Shown: positions 1-64,000 of the stretch, piece after piece
Numbering within the stretch: position 1 is the stretch's first letter
Layout of the letters: each line of letters starts with the position of its first letter
Assembly (NCBI RefSeq): GCF_021088345.1
Contig: NZ_CP088156.1
Coordinates: 7,803,001-7,867,000, forward strand
Source of the DNA: Bradyrhizobium ontarionense
GTDB taxonomy: Bacteria; Pseudomonadota; Alphaproteobacteria; Rhizobiales; Xanthobacteraceae
Direction: 5' to 3'
DNA: 64,000 nucleotides
The notes under the pieces: generated by a model
Database searches by the model: none
The model's input: only the letters and a program-made list of their open reading frames with translations
Told to the model about the DNA's origin: nothing
Program-made: the position numbers and the translations under genes

Positions 1-157
1 AAAGATGCGCGCCTTGCTCGACATCAAAGTACTCCTGCTGGCCCGTTCGGAAACGGCTTGGATTCGATCAAGCAAACTCCGTACCGCGCTCCGAGGCGGC
101 TCGGCGCTGGCGCTACGAACGTTTTTCGCTGGAGCGCCGCTTCGAGCCGCGCCGCCG

Positions 158-173
158 TGTGTCGTTTCGGACA
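158..173. promoter_or_regulatory. NifA upstream activator site (nifH copy 1, distal)
   Basis: TGTGTCGTTTCGGACA is an exact TGT-N10-ACA NifA site. It lies about 120 bases upstream of the -24 element at 293. The same 16 bases recur upstream of the second nifH at 30135-30150. Bases 1-157 upstream show no gene that I can support. Confidence 0.8.
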
Positions 174-207
174 GCACGGCGCGGGTGCGTCGGGTGAAAA
201 CCCCCGA

Positions 208-223
208 TGTCGGGTTTGCAACA
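208..223. promoter_or_regulatory. NifA upstream activator site (nifH copy 1, proximal)
   Basis: TGTCGGGTTTGCAACA is a second exact TGT-N10-ACA site. It is 70 bases upstream of the -24 element and also has an identical partner before the second nifH at 30187-30202. Confidence 0.8.
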
Positions 224-278
224 AGCGTAGTCTAGCTTCGAGGTTGTCCGCATCTCCTTCAAAAGATGGCCTTTTTAA

Positions 279-1358
<1,080 letters not shown>

Positions 1359-1366
1359 CCGCCACC

Positions 1367-1403
1367 GGTCATCCGGCCCATCATCTTCAAGGGCCGGATG
1401 ACC
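1367..1403 (+). terminator. Strong hairpin between nifH and nifD
   Basis: GGTCATCCGGCCC and its exact complement GGGCCGGATGACC form a 13-bp stem with an 11-base loop. No T-tract follows and nifD starts 28 bases on without its own sigma-54 promoter. It may therefore be an attenuator or an RNA-stabilising processing element that raises NifH over NifDK. Confidence 0.65.
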
Positions 1404-1431
1404 TCCGCAACCGATCATCGAGGAAAGCCAG

Positions 1432-2934
1432 ATGAGCGTCATCGAGAAACAAAGCGTTGCCGAGATCAAGGCACGCAACAAGGAACTGATCGCCGAGGTC
1501 TTGAAGGTCTATCCGGAAAAGACCGCCAAGCGCCGCGCCAAGCACCTCAACGTGCATGAGAACGGCAAGTCGGACTGCGGCGTCAAGTCGAACATCAAGT
1601 CGATCCCCGGCGTCATGACCATTCGCGGTTGCGCCTATGCCGGTTCCAAGGGCGTGGTGTGGGGCCCGATCAAGGACATGATCCACATCAGCCACGGCCC
1701 GGTCGGCTGCGGCCAGTACTCCTGGGCGGCGCGCCGCAACTACTACATCGGCACGACCGGCATCGACACCTTCGTGACGATGCAGTTCACCTCCGATTTT
1801 CAGGAGAAGGACATCGTGTTCGGCGGCGACAAGAAGCTCGCCAAGATCATGGACGAGATCCAGGAACTGTTCCCGCTGAACAACGGCATCACCGTGCAGT
1901 CGGAATGCCCGATCGGCCTGATCGGCGACGACATCGAGGCGGTCTCCAAGGTCAAGTCGAAGGAGTATGACGGCAAGACCATCGTCCCGGTGCGTTGCGA
2001 GGGCTTCCGCGGTGTCTCGCAGTCGCTCGGCCACCACATCGCCAACGACGCGATCCGGGATTGGGTGTTCGACAAGATCCCGGCCGACGCCGCGCCGCGC
2101 TTCGAGCCGTCGGATTACGACGTCGCGATCATCGGCGACTACAACATCGGCGGCGACGCCTGGTCGTCGCGCATCCTGCTCGAGGAGATGGGCCTGCGCG
2201 TGATTGCCCAGTGGTCGGGCGACGGCTCGCTGGCCGAGCTTGAGGCGACGCCGAAGGCGAAGCTCAACGTGCTGCACTGCTATCGATCGATGAACTACAT
2301 ATCGCGTCACATGGAAGAGAAGTACAACATTCCGTGGTGCGAATACAACTTCTTCGGGCCGAGCAAGATCGCGGAATCGCTGCGCAAGATCGCCAGCTAT
2401 TTCGACGACAAGATCAAGGAAGGTGCCGAGCGCGTCATCGCCAAGTACCAGCCCCTGATGGATGCCGTGATCGCCAAGTACCGGCCGCGCCTGGAAGGCA
2501 AGACCGTGATGCTGTTCGTCGGCGGCCTGCGTCCGCGCCACGTGATCGGCGCCTACGAGGACCTCGGCATGGAGGTCGTCGGCACCGGCTACGAGTTCGG
2601 CCATAACGACGACTATCAGCGCACCGCCCAGCACTACGTCAAGGACGGCACGCTGATCTATGACGACGTGACCGGCTACGAGTTCGAGAAGTTCGTCGAG
2701 AAGGTCCAGCCGGACCTGGTCGGCTCGGGCATCAAGGAAAAGTACGTGTTCCAGAAGATGGGTGTGCCGTTCCGCCAGATGCACTCCTGGGACTACTCGG
2801 GTCCCTACCATGGCTATGACGGGTTCGCGATCTTCGCCCGCGACATGGACATGGCCATCAACTCGCCGGTCTGGAAGATGGCAAAGGCGCCCTGGAAGCA
2901 GGCGCCCAAGCCGTTGCTGCAGGCGGCCGAGTAA
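1432..2934 (+). CDS. nifD: Nitrogenase MoFe protein alpha chain NifD
   Basis: This 500-residue alpha subunit of dinitrogenase binds FeMo-cofactor and shares the P-cluster with NifK. P-cluster cysteines are visible in [16 protein letters not shown] and [11 protein letters not shown]. The cofactor cysteine is in LHCYRSMNY and the cofactor histidine in [10 protein letters not shown]. The length is usual for the Mo enzyme in this lineage. The start is preceded by GAGGAAAG. It is co-transcribed with nifH upstream and nifK downstream, with hairpins in both gaps. Confidence 0.98.
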
Positions 2935-2951
2935 TCACCACCACCCACGGC

Positions 2952-2977
2952 CTGGCTCTCCTTCGGCGGAGAGCCAG
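2952..2977 (+). terminator. Hairpin between nifD and nifK
   Basis: CTGGCTCTCC and GGAGAGCCAG pair perfectly (10 bp) around a 6-base loop. There is no T-run, so a role in mRNA processing or stability is as likely as termination. Confidence 0.55.
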
Positions 2978-3017
2978 CGCTCCCTGATCGACACAGGAAA
3001 ATTGAGAGGGTTATCCC

Positions 3018-4577
3018 ATGACGCAGTCTGCCGAACATGTGCTCGATCACTTCGAGCTTTTCCGTGGTCCCGAATACCAGCAGATGCTGGCGAACAAGAA
3101 GAAGATGTTCGAGAATCCGCGCGATCCCGCGGAAGTCGAGCGCATCCGCGAATGGGCCAAGACGCCCGAATATCGCGAGAAGAATTTCGCCCGTGAGGCG
3201 CTGACCGTCAATCCGGCCAAGGCCTGCCAGCCGCTCGGTGCGGTGTTCGTGGCCGTCGGCTTCGAGAAGACCCTGCCGTTCGTGCACGGCTCGCAGGGCT
3301 GCGTCGCCTATTATCGCAGCCATCTGTCGCGCCACTTCAAGGAGCCGAGCTCCTGCGTGTCGTCGTCGATGACCGAGGACGCCGCCGTGTTCGGCGGCCT
3401 CAACAACATGATCGACGGCCTCGCCAACGCCTACAACATGTACAAGCCGAAGATGATTGCGGTCTCGACCACCTGCATGGCGGAAGTCATCGGTGACGAC
3501 CTCAACGCCTTCATCAAGACGTCGAAGGAGAAAGGCTCCGTGCCAGCTGAGTACGACGTCCCGTTCGCCCACACGCCTGCTTTCGTCGGCAGCCATGTCA
3601 CCGGATACGACAACGCGATGAAGGGCATCCTGGAGCACTTCTGGGACGGCAAGGCCGGCACCGCGCCGAAGCTCGAGCGCGTCCCTAACGAGAAGATCAA
3701 CTTCATCGGCGGCTTCGACGGCTACACCGTCGGCAACATCCGAGAGGTCAAGCACATCTTCGAGGCGATGGGGATCGAATACACGATCCTCGGCGACAAT
3801 TCGAACGTGTTCGACACGCCGACCGACGGCGAGTTCCGCATGTATGATGGCGGCACGACCTTGGAGGAGGCTGCCAACGCCGTCCACGCCAAGGCGACCA
3901 TCTCGATGCAGGAATATTGCACCGAGAAGACCCTGCCGCTGATCAAGAACCACGGCCAGGAAGTGGTCGCATTCAACCATCCGGTCGGCGTCACCGGCAC
4001 CGATGCCTTCGTCATGGCGCTGTCACGCATCACCGGCAAGGAGATCCCGGAAGAGCTTGCGCTCGAGCGTGGCCGTCTGGTCGACGCGATCGCGGACTCC
4101 AGCGCCCACATCCACGGCAAGAAGTTCGCGATCTACGGCGATCCCGACCTCTGCCTCGGCCTCGCCTCGTTCCTGCTCGAGCTCGGCGCTGAGCCGACCC
4201 ACGTGCTCGCCACCAACGGCAACAAGCACTGGGCCGAGAAGGTGCAGGCGGTGTTCGACAGCTCGCCGTTCGGCAAGAACTGCCACGTGTATCCCGGCAA
4301 GGATCTCTGGCACATGCGCTCGCTGCTGTTCACCGAGCCGGTCGACTTCCTGATCGGCAACACCTACGGCAAGTATCTGGAGCGCGACACCGGTACGCCG
4401 CTGATCCGCATCGGCTTCCCGATCTTCGATCGCCACCACAAGCATCGCTATCCGGTGTGGGGCTATCAGGGCGGCCTGAACGTGCTGGTCACGATCCTCG
4501 ACAAGATCTTCGACGAGATCGACCGCAACACCAACGTGCCGGCCAAGTCGGACTACAGCTTCGACATCATCCGCTGA
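3018..4577 (+). CDS. nifK: Nitrogenase MoFe protein beta chain NifK
   Basis: This 519-residue beta subunit of dinitrogenase completes the P-cluster. P-cluster ligand regions are visible in [26 protein letters not shown] and [12 protein letters not shown]. The serine-rich [17 protein letters not shown] segment is typical of NifK. An N-terminal NifK-type extension (about residues 1-60) is present. The ATG follows a GAGAGGG-like site. It is the last gene before a terminator-like hairpin. Confidence 0.98.
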
Positions 4578-4584
4578 GTGACGG

Positions 4585-4613
4585 CGCGGCGGCCTTTCGG
4601 GGCCGCCGCGTTT
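4585..4613 (+). terminator. Terminator-like hairpin after nifK
   Basis: CGCGGCGGCC and GGCCGCCGCG form a 10-bp stem with loop TTTCGG, followed by TTT. It ends or attenuates nifHDK. nifE begins 92 bases on and I see no sigma-54 promoter in the gap, so read-through probably feeds nifEN. Confidence 0.65.
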
Positions 4614-4704
4614 CGGTGTTGGGAGCAGGGCTCACGGGGAGGCATGTCGTGCCTGAGCCTTGTCTTTCGAAAGACGCGCAATCGGTCGTCAACAGGAGAA
4701 GCCA

Positions 4705-6378
4705 ATGAGCTCGCTTTCGGCCACGATCCAGAACGTCTTCAACGAGCCGGGTTGCGGCAAGAACGCCAACAAGTCCGAGGCCGAGCGCAAGAAGGGCTGC
4801 ACCAAGCAGCTGCAGCCGGGTGGTGCGGCCGGTGGTTGCGCCTTCGACGGCGCCAAGGTCGCATTGCAGCCGCTGACCGACGTCGCTCACCTGGTTCACG
4901 GCCCGATCGCCTGCGAGGGCAACTCCTGGGACAATCGTGGCGCGGCCTCCTCGGGCGCCTCGATCTGGCGCACCGGGTTCACCACCGACATCAACGAGAC
5001 CGACGTCGTGTTCGGCGGCGAAAAGCGCCTGTACAAGGCGATCAAGGAAATCATCGAGAAATACGATCCGCCGGCGGTCTTCGTCTACCAGACCTGCGTG
5101 CCCGCCATGACCGGCGATGACATCAACGCGGTCTGCAAGGCGGCCTCCGCCAAGTTCGGCAAGCCCTGCATTCCCGTCAATTCGCCCGGCTTCGTCGGAC
5201 CGAAGAACCTCGGCAACAAGCTCGCCGGCGAGGCGCTGCTCGACCATGTCATCGGTACCGTTGAGCCCGAGGTCACCACGCCCTACGACCTCAACATCAT
5301 CGGCGAATACAACCTGTCCGGCGAGCTCTGGCAGGTGAAGCCGCTGTTCGACGAGCTCGGCATCCGCATCTCCGCCTGCATCTCCGGCGACGGCCGCTAC
5401 AAGGACGTAGCGTCGTCGCACCGCGCCCGCGCGGCGATGATGGTGTGCTCCAAGGCGATGATCAACGTCGCCCGCAAGATGGAGGAGCGCTACGGGATTC
5501 CGTTCTTCGAGGGCTCGTTCTACGGCATCCAGGATTCCTCGGATTCGTTGCGCGAGATCGCGCGGCTGCTGGTCGAGCGCGGCGCGCCGGCCGATCTGCT
5601 CGACCGGACCGAGGCTGTGATCGCGCGCGAGGAAGCCAAGGCCTGGGCCGCGATCGAGCCGTTCAAGCAGCGGCTGACGGGCAAGAAGGTGCTGCTGATC
5701 ACCGGCGGCGTGAAGTCGTGGTCGGTGGTGGCGGCGCTGCAGGAGGCCGGCATGGAGCTGGTCGGCACGTCGGTCAAGAAGTCCACCAAGGAGGACAAGG
5801 AGCGCATCAAGGAGCTGATGGGCCAGGACGCCCACATGATCGACGATATGGCGCCGCGCGAAATGTACAAGATGCTCAAGGACGCCAAGGCCGACATCAT
5901 GCTGTCCGGCGGCAAGTCGCAATTCGTGGCGCTGAAGGCGGCGATGCCCTGGCTCGACATCAACCAGGAGCGCGCTCACGCCTTCATGGGCTATATCGGC
6001 ATGGTGAAGCTGGTCGAGGAGATCGACAAGGCGATCTACAACCCGATGTGGGCGCAGCTGCGCAAGCCGGCGCCCTGGGAGAAGGCCGACAGCAACTGGC
6101 AGGCGAGAGCGATCGCGCAGGCCAATGCGGAGGCAGCAGCCCTCGCCGCCGATCCGGTCGCTGCGGAAGCGGCGCGCCGCGCCAAGAAGATCTGCCACTG
6201 CAAGTCGGTCGATCTCGGCACCATCGAGGATGCGATCAAGGCGCACGGCTTAGGTGACGTCACCGGCGTGCGCGAGCACACCAACGCCTCCGGCGGCTGC
6301 GGCGCCTGCGCCGGCCGGGTCGAGGACATCCTGGCCCGCGTGAGCGCGCCGGCCGAGCTGCTGCAGGCGGCGGAATAG
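4705..6378 (+). CDS. nifE: FeMo-cofactor scaffold NifE with C-terminal NifU-type [2Fe-2S] domain
   Basis: This 557-residue protein forms the NifEN scaffold on which the NifB-derived cluster is matured. The NifD-like core fills about residues 1-470. A C-terminal extension carries four cysteines at 497, 499, 532 and 535 (C-x-C-x32-C-x2-C). That is the ligand pattern and spacing of the BFD-type [2Fe-2S] domain found in the middle of full-length NifU. I chose ATG 4705 because AGGAG precedes it, although the frame is open upstream. nifN follows 9 bases on. Confidence 0.95.
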   Translation: MSSLSATIQNVFNEPGCGKNANKSEAERKKGCTKQLQPGGAAGGCAFDGAKVALQPLTDVAHLVHGPIACEGNSWDNRGAASSGASIWRTGFTTDINETDVVFGGEKRLYKAIKEIIEKYDPPAVFVYQTCVPAMTGDDINAVCKAASAKFGKPCIPVNSPGFVGPKNLGNKLAGEALLDHVIGTVEPEVTTPYDLNIIGEYNLSGELWQVKPLFDELGIRISACISGDGRYKDVASSHRARAAMMVCSKAMINVARKMEERYGIPFFEGSFYGIQDSSDSLREIARLLVERGAPADLLDRTEAVIAREEAKAWAAIEPFKQRLTGKKVLLITGGVKSWSVVAALQEAGMELVGTSVKKSTKEDKERIKELMGQDAHMIDDMAPREMYKMLKDAKADIMLSGGKSQFVALKAAMPWLDINQERAHAFMGYIGMVKLVEEIDKAIYNPMWAQLRKPAPWEKADSNWQARAIAQANAEAAALAADPVAAEAARRAKKICHCKSVDLGTIEDAIKAHGLGDVTGVREHTNASGGCGACAGRVEDILARVSAPAELLQAAE

Positions 6379-6387
6379 GCGGCGCGC

Positions 6388-7785
6388 ATGGCCAAGGTCA
6401 CGACCGGAAAGAAAGCCTGCGCGGTCAATCCGCTCAAGATGAGCCAGCCGATCGGCGGCTCGTTCGCCTTCCTCGGCCTGCGCGGAGCGATGCCGCTGCT
6501 GCACGGCTCGCAGGGCTGCACCTCGTTCGGGCTGACGCTGTTCGTGCGCCACTTCAAGGAAGCGGTGCCGATGCAGACCACGGCGATGAGCGAGGTCGCC
6601 ACCGTGCTCGGCGGCTACGAGAACGTCGAGCAGGCGATCCTCAACATCCATAAGAGGCAGAAGCCGGAGATCATCGGCATCTGCTCGACCGGGGTCACCG
6701 AGACCAAGGGCGACGACGTCGACGGCTACATCAGGCTGATCCGCGAGAAGCATCCGGAGCTTGCGACCTATCCGCTGGTCTATGTCTCGACGCCCGACTT
6801 CAAGGATGCGTTCCAGGACGGCTGGGATAAGACCGTCGCCAAGATGGTCGAGGTGCTGGTCGACAAGCCGACCTCGACCCGGCGCGATCCGGCGCGCGTC
6901 AACGTGTTGCCCGGCTGCCACCTGACGCCGGGCGACATCGAGGAGCTGCGCACCATCTTCGAGGATTTCGGCCTGGAGCCGTCGTTCCTGCCCGATATCG
7001 GCGGCTCGCTCGACGGTCACATCCCCGACGAGTTCACGCCGACCACGATCGGCGGCATCGGGCTCGAGGAGATCGCGACCATGGGCAGCGCAGCCTGGAC
7101 GATCGCGATCGGCGCCCAGATGAAGCGCGCGGCGGAGGCGATGCAGGCCAAGACGGGGGTGCCGTACCGGCTGTTCGAGCGCCTCTGCGGGCTATTGCCG
7201 AACGACGAATTCATGACCTTTCTAAGCGAGATCTCGGGACGTCCTGTGCCCGCGAAATATCGCCGCCAGCGCGGTCAGCTCGCGGATGCCATGCTGGATG
7301 CGCATTTCCACATCGGCGGCCGCAAGCTCGCGATCGGCGCCGAGCCGGACCTGCTGTTCGACGTCTCCAGCATGCTGCACGACATGGGCGCTCACGTCGC
7401 CGTGGCCGTGACCACGACGCAGTCGCCGGTGCTCGAACGCATGCGGTGCGAGGAGGTGCTGATCGGCGATCTCGAAGACCTGGAGACCCTCGCGAAGGCG
7501 CGCGGCTGCAACCTCATGATGACGCATTCGCACGGCCGCCAGGCGGCATCGCGCCTGAAGATCCCGTTCTACCGGATCGGCTTTCCGATGTTCGACCGGC
7601 TCGGGGCAGGGCACCTACTGACGGTCGGCTATCGCGGCACCCGCGACCTGATCTTCGCGCTCGCCAATCTCATCATCGCCGATCGCGAGGACAACCATCA
7701 GCCGACCCCTGACACCTGGCTCGAGCCCTGGGCCGAATCCCGTCAGGAGTCGTCGGACTCCGCCGTCGTGGCGCCACTGCATTGA
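6388..7785 (+). CDS. nifN: FeMo-cofactor scaffold NifN
   Basis: This 465-residue beta-type subunit of the NifEN scaffold is related to NifK. The N-terminal segment ACAVNPLKMSQPIGG and the HGSQGCTSFG motif align with the NifK P-cluster region. The length is usual. It starts 9 bases after nifE, so the two are almost certainly co-translated. Confidence 0.96.
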   Translation: MAKVTTGKKACAVNPLKMSQPIGGSFAFLGLRGAMPLLHGSQGCTSFGLTLFVRHFKEAVPMQTTAMSEVATVLGGYENVEQAILNIHKRQKPEIIGICSTGVTETKGDDVDGYIRLIREKHPELATYPLVYVSTPDFKDAFQDGWDKTVAKMVEVLVDKPTSTRRDPARVNVLPGCHLTPGDIEELRTIFEDFGLEPSFLPDIGGSLDGHIPDEFTPTTIGGIGLEEIATMGSAAWTIAIGAQMKRAAEAMQAKTGVPYRLFERLCGLLPNDEFMTFLSEISGRPVPAKYRRQRGQLADAMLDAHFHIGGRKLAIGAEPDLLFDVSSMLHDMGAHVAVAVTTTQSPVLERMRCEEVLIGDLEDLETLAKARGCNLMMTHSHGRQAASRLKIPFYRIGFPMFDRLGAGHLLTVGYRGTRDLIFALANLIIADREDNHQPTPDTWLEPWAESRQESSDSAVVAPLH

Positions 7786-7810
7786 CGTTTCAGGAGAGAG
7801 GACCGATGTC

Positions 7811-8206
7811 ATGAAGGTCGCATTTGCTACCCAGGATCTGAAGCGCGTCGACGCCCATTTCGGCTGGGCCAAGAACATCGCGATCTACGATGTCGACACC
7901 GTGGGGCATCGCTTCGTCGAGACCGTCGAGTTCGACGGCGATCTCAAGGAGGATGGCAACGAGGACAAGCTGGCGCCGAAGATCGAGGCGATCAAGGATT
8001 GCGCGATCCTCTATGTCGCGGCAATCGGCGGCTCGGGCGCGGCGCGCGTCGTCGCCAACAACATCCATCCGATGAAGGTCAACCAGCCCGAGGAGATCAG
8101 CGATCTCCTCGGCAAGCTGCAGGCCGTGCTGGCCGGCACGCCGCCGCCCTGGCTGCGCAAGGCGCTGGCCAAGGGCCAGGAACGTGTTCTCGATTTCGAG
8201 GAATGA
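7811..8206 (+). CDS. nifX: NifX, cofactor-precursor carrier
   Basis: This 131-residue member of the NifX/NafY/NifB-C-terminal family binds NifB-co or the NifEN-bound precursor during FeMo-cofactor synthesis. It opens [20 protein letters not shown], and the histidine in DAHFGWA is the family's characteristic one. It sits between nifN and the DUF269 gene, the usual order. GGAGAGAGG precedes the start. Confidence 0.93.
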
Positions 8207-8216
8207 GGAAACCAAC

Positions 8217-8687
8217 ATGTCCGATACCGCGGTAGCAGTCGACACGGTGCCCGCCGAGCAGCGGCCCTTCGTCAAGGAACTCATCAAGGTCTGGCGCGCC
8301 CAGGACACCCATGGCGCCTGGGAGGGCAAGAAGGATATCGATCTGCTCGAGCCCTACATCCTGGACAAGGAGAAGCGGCGGGCGCTGCCGATCATCGGCG
8401 ATCCCGATCCGGAGACGATCTGGCGGCTGGAGCTGTTCTTCAACGCGATCGCACTGTCGATCGAGAAGGCCACCGGCGTGATGATCTCGCCGATGCTGAA
8501 GATGAGCCACGAAGGCTTCGGCCGCATGGTGCTGATCGGCGGCCGGCTGATCGTGGTCAACAAGCAGCTGCGCGACGTGCACCGCTTCGGTTTCGATAAT
8601 CTTGGCAAGCTTGCGGACGAGGGCGACAAGTTCGTCAACGCCGGCGTCGAGATGATCGAGAAATTCAAGGACGTCGCGAATTACTGA
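8217..8687 (+). CDS. NifX-associated nitrogen fixation protein (DUF269)
   Basis: This 156-residue protein is of the DUF269 family, which almost always sits next to nifX. The central segment [19 protein letters not shown] and the ending [11 protein letters not shown] fit the family. The biochemical role is not settled; an accessory role in cofactor assembly is inferred from its constant position. ATG 8217 is chosen because GAGGAAA precedes it. Confidence 0.9.
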
Positions 8688-8705
8688 ACGGCGAGGACCA
8701 AAGAG

Positions 8706-8906
8706 ATGAGCGACCTGGATACGATGAAGGCCGAGATCAAGAAGCTGTCGGCGCGCGCCATGCAGGCCAAGATGGATCTGCACGACCTGTCGGAGGAACT
8801 GCCCATCAATTGGGACCAGATCCTCCCGACCGCGCAGAAGGCCCATGAGGCGTTTGCCGAGCTGGAAAAGAAGCGCGCCGATCTGAAGAAGCTCGAGACT
8901 GCGTGA
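8706..8906 (+). CDS. Small nif-associated coiled-coil protein (CCE_0567/DUF683 family)
   Basis: This 66-residue protein is almost wholly helical and heptad-like from about residue 3 to 35. It contains DLHDLSEELPINW, typical of the small DUF683 proteins encoded next to the DUF269 gene. Those proteins are reported as dimeric metal binders, but a role in nitrogenase assembly is unproven. Confidence 0.85.
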   Translation: MSDLDTMKAEIKKLSARAMQAKMDLHDLSEELPINWDQILPTAQKAHEAFAELEKKRADLKKLETA

Positions 8907-8928
8907 GCCGAACTGAGGACCCGTCATC

Positions 8929-9216
8929 ATGTCCAATGCAACCCGTGACGGCCGCGACTGGCGGCCGGATTATCTGGTCGCCATCGATGCCGCCAAGTGC
9001 ATCGGCTGCGGCCGCTGCTACAAGGTCTGTGGCCGCGAGGTCATGACCCTGAAGGGCATCAACGACGAGGGCGAGTTCGTCGAGCTCGACGACGACGAGG
9101 ATGACGAGGTCGAGAAGAAGATCATGGTCATGCACGACACCGGTGCCTGCATCGGCTGCGGTGCCTGCGCCCGCGTCTGCCCGACCAACTGCCAGACCCA
9201 TTCGCCGGCGGCGTGA
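8929..9216 (+). CDS. fdxB: Nif-specific 2[4Fe-4S] ferredoxin III FdxB
   Basis: This 95-residue ferredoxin carries CIGCGRCYKVC near residue 24 and CIGCGACARVC near residue 75. They are separated by an acidic linker (DDDEDDE), the layout of FdxB-type ferredoxin III. It probably donates electrons to a nif maturation step. It is co-directional and tightly spaced with the genes before it. Confidence 0.92.
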   Translation: MSNATRDGRDWRPDYLVAIDAAKCIGCGRCYKVCGREVMTLKGINDEGEFVELDDDEDDEVEKKIMVMHDTGACIGCGACARVCPTNCQTHSPAA

Positions 9217-9236
9217 GATCCCCGGAGCGTGCTGCC

Positions 9237-9563
9237 ATGGTACGAATGGATGCAAAATTCACGATCGGCCAGGTGACCCGGCATCGCGTCTACGATCTGC
9301 GCGGTGTCGTGTTCGACGTCGACCTGTCGTTCTCCGAACAGGAGGGCTGGCGCGCCATCACCATGGATGCCCGGCTCGACAAGAAGCAGCCGTTCTACTA
9401 CCTGCTCGCCGAATGCGGCGACAGCAGCTACATCGCCTATGTGCCCGAACAGAACCTGGTGGCGGATGCCTCCGGAGAGCCGGTCAAGCATCCCGATATC
9501 GGCGAGCTGTTCGATGTCGATGACGAGGGCAGCTATCGGTATCGCGGACGGATTTTCCAGTAA
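9237..9563 (+). CDS. hspQ: HspQ/YccV-like protein
   Basis: This 108-residue protein is of the YccV-like hemimethylated-DNA-binding/HspQ family. The core is FTIGQVTRHRVYDLRGVVFD, followed by the PFYYLLAE and YIAYVPEQNL strands. In enterobacteria HspQ influences protein turnover. Its place at the end of the nifENX operon suggests a nif-linked proteostasis role, which is inference. ATG 9237 follows GGAG; another in-frame ATG lies at 9246. Confidence 0.8.
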   Translation: MVRMDAKFTIGQVTRHRVYDLRGVVFDVDLSFSEQEGWRAITMDARLDKKQPFYYLLAECGDSSYIAYVPEQNLVADASGEPVKHPDIGELFDVDDEGSYRYRGRIFQ

Positions 9564-9649
9564 TCGGATTCTGTAGATTCCATGGGGGAGCGGTGAGCGA
9601 GCCCTTCCGATAGGTTTGGGTTTCCACACTCGAACCCTCGGAGAGTCAG

Positions 9650-10801
9650 ATGCAAGCTTCGACCCAAGGCACGCTCACCGCCGGAGATACTGGCACGATT
9701 TTCGTTGCAATTGAACTCAGCCAGAAGAGCTGGCTGATCACGTTGCACAGTCCCGATCAGGGACGGATGTCGCGGCACAAGCTCGACGGAGTCGATCAGG
9801 TCGGGTTGCTGGCGTTGATCGCCAAGACGCGGGCCCGGGCGGCGCAGAAGCTCGGATCGGAGCCGCGCGTGGCGAGCTGCTACGAGGCCGGCTATGACGG
9901 CTTCTGGCTGCACCGGTTGCTGGTCGCGAACGGAATCGACAATCTGGTGTTCGATCCGGCAAGCATCGCGGTCGAGCAGCGCGCACGGCGGGCAAAGACG
10001 GATCGGATCGACGGCGAGCTGTTGCTGCGCACGCTGATGGCCTATTTGCGCGGCGAGCCCCGGGTGGTCCGGATCGTCCGGGTGCCGACGGTGGAGCAGG
10101 AGGACGCCCGGCGGGTCAGCCGCGAGCGCGACCGGCTGGTCACGGAGCAGACGGCCCACACCAACCGGATCAAGGCGCTGCTGCGGCTGTCCGGCCTGGA
10201 GGTCGGCGCGCCGCGCCGCCGCAACTGGCTCACCTGGCTGGAGCAGCAACGCGACTGGCAGGGTGAGCCGCTGCCGCCCCACGTTCTGGCCGAGGTCAAG
10301 CGCGAGCACGCGCGTCTGATGCTGGTGCGCGAGCAGCTCGCGGCGCTGGAGCAGAGCCAGGAGGCCGCGCAGGCGGCTGTCGTTCCGGAGGCGATGGCCA
10401 AGCGGCGGGAGCAGCTGCAGCGGCTCAAGGGGCTCGGGCCGGCCTTCGCCACGACATTGGCGGGCGAGCTGTTCTACAAGGACTTCCGCAACCGGCGCGA
10501 GGTCGCCAGCTATTGCGGCCTGACACCGAGCCCATGGAAGAGCGGCGGCATCGATCGTGAGCAGGGCATCAGCAAGGCGGGCAATCCGCACGTCCGCCTG
10601 AAGACGATCGAGCTGGCTTGGCTCTGGGTCCGCCATCAGCCGGACAGCGCGCTCAGCCGCTGGTTCCAGACCCGCACGCTCAACACCGGCAAGCGTGTCA
10701 GGCGCATTGCGATCGTGGCGCTGGCGCGCAAGCTCGTCGTGGCGCTGTGGCGCTATCTCGAGACCGGCCTCGTGCCCGAGGAGGCCCTGATGAAGGCGTA
10801 A
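9650..10801 (+). CDS. IS110-family transposase (DEDD recombinase)
   Basis: This 383-residue transposase has an N-terminal RuvC-like domain with VAIELSQKSW, CYEAGYDGFW and AKTDRIDGELL, the last two matching the E and D..D positions of the DEDD tetrad. The first acidic residue is Glu rather than Asp (IELSQ). A coiled-coil middle part is followed by the C-terminal transposase-20 domain with LKGLGPAFATTLAGE and SYCGLTPSPW. It looks intact. Family members recombine DNA guided by an element-encoded RNA. Confidence 0.92.
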   Translation: MQASTQGTLTAGDTGTIFVAIELSQKSWLITLHSPDQGRMSRHKLDGVDQVGLLALIAKTRARAAQKLGSEPRVASCYEAGYDGFWLHRLLVANGIDNLVFDPASIAVEQRARRAKTDRIDGELLLRTLMAYLRGEPRVVRIVRVPTVEQEDARRVSRERDRLVTEQTAHTNRIKALLRLSGLEVGAPRRRNWLTWLEQQRDWQGEPLPPHVLAEVKREHARLMLVREQLAALEQSQEAAQAAVVPEAMAKRREQLQRLKGLGPAFATTLAGELFYKDFRNRREVASYCGLTPSPWKSGGIDREQGISKAGNPHVRLKTIELAWLWVRHQPDSALSRWFQTRTLNTGKRVRRIAIVALARKLVVALWRYLETGLVPEEALMKA

Positions 10802-11170
10802 ACGAACTTCGCGATCAGGCCCGCGGTTCGCCGCGGTCTTGCGAGGATGGATGATGACCGTGCCACCCTAGGGCCGTACCACCAGCCGTCTTGTAGATGG
10901 GTCTCATCCTCTTTGGCTTCTCGCCGCAAGCATGCGGAACATGGGCCCGGATGACTTCATCCGACCGGATATGAGGTGATGCAGCGGACAGCTGCAGAAT
11001 CTTCGCAAGCCAGTCCTCGACCGAGACCGCAGGTTCGTGGCGCCAGACGTCGCCCTGCCCACCCGCAAAGCCGCCGTCCGCTACGGCGCAAAATCGAGAG
11101 CGCGCGGACGTCGGCTTTGCTCCGCCGAACACACCACCTCTAAGGAAACGAACGGCATCCTCGAAAAAAC
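10802..11170 (+). ncRNA. Candidate bridge-RNA region of the IS element
   Basis: This 370-base stretch has no supported gene and lies between the transposase and the right inverted repeat. That is where IS1111-type elements encode their guide (bridge) RNA. It opens with a perfect hairpin, CCGCGG-TTCG-CCGCGG at 10821-10836. The exact RNA ends and guide loops cannot be set by eye. Confidence 0.45.
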
Positions 11171-11215
11171 AACCTCGACCTATCGAACGAGACTTGACTC
11201 ACAAGACCCCATATG

Positions 11216-11357
11216 AGGGTGGGCAAAGGCGCCTTGGCGGTCTTTCCCCGCCGATTCAGCTAACGCGCCGTGCCCACCATCTTTCGACGCGTCGGATGGG
11301 AACGGTGGGCACGCCATCGGACGCCGCTTCGCGTCGCCCGCCGGCTTTGCCCACCCT
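11216..11357. repeat. Palindromic intergenic repeat, copy 1
   Basis: The arms AGGGTGGGCAAAG (11216-11228) and CTTTGCCCACCCT (11345-11357) are an exact 13-bp inverted repeat around about 116 bases containing further TGCCCACCA/GGTGGGCA pairs. A second member with the same arms lies at 25732-25859. No coding capacity is visible. It resembles small non-autonomous intergenic repeats of bradyrhizobia. Confidence 0.75.
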
Positions 11358-11369
11358 ACGAATCAATGC

Positions 11370-11687
11370 CTACTCGATCCCCTGTTCCCTGGCCTTCCAC
11401 ATCGCTGCAATCCGGAAGCGTTCGTTGATCGCGGCGGGATTGGCGAGGATATCGGCCTGGGCTGCGGCAAAGGCGCCCTCGACAATCGCGGCCTCGTCCT
11501 TGGTCAGGGTGATGCGGCCGGCCATGTGGGTTGCATCGGGTGCAGCCTCCCAGATCTTGCGACGGTTTGGATGCAGCTTGACCTCGACCAGCTCGAACGC
11601 TTCGAGCTCGCCGTCGAGGCAGATTGCGAGACCAATCACCTCGACCTTGCGACCGTCCTGCGTGGTCTTGACCAGGGTCTTTGCCAT
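11370..11687 (-). CDS. Unknown nif-region protein
   Basis: I do not recognise this 105-residue protein. It opens MAKTLVKTTQDGRKVEVIG, with a beta-rich first half and a helical second half (DEAAIVEGAFAAAQADILA), and has no signal peptide or metal motif. GGGAG precedes the chosen ATG. It is the third gene of a minus-strand operon with the sulfurtransferase (31 bases away) and another unknown gene, under a sigma-54-like promoter at 13134-13149. Confidence 0.75.
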   Translation of the reverse strand: MAKTLVKTTQDGRKVEVIGLAICLDGELEAFELVEVKLHPNRRKIWEAAPDATHMAGRITLTKDEAAIVEGAFAAAQADILANPAAINERFRIAAMWKAREQGIE

Positions 11688-11718
11688 GCTCGTGCTCCCG
11701 TCATTCGTTTTGCGCAAA

Positions 11719-12570
11719 TCACGCCGCCGCCGCCGTATCGTCGAGCTGGCTCCATTCCGCCCAGGAGCCGTCATAGACGGCGGCATTGGGAACGCCGAGC
11801 CGATACAGCGCCAGTGCCAGCATGCATGAGGTGATGCCCGAGGCGCAGGTGGTGACGATCGGCTTGCTGAGGTCGATGCCTGCCGCCGTGAAGCGTGCGG
11901 CGAGCGCGTCGGGCGCCAGGAGCACGCCGGTGTCGGGATCGACCAGATCGGCCCAGGGCAGGTTGATCGCGCCGGGGATGTGGCCCTGGCGCTTGAAGGT
12001 GAACACGTCTGCCTGCGTGCCGTCGAACTTGCCTGGGCCACGCGCGTCGATCAGCTGGCCGCCACTCTGCAGCAGGCTCTGCACGTCGGCCGAGGTCGCG
12101 ATCAAGCCGGGTGTAAAGCTCGCGGTGAAGCTCGCCGGCGCCGGGCGCACCGGCGTCATCTCGGCCGGGAGCTTCTCCTTGGTCCACTTGCCGAAGCCGC
12201 CATCGAGCAGGGCGACATTGTCATGCCCGAACACGCGGAACGTCCACCACACCCTGCCGGCGGCCGAGCCGCCATAGTGGCGGTCATAGACGATGACGCG
12301 GTCGGAATTGCCGATACCGAGCAGTCCGACCTTGTGGGCAAATTCCTCCGCAGTCGGCAGCATGTGTGGCAGCGGGGTCGATTTGTCGGCGACCTGGTCG
12401 ATGTCGAAATGCACCGAGCCCGGCAGATGCCGGCCGCGATATTGGGTGCGGCCATCGAGGTTGGTGCTCGGATGATGCCAGGTGCAGTCGAGGATCTTGA
12501 TATCAGGATCGGTGAGGTGCTGCGCCAGCCAGTCGGAGCTGACCAGGGCGTCAGAGAAGTCTGTGCTCAT
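11719..12570 (-). CDS. sseA: Thiosulfate/3-mercaptopyruvate sulfurtransferase
   Basis: This 283-residue protein has two rhodanese domains. The N-terminal one (about residues 8-135) is inactive-type, and the C-terminal one (about 160-278) carries the active loop CASGITS with Cys242. The loop resembles the CGSGVT loop of SseA-type mercaptopyruvate sulfurtransferases, with Ala in place of the first Gly. It could supply sulfane sulfur for Fe-S or cofactor building. That link is inferred from the nif context and the shared promoter. Confidence 0.88.
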   Translation of the reverse strand: MSTDFSDALVSSDWLAQHLTDPDIKILDCTWHHPSTNLDGRTQYRGRHLPGSVHFDIDQVADKSTPLPHMLPTAEEFAHKVGLLGIGNSDRVIVYDRHYGGSAAGRVWWTFRVFGHDNVALLDGGFGKWTKEKLPAEMTPVRPAPASFTASFTPGLIATSADVQSLLQSGGQLIDARGPGKFDGTQADVFTFKRQGHIPGAINLPWADLVDPDTGVLLAPDALAARFTAAGIDLSKPIVTTCASGITSCMLALALYRLGVPNAAVYDGSWAEWSQLDDTAAAA

Positions 12571-12636
12571 GCATGCGCTCGCGATTGTTGTGAAGCCAAC
12601 GGGAAGGGCGATCCGATGACTGACGGCTGTCGCCCG

Positions 12637-13095
12637 TCAGAGCGTCTTCGGCATCGGGTAGCCCGGGCGCGGACGGGTGTCGTAATATTCCGGACGCTCC
12701 GGCCAGCCGCCGTCGGGAATGATCTTGAACGTCGCGACGGTCACCGGCGCGCCGGGCGAGCACGACACTTCGGTGAACTTGATCTCGCGTTCGCCCGGGC
12801 CGGCGGAGAAATCGGCGACCGTGGTGCCGTCGGCCTTGCGGGCGCGCGCGAAGCCGGGCGTGCCGACGGTGGCCGCCGGCACGGAGGCTGCAACGAAGTT
12901 CGGCTGCTCCAGGCCATCCGTGGCCGGACCGAAGGCGGGCGAGGCGAAGGTGAAGGTCGCGAGCACGCCGCTGCGGTCGACCGGCTTGTCCGCGGTGGTC
13001 GGGCGCGCCACCGAGTAGACCGTCAGCGTGCCGCCGTCCAAGGCCGCCTTGATGTCGTCGAGCGAGCTTTCGACGAAGTCCAGTGTCACGTTCAT
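12637..13095 (-). CDS. Unknown nif-region protein
   Basis: I do not recognise this 152-residue protein. It begins MNVTLDFVESSLDDIKAAL, is rich in Ala, Pro, Thr and Val, and has one cysteine (EVSCSPGAP) and a Pro-rich tail ending YPMPKTL. No signal peptide is seen. AAGGAGAT precedes the ATG. It is the first gene of the minus-strand operon that continues into the sulfurtransferase, with a sigma-54-like promoter 39 bases upstream. Confidence 0.75.
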   Translation of the reverse strand: MNVTLDFVESSLDDIKAALDGGTLTVYSVARPTTADKPVDRSGVLATFTFASPAFGPATDGLEQPNFVAASVPAATVGTPGFARARKADGTTVADFSAGPGEREIKFTEVSCSPGAPVTVATFKIIPDGGWPERPEYYDTRPRPGYPMPKTL

Positions 13096-13133
13096 GTCGA
13101 TCTCCTTACAAAGGCGCGTTTGCTGGAGAAAAT

Positions 13134-13149
13134 TTCAAGTTCTGTGCCA
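13134..13149 (-). promoter_or_regulatory. sigma-54-like promoter of the sulfurtransferase operon
   Basis: Read on the minus strand the sequence is TGGCACAGAACTTGAA. The -24 half is perfect and the spacing is right, but the -12 dinucleotide is GA instead of GC. No exact TGT-N10-ACA site was found in the 150 bases upstream, so NifA control is plausible but weaker than elsewhere. Confidence 0.5.
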
Positions 13150-13293
13150 GTCTCTCGCAGAAGCGAAGAAAGTTCGCTGGGGCGGCGGAGTTGCGCGAAT
13201 CTTGCAACGTGTCTCCTCAGCGAGCCGACCGTCGCTTTCGATGTGCTGAAAGCGGCAATGTCGGACATGCGCCAGACATCGATGAGGCCCGAC

Positions 13294-13713
13294 ATGACGA
13301 CCGACGTCGCCTACGCCATCTGCAGCTTCAACGACATCCCAAGCCGCCGTGCGATGGGCTTCGAGCTCATGATCGTGGCCGAGGACGGCAGCCACCGTCC
13401 GTGGCCGATCGTCGTCATCCGCTGGGGCAAGCAGGTATTCGGCTATCTGAACATGTGTCCGCACGACAAGGTCAATCTCGACTGGGAGCGCAATCAGTTC
13501 CTGGATGGCAACGGCCTGCGCATCCTCTGCGGCAAGCACGGCTCGCTGTTCGAGATCGGCACCGGGCTGTGCGTCGACGGTCCGTGCAAGGGCGAGAGCC
13601 TGACGCCGGTCGCGCTCACCGTTCTGGACGACGACATTTGCGTGTCCGGGGTGACGCTGGTCGAGGACGAAGAAGATGAGGACGAAACCGGTCTGCAGTG
13701 TGAGGAAGGTTGA
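13294..13713 (+). CDS. Rieske-type [2Fe-2S] protein
   Basis: This 139-residue protein has a Rieske domain with CPHDKVNLDW (C-x-H) and CGKHGSLFEIGTGLC (C-x2-H) as the cluster ligands. It then has a second cysteine pair in the loop (LCVDGPCKGE) and an acidic tail (EDEEDEDE). It resembles small soluble NirD-like or dioxygenase-ferredoxin-type Rieske proteins and may be an electron carrier to nitrogenase maturation. ATG 13294 is preferred because GAGG precedes it; in-frame ATGs also occur at 13258, 13267 and 13282. Confidence 0.85.
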   Translation: MTTDVAYAICSFNDIPSRRAMGFELMIVAEDGSHRPWPIVVIRWGKQVFGYLNMCPHDKVNLDWERNQFLDGNGLRILCGKHGSLFEIGTGLCVDGPCKGESLTPVALTVLDDDICVSGVTLVEDEEDEDETGLQCEEG

Positions 13714-13727
13714 GGCTGTGAGCTGAA

Positions 13728-13769
13728 GTGAAGTCCCCGCGACGGATGCTGGGACTTCACCTTGTTTTT
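13728..13769. terminator. Terminator between convergent genes
   Basis: GTGAAGTCCC and GGGACTTCAC form a 10-bp stem followed by CTTGTTTTT on the plus strand. It would stop the Rieske gene and possibly also the convergent gene ending at 13810. Confidence 0.7.
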
Positions 13770-13809
13770 CAGAATCAGCTTCGAAAAGCGATGATCGAGC
13801 GGGACGATG

Positions 13810-14418
13810 TCAGACCGGACGGTTCTCGTTGCGGTTCTTGACCGGCTCCATCTTGGCCAGTGCATCCGCATAGGGAATGAGCTCGTAGGATTCGCTGAAC
13901 TCCTTGGCGGCATCCAGCACGTAGTCGAGCTTGCCCGCGGTATCGAGCTTCTTGATGTCGTTCTTGTCGATCGACAACAGGTCCAGCATCTCCTTCCAGA
14001 CCGTCGATTCGTCGCAGGGCAGGACATAGAACGTCACGTCGCCCATCTTGATGCGGTACTTCGCCAAGAGGTCGATGTTGTTGCAGAACATGAAGTACTT
14101 GCCGTTTGGCTGCAGCAGGGTCTTGAGCACCTCGACCGCGGTCTCAAGATAGGCCAGCGAGTGGATGTAGCCGACGAGCACCGGAATGGTCGCCTCGCCG
14201 TCGTTGACGATCGTCAGCACCTGCTCGATCGAGAAGTCCGGCGGACGCTTCTCATCGGCGACCTGGGTCTGGAACTTCAGCGCGATGTCGCCGCGGAAGC
14301 CGAACCGTCCGGGCTTGGTGGTGGGCGCCTTCAGGACAGCGTTGAGCAGCCGTCCGTCCTTGTCGAGCTGCGCGAGCGCGGTGGTCTCGATCGCAACCGT
14401 CTTCTCCAATGTCGTCAT
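13810..14418 (-). CDS. Unknown nif-region protein
   Basis: I do not recognise this 202-residue protein. It is soluble, with FRGDIALKFQTQVADEKRPP near residue 43, the segment NGKYFMFCNNIDLLAKYRIKMGD in the middle and a Glu/Asn-rich C-terminus. It has two cysteines only (FCNN and LPCDE). ATG 14418 is chosen over an upstream TTG because AGGGG precedes it at good spacing. A sigma-54 promoter at 14482-14497 and a NifA site at 14610 place it in the nif regulon. Confidence 0.8.
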   Translation of the reverse strand: MTTLEKTVAIETTALAQLDKDGRLLNAVLKAPTTKPGRFGFRGDIALKFQTQVADEKRPPDFSIEQVLTIVNDGEATIPVLVGYIHSLAYLETAVEVLKTLLQPNGKYFMFCNNIDLLAKYRIKMGDVTFYVLPCDESTVWKEMLDLLSIDKNDIKKLDTAGKLDYVLDAAKEFSESYELIPYADALAKMEPVKNRNENRPV

Positions 14419-14481
14419 CAGCAATCCCCTCGCATGTCGTCATGAGCCGTCTCGCCGCACGGCGCGGTCATGGCGACGTGA

Positions 14482-14497
14482 TGCAAATTGTCTGCCG
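14482..14497 (-). promoter_or_regulatory. sigma-54 promoter for the minus-strand unknown gene
   Basis: Read on the minus strand the sequence is CGGCAGACAATTTGCA: GG and GC ten bases apart with a good TTTGCA -12 half. It is divergent from the iscA promoter at 14686 and shares the NifA site between them. Confidence 0.65.
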
Positions 14498-14609
14498 CTG
14501 CGTTTCTCGCCTTGATTTGGTTGGTGATTGTGCCCGTCGCGCAGGTGCATTGTCGGGTTTGCGCCCTGACATCCTGCCGACACACCAGCGACGCGGCGTA
14601 AACCGCCCG

Positions 14610-14625
14610 TGTCGGAAATCCGACA
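14610..14625. promoter_or_regulatory. NifA site shared by divergent promoters
   Basis: TGTCGGAAATCCGACA is an exact and nearly fully palindromic TGT-N10-ACA site. It lies 61 bases from the iscA -24 element and about 110 from the minus-strand one, so it can serve both directions. Confidence 0.8.
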
Positions 14626-14685
14626 CACGTCGGAAACGCCACAGCGGCAAAGCAAAAAGTCGAGCGCTTTCAGCCAATTGCTGCG

Positions 14686-14701
14686 TGGCACGGGACTTGC
14701 C
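14686..14701 (+). promoter_or_regulatory. sigma-54 promoter of the iscA-nifUST operon
   Basis: TGGCACGGGACTTGCC is a consensus -24/-12 promoter 39 bases before the iscA start. Confidence 0.9.
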
Positions 14702-14739
14702 AATCCTGTTCGCAACAGCCGAATGGGAAAGGCGAAGCG

Positions 14740-15063
14740 ATGATGATCAACCTGACCGACAGCGCAATCAATGCGGTTCGCAACGCGATCACGACCTCCG
14801 ACAAGCCGGTCGATGGCTTGCGGATCATGGTCGAGGCCGGCGGCTGCGCCGGGCTCAAATACAACATGGGTCTCGTCAGCGGCAGCGAGGCGGAGGACAC
14901 CGTGATCGAGCGCGAGGGTGTGCGCGTGCTCGTCGATCACAAGAGTCTCGAATATCTCGAGGGTACGACGATTGATTTCGTCGTCGCGCTGGAGGGCTCC
15001 GGCTTCACCTTCGAGAACCCGAATGCCAAGTCCAGCTGCGGCTGCGGCAAGTCGTTTGCTTGA
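14740..15063 (+). CDS. iscN: Nif-specific A-type Fe-S carrier IscA (IscN)
   Basis: This 107-residue HesB/IscA-family protein has the three conserved cysteines at 36 (GGCAGL) and 100/102 (SSCGCGK). It carries or helps insert Fe-S clusters for nitrogenase proteins. It is the first gene of the sigma-54 operon iscA-nifU-nifS-nifT-SIR2. Tandem ATGs occur at 14740 and 14743. Confidence 0.92.
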   Translation: MMINLTDSAINAVRNAITTSDKPVDGLRIMVEAGGCAGLKYNMGLVSGSEAEDTVIEREGVRVLVDHKSLEYLEGTTIDFVVALEGSGFTFENPNAKSSCGCGKSFA

Positions 15064-15092
15064 TCCCTTAAACATTCGAGAGAACTGAAATC

Positions 15093-15383
15093 ATGCTGGT
15101 CGAATCCCAGGGTATCGTCGAAGCGCCGGCCCAGATGAGCGAGCGCGAACGGATCATCCGGGCCGTGATCGAGGAGATCCGTCCGAACCTCAAGCGTGAC
15201 GGCGGCGATTGCGAGCTCGTCGAGATCGACGGCAACAAGGTCATGGTCAAGCTCGCAGGTGCCTGCATCTTCTGCAAGCTTGCCAGCGCGACCTTGGAGG
15301 GCATCCAGGCCCGCATGATCGAGAAGCTCGGCGAGTTCGTTCGCCTCGTTCCGGTGGCCGGCGCACCCAAGGCGCGGCATTAA
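15093..15383 (+). CDS. nifU: Short NifU (Nfu domain only)
   Basis: This 96-residue protein is equivalent only to the C-terminal Nfu domain of classical NifU, with the cluster-binding pair C58-x2-C61 (GACIFCKLASATLEG). The IscU-like N-terminal scaffold and the central [2Fe-2S] domain are absent. A domain matching the central part is fused to NifE. It sits between iscA and nifS. An internal ATG (residue 15) is an alternative start. Confidence 0.9.
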   Translation: MLVESQGIVEAPAQMSERERIIRAVIEEIRPNLKRDGGDCELVEIDGNKVMVKLAGACIFCKLASATLEGIQARMIEKLGEFVRLVPVAGAPKARH

Positions 15384-15392
15384 GGAGCGGTC

Positions 15393-16604
15393 TTGCGTCC
15401 GGTCTATCTCGACAACAACGCGACGACCCGTGCGGATCCCGCAGTCGTCGCGGCAATGTTGCCGTTCTTCTCGGACCAGTTCGGCAATGCCTCGTCCTCG
15501 CATGCCTTCGGCAGCGAGGTGGCCGGTGCCGTGAGGCAGGCGCGCAGGAGCCTGCAGGCTCTGTTGGGCGCCGTCTTCGATCATGAGATCGTCTTCACCT
15601 CCGGTGGGACGGAATCCGACAACAGCGCGATCCTGTCGGCGCTGGAGACGCAGGACGCACGCGACGAGATCGTCACGACGGCGGTGGAGCATCCCGCGAT
15701 CCTGTCGCTGGTCGAATATCTCAGCGATAAGCGCGGCATCAAGGTGCATCTGATCGGCGTCGATGCGGCCGGTTGCCTCGATCTCGACGCCTACATGCGT
15801 GCGCTCGGGCCGCGCACCGCGATCGCCTCGGTGATGTGGGCCAACAACGAGACCGGCACGCTGTTTCCGATTCCGGAGCTGGCGAAGCTCGCGCATGACG
15901 CCGGTGCGCTATTCCATACCGATGCCGTGCAGGCCGTCGGCAAGATCGCGATCAATCTGAAATCCGCCGATGTCGACATGCTGTCGCTGTCGGGTCACAA
16001 GCTGCATGGCCCCAAGGGCGTCGGTGCGCTGTACCTCAAGAAGGGCACGCCGTTCGCGCCGCTGGTGCGCGGTGGCCCGCAGGAGCGCCGCCGCCGCGGC
16101 GGCACCGAGAACGTTCCCGCCATCATCGGACTCGGCAAGGCGGCCGAGCTCGCTGGACAATACCTCGGCGACGAGCAGGGCCGGGTGCGCGCGCTGCGCG
16201 ACCGGCTGGAGCAGGGCATCATCGAGGGCGTCGGCCATTGCGCCGTGCTGGGCGATATCGAGCACCGGCTGCCCAACACGTTGAACATCGCCTTCCAGCA
16301 TCTCGAAGGCGAGCCGATCGTGATGCGCCTGAACCAGGCCGGCATCGCCGCCTCGCTCGGCTCAGCCTGCGCGTCCGGCTCGATGGAGCCGTCGCACGTG
16401 CTGCGGGCGATGAACGTGCCGCCGGATCTGTTGCGCGGCGCCGTCCGCTTCTCGCTGTCGCGCGACTCCACGGAGGACGACATCATGCGCGTGCTCCAAG
16501 TGCTGCCCGACATCGTCGCCAGGCTGCGCGAGACGTCGCCGGCGTGGCTGCAGCATCATCCCTCGCAATCGGCGGACCCCATTCGATCCACGGAGCTTAC
16601 GTAA
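15393..16604 (+). CDS. nifS: Cysteine desulfurase NifS
   Basis: This 403-residue PLP enzyme releases sulfur from cysteine for Fe-S cluster building. The PLP lysine is in SLSGHKLHGPKG and the catalytic cysteine in GSACASGSMEPSHVL. The start is TTG at 15393 with AAGGAG correctly spaced before it. The N-terminus reads MRPVYLDNNATT as in the family. It overlaps nifT at TAATG. Confidence 0.96.
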   Translation: MRPVYLDNNATTRADPAVVAAMLPFFSDQFGNASSSHAFGSEVAGAVRQARRSLQALLGAVFDHEIVFTSGGTESDNSAILSALETQDARDEIVTTAVEHPAILSLVEYLSDKRGIKVHLIGVDAAGCLDLDAYMRALGPRTAIASVMWANNETGTLFPIPELAKLAHDAGALFHTDAVQAVGKIAINLKSADVDMLSLSGHKLHGPKGVGALYLKKGTPFAPLVRGGPQERRRRGGTENVPAIIGLGKAAELAGQYLGDEQGRVRALRDRLEQGIIEGVGHCAVLGDIEHRLPNTLNIAFQHLEGEPIVMRLNQAGIAASLGSACASGSMEPSHVLRAMNVPPDLLRGAVRFSLSRDSTEDDIMRVLQVLPDIVARLRETSPAWLQHHPSQSADPIRSTELT

Positions 16605-16825
16605 TGAAAGTCATGATCCGCCGCTCGCCGGAAACCGGCCTCTCTATCTATGTCCCGAAGAAGGACCTGGAGGAGCCGATCGTCGAGACCGAGCACGAGA
16701 CGCTATGGGGCGGCTGGATCCGCATCGCCAACGGCTGGGTGCTCGAGCTGCCGCAGATGGCGGCCGACACGCGGCTGCCGATCACGATCAATGCGCGCAA
16801 GCGCGGTGGAGAAGGGGACGAGTAA
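16604..16825 (+). CDS. nifT: NifT/FixU protein
   Basis: This 73-residue member of the NifT/FixU family opens MKVMIRRSPETGLSIYVPKK and has WGGWIRIANGWVLELP. The function is not established; it is usually linked to nitrogenase maturation and is often dispensable. It overlaps nifS by one base at the start and the SIR2 gene by one base at the end, so the genes are translationally coupled. Confidence 0.93.
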   Translation: MKVMIRRSPETGLSIYVPKKDLEEPIVETEHETLWGGWIRIANGWVLELPQMAADTRLPITINARKRGGEGDE

Positions 16826-17691
16826 TGAATGCGCCGCTTCCGCACATCGATATCATCAGGCAGGCCGACGCCGAGGCGCTGCTCAAGGATGTCGTCGCCA
16901 GGCTCGGGGCCGGCACGGTGATCCCCTATCTCGGACCGGCGGTCTCGGAGCAGTCCGGCGCCGCAGTGCCGATGAACCCCGAGGCGCTGGCTGCCTTCTT
17001 CGGCACAAAGGTGGCACTCCCCCGCCGCGCCAAGGGCAACGCTTGGGCTGCGGCCCAGCACATCGAAAGCACGCGTCACCGCTCGACGGTGACGGCGCTG
17101 ATGGCGGAGGCGTTCGCAGCACCCGTCGCGCCGACGCCGCTGCAGCAGCACCTCGCGTCGCTGCCGCTGCCGATGATCGTCGACAGCTGGTATGACGGCG
17201 CGATGCGGACGGCGCTGGCCGGGCGCAGCGACTGGGGCGAGGTGCAGGGCATCACCCGCGCCGGCATTGGCGAGGACCGCTGGTATCGCTTCTACGACGC
17301 TGGCGGCGCCGAGGCCAATCGCGAAACGGCGGGCGGCTGGGCGACGCTGCTCTACAAGCCCCACGGCGGCACTACGCCGGCCAAGAACTTCCTGATCACC
17401 GACGCCGACTATGTCGAAGTCCTGACCGACATCGACATCCAGACGCCGATTCCCGACACCGTGAAGGATCGCCGCACCGACCGCAGCTTCCTGTTCATCG
17501 GCTGCCGCTTCAACGACCAGCTGCTGCGCACCTATGGCCGCCAGGTCATCAAGCGCTCGGGTACGGAGCATTATGTGCTGGTCGAGCCGGACTCGCTGTC
17601 GAAGAACGAGCTCAAGTTCTTCATCGCCGAGCGGCTGACGCCGATCGCGATTCCGCTGCCGCGGGCGACCGAGATCATCATCGCCGGCTGA
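16825..17691 (+). CDS. SIR2-like domain protein in the nif operon
   Basis: This 288-residue protein has a SIR2_2-type Rossmann fold. The opening motif GTVIPYLGPAVSEQSG corresponds to the glycine-rich NAD-binding start. The late motif SFLFIGCRFNDQLLRTYG matches the FIG-x3-ND region. No extra domain is visible. Such domains occur in NAD-consuming defence proteins. Here it is coupled by TAATG overlap to nifT and shares the NifA promoter, so a nitrogen-fixation role (NAD or redox sensing) is inferred. Confidence 0.82.
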   Translation: MNAPLPHIDIIRQADAEALLKDVVARLGAGTVIPYLGPAVSEQSGAAVPMNPEALAAFFGTKVALPRRAKGNAWAAAQHIESTRHRSTVTALMAEAFAAPVAPTPLQQHLASLPLPMIVDSWYDGAMRTALAGRSDWGEVQGITRAGIGEDRWYRFYDAGGAEANRETAGGWATLLYKPHGGTTPAKNFLITDADYVEVLTDIDIQTPIPDTVKDRRTDRSFLFIGCRFNDQLLRTYGRQVIKRSGTEHYVLVEPDSLSKNELKFFIAERLTPIAIPLPRATEIIIAG

Positions 17692-17717
17692 GCGAAACTG
17701 TCTGTCGGATCATCGAG

Positions 17718-17742
17718 CAGCGCGGCGCAAGCCGCGCTGTTT
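17718..17742 (+). terminator. Terminator after the SIR2 gene
   Basis: CAGCGCGGC-GCAA-GCCGCGCTG gives a 9-bp stem with a tetraloop followed by TTT. It closes the iscA-nifUST-SIR2 operon before the nifB promoter region. Confidence 0.75.
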
Positions 17743-17781
17743 CGTTGTTCGATCCGCCCTCGTCGCGCGCCGAGCCTTGTC

Positions 17782-17797
17782 TGTAACGTTTCTAACA
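17782..17797. promoter_or_regulatory. NifA site of nifB (distal)
   Basis: TGTAACGTTTCTAACA is an exact TGT-N10-ACA site 99 bases upstream of the nifB -24 element. Confidence 0.78.
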
Positions 17798-17822
17798 TCG
17801 GGACGAACGCGAGCCTCTCGCA

Positions 17823-17838
17823 TGTTGGCAAGGCGACA
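17823..17838. promoter_or_regulatory. NifA site of nifB (proximal)
   Basis: TGTTGGCAAGGCGACA is an exact TGT-N10-ACA site 58 bases upstream of the nifB -24 element and four helical turns from the distal site. Confidence 0.75.
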
Positions 17839-17895
17839 GGCGTATTCGTTCTGCTAACACGTTGATAGTCCGACGAAATGATCGTGTCCGCGGCG

Positions 17896-17911
17896 TGGCA
17901 CGCGAGTTGCT
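17896..17911 (+). promoter_or_regulatory. sigma-54 promoter of nifB
   Basis: TGGCACGCGAGTTGCT is a consensus -24/-12 element. nifB starts 52 bases after it, with AAGGAG at 17952-17957. Confidence 0.92.
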
Positions 17912-17962
17912 GAACCATCGTCAAGGCGGTTTGCGGCTCGCCAGCAACGTTAAGGAGCGGAC

Positions 17963-19525
17963 ATGGACGCGTCAGTGCAGCACGAACAGGCGACGATACC
18001 GGACGGCGACAAGCTGAGCTCGGTGATGCAGACCATCGCAGAACACAAGGGCTGCGGCACATCGGGCAGCAGCGGCAAGGCGAGCTGCGGCTCGGGCGCC
18101 GGCGAGAACGACCTGCCGCCGGATATCTGGGAAAAGGTGAAGAACCATCCCTGCTACAGCGAAGAGGCGCATCATCACTATGCGCGCATGCACGTCGCCG
18201 TGGCGCCCGCCTGTAACATCCAGTGCAACTACTGCAACCGCAAATATGACTGCGCCAACGAGTCGCGTCCGGGCGTGGTCAGCGAGAAGCTCTCGCCGGA
18301 GCAGGCCGCCAAGAAGGTGCTCGCCGTCGCTTCGACCATTCCGCAGATGACCGTGCTCGGCATTGCCGGCCCCGGCGACCCGCTCGCCAACCCCGAGAAG
18401 ACGTTCAAGACCTTCGAGCTGATCGCCCGGACCGCGCCCGACATCAAGCTCTGCCTGTCGACCAACGGCCTTGCGCTGCCCGACCATGTCGACACCATCG
18501 CCGGCTTCAACGTCGACCACGTCACGATCACGATCAACATGGTCGACCCCGAGGTCGGCGCCAAGATCTATCCGTGGGTGTTCTGGAAGCACAAGCGCTA
18601 CACCGGCGTCGAAGCCGCCAAGCTGCTCACCGACCGCCAGCTGCAGGGCCTGGAGATGCTGACCGAGCGCGGCATCCTCTGCAAGGTCAACTCGGTGATG
18701 ATCCCCGGCGTCAACGACAAGCACCTCGTCGAAGTCAACAAGGCGGTGAAGTCGCGCGGCGCCTTCCTGCACAACATCATGCCGCTGATCTCCTCGCCGG
18801 AGCATGGCACCGTGTTCGGCCTGACCGGACAGCGCGGCCCGACCGCGCAGGAGCTGAAGGCCCTGCAGGACGAGTGCGAAGGCGAGATGAACATGATGCG
18901 GCATTGCCGCCAGTGCCGCGCCGATGCCGTGGGCCTGCTCGGCGAGGACCGCTCCGCCGAGTTCACCACCGACAAGATCATGGCGATGGAAGTGAACTAC
19001 GACATCGACAGCCGCAAGGCCTATCAGGAGGCGGTCGAGAGCGAGCGCGTGGCCAAGGTCGTCGCCCGGCAGGAGGAGCTCGCCTCGCTCGCCGGCCAGT
19101 CCAGCGACATCAAGCTGCTGGTCGCGGTCGCGACCAAGGGCTCGGGCCTGATCAATGAGCATTTCGGCCACGCCAAGGAGTTCCAGGTCTACGAGCTTTC
19201 CACGGCCGGTGCGAAGTTCGTCGGTCACCGCCGCGTCGACCTGTACTGCCAGGGCGGCTATGGCGACGAGGACAGCCTGGAGACCGTCATCCGCGCCATC
19301 AACGACTGCCATGCGGTGTTCGTGGCCAAGATCGGCGGCTGTCCGAAGAGCGACCTGCAGGCCGCAGGCATCGAGCCGGTCGACCAGTTCGCCCATGAGT
19401 TCATCGAGAAGTCGGCGATCGCCTGGTTCAAGAGCTATCTCGACAAGGTCAACAGCGGCGAGATGCAGCACGTCGTGCGCGGCGACGCCGAAATCCGCCA
19501 GGGCGCTCTGACCTCGGCGGCGTGA
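17963..19525 (+). CDS. nifB: FeMo-cofactor biosynthesis radical SAM protein NifB
   Basis: This 520-residue protein builds NifB-co, the 8Fe core with central carbide. The radical SAM cluster motif is C84-x3-C88-x2-C91 (CNIQCNYC). Further cluster cysteines lie in [12 protein letters not shown] NifX-like C-terminal domain (from about residue 380, with [14 protein letters not shown]) completes the full-length two-domain form. A Gly/Ser/Cys-rich N-terminal segment precedes the core. It is the first gene of a long sigma-54 operon. Confidence 0.97.
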
Positions 19526-19579
19526 CATCCAATTCCGGCGGCGCGACGGCGTCGCCGGACCCTTTGACAGGAGCATTTG

Positions 19580-19804
19580 ATGACTTTGAAGATCATTGCC
19601 TCGCAGTGCACGAGCTGCTCGGCCTGCGAGCCCGAATGTCCGAACGTGGCGATCTCCGAGAAGAACGGCACCTTCGTGATCGACCCCAAGAAGTGCACCG
19701 AATGCCTCGGTCATTTCGACGAGCCGCAATGCGCGGCGGTCTGCCCGGTCGACAACACCTGCGTGATCGACAATTCGTTTCCGCGCTATCAGCCGCCGGC
19801 CTGA
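19580..19804 (+). CDS. frxA: nifB-linked 2[4Fe-4S] ferredoxin
   Basis: This 74-residue ferredoxin has a first cluster motif [11 protein letters not shown] and a second with the extended spacing [19 protein letters not shown]. That layout is typical of FdxN/FrxA-type ferredoxins downstream of nifB in rhizobia. It likely feeds electrons to NifB or nitrogenase reductase. ATG 19580 follows AGGAG. Confidence 0.9.
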
Positions 19805-19815
19805 GGGAGATCGAG

Positions 19816-20145
19816 ATGAACTTCACTCTCACGTCTGCTGCGCAGAAGTTCATGCGCATGATGCTGCGGTCCGACGGGACGGCAGGCTCGGGCTTCCGGC
19901 TCGCGGTCTCTCCCGGCGGCTGTTCCGGCCTCGCTGCCGACATCAGCGTGCTCGCCACGCCGCGGCCCGGCGATGCGGTGGTCGAGCGCGACGGCATCAA
20001 GCTTTTCCTGCCGGCCGAGAGCCGGCTGCTGCTCGACGGTGTCACCATCGACTTCGCTGATACCGCGACCCAGACCGGCCTCGTATTCCACGATCCGAAG
20101 CAGGTCTCGTGCTCGACCCACGCCCTGAAGGCCTTGGAGCACTAG
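19816..20145 (+). CDS. IscA/HesB-like protein lacking one ligand cysteine
   Basis: This 109-residue A-type carrier fold keeps GGCSGLAAD with Cys36. The C-terminal CxC pair is reduced to C99-S-T101 (VSCSTH), so one of three cluster ligands is missing. It is encoded 11 bases after the ferredoxin. It may be a specialised or non-cluster-binding partner of the intact IscA at 14740. Confidence 0.85.
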   Translation: MNFTLTSAAQKFMRMMLRSDGTAGSGFRLAVSPGGCSGLAADISVLATPRPGDAVVERDGIKLFLPAESRLLLDGVTIDFADTATQTGLVFHDPKQVSCSTHALKALEH

Positions 20146-20154
20146 GACAGCGCC

Positions 20155-20688
20155 ATGCCCACCGATGCCCGGCCCAGCTCCCAGACTGCCATCGAGGACG
20201 CGCTGCTTGCCGACGCGCTGCTCGGTGGCGGCCTGCCCGAGGAGGCCGAGCATCATCTGTGGCAGGCGGGCCAGAGCTATCATCTCGATGAGGTCGCCGA
20301 GGCGCATCTGAAGCAAGCCGAGGCGCTGGCGCCCGATCATGCGGCGGTCCTGATCGGGTTCTACCGCTTCTACTTCTACAAGGGACGGCTGACGGACGCG
20401 CTTCGCATTGCCAAGCGGTGCCTGACCAAGGCTGCGGTCGAAAATCGCCTGCCGCCGCATTGGCGCGACGTGCGCGCCGGCCATGCCGAGTTCGGCAGCT
20501 ACGACAACATGCTGCCGCGCTTTTTCATGTTCACGCTCAAGGGCTACGCCTATTTGCAGATGCGCCTCGGCAATCTCGTGGAGGGGCGGCTCGCGGTGCA
20601 GAAGCTGCTCGAGCTCGACCCGAGCGACAAGATCGGGGCGCGGGTTCTGCTCGAGGTGGTCGACCGGGTGGAGCTCGACGATGAATGA
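20155..20688 (+). CDS. TPR protein of the nifB operon
   Basis: This 177-residue helical tetratricopeptide-type protein has repeats around residues 40-85 and 125-170, including FYRFYFYKGRLTDALRIAK and FTLKGYAYLQMRLGN. It has no signal peptide and is probably a cytoplasmic scaffold or chaperone. It is clearly related along its length to the protein at 27421-27912. It overlaps the next gene by 8 bases. Confidence 0.8.
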   Translation: MPTDARPSSQTAIEDALLADALLGGGLPEEAEHHLWQAGQSYHLDEVAEAHLKQAEALAPDHAAVLIGFYRFYFYKGRLTDALRIAKRCLTKAAVENRLPPHWRDVRAGHAEFGSYDNMLPRFFMFTLKGYAYLQMRLGNLVEGRLAVQKLLELDPSDKIGARVLLEVVDRVELDDE

Positions 20689-21454
20689 CGACATCGACGA
20701 GGCCATCGACTGGCAGGGCAACGAGATCAGCTGTGCGGGTTGTGCGCACCAAGAGCTGAACGCATCCGGCCGCTGCCGGCTCCGGCACGCCTGCGTGCAC
20801 GACCGCTACGCCCGGCGCATCGACCGCTTCTTCAACTGGAATCCGGCGCTCGCCAACGACTACGTCAAGCATCCCCATTTCGAGGTGCGCGCGATCGCGG
20901 CCAAGCACGCCAGTCCGTTCTATCTGCCGCCGCTGCTCGATGATCCCGAGGAGACGGTGCGCTGGAATGCGGCGCGGCGGCTGCCGAAGCGGCTGGTGCT
21001 GCGGCTGCGCCATGATCCGCATCGCGAGGTCCGCATCCGCATCGCGACCGTGCTCGACCCGGAAGACTTGATGCCGATGATGATGGACGACGACTATTAC
21101 GTCCGCCTCGTCGTCGCGCGCCGCATCGTGCCGTCGGTGCTCGGCCGCATGATGGGGGACCCGGAAGCCGAGGTTCGGCGCGTGGTCGCGCGGCGGATCC
21201 CGAGCGACTGGCTGCTCGGCATGATCAGCGATCCCGACGCACGGGTGCGGCTGGAGATCGCCGAGCGTCTGGCGCCGGATCTGCTGACGGCGATGCGCAG
21301 GGATGCTGACTGGCGCGTGCGCCACGAAGTTGCGAGCCGGATCCCGCTCAGCGAGCTCGCGGAGCTCGCGCGCGACGAGGATCCGCTGGTGCAGGAGATG
21401 GCGCGTGGCCGGCTCGAGAACCGTTCCGGAGCTGCGATGGAGAAGCCTGCATGA
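20681..21454 (+). CDS. Fe4S4 leucine-rich-repeat-variant (LRV) protein
   Basis: This 257-residue protein has an N-terminal cluster-binding segment with cysteines in SCAGCAHQEL, CRLRHAC and the following VHDRYARRIDRFF. At least six LRV helical repeats of about 24 residues follow (VRWNAARRLP, VRIRIATVLD, VRLVVARRIV and so on). This matches the Azotobacter LRV Fe-S protein type, whose function is unknown. It overlaps the TPR gene and, by ATGA, nifZ. Confidence 0.9.
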   Translation: MNDDIDEAIDWQGNEISCAGCAHQELNASGRCRLRHACVHDRYARRIDRFFNWNPALANDYVKHPHFEVRAIAAKHASPFYLPPLLDDPEETVRWNAARRLPKRLVLRLRHDPHREVRIRIATVLDPEDLMPMMMDDDYYVRLVVARRIVPSVLGRMMGDPEAEVRRVVARRIPSDWLLGMISDPDARVRLEIAERLAPDLLTAMRRDADWRVRHEVASRIPLSELAELARDEDPLVQEMARGRLENRSGAAMEKPA

Positions 21455-21774
21455 GCAACATCGTTCGTGACAGCGAGGTCGTGGAGCTGTCGGCGCCGCC
21501 CTATTTCACCTTCGGCGAAAAGGTCAAGGCGAAGCGCACGATCCGCAATGACGGCACCTATGCGGGCAAGGAGATCGGCGAGATCCTCGCGAAGAAGGGC
21601 GAGATCGGCTACGTCGTCTCGATCGGCACCTTCCTGCAGCAATTCTACATCTACGGCGTCGAGTTTCTCGAAAGCGGAAACCGCGTCGGCATGAAACGCA
21701 AGGAGCTCGAGTCGACCGTTCCCCGCGGGGAGGCCGAGGACGAGCTGCCGCTGCCGGGAGGATATAGATCATGA
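21451..21774 (+). CDS. nifZ: NifZ, P-cluster maturation protein
   Basis: This 107-residue NifZ has the signature FGEKVKAKRTIRNDGTYAGK and GTFLQQFYIYGVEF. NifZ acts with NifH in forming the second P-cluster of NifDK. It is coupled by ATGA overlaps both to the LRV gene and to a second, shorter NifZ-type gene. Confidence 0.94.
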   Translation: MSNIVRDSEVVELSAPPYFTFGEKVKAKRTIRNDGTYAGKEIGEILAKKGEIGYVVSIGTFLQQFYIYGVEFLESGNRVGMKRKELESTVPRGEAEDELPLPGGYRS

Positions 21775-22010
21775 TCGAGCCGCGCCTGCCTAGATATCAA
21801 TGGGGTCAGCGCGTGAAGGCGCTGATCGACCTCGTCAATGACGGCTCGTTCCCCAACGCACCGGCCGAGGCCAAGCTGGTCGGCGTCGGTGATCTGGGCG
21901 AGATCGTTCAGGTCGGCACGCATACGGAAGCAAACATGCCGATCTATCTCGTCGAGTTCGGCGAGAAGCTCGTCGTGGGTTGTCTCGAAGAGGAGATCGT
22001 CCCGGTTTGA
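21771..22010 (+). CDS. Second, short NifZ-domain protein
   Basis: This 79-residue protein is related to NifZ (WGQRVKALIDLVNDGSFPN, GDLGEIVQVGTHTEANMPIYLVEF) but has a longer internal loop and no C-terminal tail. Its start overlaps the stop of nifZ. It may be a partner or a second half of a split NifZ function. Confidence 0.85.
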   Translation: MIEPRLPRYQWGQRVKALIDLVNDGSFPNAPAEAKLVGVGDLGEIVQVGTHTEANMPIYLVEFGEKLVVGCLEEEIVPV

Positions 22011-22026
22011 GGGGCGATGATCAGCC

Positions 22027-22383
22027 ATGGCGGCAACCGCGCTCAAGCCGAGTTTCGTCCTGCCTGCGCATCCCAATGAGCTGGATCGCAAGCGGATCGA
22101 GCGCGCGCTGAAGTCGCGCAAGCGCTACCGCTATGTCGAGCCGACAGTCTTGCCGGCCAATGAGGGCTATCACGTCCAGAGTCCGTGCTGCTCACGCAAC
22201 ATCGACAAGGACGGCGGAGTGATCGATGTCGCATTGCTGCGTCACGATCCGGCGAATGCGATGTGGAAACTGTTCTGGAGAGATCACGCCCAGGGGAGTT
22301 GGGAGCTGCACAGCGTGCACAAGCGGTTGACCGCGGCGGTCGACGAGCTGAACGCCGACCCTGAGCGGATATTCTGGCAGTAG
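22027..22383 (+). CDS. Conserved protein, possibly DUF3024-like
   Basis: This 118-residue soluble protein has RKRIERALKSRKRYRYVEP, SPCCSRNIDKDGG and a C-terminal WELHSVHKRLTAAVDEL followed by DPERIFW. The layout recalls DUF3024-type proteins, which is a tentative assignment. The paired cysteines (PCCS) could bind metal. It is in the nifB operon with 16-base spacing. Confidence 0.72.
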   Translation: MAATALKPSFVLPAHPNELDRKRIERALKSRKRYRYVEPTVLPANEGYHVQSPCCSRNIDKDGGVIDVALLRHDPANAMWKLFWRDHAQGSWELHSVHKRLTAAVDELNADPERIFWQ

Positions 22384-22402
22384 AGCGAAGAGGACGGGCG
22401 AC

Positions 22403-22663
22403 ATGGCACTTGCCGAGCAGGAACTGAATGAGATCGAGCAGGTCCTTAACGGATCCGAGGCCGGCAGCGCTGCATTCGGCGAATTGCGCCGTCGGTTTCC
22501 TAAACTGGCTCTGACGCGTTGCGATGCCTCCGATGTGACGGAGCAGCCGTTCCGCAGCTATCCGGCGTTCGACCTGCATCTCCTCGACACCAGCGACCAT
22601 TGCGCCCTGGTGACCGACGATCCCGCCAAGGCCACCGGCCTGATCCTGGCCAAGCGGAGCTGA
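22403..22663 (+). CDS. Small unknown protein of the nifB operon
   Basis: This 86-residue protein opens MALAEQELNEIEQVLNG, has a helical N-terminal half, then RRRFPKLALTRCDASDV with one cysteine and an LDTSDHCALVTDDPAKAT segment. I do not assign a function. Its spacing and direction place it firmly in the nif operon. Confidence 0.75.
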   Translation: MALAEQELNEIEQVLNGSEAGSAAFGELRRRFPKLALTRCDASDVTEQPFRSYPAFDLHLLDTSDHCALVTDDPAKATGLILAKRS

Positions 22664-22665
22664 TC

Positions 22666-23880
22666 ATGAACAAGCCCGTTCTGGTGCATGATGCGGATCG
22701 ACAGGAGCAGGACGAGGCCGAGCTGACGCCGGTCGGCTCCGACTTCATCCCCTTGTCCGATCCCGATATCACGACGGCGGAGATCGCGGCGGTGGAGGCG
22801 ACGTTGCGCTCGCCGCGGCTATCCTGCGGTCCGCTCGTCGAGGAGTTCGAGGCGGCCTTCGCCGCCTATCTCGGACGCAAATATGCCATCGCGGTGCCGA
22901 CCGGGACGCTCGGCCTGCTGCTCATCCTCAAGGCGCTGGGGATCGGCCCCGGCGACGAGGTGATCGCGTCGTCCTATTCGTTCCGCGAGGTCGCGCATGC
23001 GATCAGCATCGTCGGCGCCAAGCCGGTGTTTGTCGATATCGACTACTACTCGGGCACCTTGGCACCCAGCAAGGTCGAGGCCCGGATCACGGCGCAGACC
23101 AAGGCCATCCTGGCTGGCAATACCAACGGCCATCCGGCCAAATGGTCGGAGCTGCAGGCGATCGCCAAAGCGCACAGTCTGCCTGTCATCGAGGATTCGA
23201 CCGAGGCCATCGGCTCGAAATATCAGGGCGCGCTGGTCGGCACTTTCGGCGCCGCCTCGGTGTTCGACTTCTCCCAGCCGTTCGCGCTGACTTGCGGCGA
23301 GGGCGGCATGGTCGTGACCGACGACGTCGACATCGCTGTCGCCGTACGCCGTCATCGCTCCCACAGGCTCGACGAGCGCGCATCGGTCGTGGTGAGCAGC
23401 AGCGCGTCGCATCAGGCCGTCATGAGCGACGTTACCGCGGCGCTCGGGCTGGCGCAGCTGAAGCGGATCGACGAGATCCTCGAGCGCCGCAAACTGATCG
23501 AGCAGATCTATTACAGCGAGGTTCAGTCGTTCGAGGGCATCAAGGACCCCTATGTCGGCCCCGAGGTGACGGAGGTGAACTGGTTCCTGTATCAGGTCCA
23601 TCTCGGTACGCGGTTCTCGAAATCGAGCCGCGACTCGATCGTCGAGGATCTCAGGGTCGAACAGGTTGAAGCCATCGCCTATTCGAATCCATTGCATCTG
23701 CAGCGGCATTATTTCGACATGGGCTATCGGCGCGGCGACTGCCTCGTGACCGAGAAGGTCGCCGATCGCGTCGTGGCCTTACCCTTCCACGTTCATCTGA
23801 CCACGGACCAGATCGCCTTCATCGTCGCGACCATGAAGGACGCATCGGTCAATGTCGGAGCGGGCGCGGCGATCTACTGA
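22666..23880 (+). CDS. DegT/DnrJ/StrS-type fold protein without the PLP lysine
   Basis: This 404-residue protein has the fold of sugar aminotransferases: AVPTGTLGLLLILKAL near residue 77, VIEDSTEAIGSKYQG near 174 with the Asp that normally holds the PLP ring, and the CGEGGMVVTDD motif near 210. The Schiff-base lysine expected six residues before Glu212 is Phe206 (SQPFALTCGEGG), so normal transamination is not expected. It starts two bases after the previous gene. A structural or regulatory role in nif is inferred. Confidence 0.85.
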   Translation: MNKPVLVHDADRQEQDEAELTPVGSDFIPLSDPDITTAEIAAVEATLRSPRLSCGPLVEEFEAAFAAYLGRKYAIAVPTGTLGLLLILKALGIGPGDEVIASSYSFREVAHAISIVGAKPVFVDIDYYSGTLAPSKVEARITAQTKAILAGNTNGHPAKWSELQAIAKAHSLPVIEDSTEAIGSKYQGALVGTFGAASVFDFSQPFALTCGEGGMVVTDDVDIAVAVRRHRSHRLDERASVVVSSSASHQAVMSDVTAALGLAQLKRIDEILERRKLIEQIYYSEVQSFEGIKDPYVGPEVTEVNWFLYQVHLGTRFSKSSRDSIVEDLRVEQVEAIAYSNPLHLQRHYFDMGYRRGDCLVTEKVADRVVALPFHVHLTTDQIAFIVATMKDASVNVGAGAAIY

Positions 23881-23916
23881 CAAGTTCTGATCTCAAACTG
23901 AAGAAGGAGAATCCAA

Positions 23917-24225
23917 GTGGCGACATTGACGGTAATGCCATCAGGCAAGACGATCGAGGTGGGCGAGGGCACCACCATTCTGGCGGCGCTGCTCGGTGCC
24001 GAGGTCGAGATCCAGCACAAGTGCGAGGGCCAGGCGAAGTGCGGCTCGTGCCACATCTTCCTGCAGGAGGGCCGCAAGGGTGTGTCGAAGGTCTCCAAGC
24101 TGGAGAACGAGAAGCTCGACAGCATCGTCGGCGTCGGCTCGAAATCCCGGCTCGCGTGCCAGGCGACCATCCTGGGCACGGAGAACGTCAAGATCGAGCT
24201 GCTCGGCTTTGGCTCCGGTCTGTAA
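23917..24225 (+). CDS. Plant-type [2Fe-2S] ferredoxin
   Basis: This 102-residue ferredoxin has the ligand pattern CEGQAKCGSCHIF and a fourth cysteine in SRLACQATI, typical of 2Fe-2S ferredoxins. The start is GTG 23917 with AAGAAGGAGA before it. Located in the nifB operon, it is a likely electron donor for a nif maturation enzyme, as with the FdxC/FdV types of other diazotrophs. Confidence 0.88.
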   Translation: MATLTVMPSGKTIEVGEGTTILAALLGAEVEIQHKCEGQAKCGSCHIFLQEGRKGVSKVSKLENEKLDSIVGVGSKSRLACQATILGTENVKIELLGFGSGL

Positions 24226-24237
24226 GAGGAGGTTCAC

Positions 24238-24450
24238 ATGGACAACGTGACGCTGCATGTTCGCTTTGCCAATGACGGCACCGTGGCCGAAATCAGCGAG
24301 CGGCCGGTCGGGCTGACGCCGCAGCAATGGTTCGACAAGTTGAGTGAGGCGATCGGAATGAAGGCTTATCAGACCTTCGCCGGCGGCCGCGGCGTGTTCA
24401 AGGTGGCGCGCGACCAGATCGAGGCCTTGAAGACCGCAGCCGTGGCGTGA
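24238..24450 (+). CDS. Small unknown protein of the nifB operon
   Basis: This 70-residue protein is MDNVTLHVRFANDGTVAEIS at the start, then a helical PQQWFDKLSEAIGMKAYQ and a basic-aromatic GGRGVFKVARDQIEALK. It has no cysteines and no signal peptide. AAGAGGAGG precedes the ATG 12 bases after the ferredoxin. Function unknown. Confidence 0.78.
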   Translation: MDNVTLHVRFANDGTVAEISERPVGLTPQQWFDKLSEAIGMKAYQTFAGGRGVFKVARDQIEALKTAAVA

Positions 24451-24488
24451 CGGCTGCACTGCGGACCCATGCTTGAAGCGGCGGCGTG

Positions 24489-24803
24489 ATGGCGGATACA
24501 GGGCAGGATTGCAAGTTCTTCGTCTCGTATACCGGCGTCAAGCTGCCGTTGCGGCTGGTCACGGCGATCGCGCCGCAGCAGCTGTCGAACCGCAACACCT
24601 TCATCCGCGGCTATTACGATGCCGCGGGTGCACTGACCGGATTCGACAAGGTCGTCTATGGCGAGATCGAGCTCACGCATCGCTACAGCTACCACGCCAA
24701 TGGGGCGCTGAGCCGTGCCGAGATCGTGATGCTCGACGAGGATCCGGTGACGCTCAATTTCGACGAGAACGGCGCGCCTGTTGCCGCGCAAGACGCTGCG
24801 TGA
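24489..24803 (+). CDS. Unknown protein of the nifB operon
   Basis: This protein of about 104 residues contains KFFVSYTGVKLPLRLVTAI and repeated FxDKVxYGEIELTHRYSYH and DEDPVTLNFDENGAPV segments, suggesting an all-beta fold. The start may be GTG 24486 or ATG 24489. I do not recognise a family with certainty. Confidence 0.72.
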   Translation: MADTGQDCKFFVSYTGVKLPLRLVTAIAPQQLSNRNTFIRGYYDAAGALTGFDKVVYGEIELTHRYSYHANGALSRAEIVMLDEDPVTLNFDENGAPVAAQDAA

Positions 24804-24815
24804 GGGGGAGGGACC

Positions 24816-24983
24816 GTGACCGTCGCCAAGCTGATCGAGGCCCTTGCCAGCATGCCAAAGGACGCTATCGTGCTGATGGACAGCGGCGCCGGATTGTCGC
24901 GGGTCGATGCGCTGGAGCTCGTGGACGAGCAGGGGCCCGGCGCCCCGGCTGAGGTCATCCTGCAGCCGAGCTTGGACGAGTAA
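24816..24983 (+). CDS. Very small unknown protein (55 residues)
   Basis: A GTG start at 24816 with GAGGGGGAGG before it opens MTVAKLIEALASMPKDAIV, followed by LMDSGAGLSRVDALELVDE and ending QPSLDE. Tight spacing (12 bases after the previous stop, 15 before the next start) and GC3-rich codons support a real gene. Function unknown. Confidence 0.7.
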   Translation: MTVAKLIEALASMPKDAIVLMDSGAGLSRVDALELVDEQGPGAPAEVILQPSLDE

Positions 24984-24998
24984 AGACAGGAACGGCCG

Positions 24999-25457
24999 AT
25001 GGCGGATGCTGGGACTTCAGAGACCGAAACTTCGGAAGCAGGACCGGTCGTCACGCCCTATGAACGCATCGGCGGCGCCATCGTGGTCGATCGTCTGGTC
25101 GAATCCTTCTACCATCGGATGGACACGCTGCCAGAGGCAAAGGTTATCCGCGACATGCACGGCACCAATCTTGGACCGATCAAGCACATCCTGAAGCGAT
25201 ACCTCTCGGAATGGCTCGGCGGTCCAAAACTGTATTCGCCGGAGAAGGGCCATCCGCGGCTGCGTCAGCGCCACATGGGCTTTTCCATCGGCAATGCCGA
25301 GCGCGACGCCTGGCTGAGGTGCATGCGCGGTGCGTTGGAGGAGACGGTGGCCGACGTTCAGGCGCGGCAGGACGTCGACGCCGCCATGACCAAGCTCGCC
25401 GACTGGATGCGCAACCAGGCCGGCAACCCGCACGACGCCCGGGCGGCGCGGCCGTGA
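24999..25457 (+). CDS. glbO: Group II truncated haemoglobin
   Basis: This 152-residue protein has a trHbO-type globin core from about residue 20: YERIGGAIVVDRLVESFYHRM, YLSEWLGGPKLY, the proximal-histidine stretch PRLRQRHMGFSIG and the conserved Trp in RDAWLRCM. A 20-residue polar N-terminal extension is present. It may buffer oxygen or detoxify NO near nitrogenase. It closes the nifB operon, followed by two repeat elements. Confidence 0.9.
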   Translation: MADAGTSETETSEAGPVVTPYERIGGAIVVDRLVESFYHRMDTLPEAKVIRDMHGTNLGPIKHILKRYLSEWLGGPKLYSPEKGHPRLRQRHMGFSIGNAERDAWLRCMRGALEETVADVQARQDVDAAMTKLADWMRNQAGNPHDARAARP

Positions 25458-25532
25458 GTTGATCTGCCGTAGCCAACACTGAACTCATAGCGGCAAGAAG
25501 ATCGAAAGATGAGCTGCGGTGCTCATGAATGC

Positions 25533-25689
25533 GCCCTCTCCCCTTGCGGGAGAGGGCATCTCAGACAGAGCGGCAAGCTCAGTCGGGTGAGGGGTATGCC
25601 TCCACGAGTGTTGTTTGCGGAGACATACCCCTCACCCAACTGAGTGCGTGGATGGATCGGAGATGCCCTCTCCCGCAAGGGGAGAGGGC
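25533..25689. repeat. Large nested palindromic element (MITE-like)
   Basis: A 30-base arm at 25533-25562 is exactly inverted at 25660-25689, and each arm is itself a palindrome (GCCCTCTCCCCTTGC around GGGAGAGGGC). Inside, CTCAGTCGGGTGAGGGGTATG at 25578-25598 is inverted at 25624-25644 with one mismatch. No coding capacity is visible. The sequence would fold into one long hairpin and could terminate transcription in both directions. Confidence 0.85.
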
Positions 25690-25731
25690 ACCGTATCGAA
25701 CAGCGCGACACTGGCCTACCCAACTCAATCT

Positions 25732-25859
25732 GTAGGGCGGGCAAAGCGAAGCGTGCCCGCCGCGACTCTATCGGCTGATGATATCGTTGGGATGGTGGGC
25801 ACGGCGAGCTTCGGGCGACCCAAGCCAACTGCCGCTGGTGGCGCCTTTGCCCACCCTAC
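25732..25859. repeat. Palindromic intergenic repeat, copy 2
   Basis: The arms GTAGGGCGGGCAAAG (25732-25746) and CTTTGCCCACCCTAC (25845-25859) are inverted with one mismatch. They belong to the same family as the element at 11216-11357, including internal GTGCCCGCC and GGTGGGCAC boxes. It abuts the large palindrome at 25533-25689. Confidence 0.78.
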
Positions 25860-25866
25860 GCATTAA

Positions 25867-26109
25867 CTAATACAACGGCACGCCGAAGAAGTTCTCGTCG
25901 TCGCCGCCCCAGGCGCGATGCAACGCCAGCGCGTTCTGCCAATGCATCATCTCGGCATCGCTGGCGTTGCGGTGGGTGACCTTGCCGTCCGGCTTCTCGG
26001 CCAGCAGATAGAGCTTGCCGTTGCGGATGAAGCGATTGAGATCCTTGGCGTCGTTGGGGCGCACGACGCAGCGCGGTCTCTCGTCGATCAGGATGGTGGT
26101 CGGCAGCAT
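25867..26109 (-). CDS. Small unknown protein
   Basis: This protein of 80 residues reads MLPTTILIDERPRCVVRPND, then a basic middle (LNRFIRNGKLYLLAEKPDGK) and an aromatic end with MMHWQNALALHRAWGG and ENFFGVPLY. ATG 26109 is chosen because GGAGAG precedes it; ATG 26124 is possible. It is the last gene of the minus-strand TPR-sufT-hydrolase operon. Function unknown. Confidence 0.65.
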   Translation of the reverse strand: MLPTTILIDERPRCVVRPNDAKDLNRFIRNGKLYLLAEKPDGKVTHRNASDAEMMHWQNALALHRAWGGDDENFFGVPLY

Positions 26110-26168
26110 CGCAGCGCTCTCCATCGCCCCATGGGCTCTCAATCAATGGCCTGTCGATCTGTGGTCAA

Positions 26169-26927
26169 TTAGTCAGCCGGCGGCCCCATGTCGTCGTCCG
26201 CCTTCTTCTTCTTTTTCTTGTCGGTCTTGGCGAGCGCGTAGGCGCCGGCGTTCTTCAGCGTGATCGGCGGCTGGCCCACGACGTATTGCGAGATCCACGC
26301 CATGGTTCGCTCATGCGCGAGCGCGGCGGCGGCCTCATCGTAGGTTTCGCCCTCGCCATCGAACGCGTGGGAGGCGCCGGGATAGGAGAAGGCGCTGACC
26401 TCGGGATGGTAGGCGCGGAACATGCTCACTTCGGTGAAGGGGACGACCGCGTCGGCCTCGCCGAAATGCAGCAGCGTCGGCACTTTGCGCTTGGCGCCGG
26501 CCGCATCGACCACGCCGGTCGCGTAGTAGCTCACGGCGCAGGCCAGCCCCGACACACGGTTGGCCGCGTTGTAGGCCAGACCGCCGCCGCCGCCAAAGCC
26601 GACCACTGCGACCTTGCCGTAGTCCTTGACGCTATCGACGGTCGACTGGATCTCGGCGAGCAGAGGTGCTGCCGGATCCTGCGTGGCCGCGGCGGGCTCG
26701 CTGTCGGGCGCTGGCTCTGCTGTTGCAGGAGGCGACAGCTCCGGCGCGATCACGACATAGCCGCCTGCAGCGAAGGCATCGGCGACCTTGCGAAGCTTGC
26801 TGGCGGCGTCGGTGCCGTCCGGCAGAACGACGATGGCCCCCTTGGGGGTATCGGCGGGATCGGCGCGAAACGCCTGGAATGTGTGGCCGTCGTTCGCGGT
26901 CAGCCTGACCGTACTCTCCGTAGGCAT
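26169..26927 (-). CDS. Dienelactone-hydrolase-like protein without the nucleophile
   Basis: This 252-residue alpha/beta-hydrolase fold has Asp159 (FGEADAVVPF) and His187 (GASHAFDGEG) of the catalytic triad. The elbow that should read G-x-C-x-G-G is GFGGGG with Gly112 in place of Cys. The C-terminus is lysine-rich (KTDKKKKKKADDD). Hydrolysis by the usual mechanism is unlikely. It is encoded between sufT and a small unknown gene in a probable sigma-54 operon. Confidence 0.85.
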   Translation of the reverse strand: MPTESTVRLTANDGHTFQAFRADPADTPKGAIVVLPDGTDAASKLRKVADAFAAGGYVVIAPELSPPATAEPAPDSEPAAATQDPAAPLLAEIQSTVDSVKDYGKVAVVGFGGGGGLAYNAANRVSGLACAVSYYATGVVDAAGAKRKVPTLLHFGEADAVVPFTEVSMFRAYHPEVSAFSYPGASHAFDGEGETYDEAAAALAHERTMAWISQYVVGQPPITLKNAGAYALAKTDKKKKKKADDDMGPPAD

Positions 26928-26962
26928 CCGATGCTCCTATTCTTTCGGCGCGGCGCCGCGCG

Positions 26963-27328
26963 TTACAACAAACCCAGCTCCAAGGCGGTCTCTTCGGACA
27001 TGCGCGACTTGTCCCATGGCGGCTCGAAGACGAGCGTGACTTTGACTGAGGCGACGCCGTCGACGGTTTGAACCGCATCCTCCACCATGCGGACGATCTC
27101 GCTCGCGACCGGGCAGCCGGGCGCCGTCAAGGTCATGTCGATCTCGATCGCGCCGCCACCCTGATGAGCGATCCGGTAGATCAATCCGAGGTCGTAGACG
27201 TTCACCGGAATCTCGGGGTCGTAGACCGTGCGCAAGGCGGCGATCACGCTCTCGGCGGCATCCTGGGAGCCGGTCGACAGCGCGGTCTGTGCCGTGGAGG
27301 GAGGGGGCGCGGTGTGCATGGTCATCAT
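26963..27328 (-). CDS. sufT: SufT/MIP18-family (DUF59) Fe-S assembly protein
   Basis: This 121-residue protein has the DUF59 core: VIAALRTVYDPEIPVNVYDLG, then DMTLTAPGCPVASEI with the conserved cysteine, and VKVTLVFEPPWDKSRMSEE. SufT-type proteins help mature Fe-S proteins. The Ala/Ser/Thr-rich first 25 residues are an extension. GAGAGGAA precedes the start. Its place in the nif island suggests a nitrogenase-specific carrier. Confidence 0.9.
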   Translation of the reverse strand: MMTMHTAPPPSTAQTALSTGSQDAAESVIAALRTVYDPEIPVNVYDLGLIYRIAHQGGGAIEIDMTLTAPGCPVASEIVRMVEDAVQTVDGVASVKVTLVFEPPWDKSRMSEETALELGLL

Positions 27329-27420
27329 GCGTTGGTTCCTCTCTGGTTTCTGGTTCGCTCCGGGCGATGGTCGTTTGGATTCGTGTCCATATTGCGCATT
27401 GCGTCATGCATGGCGGTGCC

Positions 27421-27912
27421 TCACTGTGCGCCGAGCCCCTCGGCGAGCGCGGCGACGACCGGCCATCCGACGGCACCGGTCGGGTCGAGTTGGCGCAATG
27501 CTGCGAGCATCTCGGCGGCGCCGTCGGAGTCGTTCTTGCGCAGGTGAATGAAGGCGAGCGCCTTCAGTGTGTAGAGCGCGAAGCGACCCGCGCCGTCGGG
27601 CAGCGGATCATGCGGCACCCAGCGTCGCCAGTCGGCAGGCCAGCCGGCCTGGCGCGCGGCCTCGTCGAGGCCGAGCTCGGCGACCGCCTTCGCCTCGTCG
27701 AGATGGCCCTGATAGGTGTGAATCTTATAGAGGCAGAAGTAGGTCGGCAGCTCTTGCGGAGCCGCGGCCAGCGCCTGTCGAAACAGCCGGTCTGCGCGCG
27801 CGTGGTCGCGACGGTAAGCCGCCACGCCCTGCTGCAACAGCGCGTCGATCTCTTCGGGAAGATCGCCGAAGTTGATCGTGTCGGGTTCGCTGACGAGTTC
27901 GAGCATCTGCAT
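27421..27912 (-). CDS. TPR protein, paralogue of the nifB-operon TPR gene
   Basis: This 163-residue protein has TPR helices at ALLQQGVAAYRRDHARADRLFR, LYKIHTYQGHLDEAKAVAELGL and YTLKALAFIHLRKNDSDGAAEM. It aligns along its length with the 20155-20688 protein (shared LP-x-W-R and LD-x-A landmarks). First gene of the minus-strand operon. ATG 27912 is adjacent to GAGG; ATG 27906 is an alternative. Confidence 0.78.
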   Translation of the reverse strand: MQMLELVSEPDTINFGDLPEEIDALLQQGVAAYRRDHARADRLFRQALAAAPQELPTYFCLYKIHTYQGHLDEAKAVAELGLDEAARQAGWPADWRRWVPHDPLPDGAGRFALYTLKALAFIHLRKNDSDGAAEMLAALRQLDPTGAVGWPVVAALAEGLGAQ

Positions 27913-27930
27913 TGACCTCGATCAAATCAT

Positions 27931-27946
27931 TGCAAGACGCGGACCG
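27931..27946 (-). promoter_or_regulatory. sigma-54-like promoter of the TPR-sufT operon
   Basis: Read on the minus strand the sequence is CGGTCCGCGTCTTGCA: correct GG-N10-GC spacing and a good TTGCA, but a weak -24 half. The start point would fall only about 10 bases before the ATG. Confidence 0.45.
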
Positions 27947-28006
27947 TTTTTGCGCCGATGCGGCAGGGGCCATCGCGGGTGCCAAGCGGGCGAAAGACGG
28001 GGCTGA

Positions 28007-28064
28007 TGTTGCATTTTCAACGCCGGCGTTTCGCCGCATCATCGCTGATGTCGCAAAGTCGACG
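28007..28064. promoter_or_regulatory. Two near-match NifA sites between divergent operons
   Basis: TGTTGCATTTTCAACG (28007-28022) and TGTCGCAAAGTCGACG (28049-28064) fit TGT-N10-ACA except for the last base. Each is flanked by inverted bases. They sit between the two sigma-54-like promoters at 27931 and 28138. Confidence 0.4.
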
Positions 28065-28137
28065 CGCCCTGGGGATTGTTTTGGCGCGGATGAGCCGTCG
28101 GACGCCGACACGCCGGCGATTGTGGCGTGCAAACGAC

Positions 28138-28153
28138 TGGTTCGGAGCTTGCA
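28138..28153 (+). promoter_or_regulatory. sigma-54 promoter of bolA-grxD
   Basis: TGGTTCGGAGCTTGCA has GG-N10-GC spacing and a perfect TTGCA -12 half. bolA starts 34 bases on with GGGAG before it. Confidence 0.65.
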
Positions 28154-28186
28154 TGACGCCCCATCAATCCAGCGGGAGTCACAGCG

Positions 28187-28420
28187 ATGGCGATGGCAGC
28201 AACTGATATCGAACGTCTGATCAAGGAGTCGTTCCCGGATGCCGTCGTCGTGATCGAGGACCTGGCCGGTGACGGCGACCATTATTCGGCGCGCGTCACC
28301 TCACAGGCTTTCGCCGGGAAGAGCCGGGTGCAGCAGCATCAGATGGTCTATTCGGCCCTCAAGGGCCAGATGGGCGGCGTTCTGCATGCGCTCGCGCTCG
28401 AGACATCATTGCCGAAATGA
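28187..28420 (+). CDS. bolA: BolA-family protein
   Basis: This 77-residue protein is a BolA domain: IERLIKESFPDAVVVIEDLAGDG followed by HYSARVTSQAFAGKSRVQQHQMVYSAL with the family's conserved histidine region. BolA proteins pair with monothiol glutaredoxins in [2Fe-2S] trafficking. The next gene encodes exactly such a partner, so the pair likely serves nitrogenase Fe-S supply. Confidence 0.92.
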   Translation: MAMAATDIERLIKESFPDAVVVIEDLAGDGDHYSARVTSQAFAGKSRVQQHQMVYSALKGQMGGVLHALALETSLPK

Positions 28421-28471
28421 TCGTTGCTGCCGAACTGATCGGTCGCATCCAGGGATGAAAGGATTACGTCA

Positions 28472-28801
28472 ATGTCGACATCCGAGCGCATTCAGAAGCT
28501 GATCGACAGCAATGATATCGTTCTCTTCATGAAGGGCGTGCCGGCGGCGCCGCAATGCGGCTTCTCGGCTGCCGTCGCGCAGATCCTGGCCAAGCTCGAC
28601 GTACCATATGAGAGCGTCAACGTGCTGGCAGATCCCTTCATCCGCGAAGGAATCAAGGAATTCTCGAACTGGCCGACCATTCCGCAGCTCTATGTGAAGG
28701 GCGAGTTCGTCGGCGGCTGCGACATCGTGCGCGAGATGTTCCAGGCCGGTGAGCTCGCGACCTTGCTGACCGACAAGGGCATCAAGGCGCCGGCGTCATG
28801 A
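28472..28801 (+). CDS. grxD: Monothiol glutaredoxin (CGFS type)
   Basis: This 109-residue Grx4-type glutaredoxin has the motif PQCGFSAA and the glutathione-binding [19 protein letters not shown]. It binds and transfers [2Fe-2S] clusters with BolA. It overlaps the next gene by ATGA. Confidence 0.95.
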
Positions 28802-29160
28802 GCGACACGGGTGTGGTCGAAGCGGATGACGCTTTTGAGATTCCGCAGCTCTACAAATATCACGCCTTCGTCTGCCTGACGCAGCGGCCGCCCGGACATC
28901 CGCGCGGCAGCTGCGGTGCGCTCGGCGTGCAGCCGCTGTGGGACCGGCTCACCAAGACGATCGAGGCGCAGCGGCTGACGGATATCGGCATCACTGCCGC
29001 CGGCTGTTTCGGCTTCTGCAGCGCAGGGCCGATGATGGTGGTCTATCCCGATGGCATCTGGTATCGGCCGACCAAGCCCGAGGATATCGACGAGATCGTC
29101 GAATCCCACTTCAAGCAGGGCAAGCGCGTCGATCGTCTCGTGATGGTCCTGAAACGATAA
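28798..29160 (+). CDS. Thioredoxin-like [2Fe-2S] ferredoxin
   Basis: This 120-residue protein has the thioredoxin-fold ferredoxin pattern: [16 protein letters not shown] near residue 25, then [20 protein letters not shown] near 70. It resembles the Shethna-type [2Fe-2S] proteins of Azotobacter, one of which protects nitrogenase from oxygen. The role here is inferred from its coupling to the bolA-grxD pair. Confidence 0.88.
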
Positions 29161-29181
29161 GACTGCGTCAACCGGAGCTGC

Positions 29182-29601
29182 TCAGCGCGGCTCCGGGCAG
29201 GGTGTCGACGCATCCGGACGCGTGCAGCCCTGGACATCGTCCAGATCATCGCGTTGTCCCAGCAGCGAGAGCACGGGCTCGCGGTCGAAGCCGGCGCAGC
29301 ACTGGCCAGAGGCCTCGATCAGCGGACGGCGGATCAGCAGCGGATCCTCCAGCATCAGATCGATGGCCGCCACGGGCTCGACCGTCTCCGGCTTGATCTC
29401 ACCTGATTTGACGCGCGGTGAGGCCGGGTTGAACCAGGCTGCGACAGGCGTGTCAGCGAAGAACGCGCGCAGCCGCTCGCCGGTCCAGGGTTCGGTCAAC
29501 AGGCTCCTGGCGACGACCTCGTGGCCGGCGCGCTCCAGCATCAGCTTCTGCCGGGCATTGGTGCCGCAGCCCGGCTTCTCGTAGAACACGACCGTGGTCA
29601 C
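29182..29601 (-). CDS. Nitrogenase-associated ArsC/Spx-like protein
   Basis: This protein of 139 residues belongs to the ArsC-like nitrogenase-associated family. It opens VTTVVFYEKPGCGTNARQK with the active-site-like cysteine and continues LTEPWTGERLRAFFADTPVAAWFN and LIRRPLIEASG. Start GTG 29601 lies 1 base after the stop of the receiver-like gene (TGACGTG), so the two are coupled. The exact role is unknown; the family is found next to nif genes. Confidence 0.88.
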   Translation of the reverse strand: MTTVVFYEKPGCGTNARQKLMLERAGHEVVARSLLTEPWTGERLRAFFADTPVAAWFNPASPRVKSGEIKPETVEPVAAIDLMLEDPLLIRRPLIEASGQCCAGFDREPVLSLLGQRDDLDDVQGCTRPDASTPCPEPR

Positions 29602-29602
29602 G

Positions 29603-30034
29603 TCAGACACCGCCGAGCTGCACGAGCGTCGCACCGCCGGCGCGGCCGAGAATGGTGTCGACCTTCTTGCGTACCGTTTCGATCGTGAGCGGCTTGACCA
29701 CGGCGCCGTGCGCGCCGGCTTTGAGGCCCTCGATCGCGATCGCCTCGTCGGCCTTGGCGGTCACGATCAGGACCCGCACGCCCTTGAACTTCGTCATGAT
29801 CTCGCGGACCAGGTCGGGGCCCCGCTGCTTGAGGAAGGAGACGCCGAGCATCACCACGTGGGGCGCCAGCCAGTCGACGCCTTTCTCATAAGCTTCCTCC
29901 GGCGTCGCCAGCTCATGTGTCTCGATCTCATCATGCAACATGAACTGCAGGGCCGCACGCGTGATCTCGTCATCGTCGATCACGAACACGCGCCGCTGGT
30001 CCACTGCTTTCGCCGTTTCAACTCCGATCTGCAT
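29603..30034 (-). CDS. Receiver-domain-like protein without the phospho-acceptor
   Basis: This 143-residue stand-alone receiver fold keeps the acidic triad D20-D21-D22 (VIDDDEI), the Thr92 (LIVTAKAD) and Lys114 (AVVKPL). The acceptor Asp expected after the third strand is Gly64 (VVMLGVSF). It therefore cannot be phosphorylated in the usual way and may act by protein binding. GAGGAGGA precedes ATG 30034. A sigma-54-like promoter at 30089-30104 lies upstream. Confidence 0.85.
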   Translation of the reverse strand: MQIGVETAKAVDQRRVFVIDDDEITRAALQFMLHDEIETHELATPEEAYEKGVDWLAPHVVMLGVSFLKQRGPDLVREIMTKFKGVRVLIVTAKADEAIAIEGLKAGAHGAVVKPLTIETVRKKVDTILGRAGGATLVQLGGV

Positions 30035-30088
30035 CGCATCCTCCTCAACGTTATCAGCGTCTGTGCCGCAGGGCTGCAAAGGGGATCT

Positions 30089-30104
30089 AGCAAATCTCGT
30101 TCCG
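30089..30104 (-). promoter_or_regulatory. sigma-54-like promoter of the receiver-like gene
   Basis: Read on the minus strand the sequence is CGGAACGAGATTTGCT: GG-N10-GC spacing with TTTGCT. It is divergent from nifH copy 2 and would share that gene's NifA sites at 30135 and 30187. Confidence 0.5.
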
Positions 30105-30134
30105 GGCCTTGCGCGGCTGCAAAGTCGCCGCTGT

Positions 30135-30150
30135 TGTGTCGTTTCGGACA
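30135..30150. promoter_or_regulatory. NifA site of nifH copy 2 (distal)
   Basis: TGTGTCGTTTCGGACA is an exact TGT-N10-ACA site, identical to 158-173, and sits between divergent sigma-54 promoters. Confidence 0.8.
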
Positions 30151-30186
30151 GCGCAGCGCGTCATCAGATCTTGCGAGGCATTCCGA

Positions 30187-30202
30187 TGTCGGGTTTGCAA
30201 CA
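30187..30202. promoter_or_regulatory. NifA site of nifH copy 2 (proximal)
   Basis: TGTCGGGTTTGCAACA is an exact site, identical to 208-223, 70 bases upstream of the -24 element. Confidence 0.8.
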
Positions 30203-30271
30203 AGTCGCGAGCGACTGCAGACTGTTCGCCATCTCCTTCAAAACGTGGCTGTTTTCGTTCTTTGTGGACTC

Positions 30272-30287
30272 TGGCACAGCCGTTGCA
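30272..30287 (+). promoter_or_regulatory. sigma-54 promoter of nifH copy 2
   Basis: TGGCACAGCCGTTGCA is identical to the promoter of copy 1. The leader that follows is also almost identical for about 110 bases. Confidence 0.9.
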
Positions 30288-30312
30288 AAACTTCCGTTCA
30301 GGCAATGGTTGA

Positions 30313-31338
<1,026 letters not shown>

Positions 31339-31346
31339 GCAGTCTT

Positions 31347-31381
31347 GGTGCCGGCCTTCCTCCCGTCGGAAGGCCGGCACC
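31347..31381 (+). terminator. Strong hairpin after nifH copy 2
   Basis: GGTGCCGGCCTTCC and GGAAGGCCGGCACC form a 14-bp perfect stem with a 7-base loop, followed by TCTT. It would terminate or attenuate before nifQ. Its sequence is unrelated to the hairpin after copy 1, although the position is equivalent. Confidence 0.7.
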
Positions 31382-31421
31382 TCTTCGCATGTCCCACCGG
31401 CAGGCAGCAGGGGATCGCGCT

Positions 31422-32156
31422 ATGGCAATCGCAATCGTCGATATCTCGCAATCCGCCGCTGCAGGCCTGCAACCGTCGCCGAACGACGGGTCTTTCGAAG
31501 ACGACAAGCGGCATCGCGGCCGTCAGATCTACCGCCTGTTGACAGGTGCCGATCCGGCCGACGCGCAGATCGACAACGATCCTAGTTTCGACCGTCATGT
31601 GATCGCATCGATCTTGGCGGTGTCTGCGATGGAACCTGGCGCGCTGGCAGAGCGGGCGGGGCTGTCGACCGTCGAGCTGATTGCGCTGCTGGCGCAGCTG
31701 TTCCCGGCAGCGCCGATCGATTCCTCATGGCTGCCGATCAGCGGCGCCTCGGCGGCGCCCGATGACGACGAGATCACGATGGTGCGTGATCTGCTCGCGG
31801 CGCAGCGCTCGACCGAAAGCGACGTCAGCCGCTGGCTCGCGGCCATGGTGGCGCGACGCGCGATGGAGCCGAACCATCTCTGGGAAGACCTCGGCCTGCG
31901 CGAGCGCTCCGAGCTGTCACGTCTGCTGCTGCGCCACTTCGCGCCGCTGGCCAGCCGCAACACCAGAAACATGCGCTGGAAGCGCTTCTTCTACCGCATG
32001 CTGTGCGAGGACGATGGCTTCGTCATGTGCACGACGCCGGTCTGCACCCAGTGCAATGATTTCCAGCTCTGCTTCGGTGAGGAGAGCGGCGAAAGCCGGA
32101 TGGCGGAGCGGCGCCGCGAGGTCGCGCTGCAGGAGGCGGCAAGCGCCGCGATGTGA
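31422..32156 (+). CDS. nifQ: NifQ, molybdenum donor for FeMo-cofactor
   Basis: This 244-residue NifQ carries a Mo-Fe-S cluster used as Mo source for cofactor synthesis. The diagnostic C-terminal cysteine set is CTTPVCTQCNDFQLCFG (C-x4-C-x2-C-x5-C). The N-terminal half is longer and more variable, as usual. ATG 31422 follows GGGGA. It lies between nifH copy 2 and the Irr-like gene. Confidence 0.93.
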   Translation: MAIAIVDISQSAAAGLQPSPNDGSFEDDKRHRGRQIYRLLTGADPADAQIDNDPSFDRHVIASILAVSAMEPGALAERAGLSTVELIALLAQLFPAAPIDSSWLPISGASAAPDDDEITMVRDLLAAQRSTESDVSRWLAAMVARRAMEPNHLWEDLGLRERSELSRLLLRHFAPLASRNTRNMRWKRFFYRMLCEDDGFVMCTTPVCTQCNDFQLCFGEESGESRMAERRREVALQEAASAAM

Positions 32157-32171
32157 GTTTCGAGGACTGCG

Positions 32172-32669
32172 ATGATGTTGATGGAAACCCGGCTCGAATC
32201 CCCGTGCACCCTTGATGGTGGGCTGTGCGCCGTCGCGGAGACCTGCGAAGCGGGCGAGATCCTGATGCGCCGCTGCGAGGACGCGCTGCGCGGGGCCGGG
32301 CTGCGCCCCACTCAGCAGCGCCAGCAATTGAGCCGCATTCTGTTCGGCAATGGCGATTGTCACATCACCGCCGATGCGCTCTACGCTGCAGCGGTCGCGA
32401 CCGGCATGAAGATCTCGCAGGCGACGATCTACAACACGCTCAATCAGTTCGTGGAGCTTGGACTGCTGCGGCAGATCGGGGTCGATGGTTCCAGGTCGTT
32501 CTTCGACACCAATACGACGGTGCATCCGCACTTTTTCTATGAGGACGAGGGCGTGCTCGTCGACGTGCCCGAACACGTCGCGTTCGACCAGCTGCCTGAG
32601 CCGCTGCCGGGCTACGGCATGGAGCGGATCGACGTCATCATCCACCTGCGTCGCAAGCGCCATGCCTGA
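32172..32669 (+). CDS. irr: Irr-type Fur-family iron regulator
   Basis: This 165-residue Fur-superfamily protein has a winged helix (LRPTQQRQQLSRILFG, then ISQATIYNTLNQFVELGLL) and a dimer domain with NTTVHPHFFYEDEG. The histidine cluster that is HHH in canonical Irr reads H-P-H here, and I see no obvious N-terminal GCPW-type haem motif, although CTLDGGLC and ETCEAGE contain cysteines. It could couple iron or haem status to nif genes. It is co-directional with nifH2-nifQ. Confidence 0.85.
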   Translation: MMLMETRLESPCTLDGGLCAVAETCEAGEILMRRCEDALRGAGLRPTQQRQQLSRILFGNGDCHITADALYAAAVATGMKISQATIYNTLNQFVELGLLRQIGVDGSRSFFDTNTTVHPHFFYEDEGVLVDVPEHVAFDQLPEPLPGYGMERIDVIIHLRRKRHA

Positions 32670-32765
32670 CGGCATCGGCCGGTGCGGCAGCATCACCGCT
32701 GCGCGCAGGTCCCGGTGCGGCAGTCCCTCATCCCAGCCTTCTCAGCGCGAGCGAAGCTCGTCGCG

Positions 32766-32784
32766 GCCCCGTAAAGGACGGGGC
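32766..32784 (+). terminator. Possible terminator after the Irr-like gene
   Basis: GCCCCGT-AAAGG-ACGGGGC is a 7-bp GC-rich hairpin without a T-run. The remaining 32670-32878 sequence shows no gene. Confidence 0.35.
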
Positions 32785-32878
32785 GGGGGAGCCCACTGTC
32801 ATTGGGCGCGACCGTCGCGCGGCTTGCTCGGTGCACCTCGCCCCGCTTGCACCCTCTCCTGCGTTGGATTTCCGACCC

Positions 32879-32894
32879 TGTTACGAATCCGACA
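32879..32894. promoter_or_regulatory. NifA site of nifV
   Basis: TGTTACGAATCCGACA is an exact TGT-N10-ACA site 58 bases upstream of the nifV -24 element. Confidence 0.78.
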
Positions 32895-32951
32895 ATCGGC
32901 TCGGCAGGAAAAATCATCAAGTTCTCAAGGGATTGGAGTGATTTTCGGCGG

Positions 32952-32967
32952 TGGCACAGCCGTTGCT
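32952..32967 (+). promoter_or_regulatory. sigma-54 promoter of nifV-cysE-nifW
   Basis: TGGCACAGCCGTTGCT is a consensus -24/-12 element, one base different from the nifH promoters. Confidence 0.9.
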
Positions 32968-33037
32968 CAGTGTGATTTCGAGGCCGCGACGGAGTGTCTC
33001 GCTCCAGCGGTCGACCAGGTTGCGACGGAGCAAGTGA

Positions 33038-34258
33038 ATGCCTGACGTCCCCGGACAGCGTGGGCCGCACACCGCCCAGGATGCCGGCTCTGCCGCGAGC
33101 CCAACATTTGGGAGCCCGATGCCCCGGGTGATCCTGAACGACACCACGTTGCGCGACGGTGAGCAGGCACCGGGCGTGGCCTTCGCTCTCGGAGAGAAGC
33201 TTGCGATTGCACGCGCATTGGCACGCGCCGGCGTTCCGGAGATCGAGGCGGGGACGCCGGCGATGGGCGCCGACGAGATCGCCGCGATCCGGGCGATCGT
33301 CGAAGCCGGTCTGCCGGCGACCATCATCGGCTGGTGCCGGATGCGCGAGGCGGACGTCGACGCGGCAATCGCGGCCGGCGTGTCGATGGTGAATGTGTCC
33401 ATTCCGACATCCGATATCCAGATCGCGGCCAAGCTCGGCGGCGGCCGGAGCGCCGCCCTGGATCTGCTCAAGCGCGTGGTCGGCTATGCCAGGGAGCGCG
33501 GGCTGGCGGTTGCCGTCGGCGGCGAGGATTCCTCCCGCGCGGATGTCGGATTCCTCGCCGAGGTGATCGCGACGGCGAAGTCGCTCGGCGCGCGCCGCTT
33601 CCGTGTGGCGGATACGTTGAGCGTGCTCGATCCCGACGCCACCTCGGCGCTGGTCGGGGCCTTGCGGGCGACGACGGACCTCGAGATCGAGTTTCACGGC
33701 CATGATGATCTCGGGCTCGCCACGGCCAACACGCTCGCCGCGATCAAGGCCGGCGCGACCCACGCGTCGGTCACCGTCATCGGCCTCGGCGAGCGCGCCG
33801 GCAACGCGCCGCTCGAGGAGGTCGCGGTCGCCTTGCGGCAGCTCTATCGGCGCGACACGGGCATTCTGCTCGCCGAGCTGGACCATGTCGCGAATGTCGT
33901 TGCCGCTGCAGCCGTGCGCGCTATCCCGCTCAACAAGGCGATCGTCGGGGAGCACGTGTTCACGCATGAATCGGGCATTCATGTCGACGGATTGCTGAAG
34001 GATCAGCGGACCTATCAGGCGCTCGATCCTGTGCTGTTCGGGCGCTCCAACCGGATCGTGATCGGCAAGCACTCTGGCCTCTCCGCGATCACCTCGCTGC
34101 TATCCGATCTGCGCCTGCCTGTGAGTGCCGACCAGGCGCAGCGGATTCTCGCCCGCGTGCGCAAGCATGCGGTTGCCCACAAGGGGCCCGTGCCGAAAGA
34201 GGCGGTCGCCGCCATCTGGCGCGAGGTCTGTGATCACCCGCTAGCGAGCTTTGCCTGA
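33038..34258 (+). CDS. nifV: Homocitrate synthase NifV
   Basis: This protein makes homocitrate, the organic ligand of FeMo-cofactor, from acetyl-CoA and 2-oxoglutarate. The family start [17 protein letters not shown], the metal-binding [15 protein letters not shown] and the C-terminal [17 protein letters not shown] are all visible. ATG 33038 (406 residues, GGAG before it) gives a Pro/Ala-rich 27-residue extension. ATG 33119 (379 residues, GGGAG before it) gives the usual length and may be the true start. Its presence supports fixation outside the host plant. Confidence 0.95.
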
Positions 34259-34260
34259 TC

Positions 34261-35052
34261 ATGAGCGATGTCGTCGATACGCCGATTGCCAAGCCCATCG
34301 CGGCCGTAGCCGGCGCGCCCTCGCTGCTCCGCCTGCTCCGCGAGGACATCGGCTGCGTGCGCTCCCGCGATCCCGCGGCGCGCAGCGAGTTCGAGACGCT
34401 GCTGACCTATCCCGGCATCCACGCGCTGATCTGGCACCGCCTGGCGCACCGGCTGTGGATCCGCGGCTGGCGTTTCCCGGCCCGTCTGCTGTCGTGGCTC
34501 GGACGATTCCTGTCGAACGTCGACATCCATCCGGGCGCAGAGATCGGGCGTCGCTTCTTCATCGATCATGGCGCCTGCGTCGTGATCGGCGAGACGGCAG
34601 AGGTCGGCGATGACGTCACGCTGTATCACGGTGTCACCTTGGGTGGCACGTCGTGGTCACCGGGCAAGCGGCACCCGACCTTGGAAAACGGGGTCGTCGT
34701 TGGTGCCGGTGCCAAGATCCTCGGACCGATCACGATCGGGCCGCGCACCCGGGTGGGGGCCAATTCCGTCGTCATCCAGAGCACACCGCCCGACGTGACG
34801 GTGGTCGGCATCCCCGCCAAGGTCGTACGACCGGAGTTCACGCATCGCCGGACTGTCGGCCGCATCGATCTGGACCATCATCTGATGCCTGATCCGGTGG
34901 GAGAGGCACTTTCCGTGATGCTGGACCGGATCGAGTTCCTCGAAGCGCAGCTCGCTCATGTCCGGCAGAAGGTGCGCCAGGGACCGCCGCTGCCGGCGCC
35001 AACCAGTGCCTGCGAGGTCGATCCGATTCTGACACAAGGAGCAAAGCAATGA
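34261..35052 (+). CDS. cysE: Serine O-acetyltransferase (CysE/NifP)
   Basis: This 263-residue enzyme makes O-acetylserine for cysteine synthesis. The N-terminal helical domain is followed by left-handed beta-helix repeats: [39 protein letters not shown] and the acetyl-CoA loop [20 protein letters not shown]. Its place between nifV and nifW matches the nifP type that supplies cysteine for NifS. It overlaps nifW by ATGA. Confidence 0.93.
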
Positions 35053-35387
35053 CCGCGGCTACGCCCAACGTTCTCGACGAACTGAAGAAGACCTCTGCCG
35101 CCGAAGAGTTCTTCAAGCTGCTCGGTGTCGACTACGATCCGAAGGTGCTCAATGTCTGCCGGCTGCATATTCTCCGGCGAATGGGCCAGTATCTCGTCAG
35201 CGAGGACTTCTCGAACGTTTCCAACGAGGATGTCGCAGCCCGCTGCAAGTCATTCCTGGAGCAGGCCTATCAGGATTTCCTCGTCTCCACACCGCTTGAT
35301 CAGCGCGTGTTCAAGGTGCTCAAGGAAGCGGTGGCGCCGCCCAAGCCGGCCCCCAAGCCGTTCGTGTCGTTGACGACACTCAAGTAG
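35049..35387 (+). CDS. nifW: Nitrogenase-stabilising protein NifW
   Basis: This 112-residue NifW has [23 protein letters not shown] and ILRRMGQYL near residue 42, plus a Pro/Lys-rich C-terminus. NifW binds NifDK and is linked to MoFe protein assembly or oxygen protection. It overlaps cysE by 4 bases and is followed by a terminator. Confidence 0.94.
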
Positions 35388-35412
35388 CGGATGAACTGAC
35401 GATCACTCCTCC

Positions 35413-35442
35413 AAGCGCCGCCAGCCACAACTGGCGGCGCTT
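35413..35442 (+). terminator. Terminator after nifW
   Basis: AAGCGCCGCCAG-CCACAA-CTGGCGGCGCTT gives a 12-bp perfect stem. It separates nifVW from fixABCX. Confidence 0.75.
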
Positions 35443-35476
35443 CCGCTTTCAAGCGAGCGTCGTGCGTTCAAGCTCC

Positions 35477-35492
35477 TGTCGCATTCCCGACG
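35477..35492. promoter_or_regulatory. Near-match NifA site of fixA
   Basis: TGTCGCATTCCCGACG matches TGT-N10-ACA except for the final base. It lies 106 bases upstream of the fixA -24 element. Confidence 0.4.
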
Positions 35493-35597
35493 CGTGTTGC
35501 TTGCGACGTGTCGGACCTCTGCGGGAATCCTGAGCAGCAAATCAGGATGCGTCGCCAAGTCGCTGAAACAGCGCCAAGATTCGTTCCGATCCAAACT

Positions 35598-35613
35598 GGT
35601 ACGACAATTGCTG
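35598..35613 (+). promoter_or_regulatory. sigma-54 promoter of fixABCX
   Basis: TGGTACGACAATTGCT has correct spacing and a good -12 half. fixA starts 37 bases on. Confidence 0.82.
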
Positions 35614-35649
35614 TTCCTCCCGAGAGGCCCACACACCGGGAGTGATCGC

Positions 35650-36495
35650 ATGCATATCGTCGTCTGCATCAAGCAGGTTCCGGACTCTGCGCAGATCCGC
35701 GTTCATCCCGTCACCAACACCATCATGCGCCAGGGTGTGCCGACCATCATCAACCCCTACGACCTGTTCGCGCTGGAAGCTGCGCTGCAGCTCCGTGACA
35801 AGTTGGGCGGCGAAGTGACCGTGCTGACGATGGGACCGCCATCCGCCGAGGACTCCCTGCGCCGGGCGCTGACCTACGGCGCCGATCGTGCCGTGCTGCT
35901 CACGGACCGCTTCTTTGCCGGCGCCGACACGCTGGCCACGACCTACGCGCTGGCGACAGCCATTCGCAAGATCAGCGAGACCTTCGGCGCGCCGGACATC
36001 GTGTTCACCGGCAAGCAGACGATCGATGGCGACACCGCCCAGGTCGGCCCGGGTATCGCCAAGCGGCTCGGCCTGTTGCAGCTGACCTATGTGGCGAAGA
36101 TCAGCGAGGTCGATCCGGTCGCGCGCACGATCGAAGCCGAGCGCCGGTCCGAGGGCGGCGTGCAGGTCCTCAAGACCAGGCTGCCGTGCCTGGTCACGAT
36201 GCTGGAGGCGACCAACGAAATCCGCCGCGGCGCGATGGCCGATGCGCTGCGCGCCGCGCGCGCGAAGATCGTGACCTGGAGCGCGAAGGACGCCGGCGTC
36301 GAGGATATCTCGAAATGCGGCCTGAAGGGCTCGCCGACGATCGTGAAGCGCGTGTTCGCACCGTCCGCGCGGGCCGAGAAGGCGACATTCGTCGATTTCT
36401 CCAGTCGCCCACCGGCTGACGCCCTGATCGAGGAACTGTTCAAGCGCCAGCCGAAGCTCGAAGCCGAGCTTATCACATCGGCCCACGGCTTCTGA
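35650..36495 (+). CDS. fixA: FixA, electron-bifurcating flavoprotein small subunit
   Basis: This 281-residue ETF-beta-type subunit opens MHIVVCIKQVPDSAQIRV and has GKQTIDGDTAQVGPGIAKRL, the adenine-nucleotide-binding region. FixAB with FixCX bifurcates electrons from NADH to ferredoxin/flavodoxin for nitrogenase and to quinone. The frame is open upstream but ATG 35650 gives the family start, with a good promoter distance. Confidence 0.96.
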   Translation: MHIVVCIKQVPDSAQIRVHPVTNTIMRQGVPTIINPYDLFALEAALQLRDKLGGEVTVLTMGPPSAEDSLRRALTYGADRAVLLTDRFFAGADTLATTYALATAIRKISETFGAPDIVFTGKQTIDGDTAQVGPGIAKRLGLLQLTYVAKISEVDPVARTIEAERRSEGGVQVLKTRLPCLVTMLEATNEIRRGAMADALRAARAKIVTWSAKDAGVEDISKCGLKGSPTIVKRVFAPSARAEKATFVDFSSRPPADALIEELFKRQPKLEAELITSAHGF

Positions 36496-36556
36496 CTTCG
36501 CCATCTGACATCGGTTTCAGACATCGGGCTTCTGACGGATCAACGGGACGACGACC

Positions 36557-37663
36557 ATGAACGAACCCACCAAAGCACCGCCTGCCGCAGCCGGTCGCGC
36601 CGCGACCAAGAAGGAGCTGCCGGAGCATTTCAAGGCCTACAAGCACGTCTGGGTGTTCATCGAACAGGAGCGCGGCCAGGTCCACTCGGTCTCCTGGGAG
36701 CTGATGGGCGCCGGACGCAAGCTCGCCGACAAGCTGAAGGTCGATCTCGCCGCCGTCGTCATCGGACCGCCCGGCGAAGCCGTCCAGCACGCTGCCGCGG
36801 AGTCGTTCTGCTATGGCGCCGATCTCGCCTACATCGTCGCCGATGACGTTCTCACCGACTATCGCAACGAGGCCTATACCAAGGCGCTGACCGACGTCGT
36901 CAACACCTATAAGCCGGAGATCCTGCTGCTCGGCGCCACCACGCTCGGCCGCGACCTCGCTGGCTCCGTGGCGACGACGCTGCTCACCGGCCTCACCGCC
37001 GACTGCACCGAGCTCGACGTCGATGCCGACGGCTCGCTCGCGGCGACGCGGCCGACCTTCGGCGGCTCGCTGCTCTGCACGATCTACACGCTCAACTATC
37101 GGCCGCAGATGGCGACCGTGCGTCCGCGCGTGATGCCGATGCCGGAGCGCGTGGAGAACCCCGCGACCCGCATCATCGAGCACAAGCTCGGCCTGGTCGA
37201 GGAGGACATCGTCACCAAAGTGCTGTCCTTCATTCCGGACCGCGACTCCGCGAAATCCAATCTCGCCTATGCCGACGTCGTCGTCGCCGGCGGTCTCGGG
37301 CTCGGCTCGCCCGAGAACTTCCAACTCGTGAAAGGACTCGCCGCGGTGCTCGGCGCCGAGTTCGGCTGCTCGCGGCCGCTGGTGCAGAAGGGCTGGGTGA
37401 CGTCGGACCGCCAGATCGGCCAGACCGGCAAGACCATCCGGCCCAAGCTCTACATCGCGGCCGGCATTTCCGGCGCGATCCAGCATCGGGTGGGCGTCGA
37501 GGGCGCAGACCTGATCGTCGCGATCAACACCGACAAGAACGCCCCGATCTTCGACTTCGCCCATGTCGGCATCGTCACCGACGCGATCCGGCTGCTGCCG
37601 GCGCTCACCGAGGCATTTCGCGCACGACTGTCGCCGCATTCGCGCGACCGCATCGCAAGCTAG
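36557..37663 (+). CDS. fixB: FixB, electron-bifurcating flavoprotein large subunit
   Basis: This 368-residue ETF-alpha-type subunit binds the bifurcating FAD partner of FixA. The FAD signature [15 protein letters not shown] and the later [25 protein letters not shown] are visible. The first 30 residues are an Ala/Lys-rich extension. It lies 61 bases after fixA. Confidence 0.96.
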
Positions 37664-37685
37664 GCACCAGAGAGGGAGCAGGGCA

Positions 37686-38993
37686 ATGATCGAGGAACGG
37701 TTCGACGCGATCGTCGTGGGTGCCGGCATGGCCGGCAATGCGGCTGCGCTGACCATGGCCCAGCGCGGCATGAAGGTGCTGCAGCTCGAGCGCGGTGAAT
37801 ATTCCGGTTCGAAGAACGTGCAGGGCGCGATCCTCTATGCTGACATGCTAGAGAAGCTGATTCCCGACTTTCGCGAGGAAGCGCCGCTGGAGCGGCATCT
37901 GGTCGAGCAGCGCTTCTGGATGCTCGACGACAAATCGCATGTCGGCCTGCACTACAAGTCGGACGACTTCAACGAGGAGAAGCCGAACCGCTACACCATC
38001 ATCCGCGCCCAGTTCGACAAATGGTTCTCGTCCAAGGTCAAGGAGGCGGGCGCCACCGTGCTGTGTGAGACGACGGTGACCGAGCTGGCGCAGGACGCCT
38101 ATGGCAAGGTGATCGGCGTCAAGACCGACCGGCGCGACGGTGAGATCCATGCCGATGTGGTCGTGCTCGCCGAAGGCGTCAACGGCCTGCTCGGGACCCG
38201 TGCGGGCCTGCGTGAGCGGCCGAAGCCGGAAAACGTCGCGCTGGCGGTCAAGGAGATGCACTTCCTGCCGCGCGAGACGATCGAGGCGCGCTTCAATCTC
38301 AAGGGTGACGAAGGTGCCGTCATCGAGGCCGTCGGCACGATCTCCCGCGGCATGACGGGCATGGGCTTCATCTACTCCAACAAGGAGTGCATCTCGCTCG
38401 GCATCGGCTGTCTCGTCTCCGACTTCCAGAAGACCGGCGAGACGCCCTATGGCCTGCTGGAGCGCTTCAAGCAGCATCCCTCGGTGGCGCCGCTGATCGA
38501 GGGCTCGGAGGTCAAGGAGTATTCGGCGCATCTCATCCCCGAGGGCGGCTACAACGCAATCCCGGAGCTCTGCGGCGACGGCTGGGTCGTGGTCGGCGAC
38601 GCTGCCCAGCTCAACAATGCTGTTCACCGCGAGGGCTCGAATCTGGCGATGACCTCCGGCCGCATCGCGGCCGAGGCGATCTTCCAGGTGAAGTCACGTC
38701 GCGATCCGATGACCAAAGCGAACCTCGCGCTCTACAAGAAGATGCTGGAGGACTCCTTCGTCATCAAGGATCTGAAGAAATACAAGGACATGCCGGCGCT
38801 GCTGCATAATCAGTCGCAGAACTTCTTCCTGACCTATCCGCAGCTCGTCTCGAAGGCGATGCAGAACTTCGTGCGTGTCGACGGCACGCCGAAGAAGGAG
38901 AAGGAAAGCAGCACCCTGCGCTCGTTCGTGAGCGCGAGGTCGTGGACGGGTCTGTTCGGCGATGCGTTCCGCTTCGCGCGGGCGTGGCGCTGA
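37686..38993 (+). CDS. fixC: FixC, flavoprotein dehydrogenase (ETF:quinone-type)
   Basis: This 435-residue protein is related to ETF-ubiquinone oxidoreductase. The FAD-binding start is [20 protein letters not shown] and the second FAD motif is [24 protein letters not shown] 37686 follows GGGAG. It lies 22 bases after fixB and passes electrons with FixX to quinone. Confidence 0.96.
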
Positions 38994-39034
38994 TTGTCGA
39001 GCGAACGAAACAACTGGGCCAAGGGAGATCAGAC

Positions 39035-39331
39035 ATGAGCACGGATGTCGCGGTACGGGTCGAGGACAAGCTGTTCTACAATCGCTATCAGGTCGATCCG
39101 GGCCGGGCCCATATCAAGGTCCGTCCGCATACAACGCCGACGCCGCAGCTCAAGGCGCTCCTGAACGCGTGCCCGGCACGCTGTTACGAGCTCAACGACA
39201 AGGGGCAGGTCGAAATCACGGTCGACGGCTGCATCGAATGCGGCACCTGCCGCGTCATCGGCGAACCGAGCGGCGACATCGAGTGGAGCTATCCGCGCGG
39301 CGGCTACGGTGTGCTGTTCAAGTTCGGCTGA
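39035..39331 (+). CDS. fixX: FixX ferredoxin-like protein
   Basis: This 98-residue protein has a cysteine-rich half: [14 protein letters not shown] and [14 protein letters not shown]. That gives one [4Fe-4S] cluster plus remnants, as in FixX/ETF-QO C-termini. It works with FixC. AAGGGAGAT precedes ATG 39035. Confidence 0.95.
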
Positions 39332-39400
39332 GGCCCGAACGGCAGAGGTCGGGCAGGCGACGTGCCATCGCACATGAAAGCGCGCTGCCGCCCTCTCATG

Positions 39401-39420
39401 CTATATCGAGAATGATATAG
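39401..39420. promoter_or_regulatory. Candidate Mo-box (ModE-type site) upstream of mop
   Basis: CTATAT at 39401-39406 and ATATAG at 39415-39420 form an inverted repeat with an 8-base gap, close to the TATAT-N-ATATA core of ModE/Mop-type molybdate boxes. It ends 74 bases before the mop start. A TTGAGT/TAGATC promoter-like pair follows it. The half-sites and their spacing fit a Mo-box by eye only. Confidence 0.5.
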
Positions 39421-39494
39421 GTCATTGAGTCCGGGCGATCTCTCTGCTTAGATCCGGCCGCAGCAACGGTGCTGCTACGGATGAGGAGCTGCAC

Positions 39495-39701
39495 GTGAAG
39501 CTGAGCGCGCGGAACGTTTTGCCGGGGAAAGTTATCTCTGTTGCCAAGGGAGCGACCACCGCCCACGTCAAGGTCGAGCTCGCCCCGGGACTGACGGTGT
39601 TCTCGGCCATCACCAATGAGGCCGTGGAAGAGCTCGAGCTCGCGGTTGGCGACAGCGTCTCGGCCGTGATCAAGTCGTCCGACGTGATGATCGGCAAATA
39701 A
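39495..39701 (+). CDS. mop: Molbindin (Mop), molybdate-binding TOBE protein
   Basis: This 68-residue single TOBE domain reads MKLSARNVLPGKVISVAKGA, then TTAHVKVELAPGLTVFSAIT with LAVGDSVSAVIKSSDVMIG. Molbindins store or buffer molybdate as hexamers. The start is GTG with GAGGAG before it. A Mo-box-like repeat upstream suggests control by Mo. It lies beside modD, in the Mo-handling end of the nif island. Confidence 0.93.
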   Translation: MKLSARNVLPGKVISVAKGATTAHVKVELAPGLTVFSAITNEAVEELELAVGDSVSAVIKSSDVMIGK

Positions 39702-39725
39702 TGACGTCGGAGGCCATGACCGAGT

Positions 39726-40289
39726 TCAGCGGGCGCTTTCCGCCTGTGAGCTCAGCGTGAGCCACCAGGCATCCATTGCTGGCCGTGAAGGCGGCAGCAA
39801 GGTGCCGAGGTCGCCGGTAAAAGTCCGCCAGTCCTCGATGCATTTCTGCGGCACGGCCGTCAGGACTGGGATCCCTGACGTGATCGCGTCGGCCAGCTCG
39901 CCGCGCAATCCGCTTCCGGAGGCCTCCTGCTTGGAAAATTTGTTGATCACGATGAGGTCGGCATGAGCGGCGATGGCGCGGTGAACGGCCATGCCGGCTT
40001 CGGCAAGGCCCGCTGCATCCAGCTTGCAGGCCATGGATCCGGTGCCGAGGTCCTGGCAGATCGAGATTGTGTCGCCATTGGCAAGGTCGATCACGTCCAT
40101 CCCGCTCTTCTTGCCGACCTCGTCTCTCGTATTGCGTTGAACGATGCCGCCGACGCGCACCCCGCGCTGCAGGAGGCCCTGGACAAAATCGTCCAGCAGG
40201 ACATCGGCATCGTCGCCCGGCCCGTAGAGGATGGCGGCGAGACGGGGTGGATTGAGTTCGGTTGGCTCGGTGAGATCGTGCGGCGTCAT
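39726..40289 (-). CDS. DUF2478-type protein beside modD
   Basis: This 187-residue protein has the opening LAAILYGPGDDADVLLDDFVQG and later ADLIVINKFSKQEASGSGLRG and GIPVLTAVP. These are landmarks of DUF2478, a nucleotide-triphosphatase-like fold. The canonical GKT P-loop is absent (YGPGDDAD). Such genes often lie with molybdate transport or Mo-cofactor genes. It is divergent from modD. Confidence 0.75.
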   Translation of the reverse strand: MTPHDLTEPTELNPPRLAAILYGPGDDADVLLDDFVQGLLQRGVRVGGIVQRNTRDEVGKKSGMDVIDLANGDTISICQDLGTGSMACKLDAAGLAEAGMAVHRAIAAHADLIVINKFSKQEASGSGLRGELADAITSGIPVLTAVPQKCIEDWRTFTGDLGTLLPPSRPAMDAWWLTLSSQAESAR

Positions 40290-40418
40290 GCGTTGGCCTC
40301 GAGAGGCGGCCGTCATCCGGTCCGGGGTCCACGCAATGTTGGTCCGGAGGTCGTGGGCGGGCAGCCGGCCGTGATTATACCGATGATGTGGCCTTGAGAC
40401 AAAGAGGAGATGTCGCGC

Positions 40419-41285
40419 GTGCCGACCACCGCCGCCCACCATGATCTGGAAGCCTTGCTTCGTGACGATGTCCCCTATGGCGATCTGACCACCGAGACGC
40501 TTGGGATCGGCGCTGAGCCTGGCCTGATGCAATTCGCAGCGCGCGGCCGGATGGTGCTGGCGCTGGCCGAGGACGCGGCGGCACTGATCGAACTCGCGGG
40601 GGGCCGGGTCGAACTGCTGGCTGCCAGCGGAGCGGTGCTGGAGAAGGGAGCGCCGATTCTGAAGGCTGAAGGAGCCGCCGCGAGCCTGCTGCGCAGCTGG
40701 AAGGTGGCGCAAACGCTCATCGAGATCTGGTCGGGCGTCGCGACCGAGGCCGAGGCGATCGTGCGCGCGGCGCGCGCGGTGGCGCCGGGCATCGCGGTCG
40801 CCTGCACCCGCAAGAACGTCCCCGGCGCGAAGCTGTTTGCCGTGGCCGCAGTAAAGGCGGGTGGCGCGGTGATGCATCGGCTCGGCCTGTCCGAGACAAT
40901 CCTGGTATTTCCGGAACATCGGGCGTTTCTCGGCGACACGCCGCTCGGTGACGTGGCCGAACGGCTGCGGCGTAGTGCCCCGGAGAAACGGCTCGTCATC
41001 GAGGTCAACAATCTCGAGCAGGCCGTGGCTGCTGCCGTGGCCGGGTTCGACGTCATTCAGGCCGAGAAGTTTCGGCCCGCGGAGATCGAGGCGCTGGTGA
41101 AGCAAATGAACACGATGGCGGCGTTGCCGATACGGCCCATCATTGCGGCCGCCGGCGGCGTCAATGCGCAGAACGCTGCGGCGTACGCAGCGGCCGGCGC
41201 CGACTTGCTGGTCACGTCAGCGCCGTACCTCGCCCGTCCCTGCGACGTGCAGGTGCGGATTACCCGGGCATCGGCCGCGGCTTGA
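40419..41285 (+). CDS. modD: ModD, quinolinate phosphoribosyltransferase-like protein
   Basis: This 288-residue protein of the NadC fold has LRDDVPYGDLTTETLGIG, ACTRKNVPGAKLFAVAAVKAGG and a C-terminal AAGGVNAQNAAAYAAAGADLLVTSAPY. ModD is the NadC homologue found with Mo transport genes; its substrate is unknown. ATG 40410 directly abuts GAGGAG, so GTG 40419 is the better start. Confidence 0.9.
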   Translation: MPTTAAHHDLEALLRDDVPYGDLTTETLGIGAEPGLMQFAARGRMVLALAEDAAALIELAGGRVELLAASGAVLEKGAPILKAEGAAASLLRSWKVAQTLIEIWSGVATEAEAIVRAARAVAPGIAVACTRKNVPGAKLFAVAAVKAGGAVMHRLGLSETILVFPEHRAFLGDTPLGDVAERLRRSAPEKRLVIEVNNLEQAVAAAVAGFDVIQAEKFRPAEIEALVKQMNTMAALPIRPIIAAAGGVNAQNAAAYAAAGADLLVTSAPYLARPCDVQVRITRASAAA

Positions 41286-41298
41286 TCGCGCGGGCCGG

Positions 41299-43644
41299 CT
41301 ACTGAGGCTGATGCACGGCGGGGCGCTTCTGGCGGTTCGCTCGCCATTCCAGGAATTCGCGGAACAGCCGGGCGTCGGTCGGCACGCCATTCGCCTGCTG
41401 CTCGTTGGCCTGAGCGTTGGCTCCCAGGACCTGAGCGGCCGGCATGTTGCGGTCGAGCCATTCCTGCGCCACCTTGAACCTGGTCCAGCCGGCGATGGGC
41501 GCCAGCGGCGCCACCTCCTGCCATTTGGGATGAAACGGCGGCCGCTGCAACACCTGCAGATTGTTGAACAGCGCTTCGACCAGCAGAGACAGCCGGCGAT
41601 GGCGATCGCTGCCGGGTTGCCAGTTGTACGACGCCAGCAAGGCCTCGGCGGCAATCGTGTTCACCGGCGCTGAGGCGCTCACGAGGTTGGGATAGTCTTC
41701 GGCGGACAATTGCGCCGGAAGATACTCGTCATGCAGGGCCTTGTCGTACTCGACGGGCACGAGATGCAGATTGGGGTCGTTGACCTGATTCAGCCATTGC
41801 AACGGCTTGCCTTCAACCGCGATGATCGCGTCGATGTCGCCTCGTCGCAGCATGTCCAGCGCCAGCCGCGGCTCGATATAGAGAAGGTGCGGCCTGATCC
41901 CCAAGCGTTCGAATACGTTGATCGAGGTGACGAAGGTGCCACCATCGGGCAGGTCGACCGCGATGGTCTTGCCGTCGAGCTCGCTGAGGCTGGTGATCGA
42001 CTTGGGTGCCACAACGTGCATCTCTTCATTGAACAACTTGGCCACATAGACCAGCTGTTCACGCACATTGTTGGCGAAATCCTTGCGCTCGAGAAAGGCC
42101 AGCGTGTCCTTGCGGATGATGCCGGCATCGACACCACGCAGCAGCAGGATGTCGGCGACCGATTGGACCGAGCCGCGGCCGATCACGGGAAGAACGCGCA
42201 ACTCGGTCCCCTTGTCGAGGACCGAGGCGAGATCCGCGCCCATGTTCGCGTAGGTGCTGCCGAACGATCCCGTCATCAGCGTCACCGTGTTGGCATTCAG
42301 CTGGTTCGCCAGGTCACGCTTCGCCGTGCCGTAACGGAAGATGGTCTTGAAGGAGTCGCTGACGCTGCCGGGATCGATGCCGCTGCGCACGGGGCCGAAA
42401 CGCTGCCACTTGCCGCCCGTGAATTGCATCATCTGCATCTGCTCGAGCGGCGCATAGTCATGGGCGCTGGTGTTGACGCTGATGCCGGGCGTCAGCATCG
42501 GCAATTTGAGGCCCTTCAGCGACGCCGCGTGCTTCATGATGTTGTCGCGCGACAGGTCATCGCCGCAATTCCTCAACACCGCCACCATGGCGTTGGCGGC
42601 GAGGTAGCCGAACGTCGCAAGACCGTTGCTCCTCGGAACATCGGGCAAATAGCGGTCCATGAATGCAGACCATTCCTGGTAGGATGGGTCGCCTGCCGTC
42701 GCTGCCTCGTCGCCCTCGTAGTAGTATCCCGCGGACATGATGCCTTCGGCATTCTGCAGGCCTGCCGGCTGCATCACTGCCGACACCGACTCCGAGACCG
42801 TCGAGATGATGTGGTCCGGCCGCCAGCCGATCTCGGCCGCACGGCGGATTGCCATGACGGCGAATTTGGGTGTCGTCACATCGAAGAATATGTCGGCCCC
42901 TGAGGCCTTCAGCGTGGCGATCTGCTGATTGACGTTGGCGTCCGTCACCTTGTAGGTCGCCTCCGCCACGATCGGAAGCTTGCCACCTAGGCCCTCCTTC
43001 AATCCCTTGACGTAATCCTTGCCGAAATCATCATCCTGAGAGAGGATCGCGATCTTGCCGCGGCTGTGTGTCTCCAGCAGGTACTGCGCATAGACGTGCG
43101 CCTCTGCCTGGTAGCTGGGCTGAAAACCCATGGTCCAGGGAAAGTCGTGCGGCTGGTCCCACTGCGAGGAGCCGGATGCTACGAACAATTGGGGGACTTT
43201 GTTGGCGTTGAGATAGGGGCGGACCGCCAGGTTGGGGGCCGTGCCCAGGCTCGCGAACATCAGCAGGACCTTGTCCTCTTCTACCAGCTTGCGCGTCATC
43301 TCGACCGCCTTCTGCGGGACGTAGCCGTCGTCGTAGGAGATGAAAGTGATAGGCCGGCCGTTGATGCCGCCCTCGGCATTGACCTTGTTGAAATAGGCGG
43401 CGATCGCCTTGCCGATGACGCCATAAGCGAGGGCCGGACCGCTGTAAGGCATCGTGTTGCCGATGCGGATTTCCTTGCCGGCGGCTGCGGCCGCGCGATG
43501 CTGGGCCAGCAGGATCGGCCCGGCCAGCGCCAAAGCGAGACATGCGGCCTGTGCGATGCGGTTGATACGATGATGCCGCTCCTGGAGACCTCGGCCCCCC
43601 ATCGGGGCTGCGCAGGCGCGAACCGCACCGTTGATACCCTGCAT
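41299..43644 (-). CDS. Fused double solute-binding protein (LivK-type plus TAXI-type)
   Basis: This protein of about 781 residues has a signal-like N-terminus (LALALAGPILLA around residue 40). A branched-chain-amino-acid-type binding domain follows (about 58-430, RIGNTMPYSGPALAYGVIG). Then comes a TRAP-TAXI-type domain (about 450-750, TLMTGSFGSTYANMGADLASVL and GRGSVQSVADILLLRGVDAGI). Each half alone is a full receptor. No transporter membrane gene is adjacent. ATG 43644 follows GGGAGG. Confidence 0.85.
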   Translation of the reverse strand: MQGINGAVRACAAPMGGRGLQERHHRINRIAQAACLALALAGPILLAQHRAAAAAGKEIRIGNTMPYSGPALAYGVIGKAIAAYFNKVNAEGGINGRPITFISYDDGYVPQKAVEMTRKLVEEDKVLLMFASLGTAPNLAVRPYLNANKVPQLFVASGSSQWDQPHDFPWTMGFQPSYQAEAHVYAQYLLETHSRGKIAILSQDDDFGKDYVKGLKEGLGGKLPIVAEATYKVTDANVNQQIATLKASGADIFFDVTTPKFAVMAIRRAAEIGWRPDHIISTVSESVSAVMQPAGLQNAEGIMSAGYYYEGDEAATAGDPSYQEWSAFMDRYLPDVPRSNGLATFGYLAANAMVAVLRNCGDDLSRDNIMKHAASLKGLKLPMLTPGISVNTSAHDYAPLEQMQMMQFTGGKWQRFGPVRSGIDPGSVSDSFKTIFRYGTAKRDLANQLNANTVTLMTGSFGSTYANMGADLASVLDKGTELRVLPVIGRGSVQSVADILLLRGVDAGIIRKDTLAFLERKDFANNVREQLVYVAKLFNEEMHVVAPKSITSLSELDGKTIAVDLPDGGTFVTSINVFERLGIRPHLLYIEPRLALDMLRRGDIDAIIAVEGKPLQWLNQVNDPNLHLVPVEYDKALHDEYLPAQLSAEDYPNLVSASAPVNTIAAEALLASYNWQPGSDRHRRLSLLVEALFNNLQVLQRPPFHPKWQEVAPLAPIAGWTRFKVAQEWLDRNMPAAQVLGANAQANEQQANGVPTDARLFREFLEWRANRQKRPAVHQPQ

Positions 43645-43912
43645 TATGCATCCTCCCGTCGATGTCTTGTTGTTCCAGCGTAAACGATCGATGACGACCG
43701 ACCGTCGCACCGGGCGGTCCCTATCGCGTTCTGTGGGCGTGCAGCGATTGCTCGCGTGGCGAATCTGACATTCGCTTCAGTCTGTCCGCGCGTTCTCCAG
43801 GCGAAGGCCGGAGCCAAAGCCACACCAGATCTTTCATTCTGCTCGTGTCGCTCGTCTCTGACGTTCGCAGATGAACCTGCGGCGGACCGATACGAACGTG
43901 AGAGTTGGAACG

Positions 43913-44833
43913 CTACCGCACGGCGGAGATGCGGCGGCTGGCTTCCGGCGATCCTTGCTCTGCGGCCTTGAGGTACCAGGCGCGGGCCTTGGCGGCGTCG
44001 GGGATGGCGCCGAGGATTCGCGATTTCGTCAGTTCTGCCGGGTCATAGGTTCGCGCGAGCAGGAGCGAGGCTTCGGCGCTTCCTGCGTCGGAAAGCCGGG
44101 TCAGGATCAGGCGTGCGCTCGCGACGTCACCTGCCGCAAGCAGGTCGCGTCCTCGCTTCATCAGCGAACTGACCTCGTCACGGGGCAATGGCACGGTCGG
44201 GCGTGGCGATGCTGTCGAGGCAGCGGGAGCGGGATTGGAGAACGCCGACGCGCCGGAGAGAGCGGGGGCCGGCGATGCCGGGGACGGCGCCAACGCGCGC
44301 GTCGCAACGTCGGTGCTGGTCGGGACCATGATGGACGCCACCGTTTGTGGCGGATCCTCCTGTGCGACCTTGGCTTCTGCCGGATCGATTTGAGCCAGGC
44401 TTTCCAGCACCGTGGACGGCATCATCTGGCTGGGGCCGCCTTGTGTTGCGCCGTGGTCCTCGAAAGTGACCATGTTCACGACGATCATGGCGACAGACGC
44501 AGCGATGCCGATGGCTGCGCCGATCTTGATGATGCCGCCGAGACGGGACGACCTGTCCGTATCCTCCGGCGGCAGCGGCATGACGACCGGATCGAGCTTC
44601 GAACTCCAGAGGCCACGAGGGAGTTCATCATCGTCGCCATTGGCGGCCGGCTGCGCCGGCATCGTATTTGGACGGGCGAGCAGGTGATGCGGCAGATGGG
44701 AATCGTCGAGGGGCTGGTCGTACGTTGCCGGACCGCCTTGAGCCTGATGGCGGCGCGGCGCGTATTTGCGGAGTTCTTCAGTCGCCCAAGGCGGCGTCGG
44801 CTTCGCCGGGTCGTTCTGAACTGGAGCACTCAT
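43913..44833 (-). CDS. Membrane-anchored Sel1/TPR protein
   Basis: This 306-residue protein has a Pro/Asp-rich cytoplasmic N-terminus (1-95) and one transmembrane helix at about 100-120 (IIKIGAAIGIAASVAMIVV). A Pro/Ala/Ser linker follows, then a C-terminal Sel1-like repeat region (LARTYDP, KARAWYLKAAEQGSPEASRRI). It could be an envelope scaffold. ATG 44833 follows AGGAGG. It is about 270 bases from the binding-protein gene start, a gap in which I see nothing. Confidence 0.75.
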   Translation of the reverse strand: MSAPVQNDPAKPTPPWATEELRKYAPRRHQAQGGPATYDQPLDDSHLPHHLLARPNTMPAQPAANGDDDELPRGLWSSKLDPVVMPLPPEDTDRSSRLGGIIKIGAAIGIAASVAMIVVNMVTFEDHGATQGGPSQMMPSTVLESLAQIDPAEAKVAQEDPPQTVASIMVPTSTDVATRALAPSPASPAPALSGASAFSNPAPAASTASPRPTVPLPRDEVSSLMKRGRDLLAAGDVASARLILTRLSDAGSAEASLLLARTYDPAELTKSRILGAIPDAAKARAWYLKAAEQGSPEASRRISAVR

Positions 44834-45291
44834 CACTAGCCTCCTGTCTCCGACGTGCGGGTCGCGGGAGAAAGCTTCAGCGCGTCGGGCGCACGCGGTC
44901 CAACCGAAGGTCGCATGATGCGGGTTCGGGGGGTCTGCACCAACTCTTCCGCCGAGACTAACAGGTTTGGTTTCCTTCCGACATGCGCGCCACCCTTTTC
45001 GCGCGTCGTGGTCACAATCGATGTTGCTTGGCCCCTAAGCTGATCAATGTTCTTGGCGGGAAGGGTGAGTAGGTAAGGCTATTTGATGGAAATTTCCCGG
45101 CCGCTCGCGCCGATGAATGCTCGCAATACGCGAGGTTTGGAGTAAATCGCGCCTGACGCGGGAAGATGGACTGGAGTATCGGGATGCCGCAGCCATTTCG
45201 ACTTTGCCGCGAGGTCAGGGGCTTAGCTGCCTGAAAGGTTGCGGGCGCCGTCGGATAATCCTGCAACCCCTGCGTGAAGTGACGAAAAGCA
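44834..45291. other. Intergenic stretch with no recognised feature
   Basis: About 460 bases separate the Sel1 gene start from the ahpCD terminator. I find no gene with good codon use, no sigma-54 or NifA site and no inverted repeat longer than a few bases. Confidence 0.5.
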
Positions 45292-45319
45292 AATGCGGCC
45301 GGACGATGCCGGCCGCATT
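45292..45319 (-). terminator. Terminator of ahpC-ahpD
   Basis: AATGCGGCCGG-ACGATG-CCGGCCGCATT is an 11-bp perfect stem. On the minus strand it is followed by GCTTTTCG. It lies 19 bases past the ahpD stop. Confidence 0.8.
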
Positions 45320-45337
45320 CACATATCCGGTCGATTT

Positions 45338-45883
45338 CTATTCAGCTGCCAGTGCGACGGTCACACCAGCGGCTTCGATCGCGACGGCGACCGACTGGAT
45401 GATGGCGGCAAAGCGCACCGCGGTCTGGATTGCGGCGGCGTCGACGCCCGCGTCCTGCAGAACCTTTTCGTGCGCGTCGATACAGGTGCCGCAGCCGTTG
45501 ATCGCCGACACCGCGAGCGACCACAGCTCGAAGTCGGCCTTGTCGACGCCGGGATTGGCGATGACGTTCATTCGCAGACGGGCCGGCATCGTCGCGTATT
45601 CCTTGTTCGACGCAAGATGCACGAAGCGATAGTAGACGTTGTTCATGGCCATGATCGCGGCGGCTGATTTCGCCGCCGCCAATGCAGCCGGCGACAGATG
45701 CGCGGCCGCGACCGATTCGAGGGCCGCCGTCACCGTCGGATTGCGGGTTGCGATTCCGCAGGCAACGAACAGGCCGTATTTGGCCTGCGGCGACAGCGTC
45801 TCATCCGACGCCATGGACGACAGGTTGAGCCTGACGTCCTTGGCGAAATCCGGGATCTGGTCCTTCAGCTGCTCGATCGACAT
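45338..45883 (-). CDS. ahpD: Alkylhydroperoxidase AhpD
   Basis: This 181-residue AhpD has the redox pair in [17 protein letters not shown] (C-x2-C followed by the catalytic histidine). It recycles the peroxiredoxin AhpC using dihydrolipoamide-type donors. ATG 45883 lies two bases after the ahpC stop. A sigma-54/NifA promoter upstream of ahpC would control both. Confidence 0.94.
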
Positions 45884-45885
45884 GA

Positions 45886-46440
45886 TCAAGCGACCTTCAG
45901 GGTCTCGCCGCCAACTTCGCGGTTGCAGGGGCAGAGCTCATCGGTCTGCAGGGCGTCGAGCACGCGCAACGTATCCTTCGGCGCGCGGCCGACATTGAGG
46001 TTGGTCGCGTAGACGTGCTGGATCGTGTTGTCGGGATCGACGATGAACGTATAGCGGTAGGCCACGCCGTCCGGTGAGCGGACGCCGAGACCGTCGACCA
46101 GCGCACCCTTGGTGTCGGCGAATTGCCAGATCGGCAGCTTATGCAGGTCCTTGTGGTCGCGACGCCAGGCCAGCTTGCAGAACTCGTTGTCGGTCGAGCC
46201 GCCGAGCACCACGGCGTCGCGGTCCGCGAAGTCCTTCGAGAGGCGAGCGAACTCGGCGATCTCGGTCGGGCAGACGAAAGTGAAGTCCTTCGGATAGAAG
46301 AAGATGATCTTCCACTTTCCGGGGAAGCTGGTCTCGGTCAGGGTCTCGAAGGCGCTCTCGCCCTTCTCCTCCTGAATATGAAAACCGGGCTTCACGCCGA
46401 CGATTTCGAACGATGGCAGCTTACTTCCAATTCCGAGCAT
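45886..46440 (-). CDS. ahpC: Peroxiredoxin AhpC
   Basis: This 184-residue peroxiredoxin reduces hydrogen peroxide and alkyl peroxides. The peroxidatic cysteine is in [14 protein letters not shown] and the C-terminal pair in [11 protein letters not shown], as in AhpC proteins that work with AhpD. GGAG precedes ATG 46440; the frame is open 10 codons further upstream. Confidence 0.94.
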
Positions 46441-46490
46441 GTCGCACTCCAAGAAATTTCTGCGCTGCAATAGCGAGGCTCATTGTGCAT

Positions 46491-46506
46491 TGCAAGCGAT
46501 ATGCCA
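46491..46506 (-). promoter_or_regulatory. sigma-54 promoter of ahpC-ahpD
   Basis: Read on the minus strand the sequence is TGGCATATCGCTTGCA, a near-perfect -24/-12 element 51 bases before the ahpC start. Confidence 0.82.
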
Positions 46507-46528
46507 TTAGCTATCAACATCAATGCTT

Positions 46529-46544
46529 TGTCGGAAAGTCGACA
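46529..46544. promoter_or_regulatory. NifA site of ahpC-ahpD
   Basis: TGTCGGAAAGTCGACA is an exact TGT-N10-ACA site about 23 bases beyond the -24 element. The spacing is shorter than usual, but site and promoter together are unlikely by chance. Confidence 0.65.
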
Positions 46545-47011
46545 GTCGGCTTTGATGATGTTGCGGTTGCGAATGCGAGCGATGTTCGAGACGTGCCCAT
46601 GGGCGTGATGAGATGACGGCGCAGCGTCCGATTCGTAACATTCGGCTGAATGCGCGTGCACACATGCAGAGCGTGCGTCCGGTCCAGGTCACAAAGAAGA
46701 GTTGATGCGGTCGGCCTCGACTGGATGTCCGATGCGGGACAGGAGCCGCGTCCGCAGCTGCGGCGGGCCTGCAATTTCTTTGTGCGGGCATCGTGGCAAA
46801 ATTGACATTATGGCCGCGGCTGCGATGCATGTTTGATCAAAGCGACTCGCCAAGCGGCAGCAACGCGACATCCTCTCGGCAGTGCGCAGCCCGAGACGCG
46901 GCAGCGGACCTTGCACCGTCAGCTTTTCAGCAGATCGCGTCTGTTATTTCGCCTTGCTGCTGCACCAAGCGAACATAGTCTCGCCAGCGCGACTGAACCA
47001 CCCGTGGATCG
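46545..47011. other. Intergenic stretch without supported genes
   Basis: No frame here has a start, ribosome site and convincing codon pattern, and no repeats or further sigma-54 sites are seen. The open frame from 46882 runs into the amidase remnant but its first 45 residues do not look like a real protein. Confidence 0.45.
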
Positions 47012-47244
47012 AGACACCGACACATATCTGCACATTGGGCTGTGCGCGTCCGCTCGAGGACGCAATGCGGATTGCGTTCGAGAAAGTGATCAACTGGCTG
47101 GAGGACGATTGGAAGATTCCGGCGCCCGAGGCCTGCATGCTGCTCGGCCAGATCGCCGAGGCGCGCTGCACCCAGGTGGTCAATCCGAAATACACCTACA
47201 TCTGCAAGACCAACAAGGCCGTGCTGGTCGGCTACCACGGCTGA
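47012..47244 (+). pseudogene. C-terminal remnant of an acetamidase/formamidase-type gene
   Basis: The frame encodes TPTHICTLGCARPLEDAMRI, VINWLEDDWKIPAPEACMLLG and EARCTQVVNPKYTYICK. This looks like the C-terminal end of the acetamidase/formamidase family, whose members are normally over 300 residues. The upstream three-quarters is missing, so it is probably 5'-truncated. The boundary at 47012 is approximate. An SDR gene follows 31 bases on. Confidence 0.6.
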
Positions 47245-47275
47245 ATCCGTAGACGTACACATAGGGGAGAGGATC

Positions 47276-48031
47276 ATGGATCTGGGATTGGCCGGCAAGG
47301 GCGTGCTGGTGACCGGCGGCAGCAAGGGCATCGGGCTTGCGATCGCCGAACTGTTCGCCGCTGAAGGCGCGAATGTCGCGATCTGCGCGCGCGATGCGGC
47401 AGCCGTCGGCAATGCTGTCGCGAAGCTCATAAGCAGAGGCGTCAAGGCGTGGGGGCAGGGGATCGACGTCGCCGACGCCGTCGCGCTGAAGGGCTGGGTG
47501 GATGGGGCCGCCGCGGAGTTCGGCGGCGTCGATTGCGTGGTCTGCAATGTCAGCTCGCTCGCCGTCGGCGATTCTCCCGAGACCTGGGAAAAATCCTTCC
47601 GCATCGACATGATGCACACCGTCAACACGGTGGCCGCGGCCGTTCCCTATCTCGAGAAGTCGACATCCGCCTCGATCATCATCATCTCCAGCGTATCCGG
47701 ATTTGAGGTCGACTTCGCTGCGGGATCCTATGGGGCGATCAAGGGCGCCTTGATCCACTACGCGAAGGGGCTTGCACATCAGCTCGTCGGCAAGGGGATC
47801 CGTGTCAACGCGGTCTCTCCGGGCAACACCTACTTCGATGGCGGCATCTGGCAGAACATCGAGAATGGGTCGCCGGACCTGTTCAAGACCGCGATGGGCC
47901 TGAATCCGACGGGGCGTATGGGCACCGCCGAGGAGGTGGCTTACGGCGTCGTCATCCTCGCCAGTCCGCTGGCGAGCCGGATCTCCGGAACCAACCTGAT
48001 CATCGATGGCGCTCTGACGAAGGCGGTCTAG
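47276..48031 (+). CDS. SDR-family oxidoreductase
   Basis: This 251-residue short-chain dehydrogenase has the NAD(P) motif TGGSKGIGLAIAE, NVSSLAV near residue 91, and IIIISSVSGFEVDFAAGSYGAIKGALIHYAK with the Ser, Tyr and Lys of the active site. The substrate cannot be read from the sequence. GGGGAGAGG precedes the start. It may have belonged with the decayed amidase gene upstream. Confidence 0.9.
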   Translation: MDLGLAGKGVLVTGGSKGIGLAIAELFAAEGANVAICARDAAAVGNAVAKLISRGVKAWGQGIDVADAVALKGWVDGAAAEFGGVDCVVCNVSSLAVGDSPETWEKSFRIDMMHTVNTVAAAVPYLEKSTSASIIIISSVSGFEVDFAAGSYGAIKGALIHYAKGLAHQLVGKGIRVNAVSPGNTYFDGGIWQNIENGSPDLFKTAMGLNPTGRMGTAEEVAYGVVILASPLASRISGTNLIIDGALTKAV

Positions 48032-48108
48032 GTCCGTTGAGATAGCGATCGTCGGTGTTCGCCTGGCAGGCGCCACCGCATGTCGCGGCCATGCCGAGTT
48101 GACGGCCA

Positions 48109-48819
48109 CTACGGCTGTCGAGCAGCCGTGAGCGGCCAGTCTGCGATGATGCGGAAACCGGCCCGGGCGTCGGCTTGACGGAACAGCACGATCCGGTCGA
48201 TTGCCAAGGTCGCCAGTGCGAGCGCTTCGAAGCGGCTCTGGAGCATGGACAGAATGGGACGACGCCGTTCGTCGGAGAGGCGGCAGGTCAGCGTCATGTG
48301 GAAGCGGAAATCCTCCATGACATACGGATAGCCCCAGCGGTCGAGATGATCGCGCTGGCGCGGCGTCAGCAGCTCGGGCTTGCGGCGCGCGCGATCCTCC
48401 GCCGTCGTCGGTGCACGAAACGGCTCGAAGGCCTCGACGCAATCGGTCGCGAGCATTTGCAATGCCGGCGAAGCATCGCCGGGAATCGCTGCGATGAAAC
48501 CGCTGATCGCGTCCACGACCGGCCGGATGATCGGCAGCACCCTCGGCGCAGCCGCGAAGTCGGCGCAGGCTGCGCACAGCTCGGCTTCGCTCTTGGTGTC
48601 GGCCAAGGCAAACGGTGCCTTCAGCGTGGCATGGAAGCCGTATTTGCGCGCGTCGGCAGTCAGCTCCGACCAGTCGGGGATCAGGTTCACGATGTCCTCG
48701 GGAAACCCGACGTCTTCGCCCGCCCATGCGTCGTAGCCGAGGAGGCTCGCGCCGAACTGCGACAGCGCCGTCCCGGCCGCAGGCGCATAGTAGATGGCAT
48801 AACGCGGGAGGCCGGCCAC
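48109..48819 (-). CDS. DUF1045 protein of phosphonate metabolism (2H phosphoesterase-like)
   Basis: This 236-residue protein has the two H-x-T-L motifs of the 2H phosphoesterase fold (GFHATLKAPF near residue 61 and FHMTLTCRL near 172). It belongs to the DUF1045 family encoded with C-P lyase genes. It may act on cyclic or ribose phosphate intermediates, which is inference. It lies 6 bases after phnM on the minus strand. Confidence 0.88.
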   Translation of the reverse strand: MAGLPRYAIYYAPAAGTALSQFGASLLGYDAWAGEDVGFPEDIVNLIPDWSELTADARKYGFHATLKAPFALADTKSEAELCAACADFAAAPRVLPIIRPVVDAISGFIAAIPGDASPALQMLATDCVEAFEPFRAPTTAEDRARRKPELLTPRQRDHLDRWGYPYVMEDFRFHMTLTCRLSDERRRPILSMLQSRFEALALATLAIDRIVLFRQADARAGFRIIADWPLTAARQP

Positions 48820-48825
48820 GGGCGC

Positions 48826-50013
48826 CTACTCCGCAGCAGCAGCGCGCGCCGGCAGGGCCATGCTCAGCCGATTGGCCTCGGTGAGATGGACCAGCCGGCC
48901 GGATGCGATCACGGCAACGACGCGTGGTCGCAGCGGAGCGCTGTCGTCGACCAGGATGATATCGGCGCGGCGGCCTTCTGCGAGCGAACCGCGGTCCGAC
49001 AGTCCCGCGGCTCGCGCCGGCCCATCCGAGACCAGGGCCCAGGCACGGGACAAAGGAAGAATGCCGTCGGCGACCAGCCGATACGCGGCCAGCAACGGCG
49101 CGGGATAATAGTAGTCCGATGCCAGGACGGAGCACAGCCCCTTGGCGATCATGTCGCTCGCCTTGGTCCATCCGGTATGGCTGCCGCCGCGGACCACGTT
49201 GGGTGCACCGAACACGATGGCGTCGCCGCCTTCGGCGGCTTCACGCGCGGTCTCCTCATTGACGGGAAACTCGGCGATGGTCACGCCTTGGCTTCGAAAT
49301 GCCTTGCGCATCGCCGGGCTATCGTCATCGTGCGACAGCATGCGGATGTCCGCTTTGCGGGCAACTTCAGCCAGACGAGCGATCGAAGCCGGAACGGCAT
49401 CGGCGCGGGAGACCATGCGCTCGACCAGGCGATCGAACTCCGGGCCGGACAGTCCGGTGCGGTCGACCATGCGCTGGCGCTTGTGCGGCTTCTCGAGGCT
49501 CGCGACCGTCGAATCCATGTGATCGTTGAAGGCGAACAGGTCGACGCGCCGATCGGCGAGCCACTGTCGGATCTCGTCCTCGTCGTCGAGATTGTATGTC
49601 TCGTGACGCAGGTGGAAGCGCGTGTCGGCGGCAAGCCGCGGGCGCAGGGCCTCGATCGACTCGAGCAGCCGTCGCGCATTGTCGGCGCTGCGCAGGCCCG
49701 GCTCCCACGACCAGGTCGTCGCATGGAAGACGGTCGTGATACCGTTGCCGATCGCCTGGCGGTCGCTGTCGATCAGCGCCACGTCGGTCGGGAAATCGAC
49801 GCCGGCGCGCGGCATCATCTGCCGTTCAAAAGCGTCGCCGTGAACGTCGACGATGCCTGGCAGCACGGTTAATCCGCCGGCATCGAGCGCGAGACCCGGC
49901 CGCTGCGGGAAGGTGTCGACCTCTGTGATGATTCCGTCGGAAACAACCAAGGACGTGCCGACAAGGTCGGGGCCGATCAGGCCGCGGCCGCCGGAGATCA
50001 ATATTTCTCTCAT
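48826..50013 (-). CDS. phnM: PhnM, ribose 1-methylphosphonate 5-triphosphate diphosphatase
   Basis: This 395-residue amidohydrolase-fold enzyme removes diphosphate from the PhnGHIL product. Metal motifs include [11 protein letters not shown] near residue 56, [16 protein letters not shown] and [12 protein letters not shown]; the first reads H-G-D as in PhnM. It overlaps the acetyltransferase gene by ATGA. Confidence 0.95.
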
Positions 50014-50672
50014 GGGACGGCACTCTGCCGCATCGAGGCCGGGGCGTCGAGAGTTGCTTCGTACTTGTCCAGGAACTCTGCGATCCCAAGACGCCTGAAA
50101 TCCGGTAGAGCCGTCCGCAACGCCCCATGGTCCCAATCCCACCAGGCAAGATTTACGAGCCGCTGTTCGATATCGATCGGAAACCGGCGCTTGATCACGC
50201 GGGCTGGGTTGCCGGCGACGATCGTGTACGCCGGGACATCCTTGGTGACGATGGCTCCGGCCGCCACGACGGCACCCGTCCCGATGCTGCGGCCCGGCAG
50301 CACGATCGCGCCATGGCCGATCCAGACGTCGTGACCGATGTCGACGTGATGCTCCCTGCGCCAGGCGAAGAAGTCAGCGTCGTCCGGCTCACCTGGGAAA
50401 TAGGCACTGGCGCGGTAGGTGAAGTGCGCCTGCGTGGCGCGATGCATCGGATGATTGCCGGGATTGATCCGGGTCATCGCGGCGATCGAGCAGAACTTTC
50501 CGATGCTCGTGTAGGTGATCTGGGCGTCGTTGACGACATAGGAGTAGTCGCCCATCGTCACCTCCAGGAGCATGGTGCGGGCTCCGACCTCGCAATAGGC
50601 ACCCAGCGTCGTCCCCTGGACCTTCGCGCTGGGATCAATTGTCGGTTTCACGGAAAGGATGTTGCCTGCCAT
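50010..50672 (-). CDS. Hexapeptide-repeat acetyltransferase of the phn locus
   Basis: This protein of 220 residues is a left-handed beta-helix acyltransferase with [20 protein letters not shown] and [22 protein letters not shown], then the C-terminal [10 protein letters not shown]. It matches the CatB-like acetyltransferase that accompanies C-P lyase genes. I chose ATG 50672 for protein fit; no strong ribosome site is visible. A Pho-box-like repeat at 50728-50745 lies upstream. Confidence 0.85.
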
Positions 50673-50727
50673 CTGATGTTCTTGTCTCGGCCTCGAAGCT
50701 TTGCTGTCACCGTATTCGGCATCCAAC

Positions 50728-50745
50728 ATGACAATGGGATGACAA
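50728..50745 (-). promoter_or_regulatory. Pho box of the acetyltransferase-phnM operon
   Basis: Read on the minus strand the sequence is TTGTCAT-CCCA-TTGTCAT, two identical 7-base repeats with an 11-base period and six of seven bases matching the CTGTCAT PhoB half-site. Confidence 0.75.
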
Positions 50746-50793
50746 TTGCGCCTCGCGGAGGCGGGTGTGGACCGTCTCTGTCATGCGGGACGA

Positions 50794-50811
50794 TTGTCAC
50801 ATAACTGTAGA
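50794..50811 (+). promoter_or_regulatory. Pho box of phnCDE
   Basis: TTGTCAC-ATAA-CTGTAGA has the 7-4-7 PhoB layout 46 bases before phnC. A further CTGTCAT half-site stands at 50778-50784. Confidence 0.6.
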
Positions 50812-50856
50812 AACCACGCGCTAGCGATGCTCCAGGCTTAGCCTGTGGAGTTGTGA

Positions 50857-51669
50857 ATGCTGGTAGTGGAAGGCCTGACGTGCCGCTTCGGCACGAAAGC
50901 CGCAATCGACAACGTGACGTTTTCGGTGACGCCGGGCAGCTTCGTCGGCGTGATCGGCCGTTCCGGCGCCGGCAAATCCACGCTGCTGCGGTCCATCAAC
51001 CGGCTGAACCCGGTGAGCGATGGCCGGATCCTCTATAAGGACATCGACGTCACGACGCTGCGCGGCCGCGAGTTGCGGCAGTGGCGCGCCCGCTCGGCGA
51101 TGATCTTCCAACAGTTCAACCTGGTCGGCCGGCTTGACGTGCTGAGCAACGTGCTGATGGGGCGCTTGGCTGAAGTGTCCTCCTGGCGATCGCTGGCGCA
51201 GCTCTGGCCGGCCGAGGATATCGCGGTCGCGCTGTCGGCGCTCGAGCAGTTCGACATCGCCGCGTTGGCTGCTCAACGTGCGGACCAATTGTCGGGCGGC
51301 CAGCAGCAACGTGTCGCGATCGCGCGCGCGCTAGTGCAGAACCCGGAGATCATCCTCGCCGACGAGCCGATCGCCTCGCTCGATCCTCGCAACACCAAGA
51401 TCGTGATGGATGCGCTGCTGCGCATCAACAAGCATTTCGGCATCACGGTGATCTGCAACCTGCACTCGCTCGATCTCGCGCGGACCTATTGTGACCGCCT
51501 GATCGGCATGGCGACAGGCCGCCTCGTGTTCGATGACGTGCCTGCCGCGCTGACCGCCCAGATCGCTCGCGAGCTTTACGACCTCGAAGCCGACGAGGTG
51601 ATGGGTACCGTGCCGCCGCCGGTTTCCGGTACCGCAATTCCGGCTCTCGGCGAAGTTGCCGCGGCCTGA
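50857..51669 (+). CDS. phnC: PhnC, phosphonate ABC transporter ATPase
   Basis: This 270-residue ATPase has Walker [10 protein letters not shown], the signature [15 protein letters not shown] and Walker [14 protein letters not shown]. It energises uptake of phosphonates through PhnD and the two PhnE proteins encoded after it. It begins with an ATG 45 bases after the Pho-box-like repeat. Confidence 0.95.
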
Positions 51670-51743
51670 TCTTGTCCTGCGTTCGACTGCGGCGCGCGCC
51701 GCACACCGAGTTCTCAGTTCAACCTGACTTGAAAGGTGACCCT

Positions 51744-52673
51744 ATGATCAACCGTCGTCTCATTGTTGCCGGCCTGGCGTCGCTGGCCCTGACCGCGTCT
51801 GCGTCCGCCGAAGATTGGCGGACGAAATATCCGGAAATCACGTTCGCCGTTCATCCGGAAGAAAATGCATCTGGCGTGACCGAGCGCTACACCCCGTTCG
51901 TCAACTACCTTTCGAAGGAACTCGGCGTGAAGGTCACGCTGCGCATCGCCAACGATTACGCGGCGGTGATCGAGGGGCAGCGCGCGGGCAATATTCACAT
52001 CGGCTATTATGGTCCGGCCTCGTTTGCGCGCGCCCGGCTGACCGGCGTGAAGACCGACGCCTTCGTGATCGACGTCAATGCCGACGGCTCGAAGGGCTAT
52101 TACTCGGTGTTCTACGTGCTCGCCAAGAGCCCCTATCGGAAGATCGAGGACCTGAAGGGAAAGAACCTGGGCCTGGTCGATCCGAACTCGACGTCCGGCA
52201 ACAACATGCCGCGCTTCAGCCTGAACCAGAAGGGGATCGACGCCGATTCCTATTTCTCCAAGGTCGTGTTCACCGGCAGTCATGAGAACGCGGTGCTGGC
52301 GCTGGCGCAAGGCACCGTCGAGGTCGCCGCCAACTGGTGGAAGACCGATGACGATTCCAACCTGGCCCGCATGATCACCAAGAACATGGTGAAGTCGGCT
52401 GACGGCAAGACGCTGACCAAGGACGATTTCCGCATCATCGCGAAGTCCGAGCTGATCATCAACTCGCCTTTCGCCTACCTCAGCGATCTTCCTGAAGACA
52501 TGAAGGCCGCGATCAAGAAGGCGTTCCTGGACGCGGCGACGAAGGAGCCGGACACCTTCAACAAGCTGTCGGACGGCAAGAACAAGCCGTGGGAGTCGAC
52601 CAGCAACGAGGATTTCAACAAGACCATCGAGCTGATCAAGTTCGTCGACAATCTCCGCAAGAAGGGATCGTAA
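51744..52673 (+). CDS. phnD: PhnD, phosphonate-binding periplasmic protein
   Basis: This 309-residue protein has a cleavable signal (MINRRLIVAGLASLALTASA, cut after ASA) and the PhnD fold: FAVHPEENASGVTERYTPFV, GYYGPASFARARL and VDPNSTSGNNMPRF for ligand binding. It delivers phosphonates to PhnE. Confidence 0.95.
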   Translation: MINRRLIVAGLASLALTASASAEDWRTKYPEITFAVHPEENASGVTERYTPFVNYLSKELGVKVTLRIANDYAAVIEGQRAGNIHIGYYGPASFARARLTGVKTDAFVIDVNADGSKGYYSVFYVLAKSPYRKIEDLKGKNLGLVDPNSTSGNNMPRFSLNQKGIDADSYFSKVVFTGSHENAVLALAQGTVEVAANWWKTDDDSNLARMITKNMVKSADGKTLTKDDFRIIAKSELIINSPFAYLSDLPEDMKAAIKKAFLDAATKEPDTFNKLSDGKNKPWESTSNEDFNKTIELIKFVDNLRKKGS

Positions 52674-52691
52674 GCGTCGGCACCGCTTTCG

Positions 52692-52718
52692 AAGGCCGGG
52701 TCTGGCTGACCCGGCCTT
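52692..52718 (+). terminator. Hairpin between phnD and phnE
   Basis: AAGGCCGGGTC-TGGCT-GACCCGGCCTT is an 11-bp stem followed by TCCCTTT. It probably limits transcription so that the binding protein exceeds the permeases. Confidence 0.7.
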
Positions 52719-52747
52719 TCCCTTTGTTCCGTCTCGTCAGGCTTGCA

Positions 52748-53632
52748 ATGGCTTCAGCCGTTTCCATTCTTCCGAATGCTCAGCTCGCCAGCCTGAACGA
52801 GGCCTATCGCAAGGCAGTCGCGCGCAAGCGGCTGCGGCTTGCGCTCGGGGCGGCGCTGTTCGTGGTCCTGCTCGTTGTCGCCAGCGTCGGCGCGGAAGTG
52901 AACCTGCGGACCTTGTTCACCTATTTCGGCAATTTCGTCAGCTACTTCGACCGTCTCCTGAAGCTCGACGACGGCAACCGCGTCTGGACCAACATTCCGG
53001 AATGGTTCTGGGGCTTCCGCAAGTGGCTCCTGATGCTCGGCGAGACCCTGCTGATCAGCTATGTCGGCACCCTGCTTGGTGCGGTTCTGGGCTTCGCATT
53101 GAATTTCCTGGCGGCAGAGAACACGTCGCCCGCACCGTGGCTGCGCTTTGCCGTGCGCCGGCTGCTCGAATTCGTCCGCACGGTCCCGGGCATCGTCTTC
53201 GCGTTGGTCTTTGTAATGGCATTTGGGCTCGGGCCGATGGCCGGCGTACTCGCGATCGCCCTGCATTCGACCGGCGCTCTGGGCAAGCTGTTCACCGAGG
53301 TCGTTGAGAATGCCGACATGAAGCCGGTCGAGGGCATCCGCTCCACCGGCGCAAGCTGGCTGGCCTGCATGCGTTTTGGGGTGCTGCCACAGGTGATCGC
53401 CGGTTATGCGAGCTATACGCTGCTGCGCTTCGAGATCAACGTGCGTGAGGCCTCGGTGATGGGCTTCGTCGGTGCGGGCGGGATCGGACAGGAACTGGTG
53501 GTCGCGATCCGCAAGTTCTATTATTCCGACGTCAGCGCGATCTTGGTCCTGATCATCGTTGCCGTGTTCCTGATCGATATAAGCACCGGCTGGCTGCGTG
53601 CCCGCCTATTTGGCGCTGAGGGCCGGCCATGA
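52748..53632 (+). CDS. phnE: PhnE, phosphonate ABC permease (first)
   Basis: This 294-residue integral membrane protein has hydrophobic helices at about 30-52, 105-125, 150-175 and near the C-terminus. The EAA-type loop is GIRSTGASWLACMRFGVLPQV, and GFVGAGGIGQELV follows. ATG 52748 is the family start. It overlaps the next permease gene by ATGA. Confidence 0.94.
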   Translation: MASAVSILPNAQLASLNEAYRKAVARKRLRLALGAALFVVLLVVASVGAEVNLRTLFTYFGNFVSYFDRLLKLDDGNRVWTNIPEWFWGFRKWLLMLGETLLISYVGTLLGAVLGFALNFLAAENTSPAPWLRFAVRRLLEFVRTVPGIVFALVFVMAFGLGPMAGVLAIALHSTGALGKLFTEVVENADMKPVEGIRSTGASWLACMRFGVLPQVIAGYASYTLLRFEINVREASVMGFVGAGGIGQELVVAIRKFYYSDVSAILVLIIVAVFLIDISTGWLRARLFGAEGRP

Positions 53633-54477
53633 AGCCCGTTGTGCCGGCAGATCAAGCCGAGCTGCGCAGCCGTTATCCGCATATTTTCGTCAAGCCGGTC
53701 TCGGCGCGGCTCGCGGTCCCCTCGATGCTGATCCTGGCGTTGGCGATTTTTGTATTCGGTCTGGTCGATCTGGAGTTTTCGCCGGTGCGGCTCGCCGCCG
53801 GCCTGCGTCAGCTCGGCTGGATCACGCTGATGATGCTGCCGCCCGATCCGGGAAGCTCGCTGGCGGCTTATCTGCAGGCGCTGGGAGAGACCTTGTCGAT
53901 CGCGCTGTTGGGCACGACGCTTGCTGCGGTTACGGCGCTGCCGGTCAGCCTGCTCGCGGCCCGCAACATCGTGCCATCGGCGATCTTCCGCTTTCCGGTG
54001 CGGCGCTTCTTCGACACGATCCGGGGCGTGGACACGCTGATCTGGGCACTGGTCTGGATCAATGTCGTCGGCCTTGGTCCGTTCGCCGGCGTGCTGGCGA
54101 TTGCGGTTTCCGACTTTGGCGCCTTCGGAAAGCTGTTTTCCGAGGCGTTCGAAGCCGCTGATCGCAAGCAGGTCGAGGGTGTCCGCGCCTCCGGCGGCAG
54201 CGCGCTGCACGAGATTCGGTTTGGCCTGCTGCCACAGGTCCTGCCGGTGATCGCCGGCCAGGTGCTCTATTTCATCGAGTCCAACACGCGCTCGGCGACG
54301 ATCATCGGCATCGTCGGCGCCGGCGGCATCGGGCTGCAGCTCGCCGAACAGATCCGCGTGCTGGAATGGCAGAAGGTGTCGTTCCTGATCCTGATGATCC
54401 TGGTGGCGGTGGCTGCGATCGACTGGATCTCGGGCAAGCTGCGTTTTGCGATCATCGGGCGCCGCGCGGTCGCGTGA
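53629..54477 (+). CDS. phnE: PhnE, phosphonate ABC permease (second)
   Basis: This 282-residue permease is paralogous to the first, with the EAA loop GVRASGGSALHEIRFGLLPQV and GIVGAGGIGLQLAEQ. The two form the membrane channel with PhnC and PhnD. Confidence 0.94.
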   Translation: MKPVVPADQAELRSRYPHIFVKPVSARLAVPSMLILALAIFVFGLVDLEFSPVRLAAGLRQLGWITLMMLPPDPGSSLAAYLQALGETLSIALLGTTLAAVTALPVSLLAARNIVPSAIFRFPVRRFFDTIRGVDTLIWALVWINVVGLGPFAGVLAIAVSDFGAFGKLFSEAFEAADRKQVEGVRASGGSALHEIRFGLLPQVLPVIAGQVLYFIESNTRSATIIGIVGAGGIGLQLAEQIRVLEWQKVSFLILMILVAVAAIDWISGKLRFAIIGRRAVA

Positions 54478-54555
54478 ACGGATCGGCATCCGAAGGTTGC
54501 GGTCGTTCGTAGACAAACGATCAGGATGTCGCGCGGGCTGTGTGCACTGCACGCG

Positions 54556-54573
54556 CTGTCGCAAATCCTTCAT
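54556..54573 (+). promoter_or_regulatory. Possible Pho box of the second importer
   Basis: CTGTCGC-AAAT-CCTTCAT has 7-4-7 spacing with five of seven matches in each half. It lies 62 bases before the binding-protein gene. Confidence 0.5.
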
Positions 54574-54635
54574 GTGCGGGCTTTAGGGGAAGCTCCGGAA
54601 CTAGCCGTCATGCCAGGAATACGGAGTCAGTCTTC

Positions 54636-55643
54636 ATGAAGGTCACCCGCCTCGTTCTCGCTCTGCTCGCGCTGTGTGTTCTGGGGCCGTGGCAGCCGGC
54701 CAAGGCCGCCGATGTCATCTGCTACAATTGTCCGCCGGAATGGGCCGACTGGGCCTCGATGCTCAAGGCGATCAAGACCGATCTCGGCTACGACATTCCG
54801 CACGACAACAAGAATTCCGGCCAGGCGTTGGCCCAGATTCTCGCGGAGAAGAGCAATCCCGTCGGCGACATCGGCTATTTCGGCGTGACCTTCGGCATGA
54901 AGGCGAAGGCGCAGGATGCGCTGGAAGCCTACAAGCCCGTCAACTGGGATCAGGTCCCGGCCGGTCTGAAGGACGCGGACGGCTACTGGACGACGATCCA
55001 TTCGGGTACGATCGGCCTGTTCGTGAACAAGGACGCCCTCGGCGGCAAGCCGGTGCCCGCCTGCTGGAAGGACCTGCTCAAGCCCGACTACAAGGGCATG
55101 GTGGGCTATCTCGATCCGAGCTCCGCGGCCGTCGGCTATGTCGGCGCCGTCGCAGTCAACCTCGCCCTCGGCGGTTCGCAATCCAATTTCGATCCTGCCG
55201 TCACCTTCTTCAAGGAGTTGCGCAAGAACGATCCGATCGTGCCGAAGCAGACGTCCTATGCGCGGGTGGTGTCGGGCGAAGTCCCGATCCTGTTCGACTA
55301 CGACTTCAATGCCTACCGCGCGAAGTACTCGGAGAAGGGCAATTTCGAATTCGTCATTCCGTGCGAAGGATCGGTGATCTTCCCGTATGTCGTCGGCCTG
55401 GTGAAGAACGCGCCCGACAAGGACAAGGCGAAGAAGGTCATGGACTATCTGCTCTCCGACAAGGGACAGGCGATCTGGACCAATGCCTATCTGCGTCCGG
55501 CCCGCCCGATCGAGCTGCCCGAGGCGGTGAAGAGCAAGTTCCTGCCTGACAGCGACTACGCCCGTGCCAAGAGCGTGAACTGGGGCGACATGGAAGCCGC
55601 GCAGAAGGGGTTCGTCGACCGCTATCTGTCCGAAGTCCGCTAA
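54636..55643 (+). CDS. ABC substrate-binding protein (iron/2-aminoethylphosphonate type)
   Basis: This 335-residue periplasmic protein has a signal peptide (LVLALLALCVLG, cleavage near AKA). It has the type-2 binding fold of AfuA/PhnS-like receptors, seen in WTTIHSGTIGLFVNKDALGG and VGYLDPSSAAVGYVGAVAV. An N-terminal CYNCPPEW is unusual. With the permeases and ATPase that follow, it forms a second phosphonate-type importer. Confidence 0.86.
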   Translation: MKVTRLVLALLALCVLGPWQPAKAADVICYNCPPEWADWASMLKAIKTDLGYDIPHDNKNSGQALAQILAEKSNPVGDIGYFGVTFGMKAKAQDALEAYKPVNWDQVPAGLKDADGYWTTIHSGTIGLFVNKDALGGKPVPACWKDLLKPDYKGMVGYLDPSSAAVGYVGAVAVNLALGGSQSNFDPAVTFFKELRKNDPIVPKQTSYARVVSGEVPILFDYDFNAYRAKYSEKGNFEFVIPCEGSVIFPYVVGLVKNAPDKDKAKKVMDYLLSDKGQAIWTNAYLRPARPIELPEAVKSKFLPDSDYARAKSVNWGDMEAAQKGFVDRYLSEVR

Positions 55644-55655
55644 AGGAGCGCAACG

Positions 55656-55681
55656 CCCCGCCGGGCGATGATCCGGCGGGG
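55656..55681 (+). terminator. Hairpin after the binding-protein gene
   Basis: CCCCGCCGG-GCGATGAT-CCGGCGGGG is a 9-bp stem without a T-run. Like the phnD hairpin, it may set binding-protein excess. Confidence 0.6.
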
Positions 55682-55694
55682 TGTCCCTGATCCC

Positions 55695-56510
55695 ATGTCG
55701 CACAAATCTTTCGTCTGGATCTGTCTGCTGCCACTAGCGGCGGTGACGGCAGCCTTCTTTCTGTTACCCATGACGAGGCTGCTCGTCACCGGCGCTGAGG
55801 GACCGCGCGGACTGGCGGAATATCTCGCGATCCTGCTCGAGCCTCGCTACCGCGCCACGCTTCTCAACACGGTGCTGCTGGCAGCAGCGACCACGATTGC
55901 GACGCTGGTGGTCGCAACGATCGCCGGTCTGTTCCTGCAACGTCACCGCTTTCCGGGGCGCGCCATCCTTGTCGCGATCCTGACGTTTCCGCTCGCTTTC
56001 CCCGGCGTCGTGATCGGCTTCATGATCATCCTGCTCGCCGGCCGCCAGGGCCTCGTCGGCGAGGTCTCCTCACGTCTCACCGGAGACAAGCTCGTCTTCG
56101 CCTATTCGATCTACGGGCTATTTTTGGGCTATCTCTACTTCTCGATCCCACGCGTCATCCTCACCATCATGGCCGCAGCGCAGAAGCTGGATCCTGGCCT
56201 GGAGGAGGCGGCTCGGTCGCTCGGCGCAGGCCCGTGGGCCGTGCTGCGTGACGTGATCCTGCCGGCGCTTGTGCCGGCTTTGGTTGCCTCGGGCGCCATC
56301 GCGTTCGCGACGGCGATGGGGGCGTTCGGCACGGCTTTCACGCTGGCTACCAACATCGACGTGCTGCCGATGCTGATCTACACGGAGTTCACACTTGCGG
56401 GAAATCTCGCCACGTCGGCGGCCCTGTCGGTCGGGCTTGGCGTGATGACCTGGCTGATCCTGGCGCTTGCGCGCTCCTTTACCGGCAACTCCGTTGCGGC
56501 GGCGGGCTAG
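55695..56510 (+). CDS. ABC permease (first) of the second importer
   Basis: This 271-residue membrane protein has about six helices beginning VWICLLPLAAVTAAFFLLP and an EAA loop LEEAARSLGAGPWAVLRDVIL. It resembles the permeases of iron, thiamine and 2-aminoethylphosphonate importers (PhnU-like). It is the third gene from the Pho-box-like site, counting the hairpin-separated receptor. Confidence 0.88.
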   Translation: MSHKSFVWICLLPLAAVTAAFFLLPMTRLLVTGAEGPRGLAEYLAILLEPRYRATLLNTVLLAAATTIATLVVATIAGLFLQRHRFPGRAILVAILTFPLAFPGVVIGFMIILLAGRQGLVGEVSSRLTGDKLVFAYSIYGLFLGYLYFSIPRVILTIMAAAQKLDPGLEEAARSLGAGPWAVLRDVILPALVPALVASGAIAFATAMGAFGTAFTLATNIDVLPMLIYTEFTLAGNLATSAALSVGLGVMTWLILALARSFTGNSVAAAG

Positions 56511-56514
56511 GCAC

Positions 56515-57300
56515 GTGCGCAACCGAGTCATCTTTACCCTGCAATTCCTGTTCACAGTGCTCGTCGCCGCCTTTCTTGCCGTGCCTGCAGGTCTGTCGAT
56601 CGCCGCGGGCGTGACGGTCAATTATTTCCGCGGCATCCAGTCCGGTGTGACCCTGCAATGGGTCGTCCAGGTCTGGGAGCTGTATGCGGACACGATGCTG
56701 GCCTCGATCCTGATTGCGTTGGGGACGCTGGCCGTCACGCTCGTGGTCGGCGTGCCCGCCGCCTACGCGCTCTACGTTCGCGGGGGCCGGCTGGCACGGC
56801 TCGTCGAAGAGATCATCACGCTGCCGCTCGCCATTCCCGGACTCGCGATTGCCCTTGGTCTTCTGCTGACCTATGGCGGCTTCGGAAGCTTCCGCCGGTC
56901 GTGGCTGTTCATTCTTGCAGGGCATGTGATCTTCACGATGCCGTTCATGGTCCGCTCGGTGATGGCCGTGTTCGCCACCATCGATGTCAAGTCGCTCGAT
57001 GAAGGCGCCGCGTCGGTCGGGGCCGCGCCATGGCGCCGCTTCGTCGACATCATCGTTCCAAATGCCGCGCCTGGGATCCTGGCCGGCAGCCTCATGGTCG
57101 TCACGCTGTCGCTTGGAGAATTCAACCTGACCTGGATGTTGCACACGCCGTTGACCAAGACCCTGCCGGTCGGCCTCGCCGACAGCTATGCATCGATGCG
57201 GCTGGAAGTGGCCTCCGCCTACACGCTGATCTTCTTCGTCATGATCATTCCGCTGCTGGTCGCCATGCAATGGATCGGGGAGAGAGGAAACGCGAGGTGA
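56515..57300 (+). CDS. ABC permease (second) of the second importer
   Basis: This 261-residue membrane protein starts with GTG 56515, four bases after the first permease stop. Helices start at FTLQFLFTVLVAAFLAVPAG. The EAA loop is LDEGAASVGAAPWRRFVDIIV. It pairs with the first permease (PhnV-like). Confidence 0.88.
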   Translation: MRNRVIFTLQFLFTVLVAAFLAVPAGLSIAAGVTVNYFRGIQSGVTLQWVVQVWELYADTMLASILIALGTLAVTLVVGVPAAYALYVRGGRLARLVEEIITLPLAIPGLAIALGLLLTYGGFGSFRRSWLFILAGHVIFTMPFMVRSVMAVFATIDVKSLDEGAASVGAAPWRRFVDIIVPNAAPGILAGSLMVVTLSLGEFNLTWMLHTPLTKTLPVGLADSYASMRLEVASAYTLIFFVMIIPLLVAMQWIGERGNAR

Positions 57301-57302
57301 GC

Positions 57303-58358
57303 ATGATGACCCGGCACGGAGCGGCCCTGAAGGTCGAGAATTGCGGCAAGACCTTCGCCGACGGAACCTGCGCGCTCGCGCGCGCCACGCTCGACATCGC
57401 GCAAAGCGAGACGCTGGTGCTGCTCGGCCCGTCGGGCTGCGGCAAGACCACGCTGCTGCGGATCGTGGCGGGGCTGGAGACCCCCGATGCGGGCGGGCGT
57501 GTGCTGTTCGATGGCAAGGACCTGACGCGGCAGCCGATCGAGAAGCGCAATGTCGGCATGGTGTTTCAGTCCTACGCGTTGTTTCCCAACATGAGCGTCG
57601 CCGACAACATCGGCTACGGATTGAAGATTCGCAGTGTGCCCAGGACGGAACGGGCCGCGCGGGTGGCCGAACTGGTCGCACTGACCAATCTGGGCGGCCT
57701 GGAGGGTCGGCGCATCGATCAGCTCTCGGGCGGCCAGCGTCAGCGCGTCGCCCTGGCGCGCGCGGTCGCCATCCGGCCGAGCGTGCTTCTGCTCGACGAG
57801 CCGCTGACGGCGCTCGACGCGGCCTTGCGCGAGCGCCTGCGGGGCGAGCTCAACGGCCTGTTGCGCACGCTCGGAATCACGGCGATCTATGTGACCCACG
57901 ACCAGGCCGAGGCGATGGAATTGGGCGACCGCATCGTGGTGATGCGCAAGGGCGCCATCGCCCAGGTTGGTACGCCGCGGGAGATCTATTTCACGCCCGC
58001 CAACCGCTTTGTCGCCGAATTCGTCGGCGCGGCCAACATCATCGAGACGGCCATCGAGGGAGGCCACCTCATTCTGCCGGGCGGCCGGCAGCCAGTCGCC
58101 GAACCGGGACAGCGTACCAAGGCGGTGGCGATGGTCCGACCTGAAACGATTGGGATCGTCGACGCGTCGACATCGACGCTCTCCGGCGTGGTCGACAGCG
58201 TCCGCTTTACCGGCGACCGTCAGCGCATCATCGTCCGCGAGGCGGCTGCCGTTCCGCTTGCCGTGGATGCACCGAATACGATCAAGGTCAGCGCCGGCGA
58301 GCGGATCGGCCTTTGCATTGCGCCGGATGCGATCCGCCTGCTTCCCGAGGAAGGCTGA
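57303..58358 (+). CDS. ABC ATPase of the second importer
   Basis: This 351-residue ATPase has Walker A GPSGCGKTT, signature LSGGQRQRVALARAV, Walker B VLLLDEPLTALD and a C-terminal TOBE-type regulatory domain from about residue 240. This is the PotA/FbpC/PhnT type. Tandem ATGs stand at 57303 and 57306, two bases after the permease stop. Confidence 0.9.
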   Translation: MMTRHGAALKVENCGKTFADGTCALARATLDIAQSETLVLLGPSGCGKTTLLRIVAGLETPDAGGRVLFDGKDLTRQPIEKRNVGMVFQSYALFPNMSVADNIGYGLKIRSVPRTERAARVAELVALTNLGGLEGRRIDQLSGGQRQRVALARAVAIRPSVLLLDEPLTALDAALRERLRGELNGLLRTLGITAIYVTHDQAEAMELGDRIVVMRKGAIAQVGTPREIYFTPANRFVAEFVGAANIIETAIEGGHLILPGGRQPVAEPGQRTKAVAMVRPETIGIVDASTSTLSGVVDSVRFTGDRQRIIVREAAAVPLAVDAPNTIKVSAGERIGLCIAPDAIRLLPEEG

Positions 58359-58365
58359 TAGCCGA

Positions 58366-59208
58366 ATGACCAAGAGTCCCGTCCATATTGCCCAGATATC
58401 CGACCTGCACATCAAGACGCCCGGGCGTCTTGCCTATCGGCGGGTCGACACGGCCCTGGCCCTTTCCCGCTGCATCGCCGAGCTCAATCGGTTCGAGCCC
58501 AAGCTCGATCTGGTGGTGATCTCCGGCGATCTCGCCGATACGCCGTCGTCCGCCGAGTACGAGCATCTCACAGATCTCCTGGGCGAGCTCAGGACCCCGT
58601 TCGTGGCCATTCCGGGCAATCACGATTCGCGCGAGCTGATGCGGATCGCATTGCCCGGTCATCCCTATGCGGGGCCCTCGGGTCCGCTGAACCGGCACGT
58701 GCAACTGGCGGAGCTCGACCTGATCCTGCTCGATTCGAGTGTGCCCGGTCATCCGCACGGCGAGCTCGACCCGCAAAGCCTCGACTGGCTCGACGCGATA
58801 CTGTCGACCGGCGCCGGCCGCCCGGCGCTGCTGTTCCTGCACCATCCGCCATTTGCTGCGGGCATCTGGCATATGGACCGGCAGAACCTGCGCAATGCCG
58901 ACGATCTCGCGGCAATCGTCGCGCGTCATCCTCGCGTGCAACTGATCGGATGCGGTCACGTGCACCGCGCCGCGCTGACCCGGTTTGCCGGCATTCCCTG
59001 CACGATCTGTCCGGCACCGAACCACGCAGTCGATCTCGATCTGGCAATGCTCCGGCCGCCATCGTTCCGGATCGAGCCGCCGGCGTTCCATCTCCATGCC
59101 TGGTTTCCCGGTCCCGGATTCGGCACGGTCGTCACGCATCAGATTCCGATCGGCGACTTCGAGGGGCCGCATCCATTCTTCAACGAAGACGGCACGCTGA
59201 TCGATTGA
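58366..59208 (+). CDS. Metallophosphoesterase of the phosphonate locus
   Basis: This 280-residue calcineurin-type phosphodiesterase has QISDLHIK, VISGDLADT, IPGNHDSREL, LFLHHPPF and GCGHVHRA, the complete dimetal ligand set. It resembles CpdA/GpdQ-like phosphodiesterases and may hydrolyse cyclic or diester phosphonate products. It ends the importer operon. Confidence 0.88.
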   Translation: MTKSPVHIAQISDLHIKTPGRLAYRRVDTALALSRCIAELNRFEPKLDLVVISGDLADTPSSAEYEHLTDLLGELRTPFVAIPGNHDSRELMRIALPGHPYAGPSGPLNRHVQLAELDLILLDSSVPGHPHGELDPQSLDWLDAILSTGAGRPALLFLHHPPFAAGIWHMDRQNLRNADDLAAIVARHPRVQLIGCGHVHRAALTRFAGIPCTICPAPNHAVDLDLAMLRPPSFRIEPPAFHLHAWFPGPGFGTVVTHQIPIGDFEGPHPFFNEDGTLID

Positions 59209-59264
59209 CCGCCCGACGCCGACATGTTGTCCGGCCGGGAGCGAGGCGTCGCAAGGCAGAGAGT

Positions 59265-59990
59265 CTAGCTCTCGATCTCGAAGGTGACGCGTTCGGCCGC
59301 GAAGCGCGAACGCTTGACAACGAGCGGCGTGCTGTCGGCGTCGACGTCGGCGCTGTCGACCACCAGCACCGGGCGCCCCAGCGCGAGGTCCAGGCGCGCG
59401 GCGTCGCTCGCGTCGGCGATGGCTGCGGTGATGCGGGTCGAGCCGCGACGGTAATCGCGAATGCCGTAATGTGCGAGCAGGGCCGTCATCGAGCGGGTCG
59501 CGGCGAACACGCGCCCTGCGTCCGGAAACCGCTCGGCTGAAAGCCAGGACGTGCTGACGCAGATGGGGGTCTTGTCGGCGAAGCGTAGCGCCTCGATGCG
59601 CACCAGCGGCGAACCCACTTTCAGCCCGAGGACGCGCGCGATCTCGCGCGTCGCCGGCTCTTGCGAGGCAGCGAGCAACTGCCCATGTGGCTCGCGGCCG
59701 CCGGCGCCGACGATTTCAGAGAACCGCGTCCGCGATCGCAGTGGATAGGACAGGCGTGGCGCCTCGACATAGGTCCCGCTGCCGCGCTCGGCGCGCACCA
59801 GGCCGCGCTCGGCCAAGGTTGCGAGCGCGCGCCGCACCGTATGGCGGTTCACCCGATAGGTCTCCGCAATCTCGGTCTCACCGGGCAGGCGTGTTCCGGG
59901 CGCGAAACGGCCCTCGGCGATGTCGCGTTCGATGCCATCGGCGACCCGCCGCCACAGCGTCACCCCCGAAGGGACGTCCGGCATGCTCAT
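59265..59990 (-). CDS. phnF: PhnF, GntR/HutC-type regulator
   Basis: This 241-residue regulator has an N-terminal winged helix (LPGETEIAETYRVNRHTVRRAL) and a C-terminal UTRA ligand domain. It is divergent from phnG and very likely binds the palindrome at 60058-60085 to repress the C-P lyase operon. Confidence 0.92.
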   Translation of the reverse strand: MSMPDVPSGVTLWRRVADGIERDIAEGRFAPGTRLPGETEIAETYRVNRHTVRRALATLAERGLVRAERGSGTYVEAPRLSYPLRSRTRFSEIVGAGGREPHGQLLAASQEPATREIARVLGLKVGSPLVRIEALRFADKTPICVSTSWLSAERFPDAGRVFAATRSMTALLAHYGIRDYRRGSTRITAAIADASDAARLDLALGRPVLVVDSADVDADSTPLVVKRSRFAAERVTFEIES

Positions 59991-60026
59991 CGCGGCTCTC
60001 CGGTCTCCGGCCTGAAAATCACGTCC

Positions 60027-60044
60027 ATGTCATCAAACAGTCAT
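60027..60044 (+). promoter_or_regulatory. Pho box of phnGHIJKL
   Basis: ATGTCAT-CAAA-CAGTCAT has 7-4-7 spacing with six of seven matches to CTGTCAT in each half. It sits just upstream of the PhnF-type palindrome. Confidence 0.7.
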
Positions 60045-60057
60045 GGCGCCTCGCTAC

Positions 60058-60085
60058 GAAGTTGTCTAATATCATAGACAACTTC
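60058..60085. promoter_or_regulatory. Operator palindrome between phnF and phnG
   Basis: GAAGTTGTCTA and TAGACAACTTC are perfect 11-bp inverted halves around ATATCA. The core GTCTA-N6-TAGAC resembles GntR/HutC operators. It ends 17 bases before phnG and 13 bases after the Pho box. Confidence 0.82.
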
Positions 60086-60102
60086 AGTGTGGCAAGATCG
60101 GA

Positions 60103-60564
60103 ATGGACATGGGCGGCAACACGGCGATGCCGGAACGGCGCAGGACCGCGATGCAGGTATTGGTGCATGCGTCGCATGCGGACATCTCCGCCAGGCTCGC
60201 GGCGCTCGATCTGCCCGATCATCACCATCTGCGCGCGGCAGAGAACGGCCTCGTCATGGTCCGCGGCCGGATCGGCGGCGACGGTGCGCCGTTCAATCTC
60301 GGCGAGGCGACGGTGTCACGCGCCGCGGTTCGGCTCGCAAGCGGCGAGGTCGGCTTCGGCTATGTGCTGGGGCGTGACGGCGACAAGGCGCGGCTGATCG
60401 CGCTCTGTGACGCGATGATCCAGTCGCCTGCGCATCGCCCGGCGATCGAGAAGGAGGTCGTTGCGCCGTTGCAGACGCAGATGCGCGAATCGCGTGAGCG
60501 CCGAGCAGCCGAAGCCGCCGCCACGCGCGTTGATTTCTATACGATGGTGCGGGGAGAGGGCTGA
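60103..60564 (+). CDS. phnG: PhnG, C-P lyase core subunit
   Basis: This 153-residue subunit of the PhnGHIJ C-P lyase core complex acts in transfer of phosphonate to the ribose of ATP. FNLGEATVSRAAVRL and GFGYVLGRDGDKARLIALCDA are family landmarks. ATG 60103, 60109 and 60127 are possible starts. Confidence 0.92.
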   Translation: MDMGGNTAMPERRRTAMQVLVHASHADISARLAALDLPDHHHLRAAENGLVMVRGRIGGDGAPFNLGEATVSRAAVRLASGEVGFGYVLGRDGDKARLIALCDAMIQSPAHRPAIEKEVVAPLQTQMRESRERRAAEAAATRVDFYTMVRGEG

Positions 60565-61175
60565 TGGCTGCTGTCACATCCGCGCTGCAGCCAGGCTTCG
60601 TCGATCAGACGCTCGCGGCGCAATCGACCTTCCGTGCGGTCATGGAAGCGATGGCGCGCCCGGGGCGTCCTCAGCGGGTTGACGTCGAGGTTGGCCGGCC
60701 TTCGTCGCTGATGCCCGGAGCGGCTGCGATCGCCTTGACGCTGTTCGATCACGATACGCCGGTCTGGCTCGATCCAATCTTGTCGAGCGCTCCGGATGTC
60801 GGTGCGTGGCTCAAGTTCCATACCGGCGCGCCGATGGTCGCCGATCTCGCGCTCGCCAGTTTCGCGCTGGTGGCAGAGCCCGGAGCGCTGCCTGATCTTG
60901 ACTCGTTCGCGCTCGGCTCGGCCGAATATCCCGACCGCTCGACGACCTTGATCATGCAGGTGCCCAGCCTGTCCAGCGGAGAGACGTATCGGCTGCGGGG
61001 GCCCGGGATCGACAGGACGATTTCGCTCCGCGCAACGATCGCACCGGCCGATCTGTTCGAGCGGCTGTCGATCAACGAACGCTTGTTCCCGCGCGGGATC
61101 GATGTCGTGCTGATCGATGGCACCTCGGTCGTTGCAATTCCTCGTACCGCGCGGCTGGTTGCCGCAGGAGTTTGA
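60564..61175 (+). CDS. phnH: PhnH, C-P lyase core subunit
   Basis: This 203-residue core subunit has QSTFRAVMEAMARPGRPQ near residue 20 and ALTLFDHDTPVWLDP. Its ATG overlaps the phnG stop by one base (TGATG). It supports the nucleosidase step of PhnI. Confidence 0.93.
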   Translation: MAAVTSALQPGFVDQTLAAQSTFRAVMEAMARPGRPQRVDVEVGRPSSLMPGAAAIALTLFDHDTPVWLDPILSSAPDVGAWLKFHTGAPMVADLALASFALVAEPGALPDLDSFALGSAEYPDRSTTLIMQVPSLSSGETYRLRGPGIDRTISLRATIAPADLFERLSINERLFPRGIDVVLIDGTSVVAIPRTARLVAAGV

Positions 61176-61178
61176 CGC

Positions 61179-62282
61179 ATGTATGTGGCCGTCAAAGGTG
61201 GCGAACGCGCCATCGAAAATGCACATAGCCTGCTGGCGCACGAGCGCCGTGGCGACCGTAACGTGCCGGAGCTGTCGCTTTCACAGATCTCCGAGCAGCT
61301 CGGGCTTGCGGTCGACCGTGTCATGAGCGAGGGCTCGCTGTATGACCGTGAGCTTGCGGCGCTCGCGATCAAGCAGGCGCGGGGAGACCTCATCGAGGCG
61401 ATCTTCCTGGTGCGCGCCTTCCGCGCCACCCTGCCGCGCTTCGGCGCGACCGAGCCGGTCGATACCGGCGCGATGCGGGTGCAGCGGCGTGTCTCGTCGA
61501 CCTTCAAGGACATTCCAGGCGGACAGGTGCTGGGGCCGACCTTCGATTACACGCACCGGCTGCTCGATCCGCAATTGGCAGAGGGTGGGGAGCCGGCACC
61601 GCCAGCCGTCGCGCAGGCTTCGGATGCGCCGACACCGCGGGTGACAGATATTCTCGGCCAGGACGGGTTGATCGAGCCCTCGCCGCAAACAGAGGCCGGC
61701 GCTGTTGTCGGCGATCTGACGCGGGATCCGCTGAGCTTTCCGGCCGGGCGGGATCTGCGGTTGCAGAACCTCGCGCGTGGCGACGAGGGGTTTCTGCTGG
61801 CGCTCGGCTACTCGACGCAACGGGGCTACGGCCGCAACCATCCGTTCGCCGGCGAGATCCGCTTCGGCGAGGTTGAGGTCGAGTTCGTCGCCGAGGAGGT
61901 CGGCTTCGCCGTTCCGCTAGGGTCGATTGAGCTGACGGAATGCCAGATGGTCAACCAGTTCAAAGGATCCGCAACGGAGCCGCCGTGTTTCACCCGCGGT
62001 TACGGTCTCGCCTTCGGCCAGAGCGAGCGCAAGACGATGTCGATGGCGCTTGTCGACCGTGCCTTGCGCGCGCGGGAACTGGGAGAGGATGTCGCAGCAC
62101 CGGCGCAGGACGAGGAGTTCGTGATGTCGCACTCCGACAACGTGCAGGCGACCGGGTTCGTCGAGCATCTCAAGCTGCCGCACTATGTCGACTTCCAGTC
62201 CGAGCTCGGCCTCCTGCGCAAGTTGCGCAGGGAATTTGCCGATGCGAATGCCGCTCCGGTCTTGAAGGAAGCCGCGGAATGA
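61179..62282 (+). CDS. phnI: PhnI, C-P lyase nucleosidase subunit
   Basis: This 367-residue subunit attaches methylphosphonate to ATP-derived ribose by displacing adenine. Landmarks are MYVAVKGGERAIENAHSLL, the GYSTQRGYGRNHPFAGEIR motif and MSHSDNVQATGFVEHLKLPH. It overlaps phnJ by ATGA. Confidence 0.95.
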   Translation: MYVAVKGGERAIENAHSLLAHERRGDRNVPELSLSQISEQLGLAVDRVMSEGSLYDRELAALAIKQARGDLIEAIFLVRAFRATLPRFGATEPVDTGAMRVQRRVSSTFKDIPGGQVLGPTFDYTHRLLDPQLAEGGEPAPPAVAQASDAPTPRVTDILGQDGLIEPSPQTEAGAVVGDLTRDPLSFPAGRDLRLQNLARGDEGFLLALGYSTQRGYGRNHPFAGEIRFGEVEVEFVAEEVGFAVPLGSIELTECQMVNQFKGSATEPPCFTRGYGLAFGQSERKTMSMALVDRALRARELGEDVAAPAQDEEFVMSHSDNVQATGFVEHLKLPHYVDFQSELGLLRKLRREFADANAAPVLKEAAE

Positions 62283-63163
62283 ACGCGCCGACGTATAATT
62301 TCGCCTATCTGGATGAGCAGACCAAGCGGATGATCCGCCGCGCGATCCTGAAGGCGATCGCCATTCCCGGCTATCAGGTGCCGTTCGCCAGCCGCGAAAT
62401 GCCGATGCCCTATGGCTGGGGCACCGGCGGCGTGCAGGTCACCGCGGCCATTCTCGGCCCCGACGACGTGCTCAAGGTGATCGACCAGGGTTCCGACGAC
62501 ACCACCAATGCGATCTCGATCCGGAAGTTCTTCGCCAAGACGGCCGGCGTCGCAACGACGACGTCGACGGAAACCGCAACCGTGATCCAGACCCGCCACC
62601 GTATTCCGGAGGCGCCGTTGCACGAGGGACAGGTGCTCGTCTATCAGGTGCCGATCCCGGAGCCGCTGCGCTTTCTCGAGCCCCGCGAGACCGAGACGCG
62701 CCGCATGCATGCGCTGGCGGAGTACGGCCTGATGCACGTCAAGCTGTACGAAGACATCGCGCGCTTCGGCCACATCGCGACGTCCTATGCTTATCCCGTC
62801 AAGGTCAATGCGCGCTACGTGATGGATCCGTCGCCGACGCCGAAATTCGACAATCCGAAGATGGACAATTGCCCGGCGCTGCAGCTGTTCGGGGCCGGGC
62901 GCGAGAAGCGGATCTATGCCATCCCGCCCTATACGTCGGTCGTGTCGCTGGACTTCGAGGATCATCCGTTCACGCGCTACAAGTTCGATGCGCCCTGTGC
63001 GCTGTGCGGCGCGGAAGACTCTTATCTCGATGAGATCGTGACCGACGACAAGGGCAGCCGCATGTTCGTGTGTTCCGACACGGATTACTGCGAGGGCCGT
63101 CAGGCGGCCGGGCACCGCGGTGTGGAGAACGCCGCGCCACACAAGGAGAGCGCTCATGGCTGA
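62279..63163 (+). CDS. phnJ: PhnJ, C-P lyase radical SAM subunit
   Basis: This 294-residue enzyme cleaves the carbon-phosphorus bond. The cluster and catalytic cysteines are at APCALCGAEDSY (C-x2-C) and FVCSDTDYCEGRQ (C-x5-C), the atypical radical SAM arrangement of PhnJ. It overlaps phnK by 8 bases. Confidence 0.96.
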   Translation: MNAPTYNFAYLDEQTKRMIRRAILKAIAIPGYQVPFASREMPMPYGWGTGGVQVTAAILGPDDVLKVIDQGSDDTTNAISIRKFFAKTAGVATTTSTETATVIQTRHRIPEAPLHEGQVLVYQVPIPEPLRFLEPRETETRRMHALAEYGLMHVKLYEDIARFGHIATSYAYPVKVNARYVMDPSPTPKFDNPKMDNCPALQLFGAGREKRIYAIPPYTSVVSLDFEDHPFTRYKFDAPCALCGAEDSYLDEIVTDDKGSRMFVCSDTDYCEGRQAAGHRGVENAAPHKESAHG

Positions 63164-63950
63164 AGCGGTCAATGCGTCCGATCAGCCGCTGCTGGTCGCC
63201 GAAGGACTTGCCAAGAGCTACGGCCGGCTGAACGCCTGCCGCGACGTCTCCTTCACGCTCCATTCCGGCGAGGTGCTCGCCATCGTCGGTGAATCGGGCT
63301 CCGGCAAGTCGACGCTGTTGCAGATGCTCTCGGCGCAGCTAGCGCCGAGCGCGGGCCGCGTCTCCTACCGGATGCGTGACGGTGTGCTGCGCGATCTCGC
63401 CGTCCTCGGCGAGGCCGAACGCCGCTTCCTGTTCCGCACCGATTGGGGCTATGTGCATCAGGATCCCGCGCAGGGGCTGCGCATGGCGGTGTCGGCCGGG
63501 GCCAATGTCGGCGAGCGGCTGATGGCAGTCGGTTGGGACAATTACGGTCGCATACGTCAGACGGCCTCGTCCTGGCTGGAGCGCGTGGAGATCGACGTCG
63601 CCCGCATCGACGATGCGCCGCGCACCTATTCCGGCGGAATGCGGCAGCGGCTGCAGATCGCGCGCAATCTGGTGACCGAACCGCGGCTCGTCTTCATGGA
63701 TGAGCCGACCGGCGGGCTCGACGTGTCGGTGCAGGCGCGGCTGCTCGACCTGATGCGCAGCCTCGTCAACGAGCTCGGCCTCGCCGCGATCGTGGTGACC
63801 CATGATCTTGCCGTAGCGCGCCTGTTGTCCCATCGTGTGATGGTGATGAAGGAAGGGCGGGTGATCGAGACCGGCCTCACCGACCAGGTGCTCGACGATC
63901 CGCGCGAGCCCTACACACAGCTCCTCGTGTCCTCCATCCTGCCACCATGA
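63156..63950 (+). CDS. phnK: PhnK, C-P lyase-associated ABC ATPase
   Basis: This 264-residue ABC-type ATPase has Walker A GESGSGKST, signature YSGGMRQRLQIARNL and Walker B LVFMDEPTGGLDV. It docks on the PhnGHIJ core and does not act with a permease. Confidence 0.94.
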   Translation: MAEAVNASDQPLLVAEGLAKSYGRLNACRDVSFTLHSGEVLAIVGESGSGKSTLLQMLSAQLAPSAGRVSYRMRDGVLRDLAVLGEAERRFLFRTDWGYVHQDPAQGLRMAVSAGANVGERLMAVGWDNYGRIRQTASSWLERVEIDVARIDDAPRTYSGGMRQRLQIARNLVTEPRLVFMDEPTGGLDVSVQARLLDLMRSLVNELGLAAIVVTHDLAVARLLSHRVMVMKEGRVIETGLTDQVLDDPREPYTQLLVSSILPP

Positions 63951-63960
63951 GCCCGTTGCA

Positions 63961-64000
63961 ATGACCGTGATGATCGATATCGCGAATGCCGAGAAGACCT
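63961..64000 (+). CDS. phnL: PhnL, start of gene (truncated by window end)
   Basis: Only the first 13 codons are visible (MTVMIDIANAEKT), 10 bases after phnK. The position and direction fit phnL, the second C-P lyase ATPase. The gene continues beyond the window. Confidence 0.65.
   Translation, partial: MTVMIDIANAEKT

Follow-up and report, generated by a model that had tools for sequence, protein, structure and literature searches.

The nif region of Bradyrhizobium ontarionense

The window analysed here, a stretch of 64,000 nucleotides of the Bradyrhizobium ontarionense genome, contains a nif region in which nifE (4705..6378, + strand; 557 amino acids, ATG at 4705) encodes a NifE core with a C-terminal BFD domain, and in which nifN, encoding the partner of NifE, lies directly downstream (6388..7785, +; Pfam Oxidored_nitro, 1.6e-124; named from family and position). 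Also on the + strand are genes for a 4Fe-4S ferredoxin that is FdxB-like by position (8929..9216; Pfam Fer4 families), an IscA/HesB-type protein beside nifU (14740..15063; Pfam Fe-S_biosyn, 5e-25; labelled from the Pfam family), NifU itself (15093..15383), a cysteine desulfurase termed nifS-like from its position and family (15393..16604; Pfam Aminotran_5, 3.9e-85) and the homocitrate synthase NifV (33128..34216, contig positions 7836128-7837216; TIGR02660, 502.9 bits, cut-off 462.9). The annotation of Bradyrhizobium sp. BWA-3-5 gives an equal gene order for nifN and nifS and has fdxB at the position of the ferredoxin. An IS110-type transposase gene (9650-10801) and an open reading frame of 577 codons with a C-terminal Rieske domain (11980-13713) lie between the nifENX part and nifUS. 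A gene for a SIR2-like domain protein (16705-17691; Pfam SIR2_2, 6.6e-20) is found within the nif region, and BWA-3-5 likewise has a SIR2 family gene between nifT and nifB.

NifE carries a C-terminal BFD domain

The NifE protein, which is 97% identical to that of B. oligotrophicum S58, belongs to the nifE family (TIGR01283, 654.8 bits, cut-off 505.1), with a Pfam Oxidored_nitro match spanning residues 45-444. An Ala-rich linker of about residues 456-492 (6070..6180, +) separates this region from a second Pfam domain at residues 496-545 (6190..6339, +), where Fer2_BFD (PF04324) matches at 54.7 bits (E 1.3e-14, gathering cut-off 26), far above chance. The original prediction, which expected a BFD match in this place, had described Cys497, Cys499, Cys532 and Cys535 as a C-x-C-x32-C-x2-C motif with the ligand spacing of the [2Fe-2S] cluster in the middle of full-length NifU; this spacing is seen in the translation of the open reading frame (codons 6193-6309), and the four cysteines follow the ligand pattern of Fer2_BFD (C-x-C...C-x2-C). 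A tail motif of the form C-x-C-x(28-40)-C-x2-C is present in 108 of 121 NifE proteins, that is, in the set of B. ontarionense NifE and the best 120 relatives listed. Among 36 solved sequences matching NifE, none matches past residue 479, leaving the BFD domain uncovered, while a profile of the domain finds bacterioferritin-associated ferredoxins as the closest solved sequences (best 4e6k, E 1.1e-6). The canonical tail gave an AlphaFold model of only moderate confidence (pLDDT 79), for which Foldseek places Pseudomonas Bfd at the top of its matches (probability 1.00, TM 0.78 on the target, with a weak E of 0.17). From its family and its ligands, the domain is predicted to hold one [2Fe-2S] cluster.

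The same prediction held that nifU was reduced to its Nfu end and that no IscU-like scaffold accompanied it. The product of nifU indeed has 96 amino acids and matches Nfu alone (Pfam NifU (Nfu), 72.6 bits, residues 22-84), covering only positions 219-290 of the NifU_proper profile. A full-length NifU elsewhere, which would make the shortening irrelevant, was not found: in the whole genome nothing scores above the NifU_proper (TIGR02000) cut-off of 273.3 bits, the best in that search being the Nfu domain at 75.5 bits. The nif NifU protein by itself scores 78.2 bits with this profile, and the genome encodes a second Nfu protein. The absence of an IscU-like scaffold holds for the window but not for the genome, in which a single NifU_N match occurs in a separate 157-residue protein; its SufU score lies below the cut-off of that model, and the adjoining gene is presumably folE. 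BFD domains occur in six places in the genome in all.

The NifE domain is related to the central domain of NifU

Profile comparison alone cannot name the parent family of the NifE domain, because the NCBIfam models for NirB and NifU_proper score the NifE stretch almost equally (35.0 and 34.1 bits, respectively). A tree of 70 BFD domains, built on 61 columns and with only five NirB-like and two Bfd sequences for contrast, joins 43 NifE and 20 NifU units with a support of 98/99; the NifE domains group with the NifU units and are not placed nested inside them. A spacing of 32 residues between the ligand pairs is found in 20/20 NifU units and in 35 of 37 first NifE units, and one of 31 residues in all five NirB-like domains, a label that refers to frame length and NCBIfam resemblance and not to annotation. 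Moreover, a NifU profile beats a NirB-like profile in 33 of the 43 NifE BFD units, with the reverse in 10. Tree and spacing do not favour an origin from NirB, though these 10 units prefer the NirB-like profile. The claimed likeness to the NifU central domain is borne out by both the x32 spacing and the joint tree group, and the NifE domain is likely derived from a NifU domain. We grade this origin as likely and no higher because the 61-column tree does not place the NifE units inside NifU.

NifE-BFD proteins are patchily distributed, with no coupling to a short NifU in the genome counts

A BFD domain on NifE was described by Sant'Anna et al. in 2011 (BMC Genomics 12:409, PMC3169532) for Azospirillum amazonense, Bradyrhizobium, Xanthobacter and Azorhizobium, together with an A. 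amazonense NifU that lacks the BFD and N-terminal domains, so that the combination of NifE-BFD with a short NifU is in substance already known since that year. In the accessible part of its text, the paper offers no mechanism for NifE-BFD.

In a survey of 80 named loci, three of which (L366, L367 and L389) yielded no readable tail, we found NifE-BFD in Nitrospirillum, Bradyrhizobium, Methylocystis, Azorhizobium, Xanthobacter, Roseibium and Rhodoblastus. It is also present in metagenome-assembled genomes (MAGs) labelled Acidocella, Novosphingobium, Beijerinckiaceae and others, and in the gammaproteobacterial methanotrophs Methylotetracoccus, Methylolobus, Methyloglobulus and Methylococcaceae. 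Two BFD units in tandem occur in all four named Xanthobacter loci (L331, L341, L344, L380) and in a Beijerinckiaceae MAG (L392), and another Xanthobacter NifE (P0067) has a single unit. Such tandem units would be more in keeping with a redox tether than with a structural element.

Of 397 genomes of the order that we searched, 70 bear NifE, and in 13 of these NifE carries a BFD domain (11 canonical, two with the C-C site described below), one NifE cut by a contig end (G296) being entered as lacking it. Full-length NifU with its own BFD domain is encoded in four of the 13 NifE-BFD genomes (G238, G074, G191 and G284) versus 21 of the 57 genomes without NifE-BFD (Fisher p=0.76; counts uncorrected for kinship), and 36 of the 70 genomes have neither NifE-BFD nor full-length NifU. 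In these counts the gain of NifE-BFD and the shortening of NifU are not tied together, and we reject a strict trade-off between NifU and NifE on the same numbers. At three Niveispirillum loci, NifE is 90% identical to Nitrospirillum NifE, yet lacks the domain, and within the flanks examined the nif region has only an Nfu match for NifU. In one other family, five genomes (G028, G107, G138, G166 and G189) likewise combine an Nfu-only NifU with a NifE that lacks BFD. Domain-free NifE proteins that are 75-79% identical to that of B. ontarionense are found in G245, G212 and G888; the G212 protein (L024, 75-77% identical) has a low-complexity Pro/Ser-rich tail in place of the domain. In a sample of 385 genomes of the class, NifE was found in 13 at a limit of E 1e-120, with BFD in two of them, both Bradyrhizobium (G000 and G035), one tail being unread; among the 11 genomes from outside the order, none of the 10 readable frames has the motif. 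Three rows of this sample were left out (L311, frameshift before the tail; L303, anchor missed; L312, second copy of G689).

The original prediction had interpreted the architecture as a redistribution of NifU modules. In such a scenario, the central domain would have moved to NifE and continued there what it did in NifU, namely redox support of [Fe-S] assembly or transfer, and NifU would have been left with Nfu alone. The kinship of the NifE and NifU domains in the tree agrees with such a transfer, and full-length NifU is missing from nine of the 13 NifE-BFD genomes of the order and scores above its cut-off in none of 80 Bradyrhizobium genomes. However, four of the 13 genomes have both, a proportion not shown to be lower than that among genomes without NifE-BFD, and Niveispirillum and the five genomes of the other family have an Nfu-only NifU without NifE-BFD; we consider this explanation improbable. 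The observation behind the original prediction is confirmed, for an architecture known since 2011, and its interpretation is supported in part: the kinship with the NifU central domain and the Nfu-only NifU stood, but the redistribution as a trade found no support.

Altered ligand sites in Bradyrhizobium

To follow the domain within the genus, we surveyed 265 Bradyrhizobium genomes, 166 of which have NifE, and read 132 copies from 130 of them. The 36 unread genomes, unread partly for want of listed coordinates, include weaker-scoring rows, so that ligand-less forms may be undercounted; second copies of G402, G443 and G480 were left out, and L012 in the same reading belongs to another genus. 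Thirty-four copies are canonical, 87 have the form C-x-C-x32-C-C, and the remaining 11 are without the ligand set. What the C-C copies lack is precisely the codon pair that separates Cys532 from Cys535 (second ligand pair, 6298..6309, +). The first ligand pair, Cys497-x-Cys499 (6193..6201, +), is Cys in 35/35 canonical rows and in 87/87 C-C copies, and all four cysteines are retained in every C-C copy, which partly follows from the definition of the class; among the 132 copies, none with a single lost cysteine was seen outside the 11 ligand-less ones. Neighbouring positions differ as well: residue 529 is Ser in 35/35 canonical rows and replaced in 87/87 C-C copies, and Arg occupies position 537 in 74 of the 87 C-C copies but never in the 35 canonical rows. 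C-C sites are found in rows L013, L015 and most of L167-L255, all relatives within Bradyrhizobium.

Estimates of dN/dS (Nei-Gojobori, with 40 sampled C-C rows, two ligand-less groups of seven and four rows, and high dS) gave 0.19 [0.12-0.32] for the canonical and 0.18 [0.12-0.29] for the C-C BFD domain, and 0.67 [0.41-0.99] and 0.84 [0.37-1.95] for the two ligand-less groups. The linker gave 0.20 in canonical and 0.51 [0.34-0.77] in C-C copies. To judge from these values, the C-C domain looks kept and altered under purifying selection and the ligand-less domain looks decayed. The AlphaFold model of a C-C tail has a pLDDT of 68, with Pseudomonas Bfd again the top Foldseek match at a weak E of 0.79; this poorer model is as compatible with damage to the fold as with an altered site.

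Named strains with the C-C form include B. jicamae, B. retamae, B. valentinum, B. yuanmingense, B. barranii, B. ivorense and B. cajani, and those with ligand-less copies (rows L256-L266) include B. canariense, B. arachidis, B. iriomotense and B. manausense; another strain named B. iriomotense (L330) is canonical. A plasmid of B. guangxiense (L393) has a remnant NifE tail without the ligand set. In two strains, a canonical nifE copy coexists with one of the C-C form (G464, L152/L235; G489, L165/L243).

Altered NifE forms and nodulation genes

NodA, NifV and NifU were searched for in 80 of the 166 genomes, comprising 34 canonical, 11 ligand-less and 35 C-C genomes, the last hand-picked over the score range from 85 in which only a C-C copy was read. 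A strong NodA match, defined by our threshold of >280 bits (the Pfam cut-off is 22 bits), was obtained in 35/35 C-C, 11/11 ligand-less and 8/34 canonical genomes, that is, in 46/46 altered versus 8/34 canonical genomes (p=2e-14). If every score that reaches 22 bits, or differs from it by at most 0.4 bits, is counted, a NodA match is present in 19 of the 34 canonical genomes; 11 of these score only 22-31 bits and were not counted, such matches being taken for other acyltransferases. Of the eight canonical genomes with strong NodA, G464 and G489 also carry a C-C copy and G443 has an unread second NifE, and G501, G427 and G500 are nodA-positive genomes that keep canonical ligands. Nif-type Nfu (at least 60 bits) is present in 33/34 canonical, 19/35 C-C and 10/11 ligand-less genomes, with a stop inside the match in four of the 19 and one of the 10, and NifV scores above its cut-off in 34/34, 27/35 and 8/11, respectively.

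A NifE tree of 127 rows (identical cores dropped), built with a quick method that leaves 54 of 124 inner branches open, requires only five changes of state and yields only two independent pairs on starred branches, a number with which a sign test is impossible. The C-C rows form one weakly supported group, with 84 rows and three canonical rows among them. The canonical C-x2-C NifE of G427 (L210) is nested among C-C copies with a support of 100 (SH-aLRT); it may represent regain, recombination or parallel deletions. The associations of NodA, Nfu and NifV with the type of NifE are lineage-level patterns with few independent changes. We reject the claim that nodulation drives the erosion of the BFD domain, given the five state changes, the dependence of NodA on the threshold and the three nodA-positive canonical genomes. 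Nor do we claim that the C-C form is useless outside nodules. Taken irrespective of NifE type, strain SUTN9-2 reduces acetylene in the free-living state, though markedly less than DOA9 (PMC6934396).

A possible role in electron supply to the cofactor scaffold

A BFD domain carries a single electron on its [2Fe-2S] cluster. NifEN serves as the scaffold for maturation of the FeMo-co precursor, a process that NifH assists. Our leading reading, to which we give about an even chance, is that the BFD domain of NifE acts as a tethered electron-transfer module on this scaffold. A reductase or ferredoxin would reduce its [2Fe-2S] cluster, which in turn would pass electrons to clusters bound on NifEN during FeMo-co maturation. 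The domain would be auxiliary, neither essential nor a substitute for NifU, since NifE proteins of close kin lack it and it is eroded in 11 Bradyrhizobium copies. In many nodulating bradyrhizobia it would have been kept under selection with C-C in place of C-x2-C, probably with an effect on cluster potential or cluster binding, and in other nodulating lineages it would have decayed. By analogy with the proposal for FhuF, a C-C pair might remain able to bind a cluster. More tentatively, the selected variant of the nodulators may bind a [2Fe-2S] (or other) cluster on C-x-C and a vicinal C-C, as a BFD counterpart of FhuF, and tune the electron supply of the FeMo-co scaffold in nodules, the other nodulating lineages having dropped the ligands altogether. 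The open-licence literature yielded no measured cluster, potential, electron donor or phenotype for any NifE-BFD and no explanation of why some NifE proteins carry a redox centre of their own; as the search spanned such papers only, the C-C variant may well be in print elsewhere, and we make no claim of its novelty.

Alternatively, the domain might be a redox, iron or oxygen sensor or docking domain, with the state of its cluster controlling the binding of partners to NifEN and not electron flow. The closest solved relatives include Bfd in complex with bacterioferritin (4e6k), and the altered form in nodulators could follow the oxygen or redox setting of the nodule; no partner is known, however, and we regard this role as unlikely. 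Somewhat less likely still is that C-C copies carry nothing more than a dead domain that is being lost. Its poorer model, the decay of the ligand-less lineages and the absence of nif-type Nfu and nifV from some altered genomes would agree with this, but the C-C domain retains its four cysteines throughout and has a dN/dS at the canonical level next to a linker at 0.51, and the consistent changes at residues 529 and 537 also argue against decay. That the domain is an ordinary passenger with no selected role in NifE agrees with its patchy occurrence in the order and class samples, but is very improbable given the purifying selection on it and the conservation of its ligands across alpha- and gammaproteobacteria.

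Because one genus contains canonical, selected C-C and decayed versions of the domain, along with two-copy strains, its function can be tested directly; we regard the altered ligand site of the nodulating relatives as most worth following. For nitrogenase in plants, where a source of NifEN and an electron supply must be chosen, the domain may be relevant to both choices.

Comparison with known systems

The systems described in PMC3169532 share two facts with B. ontarionense, a BFD domain on NifE and a NifU lacking the BFD and N-terminal domains, the latter described for A. amazonense; the part of that text available to us is silent on the C-C variant, tandem BFD units, genomes with both domains and loss in nodulators. 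With the central domain of NifU (TIGR02000), NifE-BFD has in common the C-x-C-x32-C-x2-C spacing and a joint tree group, but, unlike that domain, it has no adjoining NifU_N or Nfu. It belongs to the same Pfam family as NirB-like proteins and Bfd (4e6k, 6e6s) and, as far as its moderate model and weak structural matches suggest, may share their fold, whereas the five NirB-like domains sampled differ in their x31 spacing and fall into a separate tree group. For the C-C variant, the model is Escherichia coli FhuF, whose vicinal cysteines, in a C-C-x10-C-x2-C motif, have been proposed as ligands of a [2Fe-2S] cluster with unusual spectroscopic properties (PMC8068687, as far as its accessible text goes); spacing and order of the pairs differ between the two proteins, and the cluster of C-C NifE is putative.
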